64,000 bases of DNA from Megamerina dolium (Eukaryota > Arthropoda > Insecta > Diptera > Megamerinidae). The translations under genes were made by a program, and so were the position numbers. Under the pieces are notes generated by a model, which did not search any database, was not told the origin of the DNA, and saw only the letters and a list, made by a program, of their open reading frames with translations. Each line of letters opens with the position of its first letter. Position 1 is the stretch's first letter. Below are positions 1 through 64,000 of the stretch, in pieces. The DNA lies in assembly GCA_963854835.1 (NCBI GenBank), contig OY978525.1, positions 53,751,448-53,815,447 of the forward strand. The letters are read 5' to 3'.

Positions 1-606
1 TTCATTTCTTTCTCCAAGACCAAAGTTTCCAACTATGCCATCGGTAGCGCCTTTACCAATTTTTGCGTTGAAGTCGCCTTGGATAATATTAATTTCATGT
101 GGTTTGATAAGTTTCATAAATTCGTCAATCTCAGCATAAAAATTCTCTATTTCTTCTTCACTTTTGTCTGCCGTGGGCGCGTATGCTTGAATTATATTAA
201 TGATAAGCGGTTTCTCATTAATCTTCAGTAGGAGTGTTCTGTCTGATTTAGGAATGAATTCTATCACGCATTTAGCTACGTGCTCTTTCACAATGACGCC
301 AACTCCATTTCTGTGGATAGTATTTTGATTTCCTGAATAAAACATTTTTACATTTTCCATTTTGAATTCACCGGAGTCCGGCCACCAAGTTTCGCTTATT
401 CCAAGAATATCTATATTTAACCTATTCATTTCTAAGATTGTGTTGGCTAATTTTCCAGCCTGATGAAGACTGCGCACGTTCCACGTGCCAATATTAAGAT
501 GTTTGTTTGTTTTACCTCCGGGGATTCTTAGCACCCTCGATTTGCCGGAGACTGAGGCCGTTGTTGTGGTTGTATTTGCATATGATTTTCGTGGGATATT
601 ACTTCA
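1..606 (-). CDS. Endonuclease domain of RTE-2 LINE ORF2 (3'-incomplete in window)
   Basis: The minus frame is open from just after a TGA near 607 down to the window edge, without a stop. It reads GTWNVRSLHQAGKLANTI near 500-440, then ILGISETWWPDSG (active-site Glu region), IIQAYAPTADKSEEEIE and GDFNAKIGKG near the edge. These are the conserved blocks of the APE-type endonuclease that nicks target DNA in RTE elements, often annotated craniofacial development protein 2-like. No ATG lies near the N-terminus; the first Met is after the GTWNV block, so the true start is unknown. The open frame suggests a fairly young copy. The reverse transcriptase should lie outside the window to the left. Confidence 0.82.
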
Positions 607-957
607 GTGGTTTCCCGTTGCCTTCTGAAGGGTTTGGTAGTTTTCCTTCTATACAGCCGTCCAGTTGGAGTCGGTCGCTGTTTGGGGGAGGGCATGATGC
701 TTATTTTGAGGCGACATCAACTCGCCTCGTCAGTGTGGTGCATGGCATTGTGGATTTTTATTTTAGACTCTGCAGTGCCCTCTGTTCGGTTTTCCACGCC
801 TGTGCTCCATCACCCGCTGATTGTCCGGGACTGCTTATTTGTAAGTTTACATATTCGCAGCTGACCTCTATAGCTAAAGGCCGTTCACTATCCGCAACCT
901 GTGACCCGTCCAGTGGCCTTCAGCTGGGCCCCCGCGGAACCCCCGTAAATTCCGCGG
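1..957 (-). mobile_element. RTE-2: 5' end of an RTE/CFDP2-like LINE, running off the window
   Basis: The minus strand carries a leader followed by an apurinic-type endonuclease frame that leaves the window at base 1, so only the 5' part of a non-LTR retrotransposon is present. The leader (607-957) has no long frame. Its outer end has a perfect 8-bp inverted repeat (932-939 with 950-957), directly next to a plus-strand Jockey tail. The two elements are therefore head-to-head. The family is distinct from the abundant RTE-1 family elsewhere in the window. Confidence 0.8.
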
Positions 958-964
958 ACCGGAG

Positions 965-1435
965 AATCTTGAATACAAAGTGCTATTATATAAAGCAATC
1001 CTGAAGCCAATTTGGACTTATGGTATTCATTTTTGGGGCACCGCATCTCCCTCAAATATCGAAAAATTGCAGCGAATACAATCCAAGTGTCTGCGAATTA
1101 TTGTAAACGCGCCTTGGTATATGAGGAACGTTAACATCCATCGAGATTTAAATGTACCCACAATTTCTGAGGAAGTTGCAATGTCCTGCAGAAGCTACAT
1201 TCAAAAATTACACAATCATCCGAATCCCCTTGCTAGGCAATTGTTGCTGAGCACGGGGCATCGTCGATTAAAATGAATATGCTGTGAAATTGCTATACCT
1301 CGCGACTCAACAAATTGTGATGGAACGTTGGGAATATCACATAATTTTAGTTAGTTTGTAAGATTTGATTACTTATTGTTAGTTTCTAAGTAATTTAGAA
1401 AGATCCAATAAAAAAAGCTTGTTAGAAAAAAAAAA
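965..1435 (+). mobile_element. JOCK-1 tail, copy A: 3' end of a Jockey-clade LINE
   Basis: The frame at 980-1276 encodes the C-terminal region after the RT palm: YKAILKPIWTYGIHFWG, then QSKCLRIIVNAPWYMRN and LNVPTISEEV. An AATAAA-like signal (1408) and poly(A) ending near 1435 follow. The copy is 5'-truncated, the usual outcome of incomplete target-primed reverse transcription. The same tail recurs at 51234-51772 (minus) and 54937-55475 (plus). Relative to those copies this one lacks about 14 bp of the KRKATLNML coding end, so its frame stops early. Confidence 0.85.
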
Positions 1436-2059
1436 TCGCCATAGACAGGAACAGGTAGTGATCCCTTGGTGCCAGGTCCAGACTATAAGATGGATGCATA
1501 AGAACCTCCTAACTAAGCTTCTGGAGCTTCTGGCGAGTCACTATCAATGTGTGTGGCCTGGTGTTGCCCTGCTGGCACACAATTCCTCTCCTATTGGCCA
1601 AAGCTGGCCTATTCTGGGCGATTGCTTTCTTCAGACGGTCCAATTGTTAACAGTACAGGTCCGAATTAGGAGTTTGGCATTAGGGGAGCAGCTCATAGTA
1701 GATGATTCCCTGCCAATTCCACTAAACACATAGCAAAACCTTCCTGACCGTCAATCCTGGTTTGGCCACCGTTAGCGCCGGCTCACCGCGATTCGACCAC
1801 GATCGGTGCGCTTGACGTTGTCGTAAGTGACCCACTTTTCATCACCAGTAACCATCCGCTTCAGAAATGGATCGATTTTTTTGGGATTCAGCAGCGATTC
1901 GCAGATGGAAATTGGGTCCATGAGGTTTTTTTGTGTTAACTCGTGTGGCACCAATACATCGAGCTCTTATCCAGCCTTATTTAAATTGTTCCAAATGGTT
2001 TTTGTGCAATGTTTAGCTCCTGGGCAAAAGAAACAGTGCTTACATGACGGTCAGACTCA
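1436..2059 (-). mobile_element. Mariner (DD34D) remnant 1
   Basis: On the minus strand the transposase is readable in pieces: HVSTVSFAQELNIAQKT near 2050-1990, VPHELTQKNLMDPISICESL near 1960-1890, the first catalytic Asp block MVTGDEKWVTYDNVKR near 1860-1800, then the SIVTRQKL-to-SPDLAPSD region near 1540-1440. Stops and frameshifts break it throughout. It begins directly after the JOCK-1 poly(A) and lacks the N-terminal helix-turn-helix and both TIRs. It is the same subfamily as the copy at 8207-9147, in opposite orientation. Confidence 0.8.
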
Positions 2060-2348
2060 AACGATATAGGTTTGTTGTGTTTTATGTATATAATTTCCTC
2101 TTTAGGGTGGAAGTAAATAAATTTCTTGTTGATGATTTGCAGGTAGTGTTAGGGCTGCATTTTTGTTTGATTGTTTTAGCAGCTGGACTAATGAACTGGG
2201 TAGTGTGCACAGGGACACACTACCCAGTGGCCAAGACTTTTTACCACGAATACTACCAACTAATAGTGCGCAACCCAAGGCCCAGCCAGGAAGCTCATAA
2301 CAGAATATAGTACAAAGAACACCAAGCTTTTTAGTTATTTTACACTTA
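2060..2348. other. Unassigned spacer with a perfect 13-bp inverted repeat
   Basis: I recognise no coding homology here. It contains the perfect inverted repeat ACTGGGTAGTGTG (2195-2207) and its complement (2216-2228) around an 8-nt loop. That geometry matches the foldbacks seen at other element junctions in this window. Confidence 0.5.
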
Positions 2349-3144
2349 TAAAGGGTTTTTCATTAGGGACATAACAATTTCGTATCTTTATATGCAACTT
2401 TAAGAGCGAAAAATCATCTTCAGCGATGAAGCTCATTTCCTGCTCAATGGCTTTGTCAATAAGCAAAATATGCGTTATTGGTCAGCAACAAACCCACAAG
2501 AGCTTCTTGAGACACCGTTGCACCCGCAAAAAGTTACTGTTTGGTGCGGTTTTCATGCCGGAGATGTGATTGGACCGTATTTTTTCGTGGATGAAAACGA
2601 CCGTCATATTACCGTCAATGGAGAGCGCTATCGTGCTTTGTTGGAAGATTATTTGTGGCCAGAACTGGATGAACTTGACATCAGCGATATGTGGTTTCAA
2701 CAAGACGGTGCCACTAGCCACACAGCACACGTCACAATCGATTTATGGCAAGGCAAATTCGGTGAACGTGTTATCTCGAGAAATGGTTCGGTCGAATGGC
2801 CGCCTCGTTCATTCGATATAACACGATTGGATTTCTTTTTATGGGGCTTTATCAAATCACTGGTCTATGCCAACAATCCAGCAACTTTAGACAAGCTCAA
2901 AGACAACATCCAACGCGAAATTGCCAACGTTCCGGTCGAAATGTGTGCTAGAGTGGTGAAAAATTGGGTCCAAAGAATCGACCACTGTAAACGGACTCGT
3001 GGTGGTCATATGAGAGAAATCGAATTTCATTCATAAAATGTAATGCTTGCAATATATCCACAATAAATTTGAACTCAATATCTCAAATATTTCTGTGTTA
3101 TATTAACAGATAAAATTGTTATGTCCGTAATGGAAAACTCTTTA
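2349..3144 (+). mobile_element. Miniature DD41D (rosa-type) mariner with matching TIRs
   Basis: The terminal inverted repeats are 2349-2380 and 3113-3144: 32 bp, with three mismatches by eye. They share TTTT.CATTA.GGACATAA and start with TA, the expected target duplication. The element is about 796 bp and its N-terminal coding half is missing. Both ends being intact suggests it could have been mobilised in trans after the deletion. Confidence 0.85.
2404..3036 (+). pseudogene. DD41D mariner transposase, catalytic domain only
   Basis: The frame is open from about 2404 to the TAA at 3036 but has no N-terminal DNA-binding domain. The catalytic triad is visible: IFSDEAHF (first Asp), WFQQDGATSHT (second Asp) and SFDITRLDFFLWGF (third Asp). 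Counting between the second and third Asp gives 41 residues, so this is DD41D rather than DD34D. The C-terminus ends RTRGGHMREIEFHS. Starting at Met 2470 would lose the first Asp, so that Met is not a genuine start. The copy could not encode an active enzyme without the missing half. Confidence 0.85.
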
Positions 3145-3779
3145 TTTAACATTATTTTTCTACTTTTTACTTCTAACTCCCATTAAAGCGTTTTTTTTTT
3201 TGTTTTTTAAACTCTTTTATTTAAATTTTATTTATATTTAAGTGTATTGTGCTGGTCACTAATAAATTAAAATATTAATTCATATTGTGAGGACCGCGAA
3301 TTATTTTTATTATACTATTTATTTGTCGATATATTTGACGTACTTTTTTTAATTTTCATTTTAAATGAAGTTTAATCTGGATGTAACATACATATGTTAT
3401 ATGATATGGCGTTTTGCTGTTTATGTTATGTTTATAAGTTGATCAATGTGATATTATGGGTTTTTGTTATTTGGGTTATAGTGAACGATTCTCTTACCTT
3501 TGGGTGGTTCATTCAACATCTCGATAGACCAATGTTTGGGTGTGATGTGGACTGTATAGTAAATAAAGATATGTATTTGGGTCGTTTTTTTTTTATAAAT
3601 TATATTAATATATTTCCAATAAGTTAATTTGCTGACCGCAACGGTGTTTTCTTCTGGATTGGGTTAGTATTAGACTCTACCCATTGCCGCCATTCAGTGG
3701 TAGTCTCGAGGACTATCCATAATTTATCACTTATTATTATAGCACGACAACGGAATTTCATTATATAAATATACAAAAT
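3145..3779. other. AT-rich spacer, no recognisable gene
   Basis: Low-complexity AT-rich sequence with T-runs. The short frame at 3394-3627 has no recognisable motif, and I see no element ends. Confidence 0.5.
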
Positions 3780-3833
3780 CTGTTACGTCTCCATAAAGCG
3801 TTGCATTGAGATGCTCGTCGGGCAATTACTTCT

Positions 3834-4400
3834 ATGTTGATATACCCAAATGGCGTTCCAAAGGTAATTAAAGAATTAAAATTCAATTTTCGTCATCGTG
3901 AAATTCTGATTTGTTCTGAATTGGAGAAAATAAAAAGGTCCTCAACAATATGCGAAAATCATCCAGAAAACACATTTGTCTTTTTCCTTTTTCTGCCGCC
4001 GGCGTCACAACGCCATGTTAAAAATAACCGAAACAATTCCCGATTCATGCAACAAAGGTTGTTGCATAATGAAAAAACAGATATGCCGGAACACAAAGTT
4101 CAAACACAAAAGTGTGTAACAAAATAATTAATTGCATCTAATTCAAAACCTTATCGGCCAACGACAAACAGGCATTGGTGAAACGGAATCGTCTTTGCTT
4201 CGCTTGCCTGCGAATAGGACATAATCTTACAAAATATCACCGACGAAAAATATGTGAAATAAACGGGCGCACTCGTATACATAACCAAGAACTGCACCAA
4301 GACGAAGTCAACATGTCTTCAAGGGAGCCAACATCTGAGAATCAAGATTCCGGACACGTGTTTAACTGCCGTCAAAGATACGTGTCGAGGAAATTATTTA
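3834..4400 (+). pseudogene. BEL/Pao gag C-terminal region with zinc knuckles
   Basis: The frame at 3834-4127 (LKFNFRHREILICSELEKI) is followed by the frame at 4175, which reads RLCFACLRIGHNLTKYHRRK and then CEINGRTRIHNQELH. This is the double Cys/His knuckle typical of BEL gag (CxxCxxxGHxxxxC-like, with the last Cys of the first knuckle mutated to Tyr here). It would bind retroelement RNA in an intact element. The protease start PKYEIC follows at 4431. Confidence 0.7.
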
Positions 4401-4431
4401 AAATAATACTGTATTATCAGTGTTGCGAGCC

Positions 4432-4660
4432 AAAGTATGAAATATGCACCTGTACATATTTTGCCTCCCGACATATTTCCCGAAATTGTGAAATACATAT
4501 TTATCGATACATATACCAACATTGCTCATATCAATACTTCTTATAATTGTGGAATGCGAAAACATTGAGCTAACTAAGTAGGATATGAAAAATATGACAA
4601 AGCACTTTCCCACACAATTCGTAGTTCTTCACTGACGTAAGCATACTAACAATGTTTATA
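4432..4660 (+). repeat. Block shared with 25672-25925, probably an LTR fragment
   Basis: About 230 bp aligns collinearly, with many substitutions, to 25672-25925. Shared anchors are ATATTTTGCCTC, GACATATTTCCCGAAATT, CATACCAACATTGCTC, TTATAATTGTGGAATG and GACAAAGCACTTTCCCACA. Here it sits in the protease region of the BEL remnant. At the second site it begins an LTR-like region. I infer a partial LTR of one element captured in the other. Confidence 0.6.
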
Positions 4661-4679
4661 TTTAGTGATTGTAGATTAT

Positions 4680-5865
4680 ATTTTGATATGCGAATAGTTG
4701 AAGAATATTTTGGATCAAACATTTTGGGTTTCGAAGCAACGAAATCATTACATCTCACGATGACATTCCTGCCATAGATATTTTAGAAAATGCGACCAAG
4801 AAAATTGGTCAACACTACGAGGTTGGCCTGCTATGGCGTAAAAAAAATATGCCAATTACGAAAAAGCAAAGTAGAGAGTAAGATGGCCAGAGATTAAGTT
4901 TACGCCGAAAACTACAAAACTGAAATTGGCAAGTATACTAATAATAGTTATCCGCAGCTATTAACCCCCGAAGAAGTCGAATGTAACAAACCGACGACTT
5001 GGTTATTTGCCACATTAGGTGTTGCATTCTTCACAAATTCCGTAAAGGTGTCGTAGCCGTGACGACATTGAAGAAATGTTTTCTCAAGTCAAGATTATAT
5101 CAGCTGATGAAGACGCGCAACGCTTCTTGTGCAGAGGTAAAGATGGGCAATAAAGCCTTATTCGTGTTTTCAGAATGTCAGCAGTGATATTCAGTGTGAT
5201 ATGTTCGCCATGCTCCGCTAAAAACGTGAAAAATGTGAATGCCTCACAGTTTTACTCTACAATGCATAATGACGACGCCGTTATTATGTACGTTGACGAG
5301 TTGGTTTGCAGTTTTGAGACGATAACCGAAGCAGGACAGGTTGCTAGAGAAGCCGTTCATATCTGTACCGCTGCCGAAATTAAACTACGACGTTTCCTAT
5401 CAAATTCGTGTAAACAACAAACATCGAACAACAAAGACGCAGATGAGGAATATTATTTGCTTAACTTCTTGCGTTAAAATATTCCCAATAAAGTGTTAGG
5501 AATGTTCTGGAATACCAATAAACATTTGATTTTAATTTTAAATTTAATAAAGTACTCAAATACGTGCCAAACAATAATCGCCCTCTGCCGAAAAGAGAGA
5601 CGTTGGAGTTAATAATTACTATTTATGATCCATTTGGAATTCTAGCAAACTACATAACCTTTAAAAGCTGCTAATGCAAGTAATTTGGAAACGTCAGATT
5701 ACAAAGAACGAGCCGTTGCTTTATGAACTTTACAGCCAATGGAGTATAGGTGGAAATAATTTGAAAATTTTAAAGAATCCTCCATACCTCGATGCTATTC
5801 GCCGTTACTGCTCTCTGCCCAAGAAGTCCAGTTAAATATTTTCGTGGATATTCAGCGTGGACATG
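4680..5865 (+). pseudogene. BEL/Pao pol fragment (RT and RNase H-proximal part)
   Basis: Readable pieces in order are: FGSNILGFEATKSL; a region ending NSYPQLLTPEEVECNKPTTW; CSPCSAKNVKNVNASQFY then MYVDELVCSFETITEAGQVA (5175-5477; YVDE in place of YVDD) and LRRFLSNS; then LGMFWNTN, IYDPFGILANY and LKNPPYLDAIRR. The altered catalytic box plus frame breaks make it non-functional. Order and spacing match BEL pol with internal loss of part of the palm. Confidence 0.75.
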
Positions 5866-5886
5866 TGTGTGCCTATTGTAAATGCG

Positions 5887-7318
5887 TACAATAGGCACAC
5901 ATATCCCACTCCATACCCCTCCTGCTAAGGACTAATCCGTTTGTACCGGCCTCTGAGAAATGAGTTGTATGATCACGAGTATCACGACGCTACCATAGAG
6001 AAAGCAGGTGCTACTCGAGCTGATAAGGAGTAGCACAGAGAAGAGGAGTACGGAGAGACGCAAGAAGAGAGAACAAGAAAGATGCGAGTGTAAAGAGATA
6101 GAGATGAGTAGAAACAGGAATAAGACAAGAATGAGACTCGAAAATTCGTTGAGAAGATCAGACGCCTGAGTGGCGGTTTAAACTCCGGAGCCTCTTCCTG
6201 TCGTGATGAGGCCATAGAGGCCAAGAAAGCTGCAGTTGCTGATGGTCTGACTGCGTAGTTGCTCAAGACCGGAGGCGATGAGCTGCTCATCTGGACGCAC
6301 CAGCTCATAAGTAGAATATGGTCAGATGAAAGAATGTCCGATGATTGGAGGCTCAGTGTTTTCTGGCCCGCTTATGAGAAAGGAGACCGCACAATTTGCG
6401 CCAACTACCGTGGAATAAGTCTTCGTAGTATCTCATACAAGGTTTTATCGACCGTATTGTGTAAAAGGCTGAAGTCTACCCTTAACAACCTGATTGGACC
6501 TTATTAGTGTGGTTTCAGACCTGGTAAACCCACCATCGACCAGATTTTCACATTGCGTCAATCCTGAAGAAGACCCAAGAAAAACAGATCGACACACTCC
6601 ATCTATAATTTTTTATTATAAAGCCGCTTTCGACAGTCCGATAAGGGATTACCTCTACACAACAATGTCTGAGTTCGGTATTCCTGACGCTGTGAAACTC
6701 CCGTTGTGCAGTGAAAATTATAAAGAACCTCTCCCCGCCGTTTAATTCCGAACGGGGTTTCAGACAAGGTGATTCGTTATGGTGCAACTTCATCAATCTT
6801 ATCATAGAGGAAATAATACCAGCTGCTGATCTACGACATAATGGTAACATCTTCAACAAAAGTGCCATGCTGTTAGCGTATGCCGATTATGTTGACATAA
6901 TCGGCATGAACACACAAGCTGTCAGTGCAGCATTCCCAGAGTTGGAAAGAAAGTCGCGCCGAATGGATCTCACGGTGAACGAGGCAAGACGAAGTACCTA
7001 GTGTCAACAAACAAAGAGTCCCAGCGTCTTGGACAGCACGTCACTATTGATAACTACGCTTTTGAAGTAGTGAAGGACTTTATCTATCTTAGAAGCAGTA
7101 TTAACTCCAGTAATGACGTCAGCCTGGAGTTATTGCGAAGGATCACTCTTGCTAACAGGTGCTACTCTGGGCTAAGTAAGCAATTGAGAAATCGGGCCCT
7201 CTTTCGGAAAACGAAAACTACACTCTACAAGTCTCTCATCATGCCTGTCCTTACATATGGCACCGAAGCTTGGACAATTTCTACCTCAGATGAGAGAATG
7301 CTCGAAGTTTTCGAGTAA
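5887..7318 (+). mobile_element. RTE-1 LINE, copy A (5'-truncated, 3'-truncated)
   Basis: Matches the best copy (59491-62516) from the EN-RT linker (TATCCCACTCCAT near 5901) to the thumb region (DERMLEVFE at 7318). RT blocks are WSDERMSDDWRLSVFWPAYEKGD, ANYRGISLRSISYKVLS, NTERGFRQGDSLWCNF, a mutated YADY box, FIYLRSSINSSN and MPVLTYGTEAWT. Several stops and frameshifts split it. The catalytic YADD has become YADY inside a newly perfect palindrome (6880-6907). No AAGT tail is present; the 3' end is lost. Confidence 0.88.
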
Positions 7319-7563
7319 TAAGTTTCCCTGATTCTTTCCTCTAGTAAAAATGTTTTCCATTATAAAATTTAAAATATTACATGTCGGGTTATAAGACAAA
7401 ATCAAAGCATTTTTTAAACTAGCAGCATAAGAAGCTTATTGAAGCTAAACAATATTGTTTCCGATTTTGGATTCATTTCCATTCATTGTTAATCACGTTC
7501 TTCATTATTATAGGAATTATTTACAATAAATTTGAAAACACAGATATTTTTCTTCTTTTTTTC
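7319..7563. other. AT-rich spacer between two RTE-1 pieces
   Basis: No coding similarity or element ends recognised. Confidence 0.4.
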
Positions 7564-7803
7564 CTCTTATGTGGCCATAACAACCGATGATCGATTTAGG
7601 CCGAACATATAATGCGGCGCCAGTCTTCTCTGTTCTTCGCTTGCTGGCGCCAATTGGATATTCCAAGCGCCGGCTTGTTACCCAACACTTGGTCCTTCCA
7701 ACGGAGGTTTGCGTCATATGTTAGGACAGGAATAATGAGGGACTTGTAGAGTGTGATTTGCGATCTTCGAGAGATTGCTCGACCCAATTGCTTGCTCAGC
7801 CCT
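7564..7803 (-). mobile_element. RTE-1 LINE, copy B (3' end, minus strand)
   Basis: The minus strand reads GLSKQLGRAISRR, TLYKSLIIPVLTYDA, then directly LRWKDQVLGNKPALGISNWR and the RTE-1 terminus (GGTTGTTATGGCCACATAAG). The stretch between LTY and LRWKDQ, over 250 bp in the best copy, is deleted. It is convergent to copy A, so the two RTE-1 fragments face each other across 245 bp. Confidence 0.8.
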
Positions 7804-8206
7804 ATATATTTTATATATTTTTTTGTACCAAACAACAATGCATTTTTATTACTTTTGATATAAGTGATATATAGTGATCTATAATTGAAAGTCTGGTAAT
7901 TCCCCTACAAGCATAAGAGAGCAGCAGTATGTCGACGTGGATCCAAAATCAACTAACACAGTGAAATTTCGAAAGATGTCAACTCAGATATATTCGTAGC
8001 AATAACAACAGTAACATCCTTGAGTCATCAAAGAACAAATAAACCCAGAGCAAAAAACATAGCAGGTCCAGTACAGCGAGCACCCGTAAACCTTACAAAC
8101 TTACAAAAATAATATAATTTAATTTATAATTGATATTTCGCCAGCGCGATGTACATCAACATAGACAAAGCCGACAAGGCACCAACATCGGCTATATCAA
8201 TTATAT
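7804..8206. other. Unassigned spacer
   Basis: No recognisable coding content. Short runs near 7920-8160 resemble element leader sequence, but I cannot assign them. Confidence 0.35.
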
Positions 8207-9147
8207 CAGGTGTAGTAAAAAGTAATCCATTATTTTTCCAATAGATGGCTTTACTAATCTGTATCTCGCGTAGTGTAAATGGGATCGGGTTACGCCAAAT
8301 AAATTTTTCGTACTAAATAAATTTTTTAGGCAGTTTTGTGTTTGCTTGACTCAGTATTGTTTGAGCACGCGTGAAAGATGGACACCAGTAAAGAGAAAAT
8401 ACGTCATATTTACAGTTTTTCTTCGATAAATGCGAAAACGCAAGTCAGACGGCTGAAAATGTGAATAGTGTTCCTGATATAATAACAGCCAATCACGTGC
8501 AATTTTAGTTTCGTCGATTCCGTTCTGGTAATTTTGATGTCAAAGATGCAAGGCCAATAGTCGAAAATATCGATAAAATAATGGAAATCGTCGAGTCTGA
8601 CCGTCATGTAAGCACTGTTTCTTTTGCCAGGAGCTAAACATTGCACAAAAAACCGTTTGGAACGATTTAAATAAGGCGATTTAACGATTTAAATAAGCTC
8701 GATGTATGGGTGCCACACGAGTTAACTCAAAAAAAAACCTCATGGATCGAATTTCCATCTGCGAATCGCTGCTGAATGATAAAAAATGGGTCACGTACGA
8801 CAACGTTAAGCAAAAACGGTCGTGGTGGAATCGCGGTGAGCCGGCGCAAACGGTGGCCAAGAAAGGATTGACGGTCCGGAAGGTTTTGCTATGTGTTTAG
8901 TGGAATTGGCCAGCTTTGCCCAATAGGAGACGAATTCTGTTCCAGCAGGGCAACACCAGGACACACACATTGATAGTGACTCGCCAGAAGCTCCAGGAGC
9001 TTGGTTGGGAGGTTCTTATGCATCCACCTTATAGTCTGGACCTGGCACCAAGTGATCACTACCTGTTCCTGTCTATGGCGAATGAATGGTGAAAAATTCG
9101 CCTCAAGAGTAGCTTGTGAAAATAGACTGTCCCAGTTTTTTGCCAAT
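8207..9147 (+). mobile_element. Mariner (DD34D) remnant 2, more complete
   Basis: In order on the plus strand: MDTSKEKIRHI (8377) start, EIVESDRHVSTVS near 8588-8625, the WVPHELTQKNLMDRISICESL region (8706-8780), KKWVTYDNVKQKRSWWNRGE, KVLLCV, then TLIVTRQKLQELGWEVLMHP, YSPDLAPSDHYLF and SMANE. The segment with the first catalytic Asp (KxIDPFLKRMVTGDE) is cleanly missing between ESLLN and KKWVTYDN, so it is dead. Stops are frequent. The left end is approximate; I cannot prove a TIR pair. Confidence 0.8.
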
Positions 9148-10322
9148 GGTTAAGGTGCCAAAGACAAAAAAATTGGCCCATCCACTATGCCAAAAACACA
9201 AGAGTGGACGATAGGACTAAGCCTGCAATGTATACGGGTACAATCAGAAGGCCTGGCGTCACTAAAGACATAACACTGGCTATATTCCCGAAGCTTTACC
9301 TTGAGCAGATACTCACACTTGAGGAACAGGGGAAGATTGAGGAACTGCTAGTGGAGGAGATATATAAGGGATGGAAGTCGAAGTTAAGATTCACCGGTAT
9401 CCACTTTCAACCAAGATTAATACTGGTAGACTTTGAAATACAAGAAGTAGCTAAGTGACTCAGCGGACAAGTTCCGACGTTAGCAGGATAGAAGGAACCT
9501 AAACCGCAGCACACATTTTAACGGTATTCTTTCCAAGAACAGTAGGGGTAGAAACTAAAAAACTGCTGAACAAAGACCTGAAAATAGGAAGCTGCTAACG
9601 ATAGGGGTGGATGACAATTCCTTGTTTGAAATCAAAACCAACAATAGTAAATTAAATTACAGGTTAATAAAAAGAAGGAGATTGCTTTGGGCGAGAAATG
9701 AGGGATAAGAAGGTCATGAAAGTGAAAACATCCTTGAGTCACTCGACCTGACCATACTGAACTTGAGGCCAGAAGATGACTCGGATAGAGCCTCCCTGTC
9801 AGAGATTAATAAGGCTCTAACAGTGGATGCACTCGATCTGAGTCAGCTACAACAGGATGAACAGCACTAGGAATGCTCAAATCAACCTTCACCATGACAA
9901 GGCTGATTCGGTGGTGATTGCGTGGGGTATAGTGGTGAACTTTCCATGTTTTTCAGAGTTTCTCTCCAGGGATCTAGTGGCAGTGCAAATCCCGGTAGGC
10001 ATAAACGGGTTTGCAAAAGAAATAAGAGTAGCAACGACCTATCTCTCAGCGAAGGACCAAAAGGTACCACCTGCAGCAATATAAAAAAAATGGTGGATTA
10101 TTGTGAGTAGAAGAAGCTACCACTGATACTCGGTTGCGACGCAAATGCACATAACGAGGCCTGGATAGTAGGGACACCAATACACGAGGTGAGTACATTC
10201 ATGAATTTAATAATAGATAGGAACAGATTAGAATTATAAAGCATTGGAAATACACTAACTGCTTTAACGAACACGCGATGCAAGGTCCTTAACATAGCGA
10301 TAGCAAATACTTGGAGTAGTGA
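9148..10322 (+). mobile_element. LOA-type LINE remnant (ORF1 tail and endonuclease)
   Basis: 9204-9458 encodes an ORF1-like segment (GKIEELLVEEIYKGW, LRFTGIHFQPRLILVDFE) and 9720-9870 reads LESLDLTILNLRPEDDSDRAS. The endonuclease pieces follow: CFSEFLSRDLVAVQIPVG, EIRVATTYLSAKDQKVPPAA, MVDYC, LILGCDANAHNEAW near 10125-10165, and GNTLTALTNTRCKVLNIAIA near 10233-10300. The CDANAH motif is the LOA/R1-type endonuclease core. Many stops are present. It is cut by an RTE-1 tail at 10323. Confidence 0.72.
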
Positions 10323-10513
10323 GGTAGGACGACGCAGAGGAGAAAGAATTAACCTACGGTGGAAAGACCAAGTACTGGAGAACCTGACGGCGCTTGGATT
10401 TTCTAACTGGCGCCAGCTAGCGAAGAACAGAGATGGGTGGCGAAGCATGCTATATTCGGCCTAAATCGATATTCGGTTGTTATGGCCATATAAGTAAGTA
10501 AGTAAGTATTCTG
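10323..10513 (+). mobile_element. RTE-1 LINE, copy C (3' terminus with AAGT tail)
   Basis: Encodes GRRRGERINLRWKDQVLENL, TALGFSNWRQLAKNRDGW and the terminal noncoding GATATTCGGTTGTTATGGCC, ending in tandem TAAGTAAGTAAGTA. Tetranucleotide tails instead of poly(A) are typical of RTE-clade LINEs. This copy keeps the LRWKDQ segment that the otherwise best copy (61-62 kb) has lost. Confidence 0.85.
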
Positions 10514-11702
10514 GGGGTATATAATATATTTTTGATAAGTGTAAGTATAAGTATATACAATATTTATATACATAAAAGTGTTCTGATTTTTGTATAAGGA
10601 AAGAAATCTCATCATAGAAAATGAGAAAATGGTTTTTTGATTTTAGTATTTGTAATATCAATACCAAAAAGTTCTTCGTATACAGGCTATATTTGTGAAT
10701 ATAAAAAACCAAAAATTGTTTGTCGCTAAAGCCCATATAAGGCGTGGTTTAAGGTCAAAGTTCAAATTTGCAATAGAAATTACTTAATAAATTCACAATT
10801 TTTCCTTACAATATGGGCACACACAAAAAAGTAATTTTAATATATTTTCAGTAATATATAATATTTATAACCCATTTTGAATATTTTCAAAATTTTGACA
10901 TTAAAAAAAATTTAAATACATTTTTCATACAATTACCTTTTCAATGGTATTTAAAACATATTTTAAGAAAATGCTTATAGATTTTAAATATTTTTGGAAG
11001 TTAATATATCATGAAATTTTTTCAATATGGATGTCTTTCGATAGAATTACCTGTATGTCTTCAAATTTGGAGTCGCGACCATCAGTATTTTCGGATAAAA
11101 GTATTTTTTGATAGCCGGCACTTGGCCGGGCGCAAAAAAAAAGTAACCCTTATAGACCTGACGCCGGCTTCGTGACCATTAGTATTTCTGGATAAAATTT
11201 GTTCTTGATAGCCGGACTTTGGCTGGGCTCACAAATAAATAACCCTTATAGGCCCATCTCGGCAATGTTTATTTTTTAGGAATTTAATGCTCTCACAATT
11301 TGCAGCAAATTTTGTTTTGAAATTGCATAAAAAACCTGTAACTTCAAGTTACTTGGTTCTGTTAAAACAAAGCAAGCAAAAATACTTTTTACAAAGAAAG
11401 TTAAAAGTTACTTGATTCTGTTATGAGATAGAAATTAATTCTATATGGAATGTTAAAATCGTGTCATTACTTTCACTGTAAGTGTTAATTTTAACTAATT
11501 TATCCAAAACTACGTCTGGAATATGTCGTGCACAAATAAAACTATAGAATCTAGGCTTTCGAGAAATATAAAAGTCATATGAATAACTGAATAACTTCAT
11601 ATTTGACGGAGATACGAACTGTTACGCAAACCCTTAATTTTCCAACATTTTCAAAAAAACCACTAAATACTTCTAAAGTACAATATAAACGCATGTACAC
11701 CA
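10514..11702. other. AT-rich noncoding stretch with a two-unit direct repeat
   Basis: No coding homology. Two degenerate direct repeats of about 97-bp period lie at roughly 11075-11157 and 11172-11253. They share GACCAT.AGTATTT..GGATAAA, TTGATAGCCGG and TAACCCTTATAG. They could be two monomers of a satellite or part of an unrecognised element. Confidence 0.5.
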
Positions 11703-12125
11703 GCGTGGTCTGGTGTTGTTTCCGCCTTAAACTTAAACTGCCTTAAATGGCGTTAGCCTTAAACGGCTAACGCCATTTTTGTTGAACTCATCGCAAGTCA
11801 ACTCACTGGACGTCATGTAGTTTGTTCTGCGCTCTATGTGATGAAACCTTTATTCTGTAATGATGGTGCCCAGCATATAGCTAGTTCTTCTTGTTATGTG
11901 GTAGCGCCATCATTTTTTAATAGTGGTCCTCCTCGTAGCGACCACCGGGCAACGTCTTCCTGCCGCAGGTAGGCGGCTAAGGTGAGTGGCAAAAACCTCC
12001 TCGGTTAGAAGTTGTGCATTGGCTTAGGACCCACCACATAACAATTTTCACCCAATGAAAAATCTAAACAAGCCTCGAATAAGGGCTAACCGTTTTGATG
12101 ACAACCCCCGCAAACAAAAAACAAT
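11703..12125 (+). mobile_element. RTE-1 LINE 5' UTR fragment, copy D
   Basis: Aligns with the 5' UTR of the best RTE-1 copy (59500-59930). Anchors are TGGTCTGGTG, CTCATCGCAAGTCAACTCAC, GCGACCAC.GGGCAACGTCTTCC, GAGTGGC.AAAA.CTCCTCGG, CACCACATA and GATGACAACCCCCGCAAAC. It stops before the endonuclease. A perfect 14-bp inverted repeat (11745-11758 with 11765-11778) lies within it, where the best copy has unrelated sequence. No coding region is retained. Confidence 0.8.
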
Positions 12126-12479
12126 TAATCGTTGTTCCCCCAAAGAAATCTTTTTTTCAAGGTTTTCAAAAAAAAAAAAACACTGATGATATTAGCTACT
12201 ACATCAATTCTAAATGACAAATATCTGAATTTGCTATTTGTATATTCAATTTTACATAAAATAGAAATATTTATTCTTTAAAAATTGATGTTCCAGTTGA
12301 CAACTTCGATAACCTTCTAATGTTTCTTTTTGGCCAAAAGAGGCATTAGTGAAAGAGTTTGTGTATAAGCCAAACCCCATTGTTGAAAATGTTGCTCGTA
12401 TTTCACGTCCTATCTCTGCTTCAAAAAACTAAATACAAAACTTACAAATATTCATTTAAAAAGTTATGCTTGTAATTAC
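12126..12479. other. AT-rich spacer
   Basis: Nothing recognised apart from A-runs. Its right part may be the degenerate start of the Jockey-clade endonuclease that follows. Confidence 0.35.
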
Positions 12480-14395
12480 CACATTCTAACATTTTCGAAT
12501 ACCTAGGTTAAACCAACTGCTCATTATTCTGAGATATTCTCTAATGATTACCAAGTATACATAAAGAACCTTTTACTCAAACTTGAAGGCGGCGTTCAGA
12601 AGTAATTCAGTTAAATAACGCTGAAAATTTTGAATTTATATGTGTACGTGTTCAATTTGGTTGCAACTTTTTTATATAAATTGCTCCTACATTCCGCCAC
12701 AAGCTGAATTAAACATTTATTTTCAGCATGCCGGTGTACTAGAATCTCTATACTCTAGAATACTTCCTGCAGATTCATTGTTAGTTTTAGCGGATTTTAA
12801 TCTAGCATATACATTTCTTGAAATGTTATTGGTAACACTATTACCTCGCTATTTTCCTCGCTATCTTTTTTATATAAATTGCTCCTACATTCCGCCACAA
12901 GCTGAATTAAACATTTATTTTCAGCATGCCGGTGTACTAGAATCTCTATACTCTAGAATACTTCCTGCAGATTCATTGTTAGTTTTAGCGGAATTCTATG
13001 AATTCCACAATAATTACCGCAATACAATTCTATTTAAAATAAACGAACTAGGAATTTCCTATATTTATTTGATAAAACCAATTATTCGAAACTGATGCAT
13101 ATTTTATCTGTCACAGTCTGGCCACAATTGTGGAAAGATTCTTATATTATACCTATTCACAAAAGTGGAAGTCGTTCTTCTATTGACAATTACAAAGACA
13201 TTGCCAAACTAAGTGCTATTCCTAAAATGTTTGAGGCGTTAATAATATAACAAATAATCCAATCCGTAAGCTCAATTATCTCATTGTCCCAACACGGGTT
13301 TCGGAAAGGCAAGTTTACTCTAACCAAACTCTTAGAGTTTTCTTCACGTGTAATAAACGACTTCACTTTAAATTGTCAAACTAATGTCATTATACTGACA
13401 TTTGACAAAGTAAACAAAAAAAGTTAGACATAATTACCTTCCCGCCAATTTTGCTAAGTTGAATTAAATCTTACTTAGAAAAAAGGAAACAAAAAGTGTT
13501 ATTTAATAATACATTTTCGAAATATATTGGTGTCATTTCTAGGGTTCCAAGACTTCTTGGACCTATACTTTTTTTACTCTTCATTAATGATTTGCCTACA
13601 GTGATAAGACTTTCTGAAATTTTAATGTATGCCGATGATGTGAAGCTTTTCACGTCACACAGATCAGTAGTTGAGCAGGTTCATCTTCAATATGACCTCG
13701 ACAATTTGGTCAAATGATGAAATATAAATTGCATGAGTGTTAGCATAAAAAATTGTAAATTTATGTGTGTTTTCAAGAAAAATCTCTACTTTCTGTCACA
13801 TATAAAATTCAAGATCACACCCTAGAGCAAGCCCTAATATTTACTGACTTAGGGGTTACCACGGATACAAAATTACGCTTTAATTTTCATATTAATATCT
13901 GTGTAAATAAGGCTAAGGGGGTTTTAGCCTTCATTAAAATATGGTTTAACGAATTTAATGATCCATATATTACAAAGACTTTTCACCACATTGGTTCGAC
14001 CAATACTGTAATATGCATCTGCTATTTGGAATCCACTCTATCAATTGTATAAATATAATCTGAAATCAGTTGCAAAAACAATTCCTACTGGTTGCTTTGA
14101 GGAACCTTCGAAAAGTCGGCGATTAATTCGAGTAATGCTAACTGTCACATTAATAGTTAAACATTTAATTGGAGATATATATATATAGCCCTTACTTTCT
14201 TAATGAATTAAGTTTTAATATACCGTCAAGAGTACCACGCTACTATGTACCTATTAAGATCGTTACTTGTAAAACGAATTATGCACAACATGATCCGTTT
14301 CGCTGTTTATGTTACGATAATTCCTACTATTACATCTTTGATATATCCTCTCCACTTATTGAATACTCTTAATTAATTTTATTTTTTGAATATAT
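12480..14395 (+). mobile_element. JOCK-4: Jockey-clade LINE with a duplicated endonuclease segment
   Basis: Plus-strand pieces are the endonuclease (FYINCSYIPPQAELNIYFQH, LPADSLLVLADFN) and RT (WPQLWKDSYIIPIHKSGSRS, SQHGFRKGKFTLTKLLEF, PRLLGPILFLLFINDLPTVI, MYADDVKLFTSHRS, LYFLSHIKFKITP, TDLGVTTDTKLRFNFHI). Next come thumb and tail blocks FNEFNDPYITKTF, FLNELSFNIPSRVPRYY and TNYAQHDPFRCLCYDNSYYY near 14190-14340. The YADD box is intact. Stops and frameshifts are frequent, and the N-terminal RT fingers are shortened. Confidence 0.82.
12667..12992 (+). repeat. 128-bp exact direct duplication inside JOCK-4 endonuclease
   Basis: Bases 12667-12794 and 12865-12992 appear identical by eye, offset by 198 bp with a 70-bp unique spacer. 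198 is divisible by three, so the frame at 12640-13095 reads through both copies and repeats FYINCSYIPP and SLLVLA. Identity is high against a decayed background, which implies the duplication is younger than most of the element's decay. Confidence 0.9.
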
Positions 14396-14545
14396 ATTAT
14401 TTTCTTCAATCAGCTAATGAAATTGTCCTCTGCCCCCAAGACGTTTCTACAGAGCAGACCGGATTGCTACTGTTATCGGTCACCGATCCGTGCATTCAGA
14501 CTGATGTGCTCCTCGGTCGGGTGGGTGGGTAAGTGAGCTCGTTGG

Positions 14546-16316
14546 GTCGTTCGTAAGATACTACGACATCTTGTGAACGAACGACTGGCAACAATTCGCA
14601 TCAAGGCAAACTTTTTCAACATCACCCTAATATGTGCCCACGTCCCGAGAGATAAAAATGACGATGCGACCAAAAAGAGCTTTTTTCAGCCCCAGGAAGA
14701 AGTTTATGACCGCTGCCCCGCCAAGGCATCAAAATCGTGCTTGGGTTAAAGTTGCCAGGGTGGGCGAAGAAGATACTTTTTGTCCAACCATCGGAAAAAT
14801 CAGTCTCCAACAGAACACTTCCGATAACGGAATGGGGGTAATCGACTTCGCCGCAGCATGAAACATTGTGTAGCAGTACCAGATTTCATCATCTCGACAT
14901 CCATAAAGCGACGTGGCTGTCTCCAGACCAACGAACTAAAAACCAAATTGATCACAAGATGATCGACAAAAGGCATGCTTCCAGTGTGCTGGGCGTGAAA
15001 TCGGTCCATGGTGACAACATCGACTCGATCACTATCTTGTTGTAGCTAAGGTGCGACAGTAAATGCTTTTACCACTCGATTATCGGATCTGCTTATGCAC
15101 TTCCCCTGTTGATGATGCATGCGCATAGTAGACACATATATCCCACTCCATGAATACTGCTGCTGAGGAAGTAATGGGTTTCTACCGGCGCTCAGATGAT
15201 GATCCTGTGTGCCGGTGCTACGGGAACTGTTAAAATGAGGAGTGTGGAAGACGTCTTTTCAGGCGCAAGAAGAGAAAACAAGCAAGACGCAAATGTAAGG
15301 AGATAGAGATGAGTAGAGACATGAATGAGACTCGAAAATTCTTCGAGAGGAACAAGCGCCTGAGTGGCAGTTTAACAGGCACGACAGTGAGCCTCTCCCT
15401 GTCGTGCAAAAATATAAATCTGGTTACAGATGTCCAGTTTGTCCTGAGCTTATGGACTAGCAGTTCTTCACGTGGCAACGCCACGAACAATCCCGCCAGT
15501 GCAGAGGTTACCCCGAGCTTCACAATCGCGGATGGTGGTGTAGTTGTGTCACCACCCGACAATGACGAAGTCAGAAAAACCATTTCTAGGCTGAAAAACA
15601 ACAAAGCTGAAGGTGCTGATGGCGATGAGCAACTCACCGGTATGCACCAGCTCATAAGCAGTGCAGCATTCTCAGAGTTGGAAAGAGAGTCGCGTCGAAT
15701 GGATCTCACTGTGAACGAGGGCAGGACGAAATGCCTACTATCAACAAAGAGTCTCGGCGTCTTGGACAGCACGTCACTGTTGATAACTACGCTTTTGAAG
15801 TAATGAAGAACCAGCATTACCACAAGTAATGCCTGGAGCCTGGAGATGTTGCGACGGATCGCTTTTACTAACATGTGCTACATTGGGCTAAGTAAGCAAG
15901 TGAGAAGTTGAGCCCTCTGTCGAGAAACGAAATCTACATTCTAAAAATCGGTCATCATACTTCTCCTTACATAAGTATAGCGCTGATTCTTGGACAATTT
16001 CCACCTCAGATGAGAGAATATTCGAAATTTTCGAGACAGAAATTCTACGCAAGATCTTTGGACCTATTTGCGTTGAGTTGTATGCTGATACCGATATAGT
16101 AAAGTGCATTAAAATTCAGCGGCTGCTCTGGCTAGGTCACATCGAAAAGAGGCAGACCTAACCTCCGGTGGAAAGACCAGGTATTGGAGAACTTGTCAGC
16201 GATTGAAATTTCAAATTGGCGCCTACTAGCCAAAGAAAGAGTTGGCTGATGAAGCATGCAAGATTCAGCTTCAATCAATTTTCGGTTGTAATGACCACAT
16301 AAGTAAGTAAGTAAGT
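14546..16316 (+). mobile_element. RTE-1 LINE, copy E (rearranged, with AAGT tail)
   Basis: Contains endonuclease pieces (NERLATIRIKANFFNIT, then ISLQQNTSDNGMGVIDFAAA) and linker pieces (ATWLSPDQRT, YDEVR-like, GADGDEQLTGMHQLIS). It then jumps directly from HQLIS to AAFSELERESRRMDLTVNE (15660), removing about 600 bp including the RT palm and YADD. It ends with NLRWKDQVLENL and a TAAGTAAGTAAGTA tail (16301-16316). Frame breaks are common. The RT-less internal deletion makes it a non-autonomous relic. Confidence 0.85.
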
Positions 16317-16619
16317 ACACCAGCGAAGTAACGTGCAAAACCCTTACCTCTTTACCTTTTCATATACTCTTTGTGTTTGCGCAATTGGGAAATAAGCAGC
16401 TGATTGTATATATTTTACATCCAAATCAAATTAATTTGAATTTAAATTTCAAAATGCTAAACGAATATTTATATTTTTCTTTATAAAAAGTCGTCAAAAT
16501 TAAAAGTAAAACTTCAAATGTTAACGGTAGAACAGAAAACATATTTTTCATTGAACGTCAAGTAGTTAATATGGCCTACAAAAAGAGCGACTGGAACTAT
16601 CTGTGTAATAATATCATGG
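16317..16619. other. AT-rich spacer
   Basis: No recognisable coding region or element end. Confidence 0.35.
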
Positions 16620-17060
16620 GTCCTGCTCTGTACACATGGTGTTCACATGGTGAATGCATATCTGAATTATAGAACGACAGAACTGGACGACTAATATTCC
16701 TTACAATTGCGCAAGGAAGAACATCGATTATTCTTGATCGAATCGGGCAATTCTTTTATAACCCCACACATTGAACAGCTTGAACGTATTCGCAGAGGCA
16801 AAAAGTCGTTCGCGGTTGTAAACGATGTTCGTGGTATTCTTAAGAACCAACCTTCAACATCTCGAGCTCTTGCGCGAACCAGCAATTATTTACATGGTCA
16901 TGAGGCGTCAAATAAGCACGGACGTTCCCACGACTCCAAACAAAGAGTACCAACTTACACAGTGTTGAATGCGATAAGTGCAAAAGAAAGGTGTGGCCAC
17001 GACATCATTTCACTTCGTGTGAAGAACGCGAAACTAATTTTCCTTACCTTATTTTACAAT
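16620..17060 (+). pseudogene. Possible piggyBac-like transposase C-terminus
   Basis: The frame at 16707-17168 reads EEHRLFLIESGNSFITPHIE, RIRRGKKSFAVVNDVRGILK and STSRALARTSNYLHGHEASN. In the next frame, from about 16970, it continues ECDKCKRKVWPRHHFTSCEE. That CxxC...HH...C pattern resembles the C-terminal cysteine-rich finger of piggyBac-type transposases, and the preceding Ser/Arg-rich stretch resembles their C-terminal linkers. No catalytic Asp blocks are visible and one frameshift separates body and finger. The family assignment is an inference. Confidence 0.42.
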
Positions 17061-17417
17061 ATATACATATCATTTGATGTAATATTTTTAAGTCTTTATA
17101 TAATATTTCGTCTATTTTTTTTATGTAAATATTTTTCTTTCGAGCGGTACCCAAGCAAGCAAAAATGATGTCACAATGGTTCTGCGTTCAGAACCGGCAG
17201 AACCATATGACAGGTATATGAACTTAGGAACACACATAATTAAATCGTCTATTTAGGCAATTTTGATCACGTGGTCACAAACGTCGACTCGAAATTAATG
17301 CACCATGCAATCGCGCAGGGTATAAAAACACTAATTATAATTACTTACTACACCAACTTATTTAAAAAATTGATTTCTACTACGAGTTACTTATACCAAT
17401 TCACTTATTGCTATATA
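17061..17417. other. AT-rich spacer 5' of the pogo element
   Basis: No recognisable coding content. Confidence 0.35.
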
Positions 17418-17859
17418 CAGCGCACGCTCGATAACGTGAACACTCTAAAACATGAACACCCCAAAACGTGAACAAACTTTTTTTTACATTGACCATTCTA
17501 AAACGTGAACAAGGCAAGAAAGCTCTATAAGATTTTTAACAAAGCGGTGCTATGGGCTAGTCATGAAGAATGAATGATATATGATATAAATGTACTGAAA
17601 CGCCTAAGGGAGAAAGCCGCATTTCAACTAGTAGAAAAACAGAAGACACAGAAAAAAATGACTGATTTTTTTAAATAAAAAAATGATCTCAAATGTATAA
17701 TCCATATCTTTAGCGAGCAAATTAATGTACAATAAAATATGAATTTAAACATGTTAATATGTATTGACTATAGACTTTTTTGCTATTCGAAAACGTCAAC
17801 ACTTTTGATAACGTGAACAGCCTTGGTTTTAATTAGTTCACGTTATCGAGCGTGCGCTG
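17418..17859. mobile_element. 442-bp pogo/Tigger-type nonautonomous element
   Basis: Perfect 24-bp TIRs at 17418-17441 and 17836-17859 begin CAGCGCACGCTCGATAACGT, flanked by TA on both sides (17416-17417 and 17860-17861). Subterminal copies of AAAACGTGAACA lie inside both ends. The interior at about 17585-17675 (plus) still encodes LREKAAFQLVEKQKTQKKMT followed by DFFK and a stop, like the C-terminal end of pogo/Tigger DDE proteins (TDFF ending). It is an internally deleted copy of an autonomous pogo element. It lies 82 bp beyond the Wnt2 stop codon, in or next to the 3' UTR. Confidence 0.88.
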
Positions 17860-17943
17860 TATGTACAATCAGTTATAAATGCTACTGTATTATACTGTGT
17901 ATCTTACAAAGTAATAAACATATTATATTTAATATCGAGAAGT

Positions 17944-18238
17944 TTAATTACAAGTCAACTCTTCATAGTTCTGTTGACATACTTCACATTGCACCTGACA
18001 GCACCATTTGAATTGACAGCGACACTGTGACGTCCGTATGCTTTGGTGCGTATTATAGCCGCGTCCACAACATAGTAAATCACAGCTTTGGAGTCCATGG
18101 AAAGTACGATTACAAATGCGTCCCCTTGTTCCCAGAATGCCCAATTGCACGTTACGTTCGCAGTAGTTCGGGGAAGTTTGTAAATATACAAGTTCCATTC
18201 GCTTTAGATTCTGTGAATTGCTGGATGAAAGGGGTTTC
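17944..18238 (-). CDS. Wnt2: Wnt2 final coding exon
   Basis: The minus exon follows a TTTTATCAG acceptor (AG at 18239-18240) and ends at TAA 17944-17946. It encodes RMELVYLQTSPNYCERNVQL, the sequon NRT, then SCDLLCCGRGYNTHQ and a Cys-rich end (CRCQFKWCCQVQCEVC) finishing ELTCN. This is the C-terminal disulfide-rich hand of secreted Wnt ligands that contacts Frizzled. The frame is intact. Close match to what I know of insect Wnt2 (KRMEL.YL..SPNYCER) supports the symbol rather than Wnt7 or another paralogue. The 84-bp intron to the previous exon is normal for flies. Confidence 0.93.
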
Positions 18239-18322
18239 CTGATAAAAGAAATAAAATATTTATAAACTAATGCACAATGTGGGACAAAATTGATTGCTAA
18301 CATTACACAAAAGTGAACATAC

Positions 18323-18510
18323 TTGATTACAACTAAATTCAGTCCATGTTTGTTCTGGGCTGCTTGGACTATTTTGGCTTTATTGTACTTCGCCATGAGA
18401 ACATCTCCGATCACACGAAAAGGTGGTAAGCTTTTCCAACATGTTTTCATTACACACGACCCACTGACCCCGTGACACTTGCAATCTGTTTTTAAAAGAT
18501 TCTTAACTAT
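18323..18510 (-). CDS. Wnt2: Wnt2 penultimate visible exon with lipidation motif
   Basis: Acceptor TATTTTTAG (AG at 18511-18512) and donor GTATGT (starting 18322) bound a 188-nt exon in phase 0 that ends two bases into a Lys codon. It encodes TDCKCHGVSGSCVMKTCWKS and then LPPFRVIGDVLMAKYNKAKI. CKCHGVSGSC is the invariant Wnt signature; its Ser is the palmitoleoylation site used by Porcupine. All cysteines are in place, so the exon looks functional. The intron to the upstream exon is 314 bp. Confidence 0.94.
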
Positions 18511-18824
18511 CTAAAAATATGAATAAGATATTAATAAATTAATATTATATCAGATATTCTCTGCAATAACAAATCACTCAAGAATTATGATTTTAAACTC
18601 GACGAAGAAAAATGCCATTCGCCTAATTTCTTTTCGAATACCTCTTTTTGACTTGTGTCGTTATATCATATAAAAATATTACAAGTATATTAGCCAATGT
18701 TCGTAATAAGTAAAAAGCCGATATTAATGTATCATTTTTGAATACAATAATATGCATCTTCTTATGGAACAGGTTATCTTTGCCACCAACGTCACTTCGA
18801 CACTTTTATTGCTTAAAAACTTAC

Positions 18825-19138
18825 TTTTCTTCCTACTCTATTGTTGTGCAAGTTCATTAGACTGCGGGTATCACCTTCAATCTCTCGAGCGTCCAAAAAT
18901 TTACGCGAAAACTTTATACCAAAATTAATATCTGCAGAACATCCACCCCATTTCCATGGCTGCGGAGTTGTAGATAAAATGGTGTCAGTATCGTTATAAA
19001 AATGTTTTCTTTCTGCAATTGTTTTATGTCTAATGTCGCAACCACATAATGATATATTGCCACGTGAGCAGGCTGCTGTAATCGAATGAGCAACTCCGGC
19101 GCTAGAAATAGCATAAACAAAAGCTGCTTCACGTGATC
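18825..19138 (-). CDS. Wnt2: Wnt2 upstream visible exon
   Basis: Acceptor CCTATTTTAG (AG at 19139-19140) and donor GTAAGT (starting 18824) bound a 314-nt exon that enters in phase 1 and leaves in phase 0. It encodes [53 protein letters not shown] and [20 protein letters not shown]. These are the core helical blocks of the Wnt N-terminal domain. Exons for the signal peptide and first roughly 100 residues should lie further right on the minus strand but are not visible to 64 kb. The gene is therefore partial in this window. Confidence 0.94.
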
Positions 19139-19414
19139 CTAAAATAGGAAATATGAAATACATAAATTAAATAATGAGTATAATAATATAAAATATAAAA
19201 AGTTTGGCTTCTATAAATCCTAAATTTATACCCTACAGATGATACGAACGGGAGATATACATTGGAACGCATACCTTTGTATTGGATTTAGGAATTGGGG
19301 ATTTAGTTTTTTTACCTATTCAATAGAATATCTAACTTATTTCATTAGCAAATATTAAAAAAATAACAAGACTCTGACAAAGGATTCTGATAGAGGGTGA
19401 TGAATATAAAAAAA
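19139..19414. other. Wnt2 intronic sequence upstream of the visible exons
   Basis: AT-rich. It contains the splice acceptor and polypyrimidine-like tract for the exon at 18825-19138. Nothing else recognised. Confidence 0.5.
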
Positions 19415-20440
19415 TTACCTTACAGTCGGCTGGGGCCGACCAAATTATACCCTGCATATGTAGATATATATATATATATAAAAAGTTTACTCGAATATCC
19501 ATCTTTTTCTTTTATTTCCACTTTTTGAGAAACAATTTTTGCATATACTACTAATTTACACCCGAAATATGATTGACTTTGACGAAGTACTTTGTATGTT
19601 ATGAGGGTTCTAAAAGGGATATTTTAAAGCAGGTTTTTAAGATATTTCCGAGGCTTAGTATGGGAGCTATATAAAAAGTGGGCGTGTATTATCTTTTTCT
19701 TGTAAATCCAATTAATTTTTCATTAATAATCCACACCTTAAATTTGGTTGTCCTACGCTGAGTAGTTCGTAAGTTAAAGCGGTTTAAATTTTTTTAATTT
19801 TCGTAACTTTGTATGGTAGCCACATTAAGAAGAGGGCGTGGCATGTTGATTTTTTGCCAGATTATGTACAACTACCATATTAACCTAAGTATTAATTATG
19901 ATCGTTCTAGACAGAAGATTGCAGAAGCTGCAGCTATCTCAATTTAAAAGAAATTCAGCCATTCTGTATGGGAGCCACTATAAACAATGGGCGTGGCTGG
20001 CTCATTTCTTGTGAGTATATTTGCTCTTATAATGCTAATCCACTAAATATTTTATAAGTTATAGCGCTTAAAATTTTTGTTTAATTCCCTCGGCTTTGTA
20101 TGGGAGCCCCAATAAGAAGTGGGCGTGGCACGCTCATTTTTTGCCAGATTATTTCCGATTATCATAATAACCTAAGTATTATTTATGGTTATTTTAGACA
20201 GAAGATTGTAGAAGTTACAGCTTTTTCAATTTAAAAGAAATTTGGTCATTTTGTATGGGGGCTAGAGTGGGCGTGGCGTGTCCATTTCCTGTGAGTCTAG
20301 TCACTCTTACAATACTAATCCATACTTTAAATCTAGTTGTTCTATGATGAATAGTTTGCAAGTTATAACCGTTAACATTTTTTTTAATTTCCGCAACTTT
20401 GTATAGGAGACCCAAGAAGGAGTGGGCGTGGCGTGAAATA
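19415..20440. repeat. Intronic array of about 150-bp subrepeats (GTATGGGAG...GGGCGTGG)
   Basis: Starts with a palindromic GTCGGCTGGGGCCGAC-type head followed by CAAATTATACCCTGCATATG and a short (TA)n. Six units follow, whose anchor GTATGGGAGCC..A..AA.AAGTGGGCGTGG begins near 19658, 19810, 19976, 20098, 20253 and 20401 (spacing about 120-165 bp). Two flanking types alternate: one with GCCAGATTAT...CCTAAGTATTA, the other with TTTCTTGTGAGT...CTCTTA.AAT.CTAATCCA. The array is in the putative Wnt2 intron. No coding capacity is seen. Confidence 0.75.
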
Positions 20441-20444
20441 TAAT

Positions 20445-21575
20445 CCTATGTTTAACAACCTGATTAGACTTAGCAGTGTAACTTCAGTCCTGGTAAATCT
20501 ACCATCGACCAGATTTCACACATCATCTATTTGTTGATCATAAAACCGTTTTCGACAGTCCGGTAAGGTATTATATACAAAAAAACAATATCTGAGTTTG
20601 GTATTCGTACAAGGCTCATCGTCTTTGCGCAACTCCTGTTGTGCAGTGAAAATTAGGAACGACCTCTCCCGGTCGTTTAATACCGAACGGGGTTTCAGAC
20701 AAGGTGATTCGTTATCGTGCGACTTCTTCAATCTTATTATGGACAAAATAATACGAAGTGTTGATCTACGACGTAATGGTACTATCTTCAACAAAGGTGT
20801 ATGCCTATGATATTGACATAATAGACATGAGCACGCGAGCAGCAGTGCTGCATTCTCAGAGTTGAAAAGAGAGTGGTGTCGAATGGGTCTTACGGTAAAA
20901 GAAGGCAAGACGATGTACATAGTGTCAAACAAAGAGTCCCGGTGTCTTGCAGCACATCACCGTTGATAATTATACTTTGAAGTAGTGAAATACTTTGTCT
21001 ATCTTGGAACCAGCATTAACACCAGTAATGACGTCAGTCAGCAGATATTACGAAGAATCACTCTTGCAAACAGGTGCTACTATGGGCTAAGTAAGCAATT
21101 GCAAAGTGTAGCCCCCTCTCGAGAAATGAAAACCACACTCTAAAAGTCTTTCATCATGCCTATTCTTACATATGGAGCCGAAGCTTGGATAATTTCCACC
21201 TCTGATGAGAGAATACTCGGAATTTTCGAGAGGAAAGTCCTACGAAAATCTTTACACCTATTTGCATTGGTTGCAAGTATCGAATAAGGTACAAACATGA
21301 TCTGTATGAACTGTATGCCGACACCGACATAGTAAAGCGCATTAAAATACAGCGGCTGCGCTGGCTAGGTCATATTGAGCGATTGGAAGAACAAGCTCCA
21401 GCTAAGAAGGTGTTATAATCGGAACCCGCTGTTGGACCACGTAGTAGTACTGTAGAATTTGTCAGCGTTTGGAATGTCTAACTAGCGCTAGCTAGTGAAG
21501 GAATGAGCTGGCTGGCGAAGAATGCTAGATTTAGCTTAAATCGATTTCGGTTGTATTGGCCACATAAGTAAGTAA
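20445..21575 (+). mobile_element. RTE-1 LINE, copy F (RT half with AAGT tail)
   Basis: Begins at the CAACCTGATT block (near 20455). It lacks about 50 bp of the QILEKTQEKQ segment relative to the best copy, and then reads FNTERGFRQGDSLSCDFFNL and a degraded palm (YADD lost around 20805). Thumb blocks (PILTYGAEAWIIST, RLRWLGHIERLEEQ) and the 3' terminus with TAAGTAAGTAAGT follow. It is inserted immediately after the intronic subrepeat array. The frame is broken throughout. Confidence 0.85.
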
Positions 21576-21839
21576 GTTGAAGCCATTCAGTGTTGCTTTC
21601 CAGAAAGAAAAATAAAAGTCTTGCTCCAACATGCTATTTTCACTTTTTGTGGCTGTTTTCATTAAAAAAATATCCATGTGTTAAGATTGTGAACTGTTTA
21701 ACGTGCAAAATAAGTAGTGATTTACGATCAGTTATGGATAATGATAAAATTATAGATTTTTGCGGGAGTTACATACTATAACCAACCACAGCCACTTCCA
21801 CCAACAATAATAACTACAATCAACAACAACAACAACAAC
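21576..21839. other. Unassigned spacer with a CAA-repeat
   Basis: A short frame (21590-21781) has no recognisable motif. A (CAA)n run at about 21820-21840 precedes the LTR-type leader. Confidence 0.35.
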
Positions 21840-22261
21840 AACTCCAGGTGCAACGACCCAATATAATAAGCATTTCTTTAAATTCATTTACTTTAGTTAA
21901 ATAAGCATTTTCTTAAATTTATTTTTCTTTAGTTAATTAAGCATTTTCACTCTTACAAACTGTAAATTATGCATTTTGCTTATGTTTTCGCAACATAATC
22001 AATAATGCGTAATAAACATTTTCAGTTCGAACAGAGAGTTTTAGTGCGGGAGTGCGGTAAAAAGTGAGAAAAAAGTCCTTAAAGCGAATTGTGTTAGTGT
22101 TTGTGCTATATTAAATAATAATACTGTGTTGTGTATTAAATTGTTATTGGAGAGCGATTTCTTATAGCATATCCGACAGTAACGGCATATTACTTGTTGG
22201 AATAGTTGAGAGTATCTCCCAATAACAGAGGCTTTTTGAGGGAATATCAAATAAGCCTCAT

Positions 22262-22385
22262 GGTGAGGGCATATCACCAACACACACAGTAAGGTGATTT
22301 TACAATTAAACTCATCGGTGACGGCATATCACCGAGTAGATCTAAAACACAAATTATAAATTGAATCGGTGACGGTATATCACCG
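22262..22385 (+). promoter_or_regulatory. Repeated GGTGA...TCACC stem-loop motif in the gypsy-1 leader
   Basis: GGTGA-N7-TCACC recurs at 22262-22278, 22316-22334 (CGGTGACGGCATATCACCG) and 22367-22385 (CGGTGACGGTATATCACCG). Degenerate relatives occur at 22170-22200 and 22405-22440. Each folds into a 5-6-bp hairpin with a GGCATA-like loop. Repeated hairpins upstream of gag suggest an RNA role such as packaging or translation, but that is inference. Confidence 0.5.
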
Positions 22386-22792
22386 GGAAGATTAAAACAA
22401 AAAAAAGGCATATCACAAAAAAAAAAACAACTCCCGGTGAGATTTTCAAATTTCTATAAGACGTGAATCCAGGTCAACAAACAACGGCAACAAACAACAG
22501 CAACGAGCAACGGCAATAATGAACATCTCAGCAGCGGCGATCGTAATCTTCATAATATATACATATAATATCAATCATATTATAAATACAATAATATAAC
22601 TATAATTAATAAGTGGAAGTAGGATTATTTCTTGCATTTCATAAGTATAAAATTATAAAATAATAATAATATTAATATTAGAAAAAAATCATAATATAAA
22701 AAAAATAAAAATAAATAAAAAATAAAAAAAATAATAAAAGAACATATATATAAAAAGAAAAGAGGGGAGAAAGAAAAAAAAAAACCATTCCT

Positions 22793-23340
22793 ATGATAAG
22801 AATTATCAAAGAAAAAGCAAAACATAAATATCACCTTAGAAATAACACACCACAGAACATCACAAAAAATAACATTATGATAGGAAACGGACAGAACACA
22901 AACAACACAGTAGACATTTTTAACTCATTAAAAATCCGTGATGCCATCAAAGACCTTCCAAAATTTGACGGAAACCCTCGCCTTTTGTACGAATTTATTA
23001 ATAATGTTGAAGAAATCTTATCTCCCGTACAACAAGCCGACAACACACCACAAGAAAGAATATTCTTAAGAGCAATCAGGAACATAATTGATGGTGCAGC
23101 TAATGAAGTACTAAATATATACGGCACCCAACTCAATTGGGATGAAATAAAAAATAATCTCATCTTGCACTATTCAAACAAAAGGACAGAGACATCTCTA
23201 ATTAGGGACCTACACACACTAAGATAAGAAAGGAAAACCATAGAACATTTTTATAGTGAAGTTATAGAGCTACAGTCAGCTCTAATTAACAATATAAGAA
23301 TACACGAGTCCGGCAATAATGTAATTAATTCAAAAAAAGA
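22793..23340 (+). pseudogene. Gypsy-1 gag (capsid-like N-terminus)
   Basis: The frame from Met 22793 reads NSLKIRDAIKDLPKFDGNPR, LLYEFINNVEEILSPVQ, IFLRAIRNIIDGAANEVLNI and WDEIKNNLILHYSNKRTETS, then LIRDLHTLR and a TAA at 23225. The same frame continues after the stop (RKTIEHFYSEVIELQSALIN) to the mariner boundary. This is the conserved gag of the 412/mdg1-like gypsy group. One premature stop and the abrupt 3' end make it a pseudogene. Confidence 0.8.
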
Positions 23341-23349
23341 ACTTTTCTA

Positions 23350-24560
23350 AATAAATAAAACACATATAAAATATTTTTTATCATGATATTTCTTTTTATT
23401 ATAAAGTTTGAACGTTGACATTATGTGTGAAATACTACATGATTTAAATGACCACCACGCGAATTATTGCAAGCATCGATTCTTTTGAGGTAATTTTCGA
23501 CCACTTTTTGACACATATTGGGCGGTATCTCAGCCATAACGTGACGAATGTTGGTTTTTAGGTGCTCAAGAGTTAAAGGTTTATCTGCATAAACATGGTC
23601 TTTCGCGTAGCCCCACAAAAAAAAGTCAAGCGGTGTCAAATCGCATGATCTTGGTGGCCACTTGATATCGCCACGACGAGAAATTACTCGGCCAGAAAAT
23701 TTCTCTTGCAATAAAGCCATATTCGCTCGAGTTGTGTGGCATGTGGCACCGTCTTGTTGAAACCACATGTTCTCTAAGTCGTATTCTTCAATAGCAGGCA
23801 AAAAAAAGTCGGTTATCATATAACCATAAAGCTCCGAATTGACGGTGACAGTCGTTCCATCGTCGTTTTCGAAGAAGTAAGGTCCAATTACACCTCCGGA
23901 CCAAAGAGCGCAGTAAGCAGTGACTTTTTGTGGATGTAGTGGCCTTTCTTCAATTACTTGAGGATTCTCAGAACCCCAAATACGACAATTTTGTTTGTTA
24001 ACATACCCACCGAGTGAGAAATGTGCTTCGTCGCTGAAGAAAATTTTGTTCGAAAAATTCGACGTATCTACGACGTTGTGAATGGTCAGCTGGCTTCAGT
24101 TGTTGTGTGAGCTGGATTTTATATGGATATAGGTGTAGATCCAAATGCAAAATACGCCATAATGTGCCGTAAGACAGTCCTAATTCCTGAGAACGACGAG
24201 GAATCGACACATTCGGGTCTTCCGGCACCACTTTCACTTACAGCAGCGATATTTTCGGTGGTACGAGCGAAACGATGATGCACAGGCCTTACAATATCTG
24301 TAACCGATCCAGTCTCTTCATATGTAAACCATAATCTCCTCTTAAAGCACGATATGTGGCTGTGGCAGAATCACCATTTTTTAGTAGGTTTTTACAATTT
24401 TAATGCGTTGTGCGATAGTTTAGCGATCCATTTTCGCAAATGTCAGACTTTGAACTGAAAAAGAAAGAAATTGTTTTAACAACTCAGTTTGACAGATGTC
24501 AAATTCTAGCCCTATAATTTTTAAACCGCGAAATGGATAACCATTTACATACTTACATTT
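23350..24560 (-). mobile_element. DD41D mariner inserted in gypsy-1 (minus)
   Basis: Lies between the gag fragment and integrase, opposite in orientation. It encodes a nearly whole transposase. I could not find convincing paired TIRs, so the ends are placed where gag and integrase similarity stop. It differs from the miniature copy at 2349-3144 in sequence and end motifs. Confidence 0.7.
23421..24440 (-). pseudogene. DD41D mariner transposase, catalytic core open
   Basis: From about 24053 down to the stop at 23421 a single minus frame is open and holds all three acidic residues: IFFSDEAHFSLGGYVNKQNC, MWFQQDGATCHTTRANMALL and PPRSCDLTPLDFFLWGYAKD. The spacing of 41 between the second and third Asp marks DD41D. 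It ends LNHVVFHT. The upstream part (PEDPNVSIPRRSQELGLSYG, HSQRRRYVEFFEQ) is in another frame, with further stops near 24240-24420, so the N-terminal DNA-binding part is broken. It is less decayed than most mariner pieces here. Confidence 0.82.
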
Positions 24561-24562
24561 CA

Positions 24563-25270
24563 AGATGATTTTTCCAAATTTTTTATTTGTGTAGCTATAC
24601 CAGATGCTGAAGCTAGCACGGTAGCAAAAGCGTTTTACAACGAAGTTATTGCGCGATATAACATACCAAAATTTTAGTGACTGATAATGGTACAAATTTC
24701 ACTTCGAAACTGTTTTCTGATACATGCAAGTTGCTGGGTGTTAAAAAATTGCATATAACACCCTACCATCCACAAGCAAATAGTTCTTTAGAAAGGAGCC
24801 ATAGACCTTTAGCAGAATATCTTAGGAGTTTTGTTAAAGAATATGGGTCAAATTGGGACCAATGGTTAGCATCAGCGATGCACTACACAATAACACCATA
24901 CATACTTCAACGAAACGTACACCATTCAGTGTCCTATACGGCTTCAATATAGATATGCCGACAAACTTAAAAACAAAAAGATCACCTGTGTACAATACAG
25001 ATGATCAAAATAAAGTATTATAATACCAACTACAAAGGTCACACGAGTTAGTAAGGGAAAATCAAGAAAAAGCAAAGAAATCAGCTAAAATTCAATACAA
25101 CTAAGGGATCCACTCTATAATTTTTAAAATAGGTGATAAAGTATTACTGAGAAACCAGTCCCATCTGGACTGGACCATACGAAGTGATACATGTGGACAG
25201 TCCAGTAACGACGACTATTAAAATCGGACAAAATGGTAAAAAGTACCATAACAACTTACTAAAACATTTT
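24563..25270 (+). pseudogene. Gypsy-1 integrase fragment
   Basis: Reads DDFSKFFICVAIPDAEASTV (first catalytic Asp region), VTDNGTNFTSKLFSDTCKLL (second Asp) and ITPYHPQANSSLERSHRPLA (the Glu) around 24560-24810, then EYLRSFVKEYGSNWDQWLAS and a decayed C-terminus. The DDE triad is preserved, but stops at 24672 and after 24950 break it. It belongs to the gag at 22793 by family type. Confidence 0.8.
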
Positions 25271-25280
25271 TATCAATAAG

Positions 25281-25671
25281 TAGTAGTAGTTTAACGAAGT
25301 AATAGTATTTGTGATAAAAAAAAAAGAAAATTCAGTTAGTTTAAGTTATTAGTAAAACTTCACACAATAATTTAATAAAACCTTTCCACTCAAACTTAGA
25401 TTAATATTATATTCGATGGTCCATACCTCTACAAAACACCCTACAATAACATAATACCGACTAAGCATAAAAGCCTGAGAACGAAATGTACACAACAAGA
25501 ATACACGAGAATTAAATATTCAGACTAAACAAAATACATACTACTACAAAACTGCAAAAAACAAAATTCCGCAAAAAAAATAAAAATAATGATATAAAAA
25601 TATAACCAAAACAAAATGCATATGACACCTGCACATAAGAATAACAAGAATAACAAAATTACCGCAAGCCA
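25281..25671. other. A-rich noncoding stretch, possibly the gypsy-1 3' end
   Basis: A/T-rich with A-runs and no coding match. It lies where a 3' LTR would be expected, but no partner was found upstream. Confidence 0.4.
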
Positions 25672-26450
25672 AAATATGAAATATGAACATATGCATATTT
25701 TGCCTCGCGACATATTTCCCGAAATTGGGAACTACATATTTTTCAATACACATACCAACATTGCTCGAAGTTGTGATATACACAATCCATACTAATATTA
25801 CTTATAATTGTGGAATGTCAGAACATTGCGCCAACTGAGTTGCAGCTGGGTGTGAAAATGCTGACAAAGCACTTTCCCACAGAATTCTTTGTTCTGCACT
25901 TACGTAAGCATACCTGTGTAAGCATACATGACAACTAAAATCACGCGGTCTACTCATATGTGAGAATATCAAAAAGTTGCTTTCTCATGTAGAATATATA
26001 CACATGGAGAGTGCATCGATCTTGTACATAAACACATATAGTACATACATACACACAAGTGGTGTGAATATATTATGGTATGTTATATGTTGGTATGTGG
26101 GTAGATTGATATGTGGCTAGTGTTAGAAAAATTGATATAAGTTGCCAGCTTACTGAAGGCAGTGGTTGTTCAGTTGTGAGTCTTACACCGAAGTGTTAGC
26201 TTTAAGAAAAGTGTAAATACTGCGATCCTTACAAGGCCCTCCAGTATTAGTGTAAAGTTTAAGTAAAAGTGTAAATACTGCGATCCTTACGAGGCCCTCC
26301 AGTATTAGTGTAAAAGTGAAAAACACCAGCAATAAAGTAGAAACCGCAAGTATCCTTAATAAAATATAATTGTTTTATTTCAGCCAACGAGTGTGTTAGA
26401 CTCGAGGGATATTTAAGAGCTTAGGTCTAGGTGTTAATCTTGTGAGCTAG
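25672..26450 (+). mobile_element. LTR-like region of gypsy-2
   Basis: Begins with the block shared with 4432-4660 and ends near a TTTATTTCA segment (26375-26385) after AATAAAATAT, an LTR-like 3' portion just upstream of gypsy pol sequence. It holds two tandem copies, offset 58 bp, of GTGTAAATACTGCGATCCTT followed by AC.AGGCCCTCCAGTATTAG (units near 26208-26256 and 26265-26314). No frame. Assigning it as an LTR is inference from position and composition. Confidence 0.55.
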
Positions 26451-26479
26451 GTACTTAGTAAGTGTTGTGGAAAAATAGT

Positions 26480-28220
26480 ACACAACATGACATTCAACAG
26501 ACTAAGGCCAGTGACATTGCAGCATTCCACCAAAACAGAAATAATATGTATCCAAAGGAAAATTCCTATCTGCTCCAGAGAAATTGTTGACCCATTCAGT
26601 GATAGCAAACGTACTACTGTTGTAGTTGATATATACATTGAGTTTCCGTGTGACGAAACAAAAATGGAAAACTCATTTTACTTGTAGACTCTGAGGCACA
26701 TACCAGTTTAATAAAATCAAGAGTAATTAACAAATATGTTAGCAAGATAGGAAATGCAAGGAAAAATCTTAGTGGTGCATTTGTGGCATTTCTCACCACG
26801 TTTGGGTCAGTAGCAGTCCAACATGAGAGGACTAATGATTTGATGCTAGAATTACATTTAATATCTGAATATAGTAGGATACCTGCTGATGGTATCCAAG
26901 CAAGAGAAAATTTATGAACCGATTGGTCCTCAATACTATGAAAAATAAGCTGATTTTCTTTGGTGAGCGAAAACAGCATTTGATGACTTTACCTCTCAAA
27001 TCATTGAACGAGACTAATAGAGTACTCCACACCAGTGAGGCTGTAGTACCTGGAAGAACTCTGAAGATGGTCCCCATTAAAGTAATTACAAAATTTGAAA
27101 TCGGTATAGTAGAGAAACAGAAAGTAGCTCCTGGAATATACTTGGGGAGACATTGAGCAGTGTGACAACACAGTGTATGTCAAAATGCTCAACACGAATA
27201 CAGAATTGTATATTGCAAATAATGAGCTCAAAATATATATAATTAAGTTTAATCATTCTGAACACGTATAATACGACATAGATCAAAAAATAAATATAGG
27301 AACGGATAACCACAAAGGGGTCATCAAGATATTAGAAACAGTTAAACTAGATTAAGGCTTAAACATCGAAGAAAAGAGATCCATAGAAGACCTATTTAGG
27401 TCATTCCACAATTTATTTTATAAAGCGACAGGCTGTCTTATACAACTGGTATAAGGCACACAATACCAGTAAAAACAGATCAGGTGCCAATCAATCAAAG
27501 ACAGTACAGACTTCCAGAAGTGTACAAAGAACTTGGCACAACATGAATCTCATTCAGGAAGAGTTTTTGAACTTTTACGTAAAAATAACTTAAAGCTAAA
27601 CAGAGATAAGTGCCAGTTTCTAGGAAAGGAGATAATTTACCTATGTCATAAATGCACTGAAGAAGCGGCATTACCAGATCCTGGTAAGGTAGAATGTGTT
27701 AAAAAATATTTGTGCTAACAACAGATGGCAGCAACGAAGCTTTGGGTGCAGTTCCATCTCAGAGGGAAATTGGAAATGGTCGACCCATTGCAGAGCACTC
27801 AGTTATACTGAAAAAAGGAATTCTTAGCTATCGTATAGACTGTAAAGAATTATAGGACCTATCTACTGGGTAGATCTACACCGATCATCAGCCCCTACGA
27901 GGAATTGCAAATCTGAAAAACCAGACATTACGCTTGGCATGTTTCAGACATAAACTCTTTGAATTTGATTTTAAAACAGGCGAAAGGAACTTGAACGCTG
28001 ATGCGCTCAGCAAAGTTCCACAACCAATTATGAGTTAACAACGGTTTTGGCTAGTTTTATGGAGAGAAATAAAGTTAATGAAACTGAAAGTCAAGGAGAG
28101 CCTGAGGAAAGTTCTGATGATATGTTAGAACTTATAAAAGTTCAGAAAATCAAGGAATAAGAATGCTGAAGTTCAAACTAGTGAAAAAGACATTTTGACG
28201 GTACTTCGTCACTTCCATGA
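26480..28220 (+). pseudogene. Gypsy-2 pol remnants (protease, RT thumb, RNase H)
   Basis: In order: a retropepsin-like segment with DSEAHTSLIKSRVINKY near 26680-26740 (DTGA changed to DSEA); a linker KMVPIKVITKFEIG; GTRHTIPVKTDQVPINQRQY-like near 27450-27510; RT thumb VFELLRKNNLKLNRDKCQFL (27560-27620); RNase H start TTDGSNEALGAVPSQREIGN; and YTDHQPLRGIANLKNQTLRL, then LNADALSKVPQ near 28000. The RT palm is missing. Stops and shifts are dense. Integrase is absent. Confidence 0.75.
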
Positions 28221-28230
28221 TTCATCTTTA

Positions 28231-28252
28231 TGAGGGCACAAGGGTGCCCTCA
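28231..28252. repeat. 9-bp inverted repeat at the gypsy-2 break
   Basis: TGAGGGCAC (28231-28239) and GTGCCCTCA (28244-28252), with a 4-nt loop, sit where gypsy-2 similarity ends. Confidence 0.7.
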
Positions 28253-28439
28253 ACACTTATTTTATGATTAGAAGACAGTATAGGTGGAAAGGTGTGCGAA
28301 ACCAAATTAGTTAGTGAGGGAAAATCATGAAGTGTAAAACTACATTTGTTGCAAAGCAGCGCGTTAAATTTTAATTTGGTGAAAAGGCAGCGAGGGTGCC
28401 GATTGGAAATAGATACCACAGGTTAGCCTATATGATGGC

Positions 28440-30705
28440 AGACAAGACAAGGGTAAGTTGATGGGTGTTTATTAGTCTCCAATAACACACCATCCGGCAA
28501 CGTACCCTTATCATGATCGGAGGAAAGGTGCTGGATCAAGGTGTTATGCGATCCGTGCCGAAGATCAGCTTGGCTGGGAGCCTCTTTTTAAAATGGCTTA
28601 CGGATACCTGGCGCCCTCCGTAATAAGTAGCCTTAGCTGCGTATCGCGTATCTCTGCGCAGGAGGACCATTATTTCTCGAAAGAGCTAAACTTTCAGTTG
28701 CGAAGAATACGGACAAAAAGGGCGCTGTCACAAAATCGGCGTGGAAGTCGGTATGGAGGCAGCGCTAAACATCGGGTGAGATATTTGATAGTGCAAACAA
28801 AGGAGCTCCGAATGTGGTGGAATCGTTTACGTTCGTTTTTTAAGGGGACCCTGTTAAAAATGGGAGGAGCAGAAGCGGAAGCGGCAACGTAAAAAAACCG
28901 CGAAGTCGTCAGAGAAGACCACTGAGCAGCTCTCATGCCAGTGGACTTCTTCAAAATGAGTCGACCTTGGAGGTGGAGAACTAAGCGAGGAGGTTCTGGA
29001 GCGATAGCTCTTGAACCACTTTTAAGAGTTCGACACCCGTGGAGGCTGGAAAGGGTGGGCAGCATTCCCCTGAGGAGGTTGATAATCCTTCCAAGCAAAC
29101 ACCGAAAAAGGCAAGTGCTCCGGGAGATGGACGGTCAGTTATAAAGGCCGTCGGTCGATCCAAACGAGGCCTGAAGCTCAAACCTAATACGGGTGAGATA
29201 GCTCTGGGAATGACAGGGCAGAGAAAACCGACATCGGGGAGTGATGAGCGGGGTACACAATCTGATTAGATGTTAACCCGGAGAACCTACAAGTCTCTCA
29301 TGCGGTAACTGGTCCAAGCAGTCTTGGCAGAGCACATAAACGTCGGGCTGAGCAAGCAAAGGGCAATGCTGAAGAACCCACCAGGGCGAGGAAAACCTAC
29401 GCCCAAATAGCGGAGGCCGATCGCCTTATGGGGGTCATGGACTTGTGATTAGAGGGTCGCCTGGAGGTAACTCATCTGAGTGCCTTCAAGGTATCTTTGT
29501 TGAATGCTATAGAGTCCTTCGAAGATGATGTCAATGACATTGAATTTGTGGGCAGGGCAAAGGTGGAGAGCGGATTGTTTGTACTAAGTTGCAAAAATTA
29601 GCAATCCAAAAATGGCTGGCCAAGACGATGGAGCGCCTAACCGGTCTGTGGGAGGGTGCAAAACTGAAATGTGACAATCTAACGACCATTTCGGCAAAGA
29701 GGAAGACGGCGATCGTAGCTCGTGGCAATGCTGTGGGCAGCGACTTCATTCTGAGGAGGCTACAGCGGGAAAACGGCTGTGTGAAGAACACTTCTAAATG
29801 GAGTGTTATTCGCACGAAGCGAATAACACTCCATTGTTATTTGGCAAAGCAGATAAGACAGGTGTCGTACTCACCGTGCTCTGACCTACATTTTAATTAG
29901 ACAGGGGATACGTGCGATTCTGTCTAACTTTCGTTCACCGGATCTCACAGTAGTGAGAATAAATGACGGTGCGAGCTCATTTATGATCGCATCAGCATAT
30001 CTTCCATACGATTCTTTGGAGCGACCTCCTCCCCGAGAGCGGCGGAAGCTCTAGGAAGATTCTGTAATGATAGGGGTTTTGGGAGAAAGGCTCTACTTAG
30101 AGGCGTAGTTCTTCTGACAGGTTAGCTTGACCTCCTAAATGAATGGAGGGAGTACCGGCACACTCCAGCCTTTGGACTCAAAAGGCATACACACCGTCGA
30201 ATATGCAGATGGATTAGCGGTAATGGTGAATGGTGAGTTCTTGAACATTATTTGCGATACCATAAGAGGTGCACTCAAAATGGTTGAAGAATTTTGCACA
30301 GAACAGGGGGTCTCTGTAAATGCTAGTAAAGCGGACAGTACTCTGTAAAAGGAGGACAGGGATAACAATGGACCCCTTAGTCTCTTTGGATCGAACATCA
30401 ACGTTTCTAAGGAAGTACAATATCAAGCTGACTTGGAATAGTCACGTTGATGATAAGATCCAGAAAGGCAAGAGAGTATTGCATCAGTGTAAGAGAGTGT
30501 GCGGTCCCAAGTGCGGAATTAATCCCAGAGCAATTCACTGGATCTACACAACGATGGTAAGGCCCGTAATAGCGTCTGCTGCTGTTAATTGCCAATAATT
30601 GGTATGGATTCGGTAAGGAGATAGGGCACAGGAGCATTCTTCCAAAAGCGCAAATGCCAATAGAATGAATGGGAAGGCTAAAGATGACTGGAAAGTCACA
30701 TACAT
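28440..30705 (+). mobile_element. LOA/R1-type LINE remnant (LOA-2)
   Basis: ORF1-like pieces: FSKELNFQLRRIRTKRALSQ, VDNPSKQTPKKASAPGDGRS, TYAQIAEADRLMGVMDL, NAIESFEDDVNDIEFVGRAK, then WLAKTMERLTGLWEGAKLKC and ENGCVKNTSKWSVIRTK. The endonuclease survives only as YILIRQGIRAILSNFRSPDL and IASAYLPYDSLE. RT survives as VEYADGLAVMVNGEFLNII (YADD changed to YADG) and KMVEEFCTEQGVSVNASKAD, then HQCKRVCGPKCGINPRAIHW. Most of EN and RT is deleted. A perfect 17-bp inverted repeat (29797-29835) marks the ORF1-EN breakpoint. I cannot separate LOA from R1 with certainty. Confidence 0.7.
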
Positions 30706-30958
30706 ACATGTGAGGAAAATACTATCAGTATTTTTCCTCTCTGAGGTTGTTGAGTGCGAACGCAAACAAACGTGTGTGTGCAATATTAAATAAATAAATA
30801 ATAAAAAACAACTAAAACCCAAAATAGATACCTGCAGAAAGAAGAGGAACCAACTCCACAAGGGTATACATATAATATACCTATACAAGAAACTGAACAT
30901 AAAATATAGATACTGTGTCTATTTGTGCAAAATTAAAAATTATTAAAATTGATAATAA

Positions 30959-32416
30959 ATGAGTGTAAAGCGCTCTCCACCCCCCACGCGTAATTCGCCT
31001 TCAACTAATGTTATGGAGATTAAAACAAGTGTAGACGCAACTCATGTAAATAAAAACAATGCTAAAGAACTAAATAGAAATATACTTCTAATCTCGCCTT
31101 TACCAACAAATAATTTGATCAGTGCACACTCCAACACAACACAGACCAACGGTACTTCTCTCTCGTGGAGCGAACAATGTCCCTCTCCTAATCTTATTGA
31201 GGGACCAACAACAGCTTCGAATAGCAACTCCGAAACTCATGTTTATAATCAAACAAGCAGCAACATTGTTGATATCACATTGAATGCAAATAAGTCAGAA
31301 ACAACAAAAGTACAAACAGGTATGGACAGATTCATTACAATTAAAAGGAAATTAAGCCCACAGAAATTGAATGATGGTAATAAGGCAAAAATAAATAAAA
31401 CTAAAATAAATGAAGATGGAAGTGCTTCAATAGGAAATAATGCCAAACCGCCTCCAATTTACTTGCATGAATGCAGTACCAATGAATTAGTAGACAATCT
31501 AACGCGCATAGCTGGCCAAAATAACTTCCATATCGTGTCGCTAACGAAAGGAAATATTAAAGAGACAAAAATACAAATATATAATGAAGACAATTACCGC
31601 GCCATTGCCAAATTTCTCAATGAAAACAACAAAAACTTTTACACATATCAGCTCAAAAGTTCCAAAGGTCTTATTGTTTTCGTCAAAGGTATAGATCCGA
31701 ATGTAGAATCAAATGATATAAAGAAAGCACTGGAAGAAAAAGGCTTTCCGATAAAAACAGTTGTAAATATGGTCAATAAAAATAAGGTCCCACAGCCAAT
31801 GTTTAAAGTTGAATTGATTCCCGAATTCAAAAAACTAAAAAAGAATGAAACACATCCTATTTACCAAATGCAATACTCGCTTCACCGTAAAATTACAGTG
31901 GAAGAACCACATAAGCGTAAAGGTCCTGTACAATGCACAAATTGTCAGGAATTCGGCCATACTAAGAGCTATTGCGCCTTAAGAAGCGTATGTGTAGCAT
32001 GTGGAGATCTCCATCAGACATCAGCATGTACTTCTAACAAAAACGACCAAATACTAAGAAATTGCAATGGTAACCATACAGCAAACTATAGAGGCTGTCC
32101 TGTATATAAGGAATTAAAAAACAGGTCTAATCAGAGTCAAGCAACTCACTCCCAAGTGGCTACAAAATTTCAAAGTGATGTTACACAAACCAACGCAAAT
32201 ATTTCAATAATTTCTCATATATCGTACGCCAATGTATTAAAACAAACTGAGCAACATGCAAAAGAACCAATTGCCCAGCCCAATGGAACCGTTGAATCTA
32301 TGATTTGCAATTTAACCCAATGCACGACACAATTTATGTCTAATATGCAAACTATGATTCAAGAACTGATTAAAGCGCAAAATCAAATGTTACAAGCTCT
32401 ATTAAATAAAAAATGA
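30959..32416 (+). CDS. JOCK-2 ORF1, gag-like nucleic-acid-binding protein (485 aa)
   Basis: An uninterrupted frame from Met 30959 to TGA 32416, unusual in this decayed window. A low-complexity Thr/Asn/Lys-rich N-terminus precedes an RNA-binding-like domain (LVDNLTRIAGQNNFHIVSLT, LIVFVKGIDPNVESNDIKKA, MFKVELIPEFKKLKKNET). Next are zinc knuckles: CTNCQEFGHTKSYC (CxxCx4Hx4C), CVACGDLHQTSAC, and a decayed third with RNCNGNHTANYRGC. The C-terminus is Gln/Asn-rich. In Jockey elements this protein coats the RNA and guides the particle. The third knuckle's N in place of C (RNCNGNH) is the only obvious defect. ORF2 begins in the last four bases. Confidence 0.87.
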   Translation: MSVKRSPPPTRNSPSTNVMEIKTSVDATHVNKNNAKELNRNILLISPLPTNNLISAHSNTTQTNGTSLSWSEQCPSPNLIEGPTTASNSNSETHVYNQTSSNIVDITLNANKSETTKVQTGMDRFITIKRKLSPQKLNDGNKAKINKTKINEDGSASIGNNAKPPPIYLHECSTNELVDNLTRIAGQNNFHIVSLTKGNIKETKIQIYNEDNYRAIAKFLNENNKNFYTYQLKSSKGLIVFVKGIDPNVESNDIKKALEEKGFPIKTVVNMVNKNKVPQPMFKVELIPEFKKLKKNETHPIYQMQYSLHRKITVEEPHKRKGPVQCTNCQEFGHTKSYCALRSVCVACGDLHQTSACTSNKNDQILRNCNGNHTANYRGCPVYKELKNRSNQSQATHSQVATKFQSDVTQTNANISIISHISYANVLKQTEQHAKEPIAQPNGTVESMICNLTQCTTQFMSNMQTMIQELIKAQNQMLQALLNKK

Positions 32417-33814
32417 GTGTCCTTAAGATCTGCTTCTGGACTGCAAACGGTATTAATAACCACAAAATTGAACTAAAGCATTTTTTAGATGGTAAAAATG
32501 TTGATGTAATGCTTCTTGCTGAAATACACCTTACAACCAAGTACAACTTCAATATACCAGGATACACATTCTATAGCACAAACCACCCTGACGGCAAAGC
32601 ACATGGTGGTACAGGCATTCTCATTAGAAGCAGAATTAAACATTATTCTTTTGAAGAATATTCAAGAAACTACATACAAGCTACTTCAATATGTCTACAA
32701 TACCTTAACAAAAATATATCACTCTCAGCTGTGTACTGTCCACCACGATTTTCAATAACCGAAAAGGTATTTAAAGAATTCTTTGACTAGTTAGGAAAGA
32801 GATTCTTAGCGGCTGGTGATTATAATGCCAAACATACGTATTGGGGCTCTCGTTTAATAAATCCTAAAGGAAGGCAATTGTATAACACTATAATAAATCC
32901 ACAAAACATGCTCAATTTCGTGTTTCCTGGCCAGCCAACATATTGGCCAACAGACTGATTCCTGATTTGATTGATTTTGCAGTCGTTCGAATTCTTAATC
33001 GAAATATTGTAGCTGCCGAAATAAGTTACGAACTATCCTCAGATCACTCTCCTGTATTTTTTATCTAAATGAACGCCCTCCATTGTCAAAACTACCATTT
33101 AGGCTGACATCCTCAAAAACAGATTGGCTAAAATACAAAAAGTATATAAGTAGTCATATCAACAACTGTCCTGTAATCCAGTCTGAGATCGACATCGATG
33201 ATAATCTAAACATGATCAATACCATGCTCACTACTGCTGCAATAGTTTCAACCCCACGTGATTACCAAAAACAAACGTGGTTTTGTTTAATGCAATGCTA
33301 AAACGGGGCTACTTTCCTAACCAATGGAAAAAATCACAAGTAACAATGATCCTAAAGCCAGGAAAAGATAAAACATTGCCGTCATCCTACAGACCCATAA
33401 GCTTGCTACCATGTCTATCAAAATTATTTGAAAAACTAAAACTGCTGTTAGCCAAACTCAGACCTCATCTTGATGAACTTGACATAATTCCTCAGCACCA
33501 ATTTGGATTTCGCGAAAAACATGGGACGATCGAGCAGGTCAACAGAATTACCAATGGGATACGGAAAGCATTTAAATACAAAGAGTATTGTTCAACCATA
33601 TTCCTCGATGTTGCTCAGGCATTTGATAGAGTATGGCATGAAGGGCTAAAGTATACAATAAGAAAACTTCTACCAGAAAGCTCCCACCTAATACTGGAAT
33701 CATACCTAAATAACCGTCGTTTTGTTGTAAAATATAAAGACTTTTCCACAGAAGAATTCAATATCAAAGCCGGAGTTCCACAGGGTAGCGTTCTTGACCC
33801 CATTCTATATGTAT
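32413..33814 (+). pseudogene. JOCK-2 ORF2 5' part: endonuclease and RT fingers/palm
   Basis: Starts at ATG 32413, overlapping the ORF1 stop as ATGA. The endonuclease reads LKICFWTANGINNHKIELKH, MLLAEIHLTTKYNFNIPGY, GGTGILIRSRIKHYS and AGDYNAKHTYWGSRL. A TAG at 32788 replaces the residue in FFDxLGKR, and frameshifts occur near 32955 and 33065. RT resumes as QWKKSQVTMILKPGKDKTLP, SSYRPISLLPCLSKLFEKL, HQFGFREKHGTIEQVNRI, CSTIFLDVAQAFDRVWHEGL and AGVPQGSVLDPILY (33277 onward, open). The LxxALND linker and RT N-terminus are deleted near 33290. The mariner then interrupts. Confidence 0.82.
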
Positions 33815-33816
33815 TA

Positions 33817-34694
33817 TTGGGAGCGCAAATAAAAATGCGGGATTTACAACAGATGGCGTAGTTTGGGATATAAGCATCAGATAATACTGAAACTATATTC
33901 ATATCATAACCTCATTCCATAGCTTTCATTTTCAGTATGTGTCATTTGCCCGGAGTGTAAACAACATATTTTTTTTTGGCTCTCAATATGTCAATTTTTG
34001 TGCCCATAAAACAGCATTTGCGGGAAGTTTTGATTTACTTCTTTAATTTGGAGAAAAGTGCAGCTAAATTTTTTCGCTTGGGATTGTCGTAGTGGATCCA
34101 CTTTTCATCACCAGTAACGATGCGATGCAAAAAACCTTTCCTTTGTTGCCTTTGGAGCAGTTGTTCGCAAGTGAAAAATCGCCTTTCGACGTCTCTCGGC
34201 TTTAACTCGTACGGTACCCAATTTCCTTGCTTTTGAATCATTCCCAATAGTTTCAATCGATGGGAAATGGCTTGGCGTGTAACTTCGAACAATTTGGCAA
34301 GTTCTTCTTGCGTTTGACACGAGTCCTCATCGAGTAATGCCTCCAATTCAGCATCTTCAAACTTCTTCGGCTGTCCTGGACGTTCTTTGTCGTCCACATC
34401 AAAATCACCACTTCTGAAAAGCACAAACCACCGCTCGCATGTTGAAACTGAAAGAGCACACTCCGGACAAGCTTCGGAGAGTAATCGATGCGATGCTGTT
34501 TTGTGGGCACAAAACTTGACATATTGAGAGCCAAAAAAAACTATGTTGTTTACACTCCGGGCAAATGACACATACTGAAAATGAAAGCTATGGAATGAGG
34601 TTATGACATGAATATAGTTTCAGTTTTGTCTGATGCTTATATCCCGAACTACGCCATCTGTTGTAAATCCCGCATTTTTAATTTGCGCTCCCAA
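33817..34694 (-). mobile_element. Foldback mariner (Mos1-like) with about 200-bp inverted ends
   Basis: The left arm 33817-34017 and right arm 34493-34694 are inverted copies of about 201-202 bp with only a few mismatches, both starting TTGGGAGCGCAAAT. They are flanked by TA at 33815-33816 and 34695-34696. Both arms include the 5' UTR and the transposase start (MSSFVP...K). The unique centre holds the rest of the N-terminal half. The C-terminal half and native 3' end are replaced by an inverted 5' end. It sits inside JOCK-2 RT. Such symmetrical ends could still be recognised by transposase. Confidence 0.85.
34035..34540 (-). pseudogene. Mauritiana-type mariner transposase, N-terminal half
   Basis: The minus strand reads MSSFVPTKQHRIDYSPKLVR, then (shifted frame) STCERWFVLFRSGDFDVDDK, EDAELEALLDEDSCQTQEEL, AISHRLKLLGMIQKQGNWVP, and HRIVTGDEKWIHYDNPKRKN with the first catalytic Asp. 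It then stops at LAALFSKLKK*. The second and third Asp are absent. The MSSFVP start, DVDDKE.PG.P and QNWVP/YEL blocks place it near Mos1 (mauritiana subfamily). The protein contains only the DNA-binding half. Confidence 0.85.
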
Positions 34695-34696
34695 TA

Positions 34697-35457
34697 TATA
34701 CTTCCGATCTACCAACAGATGCACGGTTGTTGACATCGACATTTGCTGACGATACTGCTATTCTAAGCCGTAATCGAAACCCAATTAAGGCATCCACAGA
34801 TTTAGGGGAGCATTTAGTACTTGTTGAAGAATGGTTATCTAACTGGCGCATAAAAGTTAATTAGTCCAAATGTAAACATGTAACGTTCACACTTAACAAA
34901 AGCACATGCCCGACAGTTACACTAAATAATGTCGCCATAACTCATACAAATGAAGTCACCTACCTAGGGATACACTTAGATAGACGGCTTACATGGCGCA
35001 AGCACATCGAAGCAAAAAGAACTCAGATGAAATTAAAGCTTCTTGTCTGCACTGGCTCATCAATTTCAGATCACCATTAAACTTGAAATACAAGGTCCTA
35101 CTGTACAACAGCATAATAAAGCCAATTTGGAGTTACGGAATTGAATTATGGGGGAACACTAGTAATAGCAATATTGAAATCATACAGAGATCTCAGTCTA
35201 AAATGTTTAGGATGATAACTGGTGCACCATGGTATATTAGAAATGAATGTATACACAATGACTTAAATATCCCAATGGTAGAAATTGAAGTTAAAAACAC
35301 TAGACAAAAATATACTAGAAGATTACAAAGACATCCAAACACACTAGCAAGAACCTTGCTCAATATCTGCTATACTCCGCGCCTTCGAGGAAAGGATGGC
35401 AGGTCCTTTCCTCCAATAAAAAGAAGAACATCGTACAAAAAACATTGCTCTAGATAA
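34697..35457 (+). pseudogene. JOCK-2 ORF2 3' part: RT palm end, thumb and tail
   Basis: Resumes right after the mariner with SDLPTDARLLTSTFADDTAI (FADD active-site box intact), LVEEWLSNWRIKVN, SKCKHVTFTLNKSTCPTVT and VTYLGIHLDRRLTWRKHIEA. A frame change near 34990 follows, then NLKYKVLLYNSIIKPIWSYG, NIEIIQRSQSKMFRMITGAP and NDLNIPMVEIEVKNTRQKY. A stop at VN*SK (34861) is visible. The 3' UTR and poly(A) follow. Confidence 0.82.
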
Positions 35458-35551
35458 TAAGGAGCTACTGTTGTTGAATTAGATTAAGATTTTAAAAGTT
35501 ATTGTTAGATTCCTTAGGAATAGATTCAATAAATAAAGAATAAAAAAAAAA

Positions 35552-35877
35552 AGTATCTGGGTAAAGGGCCACATTGGTATAGAGCAAAATGAAGCTGCAG
35601 ACGCCTTGGCTAGATAAGGATCTAAAGCTAAATTTTATAGGCAAAGCGAGTAGTTCCGTTTAGTAACGGTACATTGAAGGCAAAGATCGAAGATTGGAAA
35701 AGGAAACTGTAGACAGGCAAAGGCCTCGTTGAGGCTAACAATGGGCAGTGAATCGGGGAGAGTTCTCAGTCTAGGACAGTAACCTCTGAGCTGGTTGACT
35801 GCGTTAATAGCTGGGCATGGCAACTTTAGGTATCAACTAAGCAAGATGGGCTATGTTTAAGGGGAAGATGCTGATAT
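35552..35877 (+). pseudogene. LOA/R1-type RNase H C-terminal fragment
   Basis: Directly after the JOCK-2 poly(A): VKGHIGIEQNEAADALAR (RNase H final motif GHxGIxxNExAD), GSKAKFY, KAKIEDWKRKL, then TALIAGHGNFRYQLSKMGYV near 35800-35850 and GEDADICR (Zn-finger-like start). It is the tail of an ORF2 polyprotein with RNase H, and an RTE-1 copy truncates it at 35878. Confidence 0.7.
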
Positions 35878-36655
35878 ATGCAGGTTATGACCGCTGCCCC
35901 CGCCACGACATCAAAATCATGCTTGGCGACTTCAATGCCAGGATGGGCAAGAAAGGTACTTTTGGTCCTACTGTCGGAAAATTTAGCCTCCACTAGAACA
36001 CCTCCGATAACGGAATGAGGCTGATCGACTTCGCCACAGCACGAAACGTGGTAATTGGTAATACCAGATTCCAGCGTCTCGATATCCACAAAGCGACATG
36101 ATTGTCTCCAGATCAGAGAACGAGAAACCAAATAGAACACATGGTAACTGACAAAGTGCATGCTACTAGTGTGAAGGACGTGATATCGAACCGTGGTGCC
36201 AACATCAACTCGGATCACCACCTTGTTGCATCAGGGTGCGCATACGCTTTTGTGTTGCAAATAATAAACGAAATCACACACAAAGCTGACGTCAGTAAGC
36301 TGCGATCACCAGAGACAGCAGATGATTTTGCCACTCGGCTCTCGGATCTGCTTAGGCAGAACACTTCCCAACTTGATGATACATGCGCACGGTGGACACA
36401 GATATCCCATTGCATGACTGCTGCTGCTGAAGAGGTAATCGGTTACTACCGTCCTCTGAGCAACGAGTGGTATGAAGAGGAGTGTCGCCGTTTAATACCG
36501 AACGAGGTTTCAGACAAGGTGATTCGCTATCGTGTGACTCCTTCAACCTTATTATTGAGAAAATTATACGAGCTGCTAATTTACGACATAATGGCACTAT
36601 CTTCAACAAAAGTGTAATGTTGCTGGCGTATGCCGACGATATTGATATACGCCAG
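35878..36655 (+). mobile_element. RTE-1 LINE, copy G (endonuclease fused to RT palm, broken at YADD)
   Basis: Reads RHDIKIMLGDFNARMGKKGT, NTSDNGMRLIDFATARNVVI, DVSKLRSPETADDFATRLSD and EVIGYYRPLSNEWYEEECR. It then jumps straight to RLIPNEVSDKVIRYRVTPST, i.e. the NTERGFRQGDSL region in another frame, so the RT fingers are deleted. It ends exactly at the YADDIDI box, where a 9-bp inverted repeat (36623-36631 with 36647-36655) replaces the native downstream sequence. Gypsy sequence follows. Confidence 0.86.
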
Positions 36656-37210
36656 AAAGAAACTACTGTGTCACTCGAAGAGAGTTAGTCGCAATACTGG
36701 AATGTGTAAAGTACTTCATTAAGTACTTGTACGGTCAGTCATTTCATCTACGAACTGATCAAGCAGCGCTAAGGTGGTTATTACAATTTAAAAATTGGCG
36801 CGCTGGATTGAACGGCTGCAGAGTTAGGACTTTACAATAAATTATCGTAAAGGAGGACATTATCTCGTCGTCCTTTGAAAATGGAATGTAAACATTGTTC
36901 TCGAGTGGAAAGCTGATACTCAGCTTTCAGCTTCCAGTGGAGGGCATTCAGGCATCACCAAAACCATCGAAAAAAAAAGAAACGTTTTATTGGGTTGGAT
37001 GTTATGATCATGTCGCTTATTGGATACGGAAGTGTGAGCAATGTGAAATGGCCAAAGGTTCCATTATGAAAAGTCGCGGTAAAATGCACCAATACACAGT
37101 AGGTGCTTCATTTGAGCGAAATGCTTAGATATAGCTAGACCATTTTCAACAAGCAACACAGGGAACAAGTATGTGCTGGTCGTTATAGATTACTTCCGTA
37201 AGTGGTCTCA
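36656..37210 (+). pseudogene. Gypsy-3 RNase H-integrase fragment
   Basis: RNase H end: YCVTRRELVAILECVKYFIK, YLYGQSFHLRTDQAALRWLL and FKNWRAGLNG near 36675-36810. Integrase start: GHSGITKT-like piece, then KKETFYWVGCYDHVAYWIRK, CEQCEMAKGSIMKSRGKMHQ (zinc-binding HHCC end) and NKYVLVVIDYFRKWSQI near 37165-37210 (first catalytic Asp). Frameshifts occur at several points. The rest of integrase is absent. Confidence 0.78.
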
Positions 37211-37394
37211 AATTAGGCATATGACTTTTCAATTTCGTTTTTGAAAAATTAATTATGCGTGGCATCACGCAATATGCTGTTATATAGAAAACCGGGATAT
37301 GATCATAATATTTATAAGAAACTTTTTCAAAAACCTCCCGCGGAAATGAAGTTGAAGTTCATATGAACTTATTCATAAAAACCGTCATTGAGAA
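37211..37394. other. Junction spacer with a 16-bp palindrome
   Basis: Contains the perfect palindrome AAGTTCATATGAACTT (37355-37370) between the gypsy-3 end and an inverted BEL fragment. Nothing else recognised. Confidence 0.5.
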
Positions 37395-37742
37395 AAGTGG
37401 TCTATCAGGGAACCAATCATCAACGAACACATATTCGACGAGTGTGCAGTGAATTCTTCGTTCAGGGCGGTGACCTCCGTACAAACGTCGCAAACAGGAA
37501 GGCGCAACCTATTTTTCTTGTTCGGATAAAGAGGTCGCTTCCGCACTTGAATCTATTAAAACACGAGCTTTGAAAGTTGTATTGTTTTGATATATATGTA
37601 CTAGTGCCGTACCAAGTAGCACTGTACCACTTCTCGATGGATAATTTTTTGTGACAGCTGAGAGCTGAGAGGTAAATGCCTGGCAAGAAAATTCAGCAGC
37701 TGCAGTAGATATTGAGGGAATTTCCTTCCTGGGTGGGATCAT
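37395..37742 (-). pseudogene. BEL/Pao protease-region fragment
   Basis: The minus strand reads LLGTALVHIYQNNTTFKARV, LIDSSAEATSLSEQEK, then in another frame NRLRLPVCDVCTEVTALNEE and FTAHSSNMCSLMIGS. The LIDSxxEA..ISE block is the BEL aspartic protease. The active-site DSG/DTG triplet reads DSS here, so the enzyme is inactivated. The flanking gag and RT are absent. It may be unrelated to the BEL remnant at 3.8-5.9 kb. Confidence 0.7.
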
Positions 37743-38195
37743 TTATCACCCTATGTAAAATTAAATGGTGGCTTTTTCTGCATGATAAGCCCAAATATAG
37801 ATTTTTGAAGGAACTGTAGCCGTGAGAATTTGCGAAGCAATTTGTACAGAGTTTGTACTTCTTCACGATATTGTAGTGATTATCCGCAGTTAGTTCAAGG
37901 AAATCTTGGCAAGTACGTAGGGGATGTTTTTCTCAACATAACGGTCAATTGAGAGTGGAAAAGAAAAGTACAACATTAAAAATACATTTGTGGTGTAAAA
38001 ACGGACACAGTTAAATATGTTACAAAAACAATAAAAATCTTATTATTTACTTTATAAATAAGATAATATAAATAAATTCCTGGTGTTGCCTGAACCTTCC
38101 GATAGAACAACACAATGGAAAATTTGCGAACATGTCCGCCTGGTGGTGGCCACGTAAACAAAAATTCAACAATTCCCATGATGAAACCAACTGAA
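37743..38195. other. Spacer without recognisable genes
   Basis: AT-rich. The right part probably includes the JOCK-3 leader. No motifs identified. Confidence 0.4.
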
Positions 38196-38212
38196 TAAAA
38201 AAACTTGAAGCC

Positions 38213-39320
38213 ATGGAAAAATTATTTGCGGATTTAAAAAACGAGATAGCCCTTCTTAAAACAGAAAATACAAAATTAAAGGCGAGCGCAAATTCCCACA
38301 ATTATTTCCAACAAGAAATACAAACCATTTGTGAAACAGATGAAGAGGAACTTGTTCATGAGACCGATTGGATTCTTAAAAAGAAACCCAACAAGAAAAC
38401 AAAGGCCGACCAATCACTGAAAAAAATTTACCCACAAACGTCATACAAGATAGCAAAAGCGATCAACCTGAAGAAAATACCCCACTTATAATGGTCTCCG
38501 GGAAATGCGAGTATCAAGAAATATTTAACATTACGTAAAATAAAACCACAAAAGACTTTAATATAAAACTCCTAAATAATAATGTATACAAAATTAACAT
38601 GTCAAATTCCGACGACTACCGTAATTTAAACAAAACTTTTACAGTTATGGTGAAAAACTGACATCATCAACAATCCACAATCTATAGTGTCGGACCTGAA
38701 AGAAAAGGGGCTCAAAATCATTAGCGCTGTCAACAAATTGAAATGGAAAACGAAAGAACCATTTTATGCTCACAATTAATGCAACAGACAATATCAAAAA
38801 CGTCTGTCAAATAAAATCTATTTTACTTTCGATAGTCTCTATTGAGGCAGTTAAACAATCCAAGCTTATCTCCCAGTTAAAAACATTCCAATCGTTCGGC
38901 CATACCCAAAACTACTGCGGAAAACTACCAAGATGCGTCAAATGCGTCAAATATCACAAATATGTTGACTGCAAAAAAAAAGTGAAAAACAGCAACCAAG
39001 ATGCTGCAACTGCGGCGAAAGCCACCCTGCCAGCTACAGAGAATGTATAGTGTCGCCAAGAATCTGCAAAAAACACGACACCAGAGAAGAAGTAAAAAAG
39101 CGAGCCTCAACCAAAAATCACAACAAGCAGAATCATAGATCGTCAAAGAACTCAACTTAATAAAAACCCAATCGCACAATCAAATATCGTGTCATCCCAA
39201 TAACCCACGTACTGACAGGTTGTTCAAAAAACTACCGAAGAAACAAATGTCTTAAAAGAAATTTTAGAAAAACTAACGAGGCAGCAAAAGTTCAACACTC
39301 GAATTAAGATTGCATAATCT
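38213..39320 (+). pseudogene. JOCK-3 ORF1 remnant with zinc knuckles
   Basis: From Met 38213: MEKLFADLKNEIALLKTENT (coiled-coil-like), ETDWILKKKPNKKTKADQSL, then shifted frames with NIKLLNNNVYKINMSNSDDY, LKEKGLKIISAVNKLKWKTK, QSFGHTQNYCGKLPRCVKC and CCNCGESHPASYRECIV. The knuckles are CxxC...GHxxxxC and CCNCGxxHxxxxxxC types. Stops and at least three frameshifts are present. Confidence 0.78.
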
Positions 39321-39357
39321 TGAAAAGGCTTTATACTACACAAACTAAAAATAAAAT

Positions 39358-39714
39358 AAATAAATATGTGGCACTTAAAGCCCCAAAGGGCTCATTGGCC
39401 GAGCTTCTCTTCCATTACTGTTGTGCGTCTTAAATTTGGACAGTATTAGAAGGGACCTACTTATTTTAGCCGGTTCCGAACGGCAGGACACTTGTGACAT
39501 CACTTTTTCTAAGCTTTGTCACAGAGTTCTTTTAGAAGCTTTTTCATGGCAACTTGTTACTGTCGGAAGAATTGCCAATTGCTTGCCGACAGGTGGGTAC
39601 CATTCGAAAGAAAAATCTTATCGATATTATTTGTTATGCATCAGCCGGGGATTGAACTACGATCTACAGATCAGAAGGCGAACACACTAACCACTGAGCT
39701 ACGGCACCACAAAC
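39358..39714 (-). mobile_element. tRNA-derived SINE, full-length copy (SINE-a)
   Basis: Read on the minus strand from 39712: a head with A box TAGCTCAGTGG and B box near AGTTCAATCCC, followed by GGCTGATGCATAACAAAT, a body (CGAATGGTACCCACCTGTCG, CGTTCGGAACCGGC, TAAGTAGGTCCCTTCTAATA, GGAAGAGAAGCTCGGCCAAT) and the tail TGCCACATATTTATTTATTT. The pol III internal promoter architecture and about 350-bp length fit a tRNA-derived SINE. The tRNA cloverleaf cannot close, so it is not a tRNA gene. Confidence 0.85.
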
Positions 39715-39763
39715 TAAATATGGCTAAATTTCCTGAAATTATGCTACGGAGGGCGGTGTAAAT

Positions 39764-39766
<3 letters not shown>

Positions 39767-39849
<83 letters not shown>
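39767..39849. repeat. (TA)n microsatellite
   Basis: Pure TA dinucleotide tract between two SINE copies of the same orientation. Confidence 0.98.
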
Positions 39850-39853
<4 letters not shown>

Positions 39854-40067
39854 CTTATAATCCCCAAAGGGTTCTTTGGCTGAGCTTCTCTTCCATTACT
39901 GTTGTGCGTGTTAAATTTTGGACAGTATTAGAAGGGATCTACTTATTTTTCTGAGTTTGGTCGCAGACTTCTTTCAGATGCTTTTCCATGACCGGAAGAA
40001 TTGCAATTGCTTGCGGACAGGTGGGTACCGTTCGAAAGAAAAATCTTTTAGATATTAAATTTATTAT
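39850..40067 (-). mobile_element. SINE-b: SINE body without tRNA head
   Basis: Same family and orientation as SINE-a but diverged and shortened: the 3' tail abuts the (TA)n and the tRNA-like head is missing. Its 5' side joins JOCK-3 endonuclease (NAKHNFWGSKVISTKGRQLY) at about 40068. Confidence 0.8.
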
Positions 40068-41935
40068 GCTTCAACGCCAAGCACAACTTCTGGGGTTCAA
40101 AGGTTATATCTACCAAAGGCAGACAACTTTATAAAGTTGTACAAGCAACTAAATGTAGAACAATATCTACTGGCGCGCCAACGTACTGGCCAAGGGACCC
40201 ACTAAAGACACGCGATCTCATTGACTTCTGTATTGCTAGAAAAATCTCAGCCAATTACATATGCTTAGAAAATGGCTTAGATGTCAACTCTGACCACTCA
40301 CATATATATCTCACACTTCACGATAGTGTGGTTACAAAAGAGGTACCTCACACACCAGCTAATAAATATACTGATTGGGAACTTTTTAAAAAGATATTGT
40401 CGGAATCTAATGGTGATAGTATCGAAGCAAAAAATCCTTCGCACTTAGATGACGAAATACTAAATCTGACAGGAATCTTCCAAAATGCATCTTGGCGTAG
40501 CACGCCATCCGTTACTAATATGACATCGGGACACAAATATACGAAAGTAATATAAGAAATGGTCGCGGAAAAACCTCAATTACGAAAACGATGGCATCAA
40601 TCACGAAGTCCGCTGGACAAAAAAATGCTGAATAAAAGACCTAAAAAACTTAATCAAAAAATCAAAGCGTTTAAGAATGGCGCACTTAATAAAACTTTAA
40701 ATTCATTAACAAGTGACCGTAAAATCGACTATTCCATTTGGAAATACACAAAAAAGTTTAAACAGCCAGCAATGCAACAACCTCCAATAAAAAAACAGCT
40801 ATATTTCACAAGTGACTGTAGCAGGACTAACTGATGAAATAAGTAAACTAAAACATAAAAAGTCTCCTGGATTTGATATCATAACCAGCGAAGTACTGAA
40901 GCAGCTCCTTCTAAACACAATGTCCAAGCTGACTGCTATTATAAACGCGTGATTTAGAATGAAACATGTCTCTATTTATTCGAAAACCGCTGAGGTTATC
41001 ATATTCAACAAGCCAGGAAAACCAGCACACGTCGTTTCATCATATCGTCCAATATCTTTCCTTCCAATGATTTCAAAACAAGGTATGTTCTGCCACCTTT
41101 CTTGACGTTTCAAAAGCTTTTGACAATGTATGTTATGGCGGTCTACTTGACAAAAAAACTAAAATCAAATCTGTCCGATAGATTTTTCCGGGTCAAACAA
41201 GATGATGAATATTCTGAGCTAAAAGCAATAGAAGCTGGAGTTCCCCAGGGGAGTGTACTGGGACCCCATTCTATTATTACTTTCTTTTTACTTGTGATCT
41301 ACCAAACACCGAAAATTCATTCACTGCAACATTTGAAGATGATACAGCAATGTCAGTTGGCAAAACAGAAATGAAGTCCAACACACAACTCCAATGCGCT
41401 CTTAATAAAATCCTTGTGTGGACAAGAACTTGGCGAATTAAGCTCAACGAAACAAAATCTGTTCATATAGTTTTTTCATATAATAAAATAAGATATCTCC
41501 CATTGTATTTAAATGGCATTCAGATACCATATTATAACACTGCTAAATACCTAGGTATGACTTTAGATACAAAACTTAAGTGGAATGAAAACAACAAGAA
41601 AAAAGGGATGAACTGGAAATATTATATCGAAACCTCTATTGGCTCATGGGCAGAAGGTCCAAGCTATCAAACTTCAATAAAGCCCTGTTGTACAGCAAAA
41701 TCTCAAACCTGTATGGACGTACGGAATAAAACTTTGGGGTTTTTCATGTTCCAGCAATGTAATGCAGATTCAAAGATTACAGAATAAAGTATTAAAATTC
41801 GCAGTAAATGCCCCTTGGTATATTCGCCATAGCGACCTTGAAGCGATCTTAGCATCGACACAGCCGCCACCACAATACGAAAATTTACTAAGTCTCATAT
41901 ATGGAAAAACTACTATCTGACCATAGCAATTGGAT
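40068..41935 (+). pseudogene. JOCK-3 ORF2 remnant (endonuclease end, RT)
   Basis: Endonuclease end: FNAKHNFWGSKVISTKGRQL, STGAPTYWPRDP and LIDFCIARKISANYICLENG, then DVNSDHSHIYLTLHDSVVTK. Linker: VAEKPQLRKRWHQSRSPLDK and KKSPGFDIITSEVLKQLLLN. RT: VIIFNKPGKPAHVVSSYRPI, EAGVPQGSVLGP (41235-41270) and FEDDTAMSVGKTEMKSNTQL (active-site box FEDD in place of FADD), then YLGMTLDTKLKWNEN. RT palm motif A is deleted near 41095. Multiple stops. Confidence 0.8.
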
Positions 41936-42112
41936 AACAAGGTTAAAATGAAATAAGCCCCATCATCTCATGGAGTAAACAGCACTTCTGCAAATGGGCA
42001 GAACATCAATAAATTAATTTGCATTAAGCAAGACTGTACCCATATTGCTCCATAGTTTTTTTAATATATAAGCTAGTTGCAATGTAAATAAATAAAAAAT
42101 AAAAATAATACA

Positions 42113-42460
42113 AAAATCAACAGCGACTATTATTGTGAACTTTTGGACCAATTCAAGGCTGAAATCGCATCAATGCACCGTGTGACAAATCAATGAAAAC
42201 GATGTCAAAATTGAATGAATTGGGCTTCGAATTTATTTTAGACCTCAGAGATTTTTTCCTGTTTTCAGATCTCAAGAGAATGCTTTCTGGAAAGAAATTT
42301 AAGTCCGATGATGCAGTAATCGCTGAAAATCAGGCCTACTTTGACGAGAAAGGTGAATTATATTATAAAAGTGGTATCGAACAGTTTTAAAATCCCTCTT
42401 TGTATCGCCCTCTAAGGCAACTATGTTGAATTATAAAATTGAGTTTTGTCAAAATTTCGT
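42113..42460 (+). pseudogene. Mariner C-terminal fragment
   Basis: Reads NSDYYCELLDQFKAEI, then KTMSKLNELGFEF and, with part of the middle lost, DFFLFSDLKRMLSGKKFKSD and NQAYFDEKGELYYKSGIEQF. The SDLKRMLxGKKF block is diagnostic of a common insect mariner lineage, also represented inside the copia arms (48943-49530). The HQDN catalytic block is deleted, so it is inactive. Confidence 0.78.
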
Positions 42461-42960
42461 TTTTTTCCTACTTTTCCTACGGACTTATTGTTATATATCC
42501 CCTTCTCAGGTAGTCACCTTGTCGTGGTGTAGGGGCTTAATATGAGCTGGAACATGGCATATGAAAAACTGTGCCATAGTCCAGCACTTAAACTAAGTAC
42601 TACCTACGACACACGGGTTGAAAGTAGTTTACTACGACTCCTGGTCAGTCGTTAAGGGCTTGCTAGCAGTCCGAATGGCTTTTATAGCATCTCGGGGAGT
42701 ATACAGGTCACCTGCTTAGACACTAGCACATTGGTCCGTCCTTAGGGGCAGTGCGGCTATTATTTCTGACCAATAGCTCATTTTCAGTACGGTCATGCCT
42801 CTGCTGGATTTGGGTTGCCGAATAGTAGTGCGGGGAAGAAGGAAAACTCCCAAGGCAGAGTCTGCTCATGCTACTCTCAAGGCCTACTCTTGACAGTCTG
42901 TGGCATGGACCGACTCATAAATGACCTAAAATAACCCCCTAAAATCGCGGTGGAACAGCT

Positions 42961-44572
42961 ATGCCTGCGAACTTGCTTGATGGGGTAGAGTCAAGCATAA
43001 TAGCGATCTCCGTACAAGGACTGGCGAACCTACAGTTTCAATTTGCCTTCCCATTGGGGGCGCCCATGGGTGACCAAAATGCAAGTTTCGATCAAATATC
43101 AGACCCTATGAATTCTAAATTTGAAAAAAAAAGAACATGGACTGCGCACCTTTAAAGGTGCAAAACGAGGGTGAAAGCCATAAAATTTCAGTGAACGAGG
43201 GGCACTTGGTCCAGACGTCACTGAAATTACAGTCTAGGATCAGCTGGAGGGGGCACCAGGTCCCATATCCACTGAGAACATTAACCAAGACCAGTCGGAG
43301 GGGGCATGCGGCCCTTCTTCCGACAGTCTTGAAAAGAGGGACGACCAACTTAGGAGTCGGCTGGACCTCACATCACCCCTGAGGAGGAACGCGTTCTCTT
43401 AAAGGAGAACTCCAAAACCAACAGGGTGAAGCTGTCCGGGGCTGAACGCATGAGGCTGAAGGCTTTACTTGCCTAGGGCATACAAAGCCTACTGTAGTCA
43501 TTGCGAACAGCGACGTACAGACGACCCCGAAAAGATCCCGATCGGATGGTTCCACTCCGACATCGAGCTCCAAGCCGACAAAGCCATCCGCACCTGATGG
43601 TAGGGTTGATAGACCATCTACACTGTGCGTCCACTATGCCGGCCTACGGGGATATGGAGGCGGTGGAAGCGGTAGCTTCTAAAGGAGTGGCTCCACAAAT
43701 CGCACCTGTGGGCGTTCCCTGTTCGAAACCAACTCTGGCTGAAGCTGTCTGCTCTAAGGAGGTCGGGGTTATCCCAAACAATTTGGTCTACGAGTCCCAC
43801 GGTGGCGCGGTAAAGCCTCACTTTGCATGCAATGGTTTTAAGCCCGGATGGTTAACTATTAACTGTCTGGACGACGAAACTGTGGCCTGGCTGAAAGAGA
43901 TGGTACCAGCCCTGAAGGCATGGGAGGGAGCCGATTTAAAGGTTGTGGACGAGGCAGAAGTGCCGAAGGCCAAAATCTTTGTCGGATACTTCCCTGGCTC
44001 AGTATCGTGGCAAAATGACAGAATTCTGGGGCAGATTGAGTCACAGACATTTGTATTAGCGAAAGAAGGGTGCTAAACAGGCTTCACAAAGGTGACCTTT
44101 TCTAGCTAAAGATGTCCCTGGACCCACAGTCTTCGGAAGTGGTCGAAAAGCTGGGCAAAAAAGTCTTTTATGGCTTTGGCAGTGCCCAGCTAAGACTTAA
44201 AGATAGCAGGGCAAAAGTCAAGACTGTTGCTGAAGAGCAACCTTCGACCTCTACGGAGGCTCGTGCGCAAGCAAATAGCCGAAAGCCGAAAACGGTTTCC
44301 AGCACCGCAAAGCCAGCACCGATAGCACAGAAAGGCACCAGTGCCCGGTGTCCAAAACCATCTCTGCTCTCTGGTCGGCTTAGGAAATGGGAACACAAGG
44401 ATCCGGCGGCCAGGGAAACCTTGCGAAGGGTGGTAAGGTCCGAAGGGTGGTAAGGTCCGAAGGGGCCATTCTGGGAAATAATGTCCCAAGCTCCACCACG
44501 AATGCATACTGGCAGGTGGAGGCAGATCAAATGCTTCCAAATAAATACAGACTCAGTGTCATGCAGGAATAA
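42961..44572 (+). pseudogene. LOA-1 ORF1 (gag-like) with a 17-bp duplication
   Basis: Fragments: RTLTKTSRRGHAALLPTVLK near 43255-43330, VIANSDVQTTPKRSRSDGST near 43500-43560, then GWLTINCLDDETVAWLKEMV, PALKAWEGADLKVVDEAEVP and KAKIFVGYFPGSVSWQNDRI (43846-44040). Next are MSLDPQSSEVVEKLGKKVFY and a Pro/Ala/Ser-rich tail. No CCHC knuckle is seen, consistent with LOA-type ORF1. Bases 44426-44442 are repeated exactly at 44443-44459, shifting the frame. At least two further frameshifts are present. Confidence 0.7.
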
Positions 44573-44574
44573 AA

Positions 44575-45195
44575 TTGTCTGGACTTTGTTGCCATCTCAG
44601 AACCATTGGCCGCAAATGGAAAAATAAATGGTCTGTAGACAAAAACATATAAGTTGATCTACAACGTAAATGCTGACCGTCCAAGGGCAGCGTTACTCAT
44701 CAACAAAAATATTAAATTTCTTCCAATTTCAGAGCTCCTACAACGTGATCTGGTAGTGGTACAGGCAGAAGTGCCCAGTGCCAGAGGAAGAAGTACTATA
44801 ATACTGTCCTCCATGTACCTTCCTGGTAACGATTAGGGGAGGCGGTATCCCAGGAGCTCCAGCAGCTCATGGGTTACTGCCTCACTCAGAATCTTTAATG
44901 GGTGGTGTGTTGCTACGCAAATGCACATCATACGGCATGGTGAAGTACGGATACAAACACTCGAGATGAATCACTTTTTCATTTCATTACTACTAACAAC
45001 ATTGTGGTGTTAAATAGGGGAAATTAACCAACTTTTGTAAATGCAATCAGGGAGGAGGTGCTAAATCTCACTCCAGACAGTGCATTTATATCTAATAACA
45101 TTTCTAACTGGAGGGTGTTAGATGAAGTCTCCTTGTCGGATCATCGTTATATACGCTTTGACCTAAAAGAGGAAATGGAAGACATCTTCGAAATT
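44575..45195 (+). pseudogene. LOA-1 endonuclease domain (degenerate)
   Basis: Reads DFVAISEPLAANGKINGL, YKLIYNVNADRPRAALLINK, LLQRDLVVVQAEVPSARGRS and TIILSSMYLPGND, then a shifted CYANAHHTAW (44918-44950; CDANAH core mutated at the Asp), NIVVLNRG and FISNNISNWRVLDEVSLSDH near 45085-45145. Loss of the catalytic Asp and the stops show it is dead. Confidence 0.72.
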
Positions 45196-45199
45196 AGGA

Positions 45200-46990
45200 A
45201 TGCTAGGATGACCAATTAGGCGCTGTATTGCCTCTACTTAGAGCAAAATTTAGGGTGTCTAAGTGTGAAAGTTAACAATTCTCAAGAACTGGACAACGAG
45301 GTCAGAAAACTTGAAAAAACAATAACTGAGGCTTTCGAAAACAGCTGCGACTTGGTGCTGAAAAAACGTTCTAGGAATCTCCATTGGTGGAGCGAGGAAC
45401 TTAACAAGTTGCGCAAGAAAGCACGTCAACTTTTCAATAGAGCCAAGTCCAATGGTGACTGGGTATCCTATAAATGTACCTTAACGGCTTACAATAACAA
45501 TTTGAGAGAATCTAAGAGAGATTCATGGAAAAGGTTCTGCGAGGAGATCGAGGAGTTCCCAGTAGCTACCAGACTCCAGAAATCGCTCAAAAAAGATTAC
45601 TCAGTTGGCCTTTCTACATTTAAAAAGGCAGACGGAAATTATACGGGTAGTCTGAAAGAAACGGGACAGTTACTGCTAAACACTCACTTTCCAGGATGTG
45701 CCACCTGTGATGAGGACAGTGAAAGCATCGAAAATATCAGTTTTTTGATGGCTACACGCAAGCCACTATCACTGGCTCATAAAATTTTTACCGTCAATAA
45801 AACTAAATGGGCAATCTCCACATTCAATCCATTTAAATCTCCGGGAGTTGATGATATTAATTAAACCTTGCCTTCTCCGGCAAGGGGCTAATGTATTAGC
45901 ACCAATTCTTACAAAAATGTTCAGGATAAGCATGGAATTAGGTGCAGTACCTAAATCATGGACAAAAGCTAGGGTCGCTTTCATCCCGAAAGCAGGGAAA
46001 AAGGCGGATCACACGCCCAAATCCTTTCGGCCCTTATGCCTAACATCATTCCTGCTAAAAGCAATGGAAAAAATTTTAGATCAGTACATCAGAGAAGTTT
46101 ATCTTAAGGATACACCATTCTATACTGAACAATATGCTTAATAGTCAGGCAAGTCGACTGAGACTGCAATACATTGCGTAACGAGTAAAATCGAACAGGC
46201 ATTAGAAGGTAAAGAAATAGCTCTTTGTACATCGGTTGACATTACTGGAGCTTTTGATAATATTACTTTCAGGTCTATTGAGGAAGGTATGGTCATGGGT
46301 TCTTAATATGATGAAAAACAGGCCATTAATTTACGAAATGGGTACAGAAAAAAAAATTGCCAAGTCAACCAAGGGTTGTGCTCAAGGATGTGTTTTATCG
46401 CCGCTCCTATGGTTATTGGTCATTGAAGAGCTTTTACAAACTGTCGATGATCTCGGATACGAAGTTCAGGGCTTTGCAGATGACTTAATATTTATGGTTA
46501 TAGGCAAATTTGACTCTACCATAACTGAGCGCATGCAACTAGCTCTTGACATCACACAAGACTGATGTCAAGAGAAAGAACTTTCGATAAACCCTAGCAA
46601 AACGACACTGGTACCCTTCACGAAGAGGAGGAAGTTGAATTTAGGGATCCTGAAGTTAGGTGAAACAGAACTAACGCTCTCTGAGGAGATGAAATATTTG
46701 GGAGTAATCCTGGATAAAACTCTTACTTGGAACAACCATTTATCATACATCACGAACAAAGCCCTAAGGGCTACCTTCGCTTGCAAAAGCTGTATGGTAA
46801 AACATGGGGACTACGACCTAAAATGTTGGAGTGGTCATACAAAACTATAATAGTACCAATGCAAGAGACCCATAGGTGATCACCTATGCGTCTCTGGCAT
46901 GGTGGCCGAAGGTAAATCAAATTGGGGCTCAGATGATCCTTAACAGGATTCATCGAATAGCCTGTTTGAGCGTAACGGGGCGATGAGAAC
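45200..46990 (+). pseudogene. LOA-1 reverse transcriptase
   Basis: Linker: NLHWWSEELNKLRKKARQLF and STFNPFKSPGVDDIN. RT: SWTKARVAFIPKAGKKADHT, KSFRPLCLTSFLLKAMEKIL, ALCTSVDITGAFDNI (near 46215-46265), STKGCAQGCVLSPLLWLLVI, YEVQGFADDLIFMVIGKFDS (FADD intact), SINPSKTTLVPFTKRRKLN and LSEEMKYLGVILDKTLTWNN. Frames change at 45848, 46140 and 46236-46300. TGA at 46563-46565 replaces the expected Trp. A 42-bp near-palindrome at 46859-46900 disrupts PIVTYASLAWW. Confidence 0.83.
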
Positions 46991-47264
46991 TAGATCCACA
47001 GCAGCTTTAAGAATAATCACAGGTCTCAATCCTCTACACCTTGTGGTTAAAAGGACAGCAGCCAGTGCAGACATAAGGCTTCCGAACTCTATTCACCTGA
47101 AAGAAGGTAACCTAAAAGGGCACGTTAATATTCTAGACGTAGCCTGGAATTCCCCGGGCCTCATGGTCTTTGACAGGATGGGTAAAAACTTATATTCTCC
47201 AAACTCTTCGAAGTGATCATTCACGATGCTCAGCGTGGAGAAACAACGAAATATTTCTAGAACA

Positions 47265-48017
47265 GGGCTCAGCTACAGCTATGGTACACTGATGGATCCA
47301 AAATGGAAGATGGCAGTGCTGGAGCGGGAATTGTATTGGCAAATTTCCGGAAGGCAATTGCAATGAGAAAAATAGCTTCCATTTTTCAGGCGGAAGTCCA
47401 CGCCTTAGAGCTATCTCTTAGAGAATGTCTCAGAGGGGCATTCGAGGAACCAACATATGCATTCTATCTGACAGTCAGGCAGCTCTAAAATCACTAATAA
47501 ATTTCTCGTTTCAATCTATGTTGGTCTGGGAATGCTTCGAACTCCTGAATACCTTAGCAAAGAGGAACTCTGTGACTCTAATATGGGTACCGGGACACGA
47601 GGGGCATGCAGGAAATGAAATGGCAGATTTACTGGCCAAAAAGGGCGCCGACACTCCTTTCACAGGATCAGAACCCTTCTGCGGGGTAGACAGTAGCTTG
47701 ATGAACAACTTAATCTGTGATAAGGAAAAAATTAGTCTAACTGGAAAGCCCAAACAGACATGCGGCAGTCGAAAAGATTCATTGACCCTGAACATATTAA
47801 GGTAGATACTATCTTGAACATCAAGCTGTACACTGAACTACTAACAGGTCATTGTAAACTTAATTATCACATGATGAAAATGGGTGTGGTAAACAACGAT
47901 CTCTGTCGATTCTGTATTGAAGAGCAGGAAACAGCAGAATACGTTCTTTGCAATTGCCCAGCTGTCCAGACTAAACTACCTAGGCAACGGATTCATAGTT
48001 TCCAGGGACTTAGTTAA
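47265..48017 (+). pseudogene. LOA-1 RNase H and C-terminal Cys/His region
   Basis: LWYTDGSKMEDGSAGAGIVL (first acidic motif), SIFQAEVHALELSLRECL (Glu motif), then in the next frame ILSDSQAALKSLINFSFQSM and VTLIWVPGHEGHAGNEMADL (His/Asp motif) complete the RNase H fold with one frameshift near 47440. After another shift at 47760, VNNDLCRFCIEEQETAEYVL and CNCPAV form the terminal Cys/His finger. RNase H would remove the RNA template strand in an active element. Confidence 0.82.
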
Positions 48018-48161
48018 AATCAATCCCACAGCAGTGACAATATTTATAAATAGTCTTGAGATCTGTTAGTTAGGGAACAAGGCTGCACAAAAGATCTTCA
48101 GGTCGCGGTGCTTCATAGCCTTAATAATAATAATAAAAAAAATTTTTATATATATATACTC

Positions 48162-48300
<139 letters not shown>

Positions 48301-51155
48301 TGCATCAAAAGAAATAGTTCACAGCTTTAACAACACAAAAATGCTTGAAAACATTTCATGTGTTTCATGTATGTTAAGCAAAATATGCACCGTTCAACAC
48401 AAAATTAATCGGTGAAGCACGTTATTTTCTGATATTAGTGAATGATAATTCGCGAAAAATATATGATTATTTTATGGAAAATAAAGACTATGTGTTCCAA
48501 AATTTTAGGACTTTTAAGAATCTTGTCGAGCGACAAACCGGTCGAAAAATAAAAATTATTGGAAGCCAGATTTTCCGAGAGTACGTAAGCAACGCGTTTG
48601 ATAATTACCTAAAAGAACAAGGCATTTAGCGTCAGCTAACTGTTCCAAACTCGCCACAGCAAAACAGTATGGCAGAACGCGCAAATAGCACGCTCGTTGA
48701 AATGGCGCAATGCATGCTAGTGCACGCTGGATTATGCGACAAATTTTGGGCAGAAGCCATCGCCACAGCAGTTTATTTGCGAAATCGTGTAAGAACTAAA
48801 GCCCTTGACGGTGTAACTCCAAATGAAATTTAGTACCAGCGCAAACCATGCGAAAGCTCAGCTTAGAGTGTTTGGCTGTTTAACTATAGTGTTAGATAAA
48901 ACGTAAAATCACAAGTTCCGACCTAATGGTAGAGGATGTCGACTTGACATAAAGATGGCGGCAGTAGTTTGAAAAAAATTACTTTGGTGAAAAGTTGCAA
49001 CCTTTTGAAACTTATGTTTTAAGTTTCAACGCGCCACGTTGTTTAGTATTTTTTTTTTTTGTAAACATGGAAAAAAGTGGTCTCCGTTATGTAATTCAAT
49101 ACTTTAATTTGAAAGATCTCAGTCCAACGAATAGTAAAGCCAATCTAGATTCTACTCTGGGGGAGTCTGCTCCTTCGTTTACTACCATAAAATATTGGGT
49201 GGCGAAGACAGTCCCATCTGCTGGCAAGGTTATGGCGTCTGTTTTTTGGGATGCACGTGGGATAATTTTTATTATCTTCAAAAGGGAAAAACAATCAATG
49301 GCGAGTATTATGCTTATTTGTTGCAGCGTTTAAGTGAATAAATTAAAGATAAAAGGCGACGTTTGGCGAAAAAGAAAGTGTTGTTTCATCAAGACAATGC
49401 ACCAGTTCACACATCGGCTATTTGATGGCCAAAATCAATAAGTTAAAGCTCGAATTGCTTCAGCACGCACCTTATTCGCCAAGTTTAGCTCCTTCGGATT
49501 ATTTTCTATTTCCAACGGAATCAACGGAGAAAACCAACACACCATGCGTGTTAGTGTCAATTTAAAGTAACGAGCCAAATAAAGTTTCCCGGCGAAGGCC
49601 GAAAATAATAAAACCGGGTAAACGAGGCAGACCGACTAAGCAGTACAACTATGTTAATATGCTAAATAGCAACAACCATGGTGTGAATCTATAAAAAATT
49701 AGTGATTAGATTAGTGACAGCAAACACTTCTCTGAGTGGATGGGAGCCGTCAATACTCATCGTTGATTGGGAACAACACATGGACAATGGCCGATTTACC
49801 ATTAGACCATATATCTATCGGTTGTAAATGAAAGTTTTCAACCAAAAACGATAAAGAACGAAACATCGAACGGTTCAAGACGAGGCTAGTGGCCAAGGGA
49901 TGTACCCAAAAATATGGTATAAACTACTCCGAGATGTTCTCTCCAGTGATCAGGTACGCTACAATACGCATGCTATTGGCGTTAGCAACATCGCACAAGT
50001 TGCACCTACACCAACTAGATGTCACGACGGCATATCTCAACGGTGACTAAAGTGAAGCTTGCTACATGAAGCAGTCGGAAGGATTTGTAAGCGAAGCACA
50101 CCCAAATAGAGTCTTGGGGCTGAATAAAGCAATCTATGGATTGAAGCAATCCGGACGAGAGTGGAACTCGAAACTGGATATTGTTCTACAGAGCGTGGGT
50201 TTTATACCATGTAGTAACGAACCGTGTCTATATAAAAGTACAAAACAGTGCGAATTGTTTTTAAAAGCCGTATATGTTGATGATTTAATTTTAGATAGTA
50301 CTGAAGAAGATTATATAGAAGCGGTCAAACCCAAATTAGCGAACGAGTTTAAAATCGTTTACAAAGGCCTACTATCCTACTTTCTTGGTTGAGAAATAGA
50401 GAGATACAAAAACACTGGCGCTATATCAGTTAGCCAAAAGCAGTACATCAGCACTCTACTGGAAAACTATGGCATGCTCGACTATCGTCCTGTATCCACA
50501 CCTCTCGATCCAAGTTTCCAAATAAAATGTGTTGACGACAACTCCGTAATGCCAGAAAAGGGTGCATATCATACACTGATCGGCGAATTTATGTATTTAG
50601 CTATATCCACAAGACAATTCTGTGAGTAAATTAGGGCAATGTAACACGAACCCGACAACCGAGTACAAGTGCGGTGCCAAACACATTTTGCGGTACTTGT
50701 CGAAAACCATCTACATTAAGCTACATTATATTCCAAACGGTGAAAAACTACATGGCTACGTCTACGGAGATTGGGGTGGCGACACCAAAGGTAGAAAATC
50801 ATACTCAGGCAACGTGTTGATCATGAACGGTGGACCAGTGTCATGGGAATCTAAAAAGCAGAGCACCATAACATGAAGCACAACAGAAGCTAAGTATATT
50901 GCGCTATCCTCCTGGTAAAATTAGCTGTATACTTGAAACGGTTGCTAGAAAAAATTGGCTTCCAAAACTAAAACTCGCCTGTTGTCATACTAGGCGATAA
51001 CTTGAGCACACAACAACTCGTACAATGCGTACTAAACATATAGGCATCAAATACCATCACGTGCGTGCACTTTCTATGTAAAGTTTAAATATATCTGTTC
51101 AATTGCAATGATAGCTGATGTTTTCACAAAAAATTTAGCTAAGAAGAAGCATTGC
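48301..51155 (+). pseudogene. Copia element, left-arm copy (integrase to RNase H)
   Basis: Integrase: YDYFMENKDYVFQNFRTFKN, RKIKIIGSQIFREYVSNAFD (the usual RSDNG is GSQIF, so the catalytic Asp is lost), TVPNSPQQNSMAERANSTLV (Glu) and KFWAEAIATAVYLRNRV. After a mariner insertion: RRRPKIIKPGKRGRPTKQYN. RT: TRLVAKGCTQKYGINYSEMF, LDVTTAYLNGD, LNKAIYGLKQSGREWNSKLD and FLKAVYVDDLILDSTEEDYI (YVDD box intact). RNase H end: KHILRYLSKTIYIKLHYIPN and MIADVFTKNLAKKKHCG. Several stops. The gag and protease are cut off at 48301. Confidence 0.87.
48943..49530 (+). mobile_element. Mariner nested in copia, left-arm copy
   Basis: Met near 49067: MEKSGLRYVIQYFNLKDLSP, LGESAPSFTTIKYWVAK, then the middle is lost and it joins PSAGKVMASVFWDARGIIF, KKKVLFHQDNAPVHTS-like (49370-49420) and KLELLQHAPYSPSLAPSDYF. 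The GDEKW block is deleted. Same lineage as the fragment at 42113. Copia reading resumes after about 49530. An identical copy is in the right arm (57178-57765). Confidence 0.8.
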
Positions 51156-51163
51156 GGGTGGAT

Positions 51164-52080
51164 GGGTGCAGTAGCTCAGTGGTTATTGTGTTGGCCTTCT
51201 GATCTGTACGTCGTGGTTCAATCCCCGGCTGATTTTTTTTTTTTTTTTTAACAAGCTTTTTTATTGGATCTTTCTAAAATTACTTAGAAACTAACAATAT
51301 GTAATCAAATCTTACAAACTAAATAAAATTATGTGATATTCCCAACGTTCCATCACAATTTGTTGAGTCACGTGGTATAGCAATTTCACAGCATATTCAG
51401 TGTGGCTTTTCTTTTTAATCGACGATGCCCCGTACTCAGCAACAATTGCCTAGCAAGGGGATTCGGATGACTGTGTAATTTTTGAATGTAGCTTCTGCAA
51501 GACATTGCAACTTCCTCAGAAATTGTGGGTACATTTAAATCTCGATGAATATTAACGTTCCTCATATACCAAGGCGCGTTTACAATAATTCGCAGACACT
51601 TGGATTGTATTCGCTGCAATTTTTCGATATTTGAGGGAGATGCGATGCCCCAAAACTGAATACCATAAGTCAAGATTGGCTTCAGGATTGCTTTATATAA
51701 TAGCACTTTGTATTCGAGATTCAACTTTGATCTTTTGTGTTTCAGCCACCATAACTGATTAATTTGTTATGCATCCCCGGCTGATGCATAACAAATTTAA
51801 AATCGAAAATATTTTTCTTTCGAACGGTACCCACCTGTTGGCAAGCAATTGGCAATTCTTCTGACAGTAACAACTTGCAATGAAAAAGCTTCTAAATGAA
51901 CTCTGTGACAAAGCTCAGAAAAAGTGATGTCGTATGGGTTCTGCCGTTCGGAACCGGCTAAAATAAGTAGGTCCCTTCTAATACTGTCCAAAATTTAACA
52001 CGTACAACAGTAATGGAAGAGAAGCTCGGCCAATGTAACCTTCGAGTCTTTAAGTGCCACATATTTATTTTATTTATTTA
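51164..52080 (+). mobile_element. SINE-c, split by a JOCK-1 insertion (left arm)
   Basis: The tRNA-like head (TAGCTCAGTGG A box; GGTTCAATCCC B box) begins near 51164, directly after the copia C-terminus. The body resumes at 51773 and runs to the ATTTATTTTATTTATTTA tail at about 52078. The JOCK-1 tail lies between two copies of ATCCCCGGCTGAT (51221-51233 and 51773-51785), a 13-bp target-site duplication. Mirror image at 54632-55547. Confidence 0.88.
51234..51772 (-). mobile_element. JOCK-1 tail, copy B (left arm)
   Basis: Minus-strand LINE end with poly(A) (T-run 51233-51249) and LEYKVLLYKAILKPILTYGI, FWGIASPSNIEKLQRIQSKC, LNVPTISEEVAMSCRSYIQK and RRLKRKATLNML. At its truncated 5' end, a perfect inverted copy of the flanking SINE sequence (AATTTGTTATGCAT, 51761-51774, against 51784-51797) separates element and target. 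Confidence 0.9.
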
Positions 52081-52398
52081 GAAACATTGAAAATCAATTA
52101 AAATTATGGGCTTATATTAGCATTTTTTCTTTTTAATCTTGTAAACGGATATTCGTGTTGAGAGGAAATGTTGAAATAGTACTATTTTACTACTATTTTA
52201 AAATTTCCTCTCTAGTAATTGAATTAGTCATATGCAACCCGAATATCTGGTACTACATTTCTACGATTCACAGTTTATTTCTCTTATTCTACATTTCTTT
52301 TATAGTATATATATATATGATTTGTATATTAGCTTTAAGCCTTCGAATAACAATGATCTACGCGTGTCTTATTCTTGACGGCAATAACTAACAATATA

Positions 52399-54045
52399 CA
52401 GTGGCTCCCAGCTTATTTCGTACAGTGACAGTTTAAAAATTGCTGTAGTCGTAATTCCTAATATAGCAAAAATTTGAACAAAATATAAATGCCATTTTAG
52501 AAAGGAAGGTTTGTTTTTTATTTTCCAAAATTTACTTTTTCAAAATTTTAGTGTTTGACACTATAAAAAAATAAAATAAGAAAAAATAGGAAAATTCATG
52601 TCACAGCTTATTTCGTACAGTCTCTTTAAGTTCAAACTAAAAACAAAGTAAGTTGATTTTAATATTTAGTTGACATCCCTTAGCGTTAATGACAGCCTGG
52701 AGTCTATTTGGCATTGAATCCACCAATTTTTGAGTGATGTCTGGTGTGATTTTTTTCCATTCTTCCATCAGTACCTTCTTTAGGTCTTGCTTATTAGAAA
52801 TCTTGTGTGTTCTTATTTTATTGTCCAAAATAGACCAAAGATTTTCAATCACATTCATGTCAGGTGACTGTGGTGGTGGAGACATCAAGTGTGGGCAGTT
52901 CCAAATAAGCCAAGATTGCACAATCCCAGATTTATGTTTTGGGTCATTATCTTGGTAGTACCGAAATTCTTCCCGCAAACCCAGTTTGTCTGCACTTTGA
53001 AGTAAATTGTTTTTCAGAATCTCGAGGTACTTCATTTTGTCCATTGTTTCCTCAATAAAAACCAATTCACCTACTCCGGCTGCTGACATACAGGCCCAAA
53101 CCATCACGCTACCGCCACCATGCTTCACTGTGGGCTTAAGGTTCTCCTTGTTTAGCTCGGTATTCGCTTTACGCCAAACATATGACATTCCGTCCGAGCC
53201 AAAAATATTAAACTTAGACTCATCCGCGAAAATAACGGTATTCCAGAACGCAGGAGTCTTAATAATATGCTCTTTGGCGAAGTCAAGTCGGCGTTGTATA
53301 TTCATTTTTGAAATGAATGGTTTCTTTCGGGCTACTCTACCGTTCAAGTCATGATTGCGCAGCACACGTCGGACAGTTTCAGCACTGGATGATTTTCCTA
53401 TTTCACGCTGAACCTCTGCAGCCAACTTCGGAGCGGATAACTTTGGATTTTTCTTAATTTTTCGTGCAACATAACGCTCGTCTGAAGCGTTGAAAATCTT
53501 ATTAGGTGCTTCTCTGCCCTTGTTCTCCAACCGATTTTCGCGAACGAAGCGTTGAATGATGTATTGGACAGTTGAGGCACTTAAATTTGTCATTTCAGCA
53601 ATTTTTCGCACACTCTGACCTTTCCTAAAATGGTTAATTACCAGTTTACGCTGTTCCATCGTTGTACGACGACCCATAACGCTAAATGTTTAATTTACAG
53701 CACTTTAACTATTTAAAATAATAATAATAAAAATTGTTATAATAGTTAAAAAGGTCCAAAAACTCATACAATTCAAAAAAACTTTGTAACTGCGCGGCAG
53801 AATGAAACTTACTTACATTGAAGTTTGTGTACGAAATAAGATGTGAGCTGAAAATCAGCTGATCAATAGTTTTTCTCTCTTGCATGACAAAAAGAACAAT
53901 TTTTGGGGTTCCCCGTTTTCTTATTAGGTTTACTAAACACATACATAGACATCTACATTCAAAACTTATTGATAAGTTTTTTAGTTTCGATGTTACAGCC
54001 ATGTACATAAAAATATATACACTGTACGAAATAAGCTGTGAGCCA

Positions 54046-54048
<3 letters not shown>
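52399..54048 (-). mobile_element. Complete Tc1-type transposon with IR/DR ends
   Basis: 1,650 bp, flanked by TA. The TIRs begin CAGTGGCTC.CAGCTTATTT and run to the GTACAGT block. Each end has an outer and an inner copy of CAGCTTATTTCGTACAGT: 52409-52426 and 52604-52621 on the left; 54021-54038 and a diverged copy at 53827-53845 on the right. That is the IR/DR arrangement of several Tc1-like families. It carries an uninterrupted transposase gene. It sits in the TA-repeat spacer of the palindrome. Confidence 0.93.
52637..53677 (-). CDS. Tc1-type transposase, intact (346 aa, DD34E)
   Basis: One open frame from Met 53677. The N-terminal paired-like DNA-binding region has two helix-turn-helices (KGQSVRKIAEMTNLSASTVQ; KNPKLSAPKLAAEVQREI) with a GR-basic linker between them. 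The catalytic domain has all three acids: VIFADESKFNIFGSDG (D), RYYQDNDPKHKSGIVQSWLI (D) and SPDMNVIENLWSILDN (E), with 34 residues between the last two. The Gly-rich box HGGGSVMVWACMSAAGVGEL is present. Length is normal for Tc1 transposases (about 340 aa). It would excise and reinsert the element at TA sites. No defect is visible, making this the best candidate for a potentially active gene product among the transposons here. Confidence 0.94.
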   Translation of the reverse strand: MGRRTTMEQRKLVINHFRKGQSVRKIAEMTNLSASTVQYIIQRFVRENRLENKGREAPNKIFNASDERYVARKIKKNPKLSAPKLAAEVQREIGKSSSAETVRRVLRNHDLNGRVARKKPFISKMNIQRRLDFAKEHIIKTPAFWNTVIFADESKFNIFGSDGMSYVWRKANTELNKENLKPTVKHGGGSVMVWACMSAAGVGELVFIEETMDKMKYLEILKNNLLQSADKLGLREEFRYYQDNDPKHKSGIVQSWLIWNCPHLMSPPPQSPDMNVIENLWSILDNKIRTHKISNKQDLKKVLMEEWKKITPDITQKLVDSMPNRLQAVINAKGCQLNIKINLLCF

Positions 54049-54319
<271 letters not shown>

Positions 54320-54631
54320 AGTTATTGCCGTCAAGAATAAGACACGCGTAGATCATTGTTATTCGAAGGCTTAAAGCTAATATACAAATCATATATATAT
54401 ATACTATAAAAGAAATGTAGAATAAGAGAAATAAACTGTGAATCGTAGAAATGTAGTACCAGATATTCGGGTTGCATATGACTAATTCAATTACTAGAGA
54501 GGAAATTTTAAAATAGTAGTAAAATAGTACTATTTCAACATTTCCTCTCAACACGAATATCCGTTTACAAGATTAAAAAGAAAAAATGCTAATATAAGCC
54601 CATAATTTTAATTGATTTTCAATGTTTCTAA

Positions 54632-55547
54632 ATAAATAAAATAAATATGTGGCACTTAAAGACTCGAAGGTTACATTGGCCGAGCTTCTCTTCCATTACT
54701 GTTGTACGTGTTAAATTTTGGACAGTATTAGAAGGGACCTACTTATTTTAGCCGGTTCCGAACGGCAGAACCCTTACGACATCACTTTTTCTGAGCTTTG
54801 TCACAGAGTTCATTTAGAAGCTTTTTCATTGCAAGTTGTTACTGTCAGAAGAATTGCCAATTGCTTGCCAACAGGTGGGTACCGTTCGAAAGAAAAATAT
54901 TTTCGATTTTAAATTTGTTATGCATCAGCCGGGGATGCATAACAAATTAATCAGTTATGGTGGCTGAAACACAAAAGATCAAAGTTGAATCTCGAATACA
55001 AAGTGCTATTATATAAAGCAATCCTGAAGCCAATCTTGACTTATGGTATTCAGTTTTGGGGCATCGCATCTCCCTCAAATATCGAAAAATTGCAGCGAAT
55101 ACAATCCAAGTGTCTGCGAATTATTGTAAACGCGCCTTGGTATATGAGGAACGTTAATATTCATCGAGATTTAAATGTACCCACAATTTCTGAGGAAGTT
55201 GCAATGTCTTGCAGAAGCTACATTCAAAAATTACACAGTCATCCGAATCCCCTTGCTAGGCAATTGTTGCTGAGTACGGGGCATCGTCGATTAAAAAGAA
55301 AAGCCACACTGAATATGCTGTGAAATTGCTATACCACGTGACTCAACAAATTGTGATGGAACGTTGGGAATATCACATAATTTTATTTAGTTTGTAAGAT
55401 TTGATTACATATTGTTAGTTTCTAAGTAATTTTAGAAAGATCCAATAAAAAAGCTTGTTAAAAAAAAAAAAAAAATCAGCCGGGGATTGAACCACGACGT
55501 ACAGATCAGAAGGCCAACACAATAACCACTGAGCTACTGCACCCATC
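54632..55547 (-). mobile_element. SINE-d, split by JOCK-1 (right arm mirror of SINE-c)
   Basis: The tail is at about 54632 and the body runs to 54936. The tRNA-like head lies at about 55476-55547 (A box at 55530-55540, B box at 55486-55496 on the minus strand). The same 13-bp target duplication flanks the JOCK-1 insertion (54924-54936 and near 55476-55488). Confidence 0.88.
54937..55475 (+). mobile_element. JOCK-1 tail, copy C (right arm)
   Basis: Mirror of copy B. The frame 54985-55323 encodes the same 112-residue C-terminal segment, followed by AATAAA and a 16-A tail (55460-55475). The identical 5' inverted filler is present (ATGCATAACAAATT next to AATTTGTTATGCAT). Confidence 0.9.
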
Positions 55548-55552
55548 CACCC

Positions 55553-58500
55553 GCAATGCTTCTTCTTAGCTAAATTTTTTGTGAAAACATCAGCTATCAT
55601 TGCAATTGAACAGATATATTTAAACTTTACATAGAAAGTGCACGCACGTGATGGTATTTGATGCCTATATGTTTAGTACGCATTGTACGAGTTGTTGTGT
55701 GCTCAAGTTATCGCCTAGTATGACAACAGGCGAGTTTTAGTTTTGGAAGCCAATTTTTTCTAGCAACCGTTTCAAGTATACAGCTAATTTTACCAGGAGG
55801 ATAGCGCAATATACTTAGCTTCTGTTGTGCTTCATGTTATGGTGCTCTGCTTTTTAGATTCCCATGACACTGGTCCACCGTTCATGATCAACACGTTGCC
55901 TGAGTATGATTTTCTACCTTTGGTGTCGCCACCCCAATCTCCGTAGACGTAGCCATGTAGTTTTTCACCGTTTGGAATATAATGTAGCTTAATGTAGATG
56001 GTTTTCGACAAGTACCGCAAAATGTGTTTGGCACCGCACTTGTACTCGGTTGTCGGGTTCGTGTTACATTGCCCTAATTTACTCACAGAATTGTCTTGTG
56101 GATATAGCTAAATACATAAATTCGCCGATCAGTGTATGATATGCACCCTTTTCTGGCATTACGGAGTTGTCGTCAACACATTTTATTTGGAAACTTGGAT
56201 CGAGAGGTGTGGATACAGGACGATAGTCGAGCATGCCATAGTTTTCCAGTAGAGTGCTGATGTACTGCTTTTGGCTAACTGATATAGCGCCAGTGTTTTT
56301 GTATCTCTCTATTTCTCAACCAAGAAAGTAGGATAGTAGGCCTTTGTAAACGATTTTAAACTCGTTCGCTAATTTGGGTTTGACCGCTTCTATATAATCT
56401 TCTTCAGTACTATCTAAAATTAAATCATCAACATATACGGCTTTTAAAAACAATTCGCCCTGTTTTGTACTTTTATATAGACACGGTTCGTTACTACATG
56501 GTATAAAACCCACGCTCTGTAGAACAATATCCAGTTTCGAGTTCCACTCTCGTCCGGATTGCTTCAATCCATAGATTGCTTTATTCAGCCCCAAGACTCT
56601 ATTTGGGTGTGCTTCGCTTACAAATCCTTCCGACTGCTTCATGTAGCAAGCTTCACTTTAGTCACCGTTGAGATATGCCGTCGTGACATCTAGTTGGTGT
56701 AGGTGCAACTTGTGCGATGTTGCTAACGCCAATAGCATGCGTATTGTAGCGTACCTGATCACTGGAGAGAACATCTCGGAGTAGTTTATACCATATTTTT
56801 GGGTACATCCCTTGGCCACTAGCCTCGTCTTGAACCGTTCGATGTTTCGTTCTTTATCGTTTTTGGTTGAAAACTTTCATTTACAACCGATAGATATATG
56901 GTCTAATGGTAAATCGGCCATTGTCCATGTGTTGTTCCCAATCAACGATGAGTATTGACGGCTCCCATCCACTCAGAGAAGTGTTTGCTGTCACTAATCT
57001 AATCACTAATTTTTTATAGATTCACACCATGGTTGTTGCTATTTAGCATATTAACATAGTTGTACTGCTTAGTCGGTCTGCCTCGTTTACCCGGTTTTAT
57101 TATTTTCGGCCTTCGCCGGGAAACTTTATTTGGCTCGTTACTTTAAATTGACACTAACACGCATGGTGTGTTGGTTTTCTCCGTTGATTCCGTTGGAAAT
57201 AGAAAATAATCCGAAGGAGCTAAACCTGGCGAATAAGGTGCGTGCTGAAGCAATTCGAGCTTTAACTTATTGATTTTGGCCATCAAATAGCCGATGTGTG
57301 AACTGGTGCATTGTCTTGATGAAACAACACTTTCTTTTTCGCCAAACGTCGCCTTTTATCTTTAATTTATTCACTTAAACGCTGCAACAAATAAGCATAA
57401 TACTCGCCATTGATTGTTTTTCCCTTTTGAAGATAATAAAAATTATCCCACGTGCATCCCAAAAAACAGACGCCATAACCTTGCCAGCAGATGGGACTGT
57501 CTTCGCCACCCAATATTTTATGGTCGTAAACGAAGGAGCAGACTCCCCCAGAGTAGAATCTAGATTGGCTTTACTATTCGTTGGACTGAGATCTTTCAAA
57601 TTAAAGTATTGAATTACATAACGGAGACCACTTTTTTCCATGTTTACAAAAAAAAAAAATACTAAACAACGTGGCGCGTTGAAACTTAAAACATAAGTTT
57701 CAAAAGGTTGCAACTTTTCACCAAAGTAATTTTTTTCAAACTACTGCCGCCATCTTTATGTCAAGTCGACATCCTCTACCATTAGGTCGGAACTTGTGAT
57801 TTTACGTTTTATCTAACACTATAGTTAAACAGCCAAACACTCTAAGCTGAGCTTTCGCATGGTTTGCGCTGGTACTAAATTTCATTTGGAGTTACACCGT
57901 CAAGGGCTTTAGTTCTTACACGATTTCGCAAATAAACTGCTGTGGCGATGGCTTCTGCCCAAAATTTGTCGCATAATCCAGCGTGCACTAGCATGCATTG
58001 CGCCATTTCAACGAGCGTGCTATTTGCGCGTTCTGCCATACTGTTTTGCTGTGGCGAGTTTGGAACAGTTAGCTGACGCTAAATGCCTTGTTCTTTTAGG
58101 TAATTATCAAACGCGTTGCTTACGTACTCTCGGAAAATCTGGCTTCCAATAATTTTTATTTTTCGACCGGTTTGTCGCTCGACAAGATTCTTAAAAGTCC
58201 TAAAATTTTGGAACACATAGTCTTTATTTTCCATAAAATAATCATATATTTTTCGCGAATTATCATTCACTAATATCAGAAAATAACGTGCTTCACCGAT
58301 TAATTTTGTGTTGAAAGGTGCATATTTTGCTTAACATACATGAAACACATGAAATGTTTTCAAGCATTTTTGTGTTGTTAAAGCTGTGAACTATTTCTTT
58401 TGATGCAAGTTCTGTTAAGCTTTGCAAATGTACAAGCTGTTTTCTTTGACGCACATTCATTTTTAAAATTAACTTTGGCACCATTTTTTACACCCTTACT

Positions 58501-58935
58501 AACAGAGAAGAAATTTACTTGCAAAGAAGGAACATATAAAACATCTTTAAGTATGATTTTACAGTTTTATATTCTAATCTTTAGATCACCTCTTCCTTCA
58601 GCATAGACAAAATGCTCTCCAGCAACAATTTTTCTCTGTTTCTCTTCTTTGAACGTATCAAACATGCCACAATTGCTGAATTTGCATTTTTTATTCTCTG
58701 ATAGTGTCAATGCAGCTGCAGAATAGGAGTGCTCTTTCTCTTTTCTTTTCCCGTCTTTACATTTCTCCGCATAGTGCCCTCATTATCCACAGTTAAAACA
58801 TTTGCCGTTGTTCTTTCTTTCTTTGTTGTTATTGCTCGCACTTGTACTTTTGCTGTACCCTCTAAAATATTTACCGATATCATATTTTCCTCTGTCGCTG
58901 TTGTTAGCGTCACTGCTGCAGTGATGTGCTATATC
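55553..58935 (-). pseudogene. Copia element, right-hand copy (gag end to RNase H)
   Basis: Mirror of the left copy from 58407 inward, with the YVDD box (56430 region) and TKQGELF. It also includes upstream parts lacking on the left: a gag zinc knuckle KCFNCGxxGHYAEKCKDGKR (58800-58740; two stops where xx are), then GEHFVYAEGRGDLKIRI and ILKDVLYVPSLQVNFFSVSK-like pol N-terminal region near 58610-58490, and KNVRQRKQLVHLQSLTELAS leading into integrase. The 5' end stops at a (TA)n tract near 58950, so the 5' LTR is missing. Confidence 0.85.
57178..57765 (-). mobile_element. Mariner nested in copia, right-arm copy
   Basis: Mirror image of 48943-49530, encoding the same 112-residue fragment (57375-57713). 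Its presence in both arms dates the mariner insertion before the inverted duplication. Confidence 0.82.
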
Positions 58936-59003
58936 TTTACGTGGTTCAGTTGTATATATATATATATATATAAATATATATAAATATATATAAATATATA
59001 AAA

Positions 59004-59070
<67 letters not shown>

Positions 59071-59074
<4 letters not shown>

Positions 59075-59138
59075 GGAAGAGAAGCTCGGCCAATGAGCCC
59101 TTTCGGGCTTTATGTGGCCACATATTTATTTTTTTATA
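59071..59138 (+). mobile_element. SINE-e: 3' end fragment only
   Basis: TAATGGAAGAGAAGCTCGGC through GTGGCCACATATTTATTT: the last about 65 bp of the SINE, bounded by TA tracts on both sides. Inverted partner at 59226-59292. Confidence 0.85.
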
Positions 59139-59151
59139 TATTATATATTTT

Positions 59152-59226
<75 letters not shown>

Positions 59227-59237
<11 letters not shown>

Positions 59238-59419
59238 AATATGTGGCCACATAAAGCCCCAAAGGGCTCATTGGCCGAGCTTCTCTTCCATTACTGTTGT
59301 GCGTCTTAAATTTTTGGACAATATTAGAAGGGACCTACTTATTTTAGCCGGTTCCGAACGGCAGAACACCTGTGGCATCGCTTTTTCTGAGCTTTGTCAC
59401 AGAGTTCTTTAAGAAGCTT

Positions 59420-59425
<6 letters not shown>
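59227..59425 (-). mobile_element. SINE-f: 5'-truncated SINE
   Basis: Minus-strand SINE body up to GAAAAAGCTTCTT near 59420, where a TA tract begins; the tRNA-like head is missing. The 3' end has TGGCCACATA, as in SINE-e, while SINE-a and SINE-c/d have GTGCCACATA. These two therefore form a subfamily. Confidence 0.85.
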
Positions 59426-59494
<69 letters not shown>

Positions 59495-59926
59495 GGTGTT
59501 ATGGTGGTCTGGTGGTGTTTTCGCAAGGTAACGTGTCTAACTGCCTCAACCGGGTGGGGCTAGCGCAACCCTTTTAAACTCATCGCAAGTCAACTCACTG
59601 GCTGTCATGTAGTGTGATCTGAGCGCTATGTGATGATACCTTTATTTGTTAATGAGGGGTAGTCATATAGCTTGCTCTGCTTACTATGTGATGACGCTTT
59701 CATTATTATTAATGGGGGCCCTCCATGTGGCGACCACTGGGCAACGTCTTCCTGGCACCCGCTGGGAGGCGGCTGAAGTGAGTGGCGAAAATCTCCTCGG
59801 TTAGGGGCTGTGCGTTGGGTTTGCGACCCGCCACATAAAAAATCCCCCCAATGAAAACAACAAATATGCCTCGGATAAGGACTACCACTTTTGTTGATGA
59901 CCCCCGCAAACGAGGGGGTCATCAAC

Positions 59927-60780
59927 AGTCCTGTCAACAGTGATGTCCTCGAAAAATACAGAGCTGACATCACCGCTCTCCAGGAAATGCGATGGACAGG
60001 ACAGGGCTGCTCCAAAAGAGCGTCCTGTGACATCTACTACAGTTGCCATGCTGAAAGGCACGAATTAGGATGTGGATTTTTGGTCAGCAAGAGACTACGA
60101 CATCTTGTCTCACAGTTCACGCCTGTGAACGAACGGCTGGCCACAATCCGCATCAAGGCAAAATTTTTCAACATCAGCCTTATATGTGCCCACGCTCCGA
60201 CGGATGAGAAGGACAATGTGACCAAGGAGAGCTTCTTTCAGCGCCTCGAAGAAGCTTATGACCGCTGCCCCGCCACGATATCAAAATCGTGCTTGGCGAC
60301 TTTAATGCCAGGGTGGGCAAGGAAGGTACCTTTGGTCCAACTGTCGGAAAATTCAGCCTCCACCAGAACACCTCCGATAACGGAATGAGGCTGATCGACT
60401 TCGCCGCAGCACGAAACATGGTAATTGGTGGTACCAGATTCCAGCATCTCGACATCCACAAAGCGACATGGCTGTCTCCAGATCAACGTACAAGAAACCA
60501 AATTGATCATGTGGTGATTGACGGAAGGCATGCGTCCAGTGTGATGGACGTGAAATCGATCCGTGGTGCCAAAATCGACTCGGATCACTACCTTGTTGCA
60601 GCTAAGGTGGGCACAAGTTTATGTGTTGCAAATAACAAGAGAAGTTCCACACAGAGAAAGCTCGACGTCAGTAAGCTGCGATCACCAGAGACAGCAGATG
60701 CATTTTCCACTCGACTATCGGATTTGCTTATGCAGAACACTCCCCCACTTGATGATACATGAGCACGGTGGACACATATA
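59927..60780 (+). pseudogene. RTE-1 copy H endonuclease domain (frameshifted)
   Basis: First frame: LEKYRADITALQEMRWTGQG (active-site Glu), ELGCGFLVSKRLRHLVSQFT, VNERLATIRIKAKFFNISLI and CAHAPTDEKDNVTKESFFQR, to EEAYDRC. A missing C in the CCCC run near 60267 (copy G has five) moves the frame. It continues IVLGDFNARVGKEGTFGPTV, NTSDNGMRLIDFAAARNMVI, SPDQRTRNQIDHVVIDGRHA and IDSDHYLVAAKVGTSLCVAN (the catalytic SDH). TGC to TGA at about 60762 ends it, followed by a deletion to about 60785. The N-terminal GTWN block is absent. Confidence 0.85.
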
Positions 60781-60849
60781 TCCTCTAAAATTCTTCGAAA
60801 AGATCAAGCGCCTGAGTAGGTTTAAATCCCGGAGCCTCTTCTTGTCGTG

Positions 60850-62432
60850 ATGGAAATGGGAATCTGGTTACAGATGTCCAGAGTGTACTGAGCCTATGGA
60901 GGGAACACTTCTCCACGTTACTGAATGGTGATGCTACGAACAATTCCGCCGCTGGAGGAGATTGCCCGATAACACCAATTACAGATGATGGTGTTGATGT
61001 TCCACCACCCGACTATGACGAGGTTGAAACGGCCATTTTAAGGCTGAAGAACAACAAAGCTGCAGGTGCTGATGGCCTGCCTGCCGAGTTGTTTAAGACC
61101 GGAAGCGATAAGCTGCTCACCCGCATGCACCAGCTCATAAGCAGAATATGGTCGGATGAAAGCATGCCTGATGATTGGAGGCTCAGCGTTCTCTGTCCCG
61201 TACATAAAAAGGAGACCCCAATTTGCGCCAACTACCGTGGAATAAGTCTCCTGAGCATCGCATACAAGGTTCTATCGAGCGTACTATGTGAAAGGTTGAA
61301 GCCTATGCTCAGCAACCTGATTGGACCGTATCAGTGTGGCTTCAGACCTGGTAAATCCACCATCGACCAGATTTTCACACTGCGCCAAATCCTGGAGAAG
61401 ACCCAAGAAAAACAGATTGACACACACCACCTATTTGTTGATTATAAAGCCGCTTTCGACAGTCCGGTAAGGGATTACCTCTACGCAACAATGTCTGAGT
61501 TCGGTATTCCTGCAAAGCTCATTCGACTTTGTAGAATGACACTGCATAACTCCCGTTGTGCAGTGAAAATTGGGAGGGACTTCTCCGCACCGTTTAATAC
61601 CGAACGGGGTTTCAGACAAGGTGATTCGTTATCGTGCGACTTCTTCAATCTTATTATGGAGAAAATAATACAAGCTGCTGATCTACAACATAATGGCACT
61701 ATCTTCAACAAAAGTGTCATGCTGTTAGCGTATGCGGACGATATTGACATAATCGGCATGAACACGCGAGCAGTCAGTGCAGCATTCTCAGAGTTGGAAA
61801 TAGAGTCGCGTCGGATGGGTCTCACGGTGAACGAGGGCAAGACGAAATATCTAGTGTCAACAAACAAAGAGTCCCGGCGTCTTGGACAGCACGTCACTGT
61901 TGACAACTACGCTTTTGAAGTAGTAAGGGACTTTGTCTATCTTGGAACCAGCATTAACAGCAGTAATGTCGTCAGCTTGGAGATCATGCGTAGGATAACT
62001 CTTGCTAACAGGTGTTACTTTGGGCTGAGTAAGCAATTGAGAAGTCGAGCCCTCTCTCGAAGAACGAAAACTACACTCTACAAGTCTCTCATCATGCCTG
62101 TCCTAACATATGGCGCTGAAGCCTGGACAATTTCCACCTCGGATGAGCGAATGCTTGGCGTTTTCGAGAGAAAAGTCCTACGCAAGATTTTTGGACCTAT
62201 TTGCGTTGGTGGCGAGTACCGAATAAGGGACAACCATGAGCTGTACGAGCTGTATGCCGATATTGACATAGTAAAGCGCATCAAAATCCAGCGGCTGCGC
62301 TGGCTAGGTCATGTCGAGCGAATGGAAGAACACGCTCCAGCTAAGAAGGTGTTATATTCGGAACCCGCTGGAGGACGGCGCAGAAGAGGAAGACCAAGTA
62401 CTGGAGAACCTGACGGCACTTGGAATTTCTAA
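60850..62432 (+). CDS. RTE-1 copy H reverse transcriptase (open frame)
   Basis: The frame is open upstream of Met 61089 (DGNGNLVTDVQSVLSLWREH from about 60850) to 62432. RT blocks: LRLKNNKAAGADGLPAELF, WRLSVLCPVHKKETPICANY, CGFRPGKSTIDQIFTLRQIL, THHLFVDYKAAFDSPVRDYL (motif A), NTERGFRQGDSLSCDFFNLI, VMLLAYADDIDIIGMNTRAV (YADD intact), VRDFVYLGTSINSSN, then PVLTYGAEAWTISTSDERML and RLRWLGHVERMEEHAPAKKV. The last about 14 residues (PSTGEPDGTWNF) are out of frame, because a segment coding LRWKDQ, retained in copies C and E, is deleted here. The polymerase core looks functional, but the upstream endonuclease is not. Confidence 0.88.
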
Positions 62433-62528
62433 CTGGCGCCGGCTAGCGAAGAACAGAGATGTCTGGCGAAGCATGTTATTTTCGGCCTAAATCGATATTC
62501 GGTTGTTATGGCCACATAAATAAAAATA

Positions 62529-64000
<1,472 letters not shown>

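Follow-up and report, generated by a model that had tools for sequence, protein, structure and literature searches.

A 4.1-kb near-perfect palindrome flanked and centred by TA tracts in Megamerina dolium, probably formed by template switching

Results

The window, a 64,000-nucleotide stretch of a Megamerina dolium contig, contains a palindrome of dead transposon sequence at 48301-58407, in which two inverted arms are separated by a Tc1-like element and a TA tract (Table 1). Self-BLAST of the window aligned the arms over 4098 columns at 99.854% identity, with five mismatches and one gap. This length and identity exclude a chance origin, and the near-perfect inverted arms claimed in the first-pass annotation are present in the assembled sequence, although its count of about three differences was too low. 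The arm alignment contains six: substitutions at five sites (48392/58316, 49183/57525, 49482/57226, 50249/56459 and 51935/54774) and a single T step within a T-run (51233/55476), all scattered along the arm length. Among the 72 pairs of repeats in the window after masking of low complexity, just one other pair combined a length of ≥60 bp with an identity of ≥96%, a 128-bp direct repeat.

Table 1 Features of the palindrome and its flanks
Feature	Position	Strand	Remarks
Non-LTR element, left flank	45265-48146	+	RVT_1 and RNase H pieces; (AAT)n-type 3' tail; called LOA in the first-pass annotation
Left outer (TA)n, then TTGT	48147-48299	.	TRF; last 80 nt (48220-48299) directly match 54239-54318
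Outer junction	48300	.	One extra G between tract-TTGT and arm, or shared TTG then TG slippage
Left arm	48301-52398	+	Apparent inverted copy of right arm
Copia-type LTR, TG..CA	52156-52393	+	238 nt as delimited here; near inner arm end
Tc1-like transposon	52399-54048	-	1.65 kb; flanked by TA; inverted repeats at the ends, second repeat 195 nt inward
Central (TA)n tract	54049-54315	.	TRF; 267 bp; assigned to right arm
Right arm, apparent parent	54311-58407	-	Content as left arm; continuous with upstream copia-type sequence
Upstream copia continuation	58408-58952	-	Pol_BBD-like piece, 25.0 bits (sub-threshold; Pfam cut-off 27); broken by a further (TA)n

The arms consist of copia-type sequence interrupted by stops and by nested pieces of other elements, and both arms carry the same nested insertions. 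In the left arm a copia integrase piece is followed by a mariner fragment, copia reverse transcriptase, a SINE-like repeat with a nested non-LTR fragment, and the copia-type LTR. In a Pfam profile search RVT_2 scored above the cut-off in two arm pieces and rve below it. Three relatives elsewhere in the genome (L043, L044 and L048) share the LTR end and continue with TAGGTTATGGGCCCAGTC, which we take to be the primer-binding site. RVT_2, the integrase piece and an LTR end adjoining this putative primer site together indicate a copia-type LTR retrotransposon. The tRNA-like head of the SINE-like repeat was assigned by eye; ARAGORN, run with bacterial settings, found no tRNA.

That the right arm runs on into copia-type sequence, as had been proposed, is supported by a collinear relative elsewhere in the genome (L003), which matches 58929-58678, 58665-58450, 58434-58317 and 58310-57769 in that order. 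The sequence analysed around this closest copia relative, at C1:80.44 Mb (L003/L049), contains a single copy that ends at a TA tract.

The description of the spacer as a TA tract plus one transposon also held: 52399-54310 comprises an intact Tc1-like element and the central (TA)n. The element has inverted ends (52394-52427 and 54020-54053, including the flanking TA) that are 97% complementary, and an open reading frame of 346 aa without a stop (52637-53677), in which HTH_Tnp_Tc3_2 and DDE_3 scored above the cut-off and the Sleeping Beauty catalytic domain was matched at 8.1e-55. With its inverted ends, TA target duplication, HTH and predicted DDE transposase, it is assignable to the Tc1/mariner group, and it is probably young. 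Because the element makes the spacer 1.9 kb long, the present allele is unlikely to extrude the cruciform that was suggested for the structure without the Tc1.

The left arm starts, as first noted, at another TA tract, just past (TA)n 48147-48296 and TTGTG. The last 80 nt of this outer tract, including TTGT, are an exact direct copy of the inner flank of the right arm. The nearest interruption lies at an equal distance and with the same polarity in the outer and the central tract, for which the chance is ~0.0149 × 1/2. Beyond the shared 80 nt the tracts diverge, with five further TTT interruptions in the central tract and none in the outer one, so that their common descent requires tract contraction or slippage. 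All interruptions of the central tract are of one polarity (6 TTT, 0 AAA), and the centre is therefore not mirrored. TTGT by itself was rejected as a signature, since it recurs behind other TA tracts, near 62641-62647 in the window and in L049. Nineteen of the 39 other listed copies of the left-flank non-LTR 3' end were inspected and no TA tract lay within 150 nt of any of them, suggesting that the outer tract is not simply the tail of that element. Junction microhomology commonly accompanies template-switch events. At the outer junction it is at most 3 nt, the junction being readable as a 1-nt insertion or as a shared TTG with TG slippage; the inner switch would lie within (TA)n.

The two arm ends were searched against the animal's own assembly (500.5 Mb, 8 contigs). 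The outer 1,200 nt matched at ~100% at the two arms only, the next match being 82% over ~550 nt of the copia part, and the inner 314 nt matched at 100% at the two arms only, followed by a match of 72%. The lack of a close copy of the arm ends elsewhere points to duplication in situ. Exact-pattern scans for the inner arm end and the SINE piece in viral_contigs, and for the outer junction in genome_contigs, gave 0 matches each, in collections from which records of this genome may be absent.

Relatives of the arms allowed four of the five substitutions to be oriented. At 50249 the right-arm base was found in all six relative rows, which come from five loci because L003 and L049 overlap, and at 51935 in 7/9 rows, the rest being one G and one gap. 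At the two sites in the mariner fragment, 49183 and 49482, four of five rows carried the right-arm base; against this trend, a 91% mariner copy (L006) has the left-arm base at both. At 48392 both available relatives carry neither arm's base. The orientable substitutions thus lean towards the left arm as the bearer of the unseen or minority base, two of them clearly and two by 4/5. In agreement with the first-pass annotation, the right arm appears parental and the left one appears to be its inverted copy.

Discussion

We consider it probable, at roughly 70%, that a replication template switch with two switches generated the left arm as an inverted copy of the right one and that a young Tc1-like element later landed in the centre. 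The ancestral locus would have consisted of the non-LTR element, a (TA)n tract and a minus-oriented copia-type element whose LTR end abutted the tract. Synthesis arriving from the left would have run through the tract and as far as TTGT in the LTR end (point 1), before the nascent strand jumped ~4.1 kb forward onto the other strand, landing in the integrase region at 58407 (point 2). From there the arm would have been copied in reverse, with synthesis entering the TA tract (point 3). Pairing between TA repeats may then have brought the nascent strand back to its first template at a more upstream position in the tract, before point 1 (point 4), and a second copying of tract and arm would have given the order tract, inverted arm, tract, arm. 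Being identical to its reverse complement, (TA)n would favour stalling as well as the switch back. The last step would be the Tc1-like insertion, into a TA close to the left end of the central tract.

The description in four points, with the sequence from the left to point 1, the reverse complement of points 2 to 3, and the sequence from point 4 to the right, fits the junctions at 48299/48301, at 58407 and in the central tract, given the presumed ancestral locus. Placing point 4 before point 1 predicts a direct repeat, and the 80-nt match agrees with this, the tracts diverging further upstream. The template switching initiated in TA repeats that the first-pass annotation suggested is partly supported, with a parental-looking right arm, (TA)n at both switches and a later date for the Tc1. 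It is favoured by the 80-nt copy, the unmirrored centre, the lack of another close copy of the arm ends and the lean of the substitutions. Several observations count against this explanation: the divergence of the tracts beyond 80 nt, the recurrence of TTGT behind other TA tracts, the short microhomology at the outer junction, the bases of the relatives at 48392 and of L006 at the mariner sites, and the position of the Tc1-like element, which lies only 5 nt from the LTR end while the tract offers more than 130 TA steps and is thus mildly improbable. A rearrangement driven by Tc1 transposase was set aside, as it would leave the copy of tract and TTGT unexplained.

An assembly or amplification artefact, in which an inverted chimeric molecule, or a false overlap through the TA tract, fused a haplotype with its reverse complement, is unlikely but deserves weight. 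Because (TA)n is self-complementary, false overlaps are conceivable; the 0.12% difference between the arms could be allelic; and excerpts of a report on multiple displacement amplification describe palindromic reads as pervasive and harmful to long-read assembly (PMC13265396). However, the outer junction falls in integrase sequence and not in a repeat overlap, and a tract falsely overlapped with its complement would be likely to show an AAA half and a TTT half, unlike the centre seen here. The leaning of the substitutions to one arm, a Tc1 flanked by TA on both sides between the arms, and the chromosome scale of the assembly also argue against an artefact.

Somewhat less likely again is a hairpin fold-back after a double-strand break, in which the 3' end left in (TA)n after resection would fold back and prime copying of its own arm, the hairpin then being resolved by joining to the left fragment. 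(TA)n is able to self-pair, and excerpts of PMC7467729 present fold-back inversion via single-strand hairpins, whose loops may be small or large, as established in yeast. A single break in the tract, however, does not by itself yield the second tract with TTGT, 80 nt, on the left, and a tight fold predicts a mirrored centre, unlike the one observed, a prediction that a large misaligned loop could escape.

The palindrome may also be older and kept alike by gene conversion, which is well known between palindrome arms. This concerns upkeep and is compatible with an origin by template switching; a single sequence cannot tell it from a very recent origin. None of the signatures examined points to conversion, the spread of the differences along the arms and their lean to one arm speak against it, and we give it slightly less credence than the fold-back. 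It is highly improbable that the same compound copia element entered one TA tract twice, independently and in opposite orientations, and this reading was set aside: the LTR ends of L045 and L049 likewise abut TA tracts, but the genome searches found nothing nearer to the arm ends than 82% (copia part) and 72% (LTR part), and the left arm lacks the upstream half and terminates in integrase.

The two-switch template switch resembles the four-point template-switch mutations described in excerpts of PMC7954356, where the model includes the case of point 4 before point 1 and AT-rich surroundings are reported. The likeness extends to the three-part order of the product and to a direct repeat that accompanies the inverted repeat; here 4.1 kb would have been copied in reverse, whereas those events are short-range and from great apes. 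In Drosophila subobscura, as partly viewed in PMC7584159, the Attacin inverted duplication and the ends of inversion O7 share with our locus a fly genome, a proposed forward switch with backward copying, and an AT-rich palindromic repeat at the breakpoint, but they concern genes and an inversion, and here dead transposons are affected. In contrast to the ODIRA-type inverted copy-number variants of yeast outlined in excerpts of PMC10766183, a single interstitial inverted copy without triplication is found. The AT-rich centre within a palindrome recalls the human PATRR (PMC4940405, in part), but the near-symmetric, cruciform-forming centre of that type is not seen, as the TA centre has unmirrored interruptions and is broken by a 1.65-kb transposon; nor is any translocation known here. 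The locus represents a clear-cut case of an already known type of accident and not a new genetic element. It was not described in the title or the start of the abstract of any paper among the matches listed by a literature search. We propose no function for it and regard it as a mutational scar; no gene is known to be altered by the palindrome.

The likely parent and its copy are adjacent, a second copy of the parental flank lies at the far junction, and most mutations are assignable to an arm through relatives. If real, the locus would be a test case for the generation of inverted duplications by TA microsatellites and for low fidelity of the copied strand. Because low-fidelity synthesis at a switch would be expected to leave errors on the copied arm, the lean of the four orientable substitutions is in the expected direction. 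That TA tracts of this genome recurrently seed inverted copies, up to kilobases long, by paired switches, with errors on the fresh arm, is a doubtful generalisation at this stage.

TA microsatellites are abundant in this genome. For a rough comparison we used 21 loci (98,746 bases) of unequal length and not randomly drawn. In this non-random sample, inverted pairs were found in three of eight TA-tract neighbourhoods (L054, L056 and L057), those of L054 and L056 being 82-89% alike and partly SINE, and in 1/11 loci without a 40-bp tract (L052). Two further tract-bearing loci, L045 and L049, gave none, an unfiltered TA-rich pair being visible in L045. Within the window, a TA-centred inverted repeat at 59071-59293 was not counted as a second case, as it could equally be two SINE tails meeting. 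One of the eight TA-tract neighbourhoods contains a second TA-centred palindrome, with exact arms of ~87 nt that are partly TA.

Structure and age of the palindrome

The genome comprises 500.5 Mb in eight contigs, of which C1 (OY978525.1) carries the transposon-dense window at 53,751,448-53,815,447. The palindrome described in the first-pass annotation is present at its coordinates, and the left arm (48301-52398) and the right arm (54311-58407) are 99.854% identical, differing by five substitutions and one step in a T run. With low complexity masked, the only other pair in the window of at least 96% identity and at least 60 bp is a 128-bp direct repeat (12667-12794 and 12865-12992, 100% identical). 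The substitution divergence between the arms is 0.122% (Poisson 95% interval 0.040-0.285%). With a fly mutation rate of 2.8e-9 per site per generation, the arms would be some 0.2 million generations old (0.07-0.5 million), assuming that both arms mutate and that neither conversion nor copying errors contributed.

Features of the palindrome, its spacer and a small palindrome elsewhere on C1
Feature	Position	Description
Copia integrase piece	arm order 1, from 48301	rve-like, below cut-off
Mariner fragment	arm order 2	Transposase_1 and HTH_48 above cut-off
Copia reverse transcriptase	arm order 3	RVT_2 above cut-off, two pieces
SINE-like repeat	arm order 4, 51165-52080	interrupted by non-LTR fragment
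LTR	arm order 5 (last), end at 52393	238 nt; end supported by relatives
Tc1-like element	52399-54048	TA on each side; 31-nt outer repeats; 21-nt inner repeats, which begin 195 nt inward
L057 palindrome	L057:3083-3264, in C1:340400-346400	~87-nt exact arms, partly TA; 8-nt spacer

The non-LTR fragment within the SINE-like repeat (51222-51785) has the 12-nt ATCCCCGGCTGA at each side and is seen by eye in both arms. This repeat, which by eye has a tRNA-like head, also occurs at 39349-39708, with 89.9% identity to that of the arm, and at 59222-59425; its tail, again by eye, resembles that of an element with reverse transcriptase whose end lies near 62523. Three relatives (L043, L044 and L048) support the LTR end, as each has the same end followed by TAGGTTATGGGCCCAGTC, which we take to be a copia-type primer site.

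Genome searches took in the two ends of the arm, with the outer 1,200 bases (from the left arm) and the inner 314 bases as queries. Among the best 40 of 4,000 candidates, the outer query was matched at ~100% by the two arms only, with the next matches at 82% (two places) for its copia part and, in dozens of places, at 91% or less for its mariner part. The inner query was matched at 100% by the two arms only, and next at 72%. At C1:80.44 Mb, covered by the overlapping loci L003 and L049, lies the nearest copia relative, a single copy; it stops at a TA tract, beyond which the 1.5 kb examined contains different sequence. Judging from the arm ends compared, the palindrome is a duplication made in situ.

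Probable direction of copying

The right arm runs on into upstream copia sequence in the same order as in the relative L003, and the left arm stops abruptly in integrase. The end of the TA tract left of the left arm, together with TTGT (48220-48299), is an exact direct copy of the inner flank of the right arm (54239-54318). What is informative in this match is a shared TTT interruption, which in both places has equal polarity and is set off by 59 nt of perfect alternation, with a chance of ~0.0149 x 1/2 for a test picked after the match was seen. TTGT itself is weak as evidence of copying because it also follows other TA tracts, and the divergence of the outer and central tracts further upstream counts against the direct-copy reading. 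A TA tract was found within 150 nt in none of 19 other fetched copies (from 39 others listed) of the 3' end of the left-flank non-LTR element (45265-48146); by this comparison, the outer tract is not the tail of that element. The central tract (54049-54315) contains six TTT and no AAA interruptions, whereas both kinds would tend to be present in a tract that had folded tightly on itself or had been overlapped with its complement. The central tract was therefore assigned to the right arm, and the left arm is presumably joined near the tract edge.

The substitution sites (left-arm numbering) were compared using rows from the fetched relatives' loci only. The right arm's base was found in 6/6 rows (five loci) at 50249, in 7/9 rows at 51935 (the remaining rows being one G and one gap), and in 4/5 rows each at 49183 and 49482, where the left arm's base occurs in L006 (C6:3.40 Mb), a 91% mariner copy. 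At 48392, both relatives have neither arm's base. Protein comparisons point weakly the same way: at 50249, the left arm's Cys occurs in none of nine relatives and the right arm's Gly in one, and at 49482 Mos1 has Asp, the codon of which is by our reckoning a single step away from that of the right arm and two steps from that of the left. At the four sites that can be oriented, the left arm thus seems to be the derived one, clearly at two and by majority at two, and this 4/4 lean is suggestive, not significant.

Origin of the palindrome

The features of the locus fit the four-point template switch model (PMC7954356). Copying of the tract would have proceeded up to TTGT, jumped onto the other strand at 58407, continued backward through the arm into the tract, and returned to a position upstream in the tract. 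For inverted duplications of Drosophila subobscura, where an AT-rich repeat lies at a breakpoint, a comparable backward-copy model was proposed (PMC7584159). The earlier proposal that template switching in TA repeats copied the right block in inverted orientation is largely borne out and sharpened, with new support from the flank copy, the tract polarity and the substitution lean. The palindrome would belong to a known kind of event, and we propose no function for it.

Fold-back from a break (PMC7467729) accounts for the inverted copy as well, but fits less well than the template switch, being a poorer account of the second tract with TTGT and of the unmirrored centre. An artefact akin to palindromic reads, which are known to arise by amplification (PMC13265396), is opposed by the junction in integrase sequence, the polarity of the tract interruptions, the one-sided substitutions, the inserted Tc1 with TA at each side and the chromosome-scale assembly, although these points are no substitute for reads.

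The Tc1-like element and other TA tracts

The Tc1-like element lies 5 nt from the left arm's LTR end, at the extreme edge of the TA tract. Its unbroken transposase ORF (346 aa) has a match of 8.1e-55 to the Sleeping Beauty catalytic domain and is 63% identical to a Drosophila bipectinata protein, the best organism-named relative among those listed; other listed relatives reach 81%. All 40 scored genomic places, the present one included, are 99-100% identical (40 scored of 1,799 candidates), which indicates a young family that spread in a recent burst and makes a late insertion into the palindrome natural. Elsewhere in the window, a PF07530-type ORF (30959-32416) is 60% identical to a Bactrocera neohumeralis protein, the best organism-named relative among the matches listed. 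Together with the D. bipectinata match, this makes a higher fly the likely source of the window.

Among six relatives with a visible outer LTR end (L041, L042, L045, L046, L047 and L049), this end abuts a TA tract in L045 and L049, the latter short of the last bases; together with the present locus, this hints that the copia family may insert into TA microsatellites.

TA tracts are common, with 91,258 overlapping matches of (TA)40 on the forward strand. Among eight tract neighbourhoods (L009, L034 and L053-L058, a non-random set of the first places listed on C1), one, L057, contains a palindrome that is near-perfect and has TA repeats at its centre; TG/CA runs lie further out. L054 and L056 contain inverted pairs more diverged than that of L057, and as a rough control, an inverted pair was present in 1/11 retrieved loci that lack a 40-bp tract. 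An association of TA tracts with inverted pairs beyond this locus is suggestive only. At 59071-59293 in the window lies a small inverted repeat of ~60 bp of SINE tail with a (TA)n centre and another TA tract outside, which may have arisen by a small template switch or simply mark the place where two SINE tails meet.
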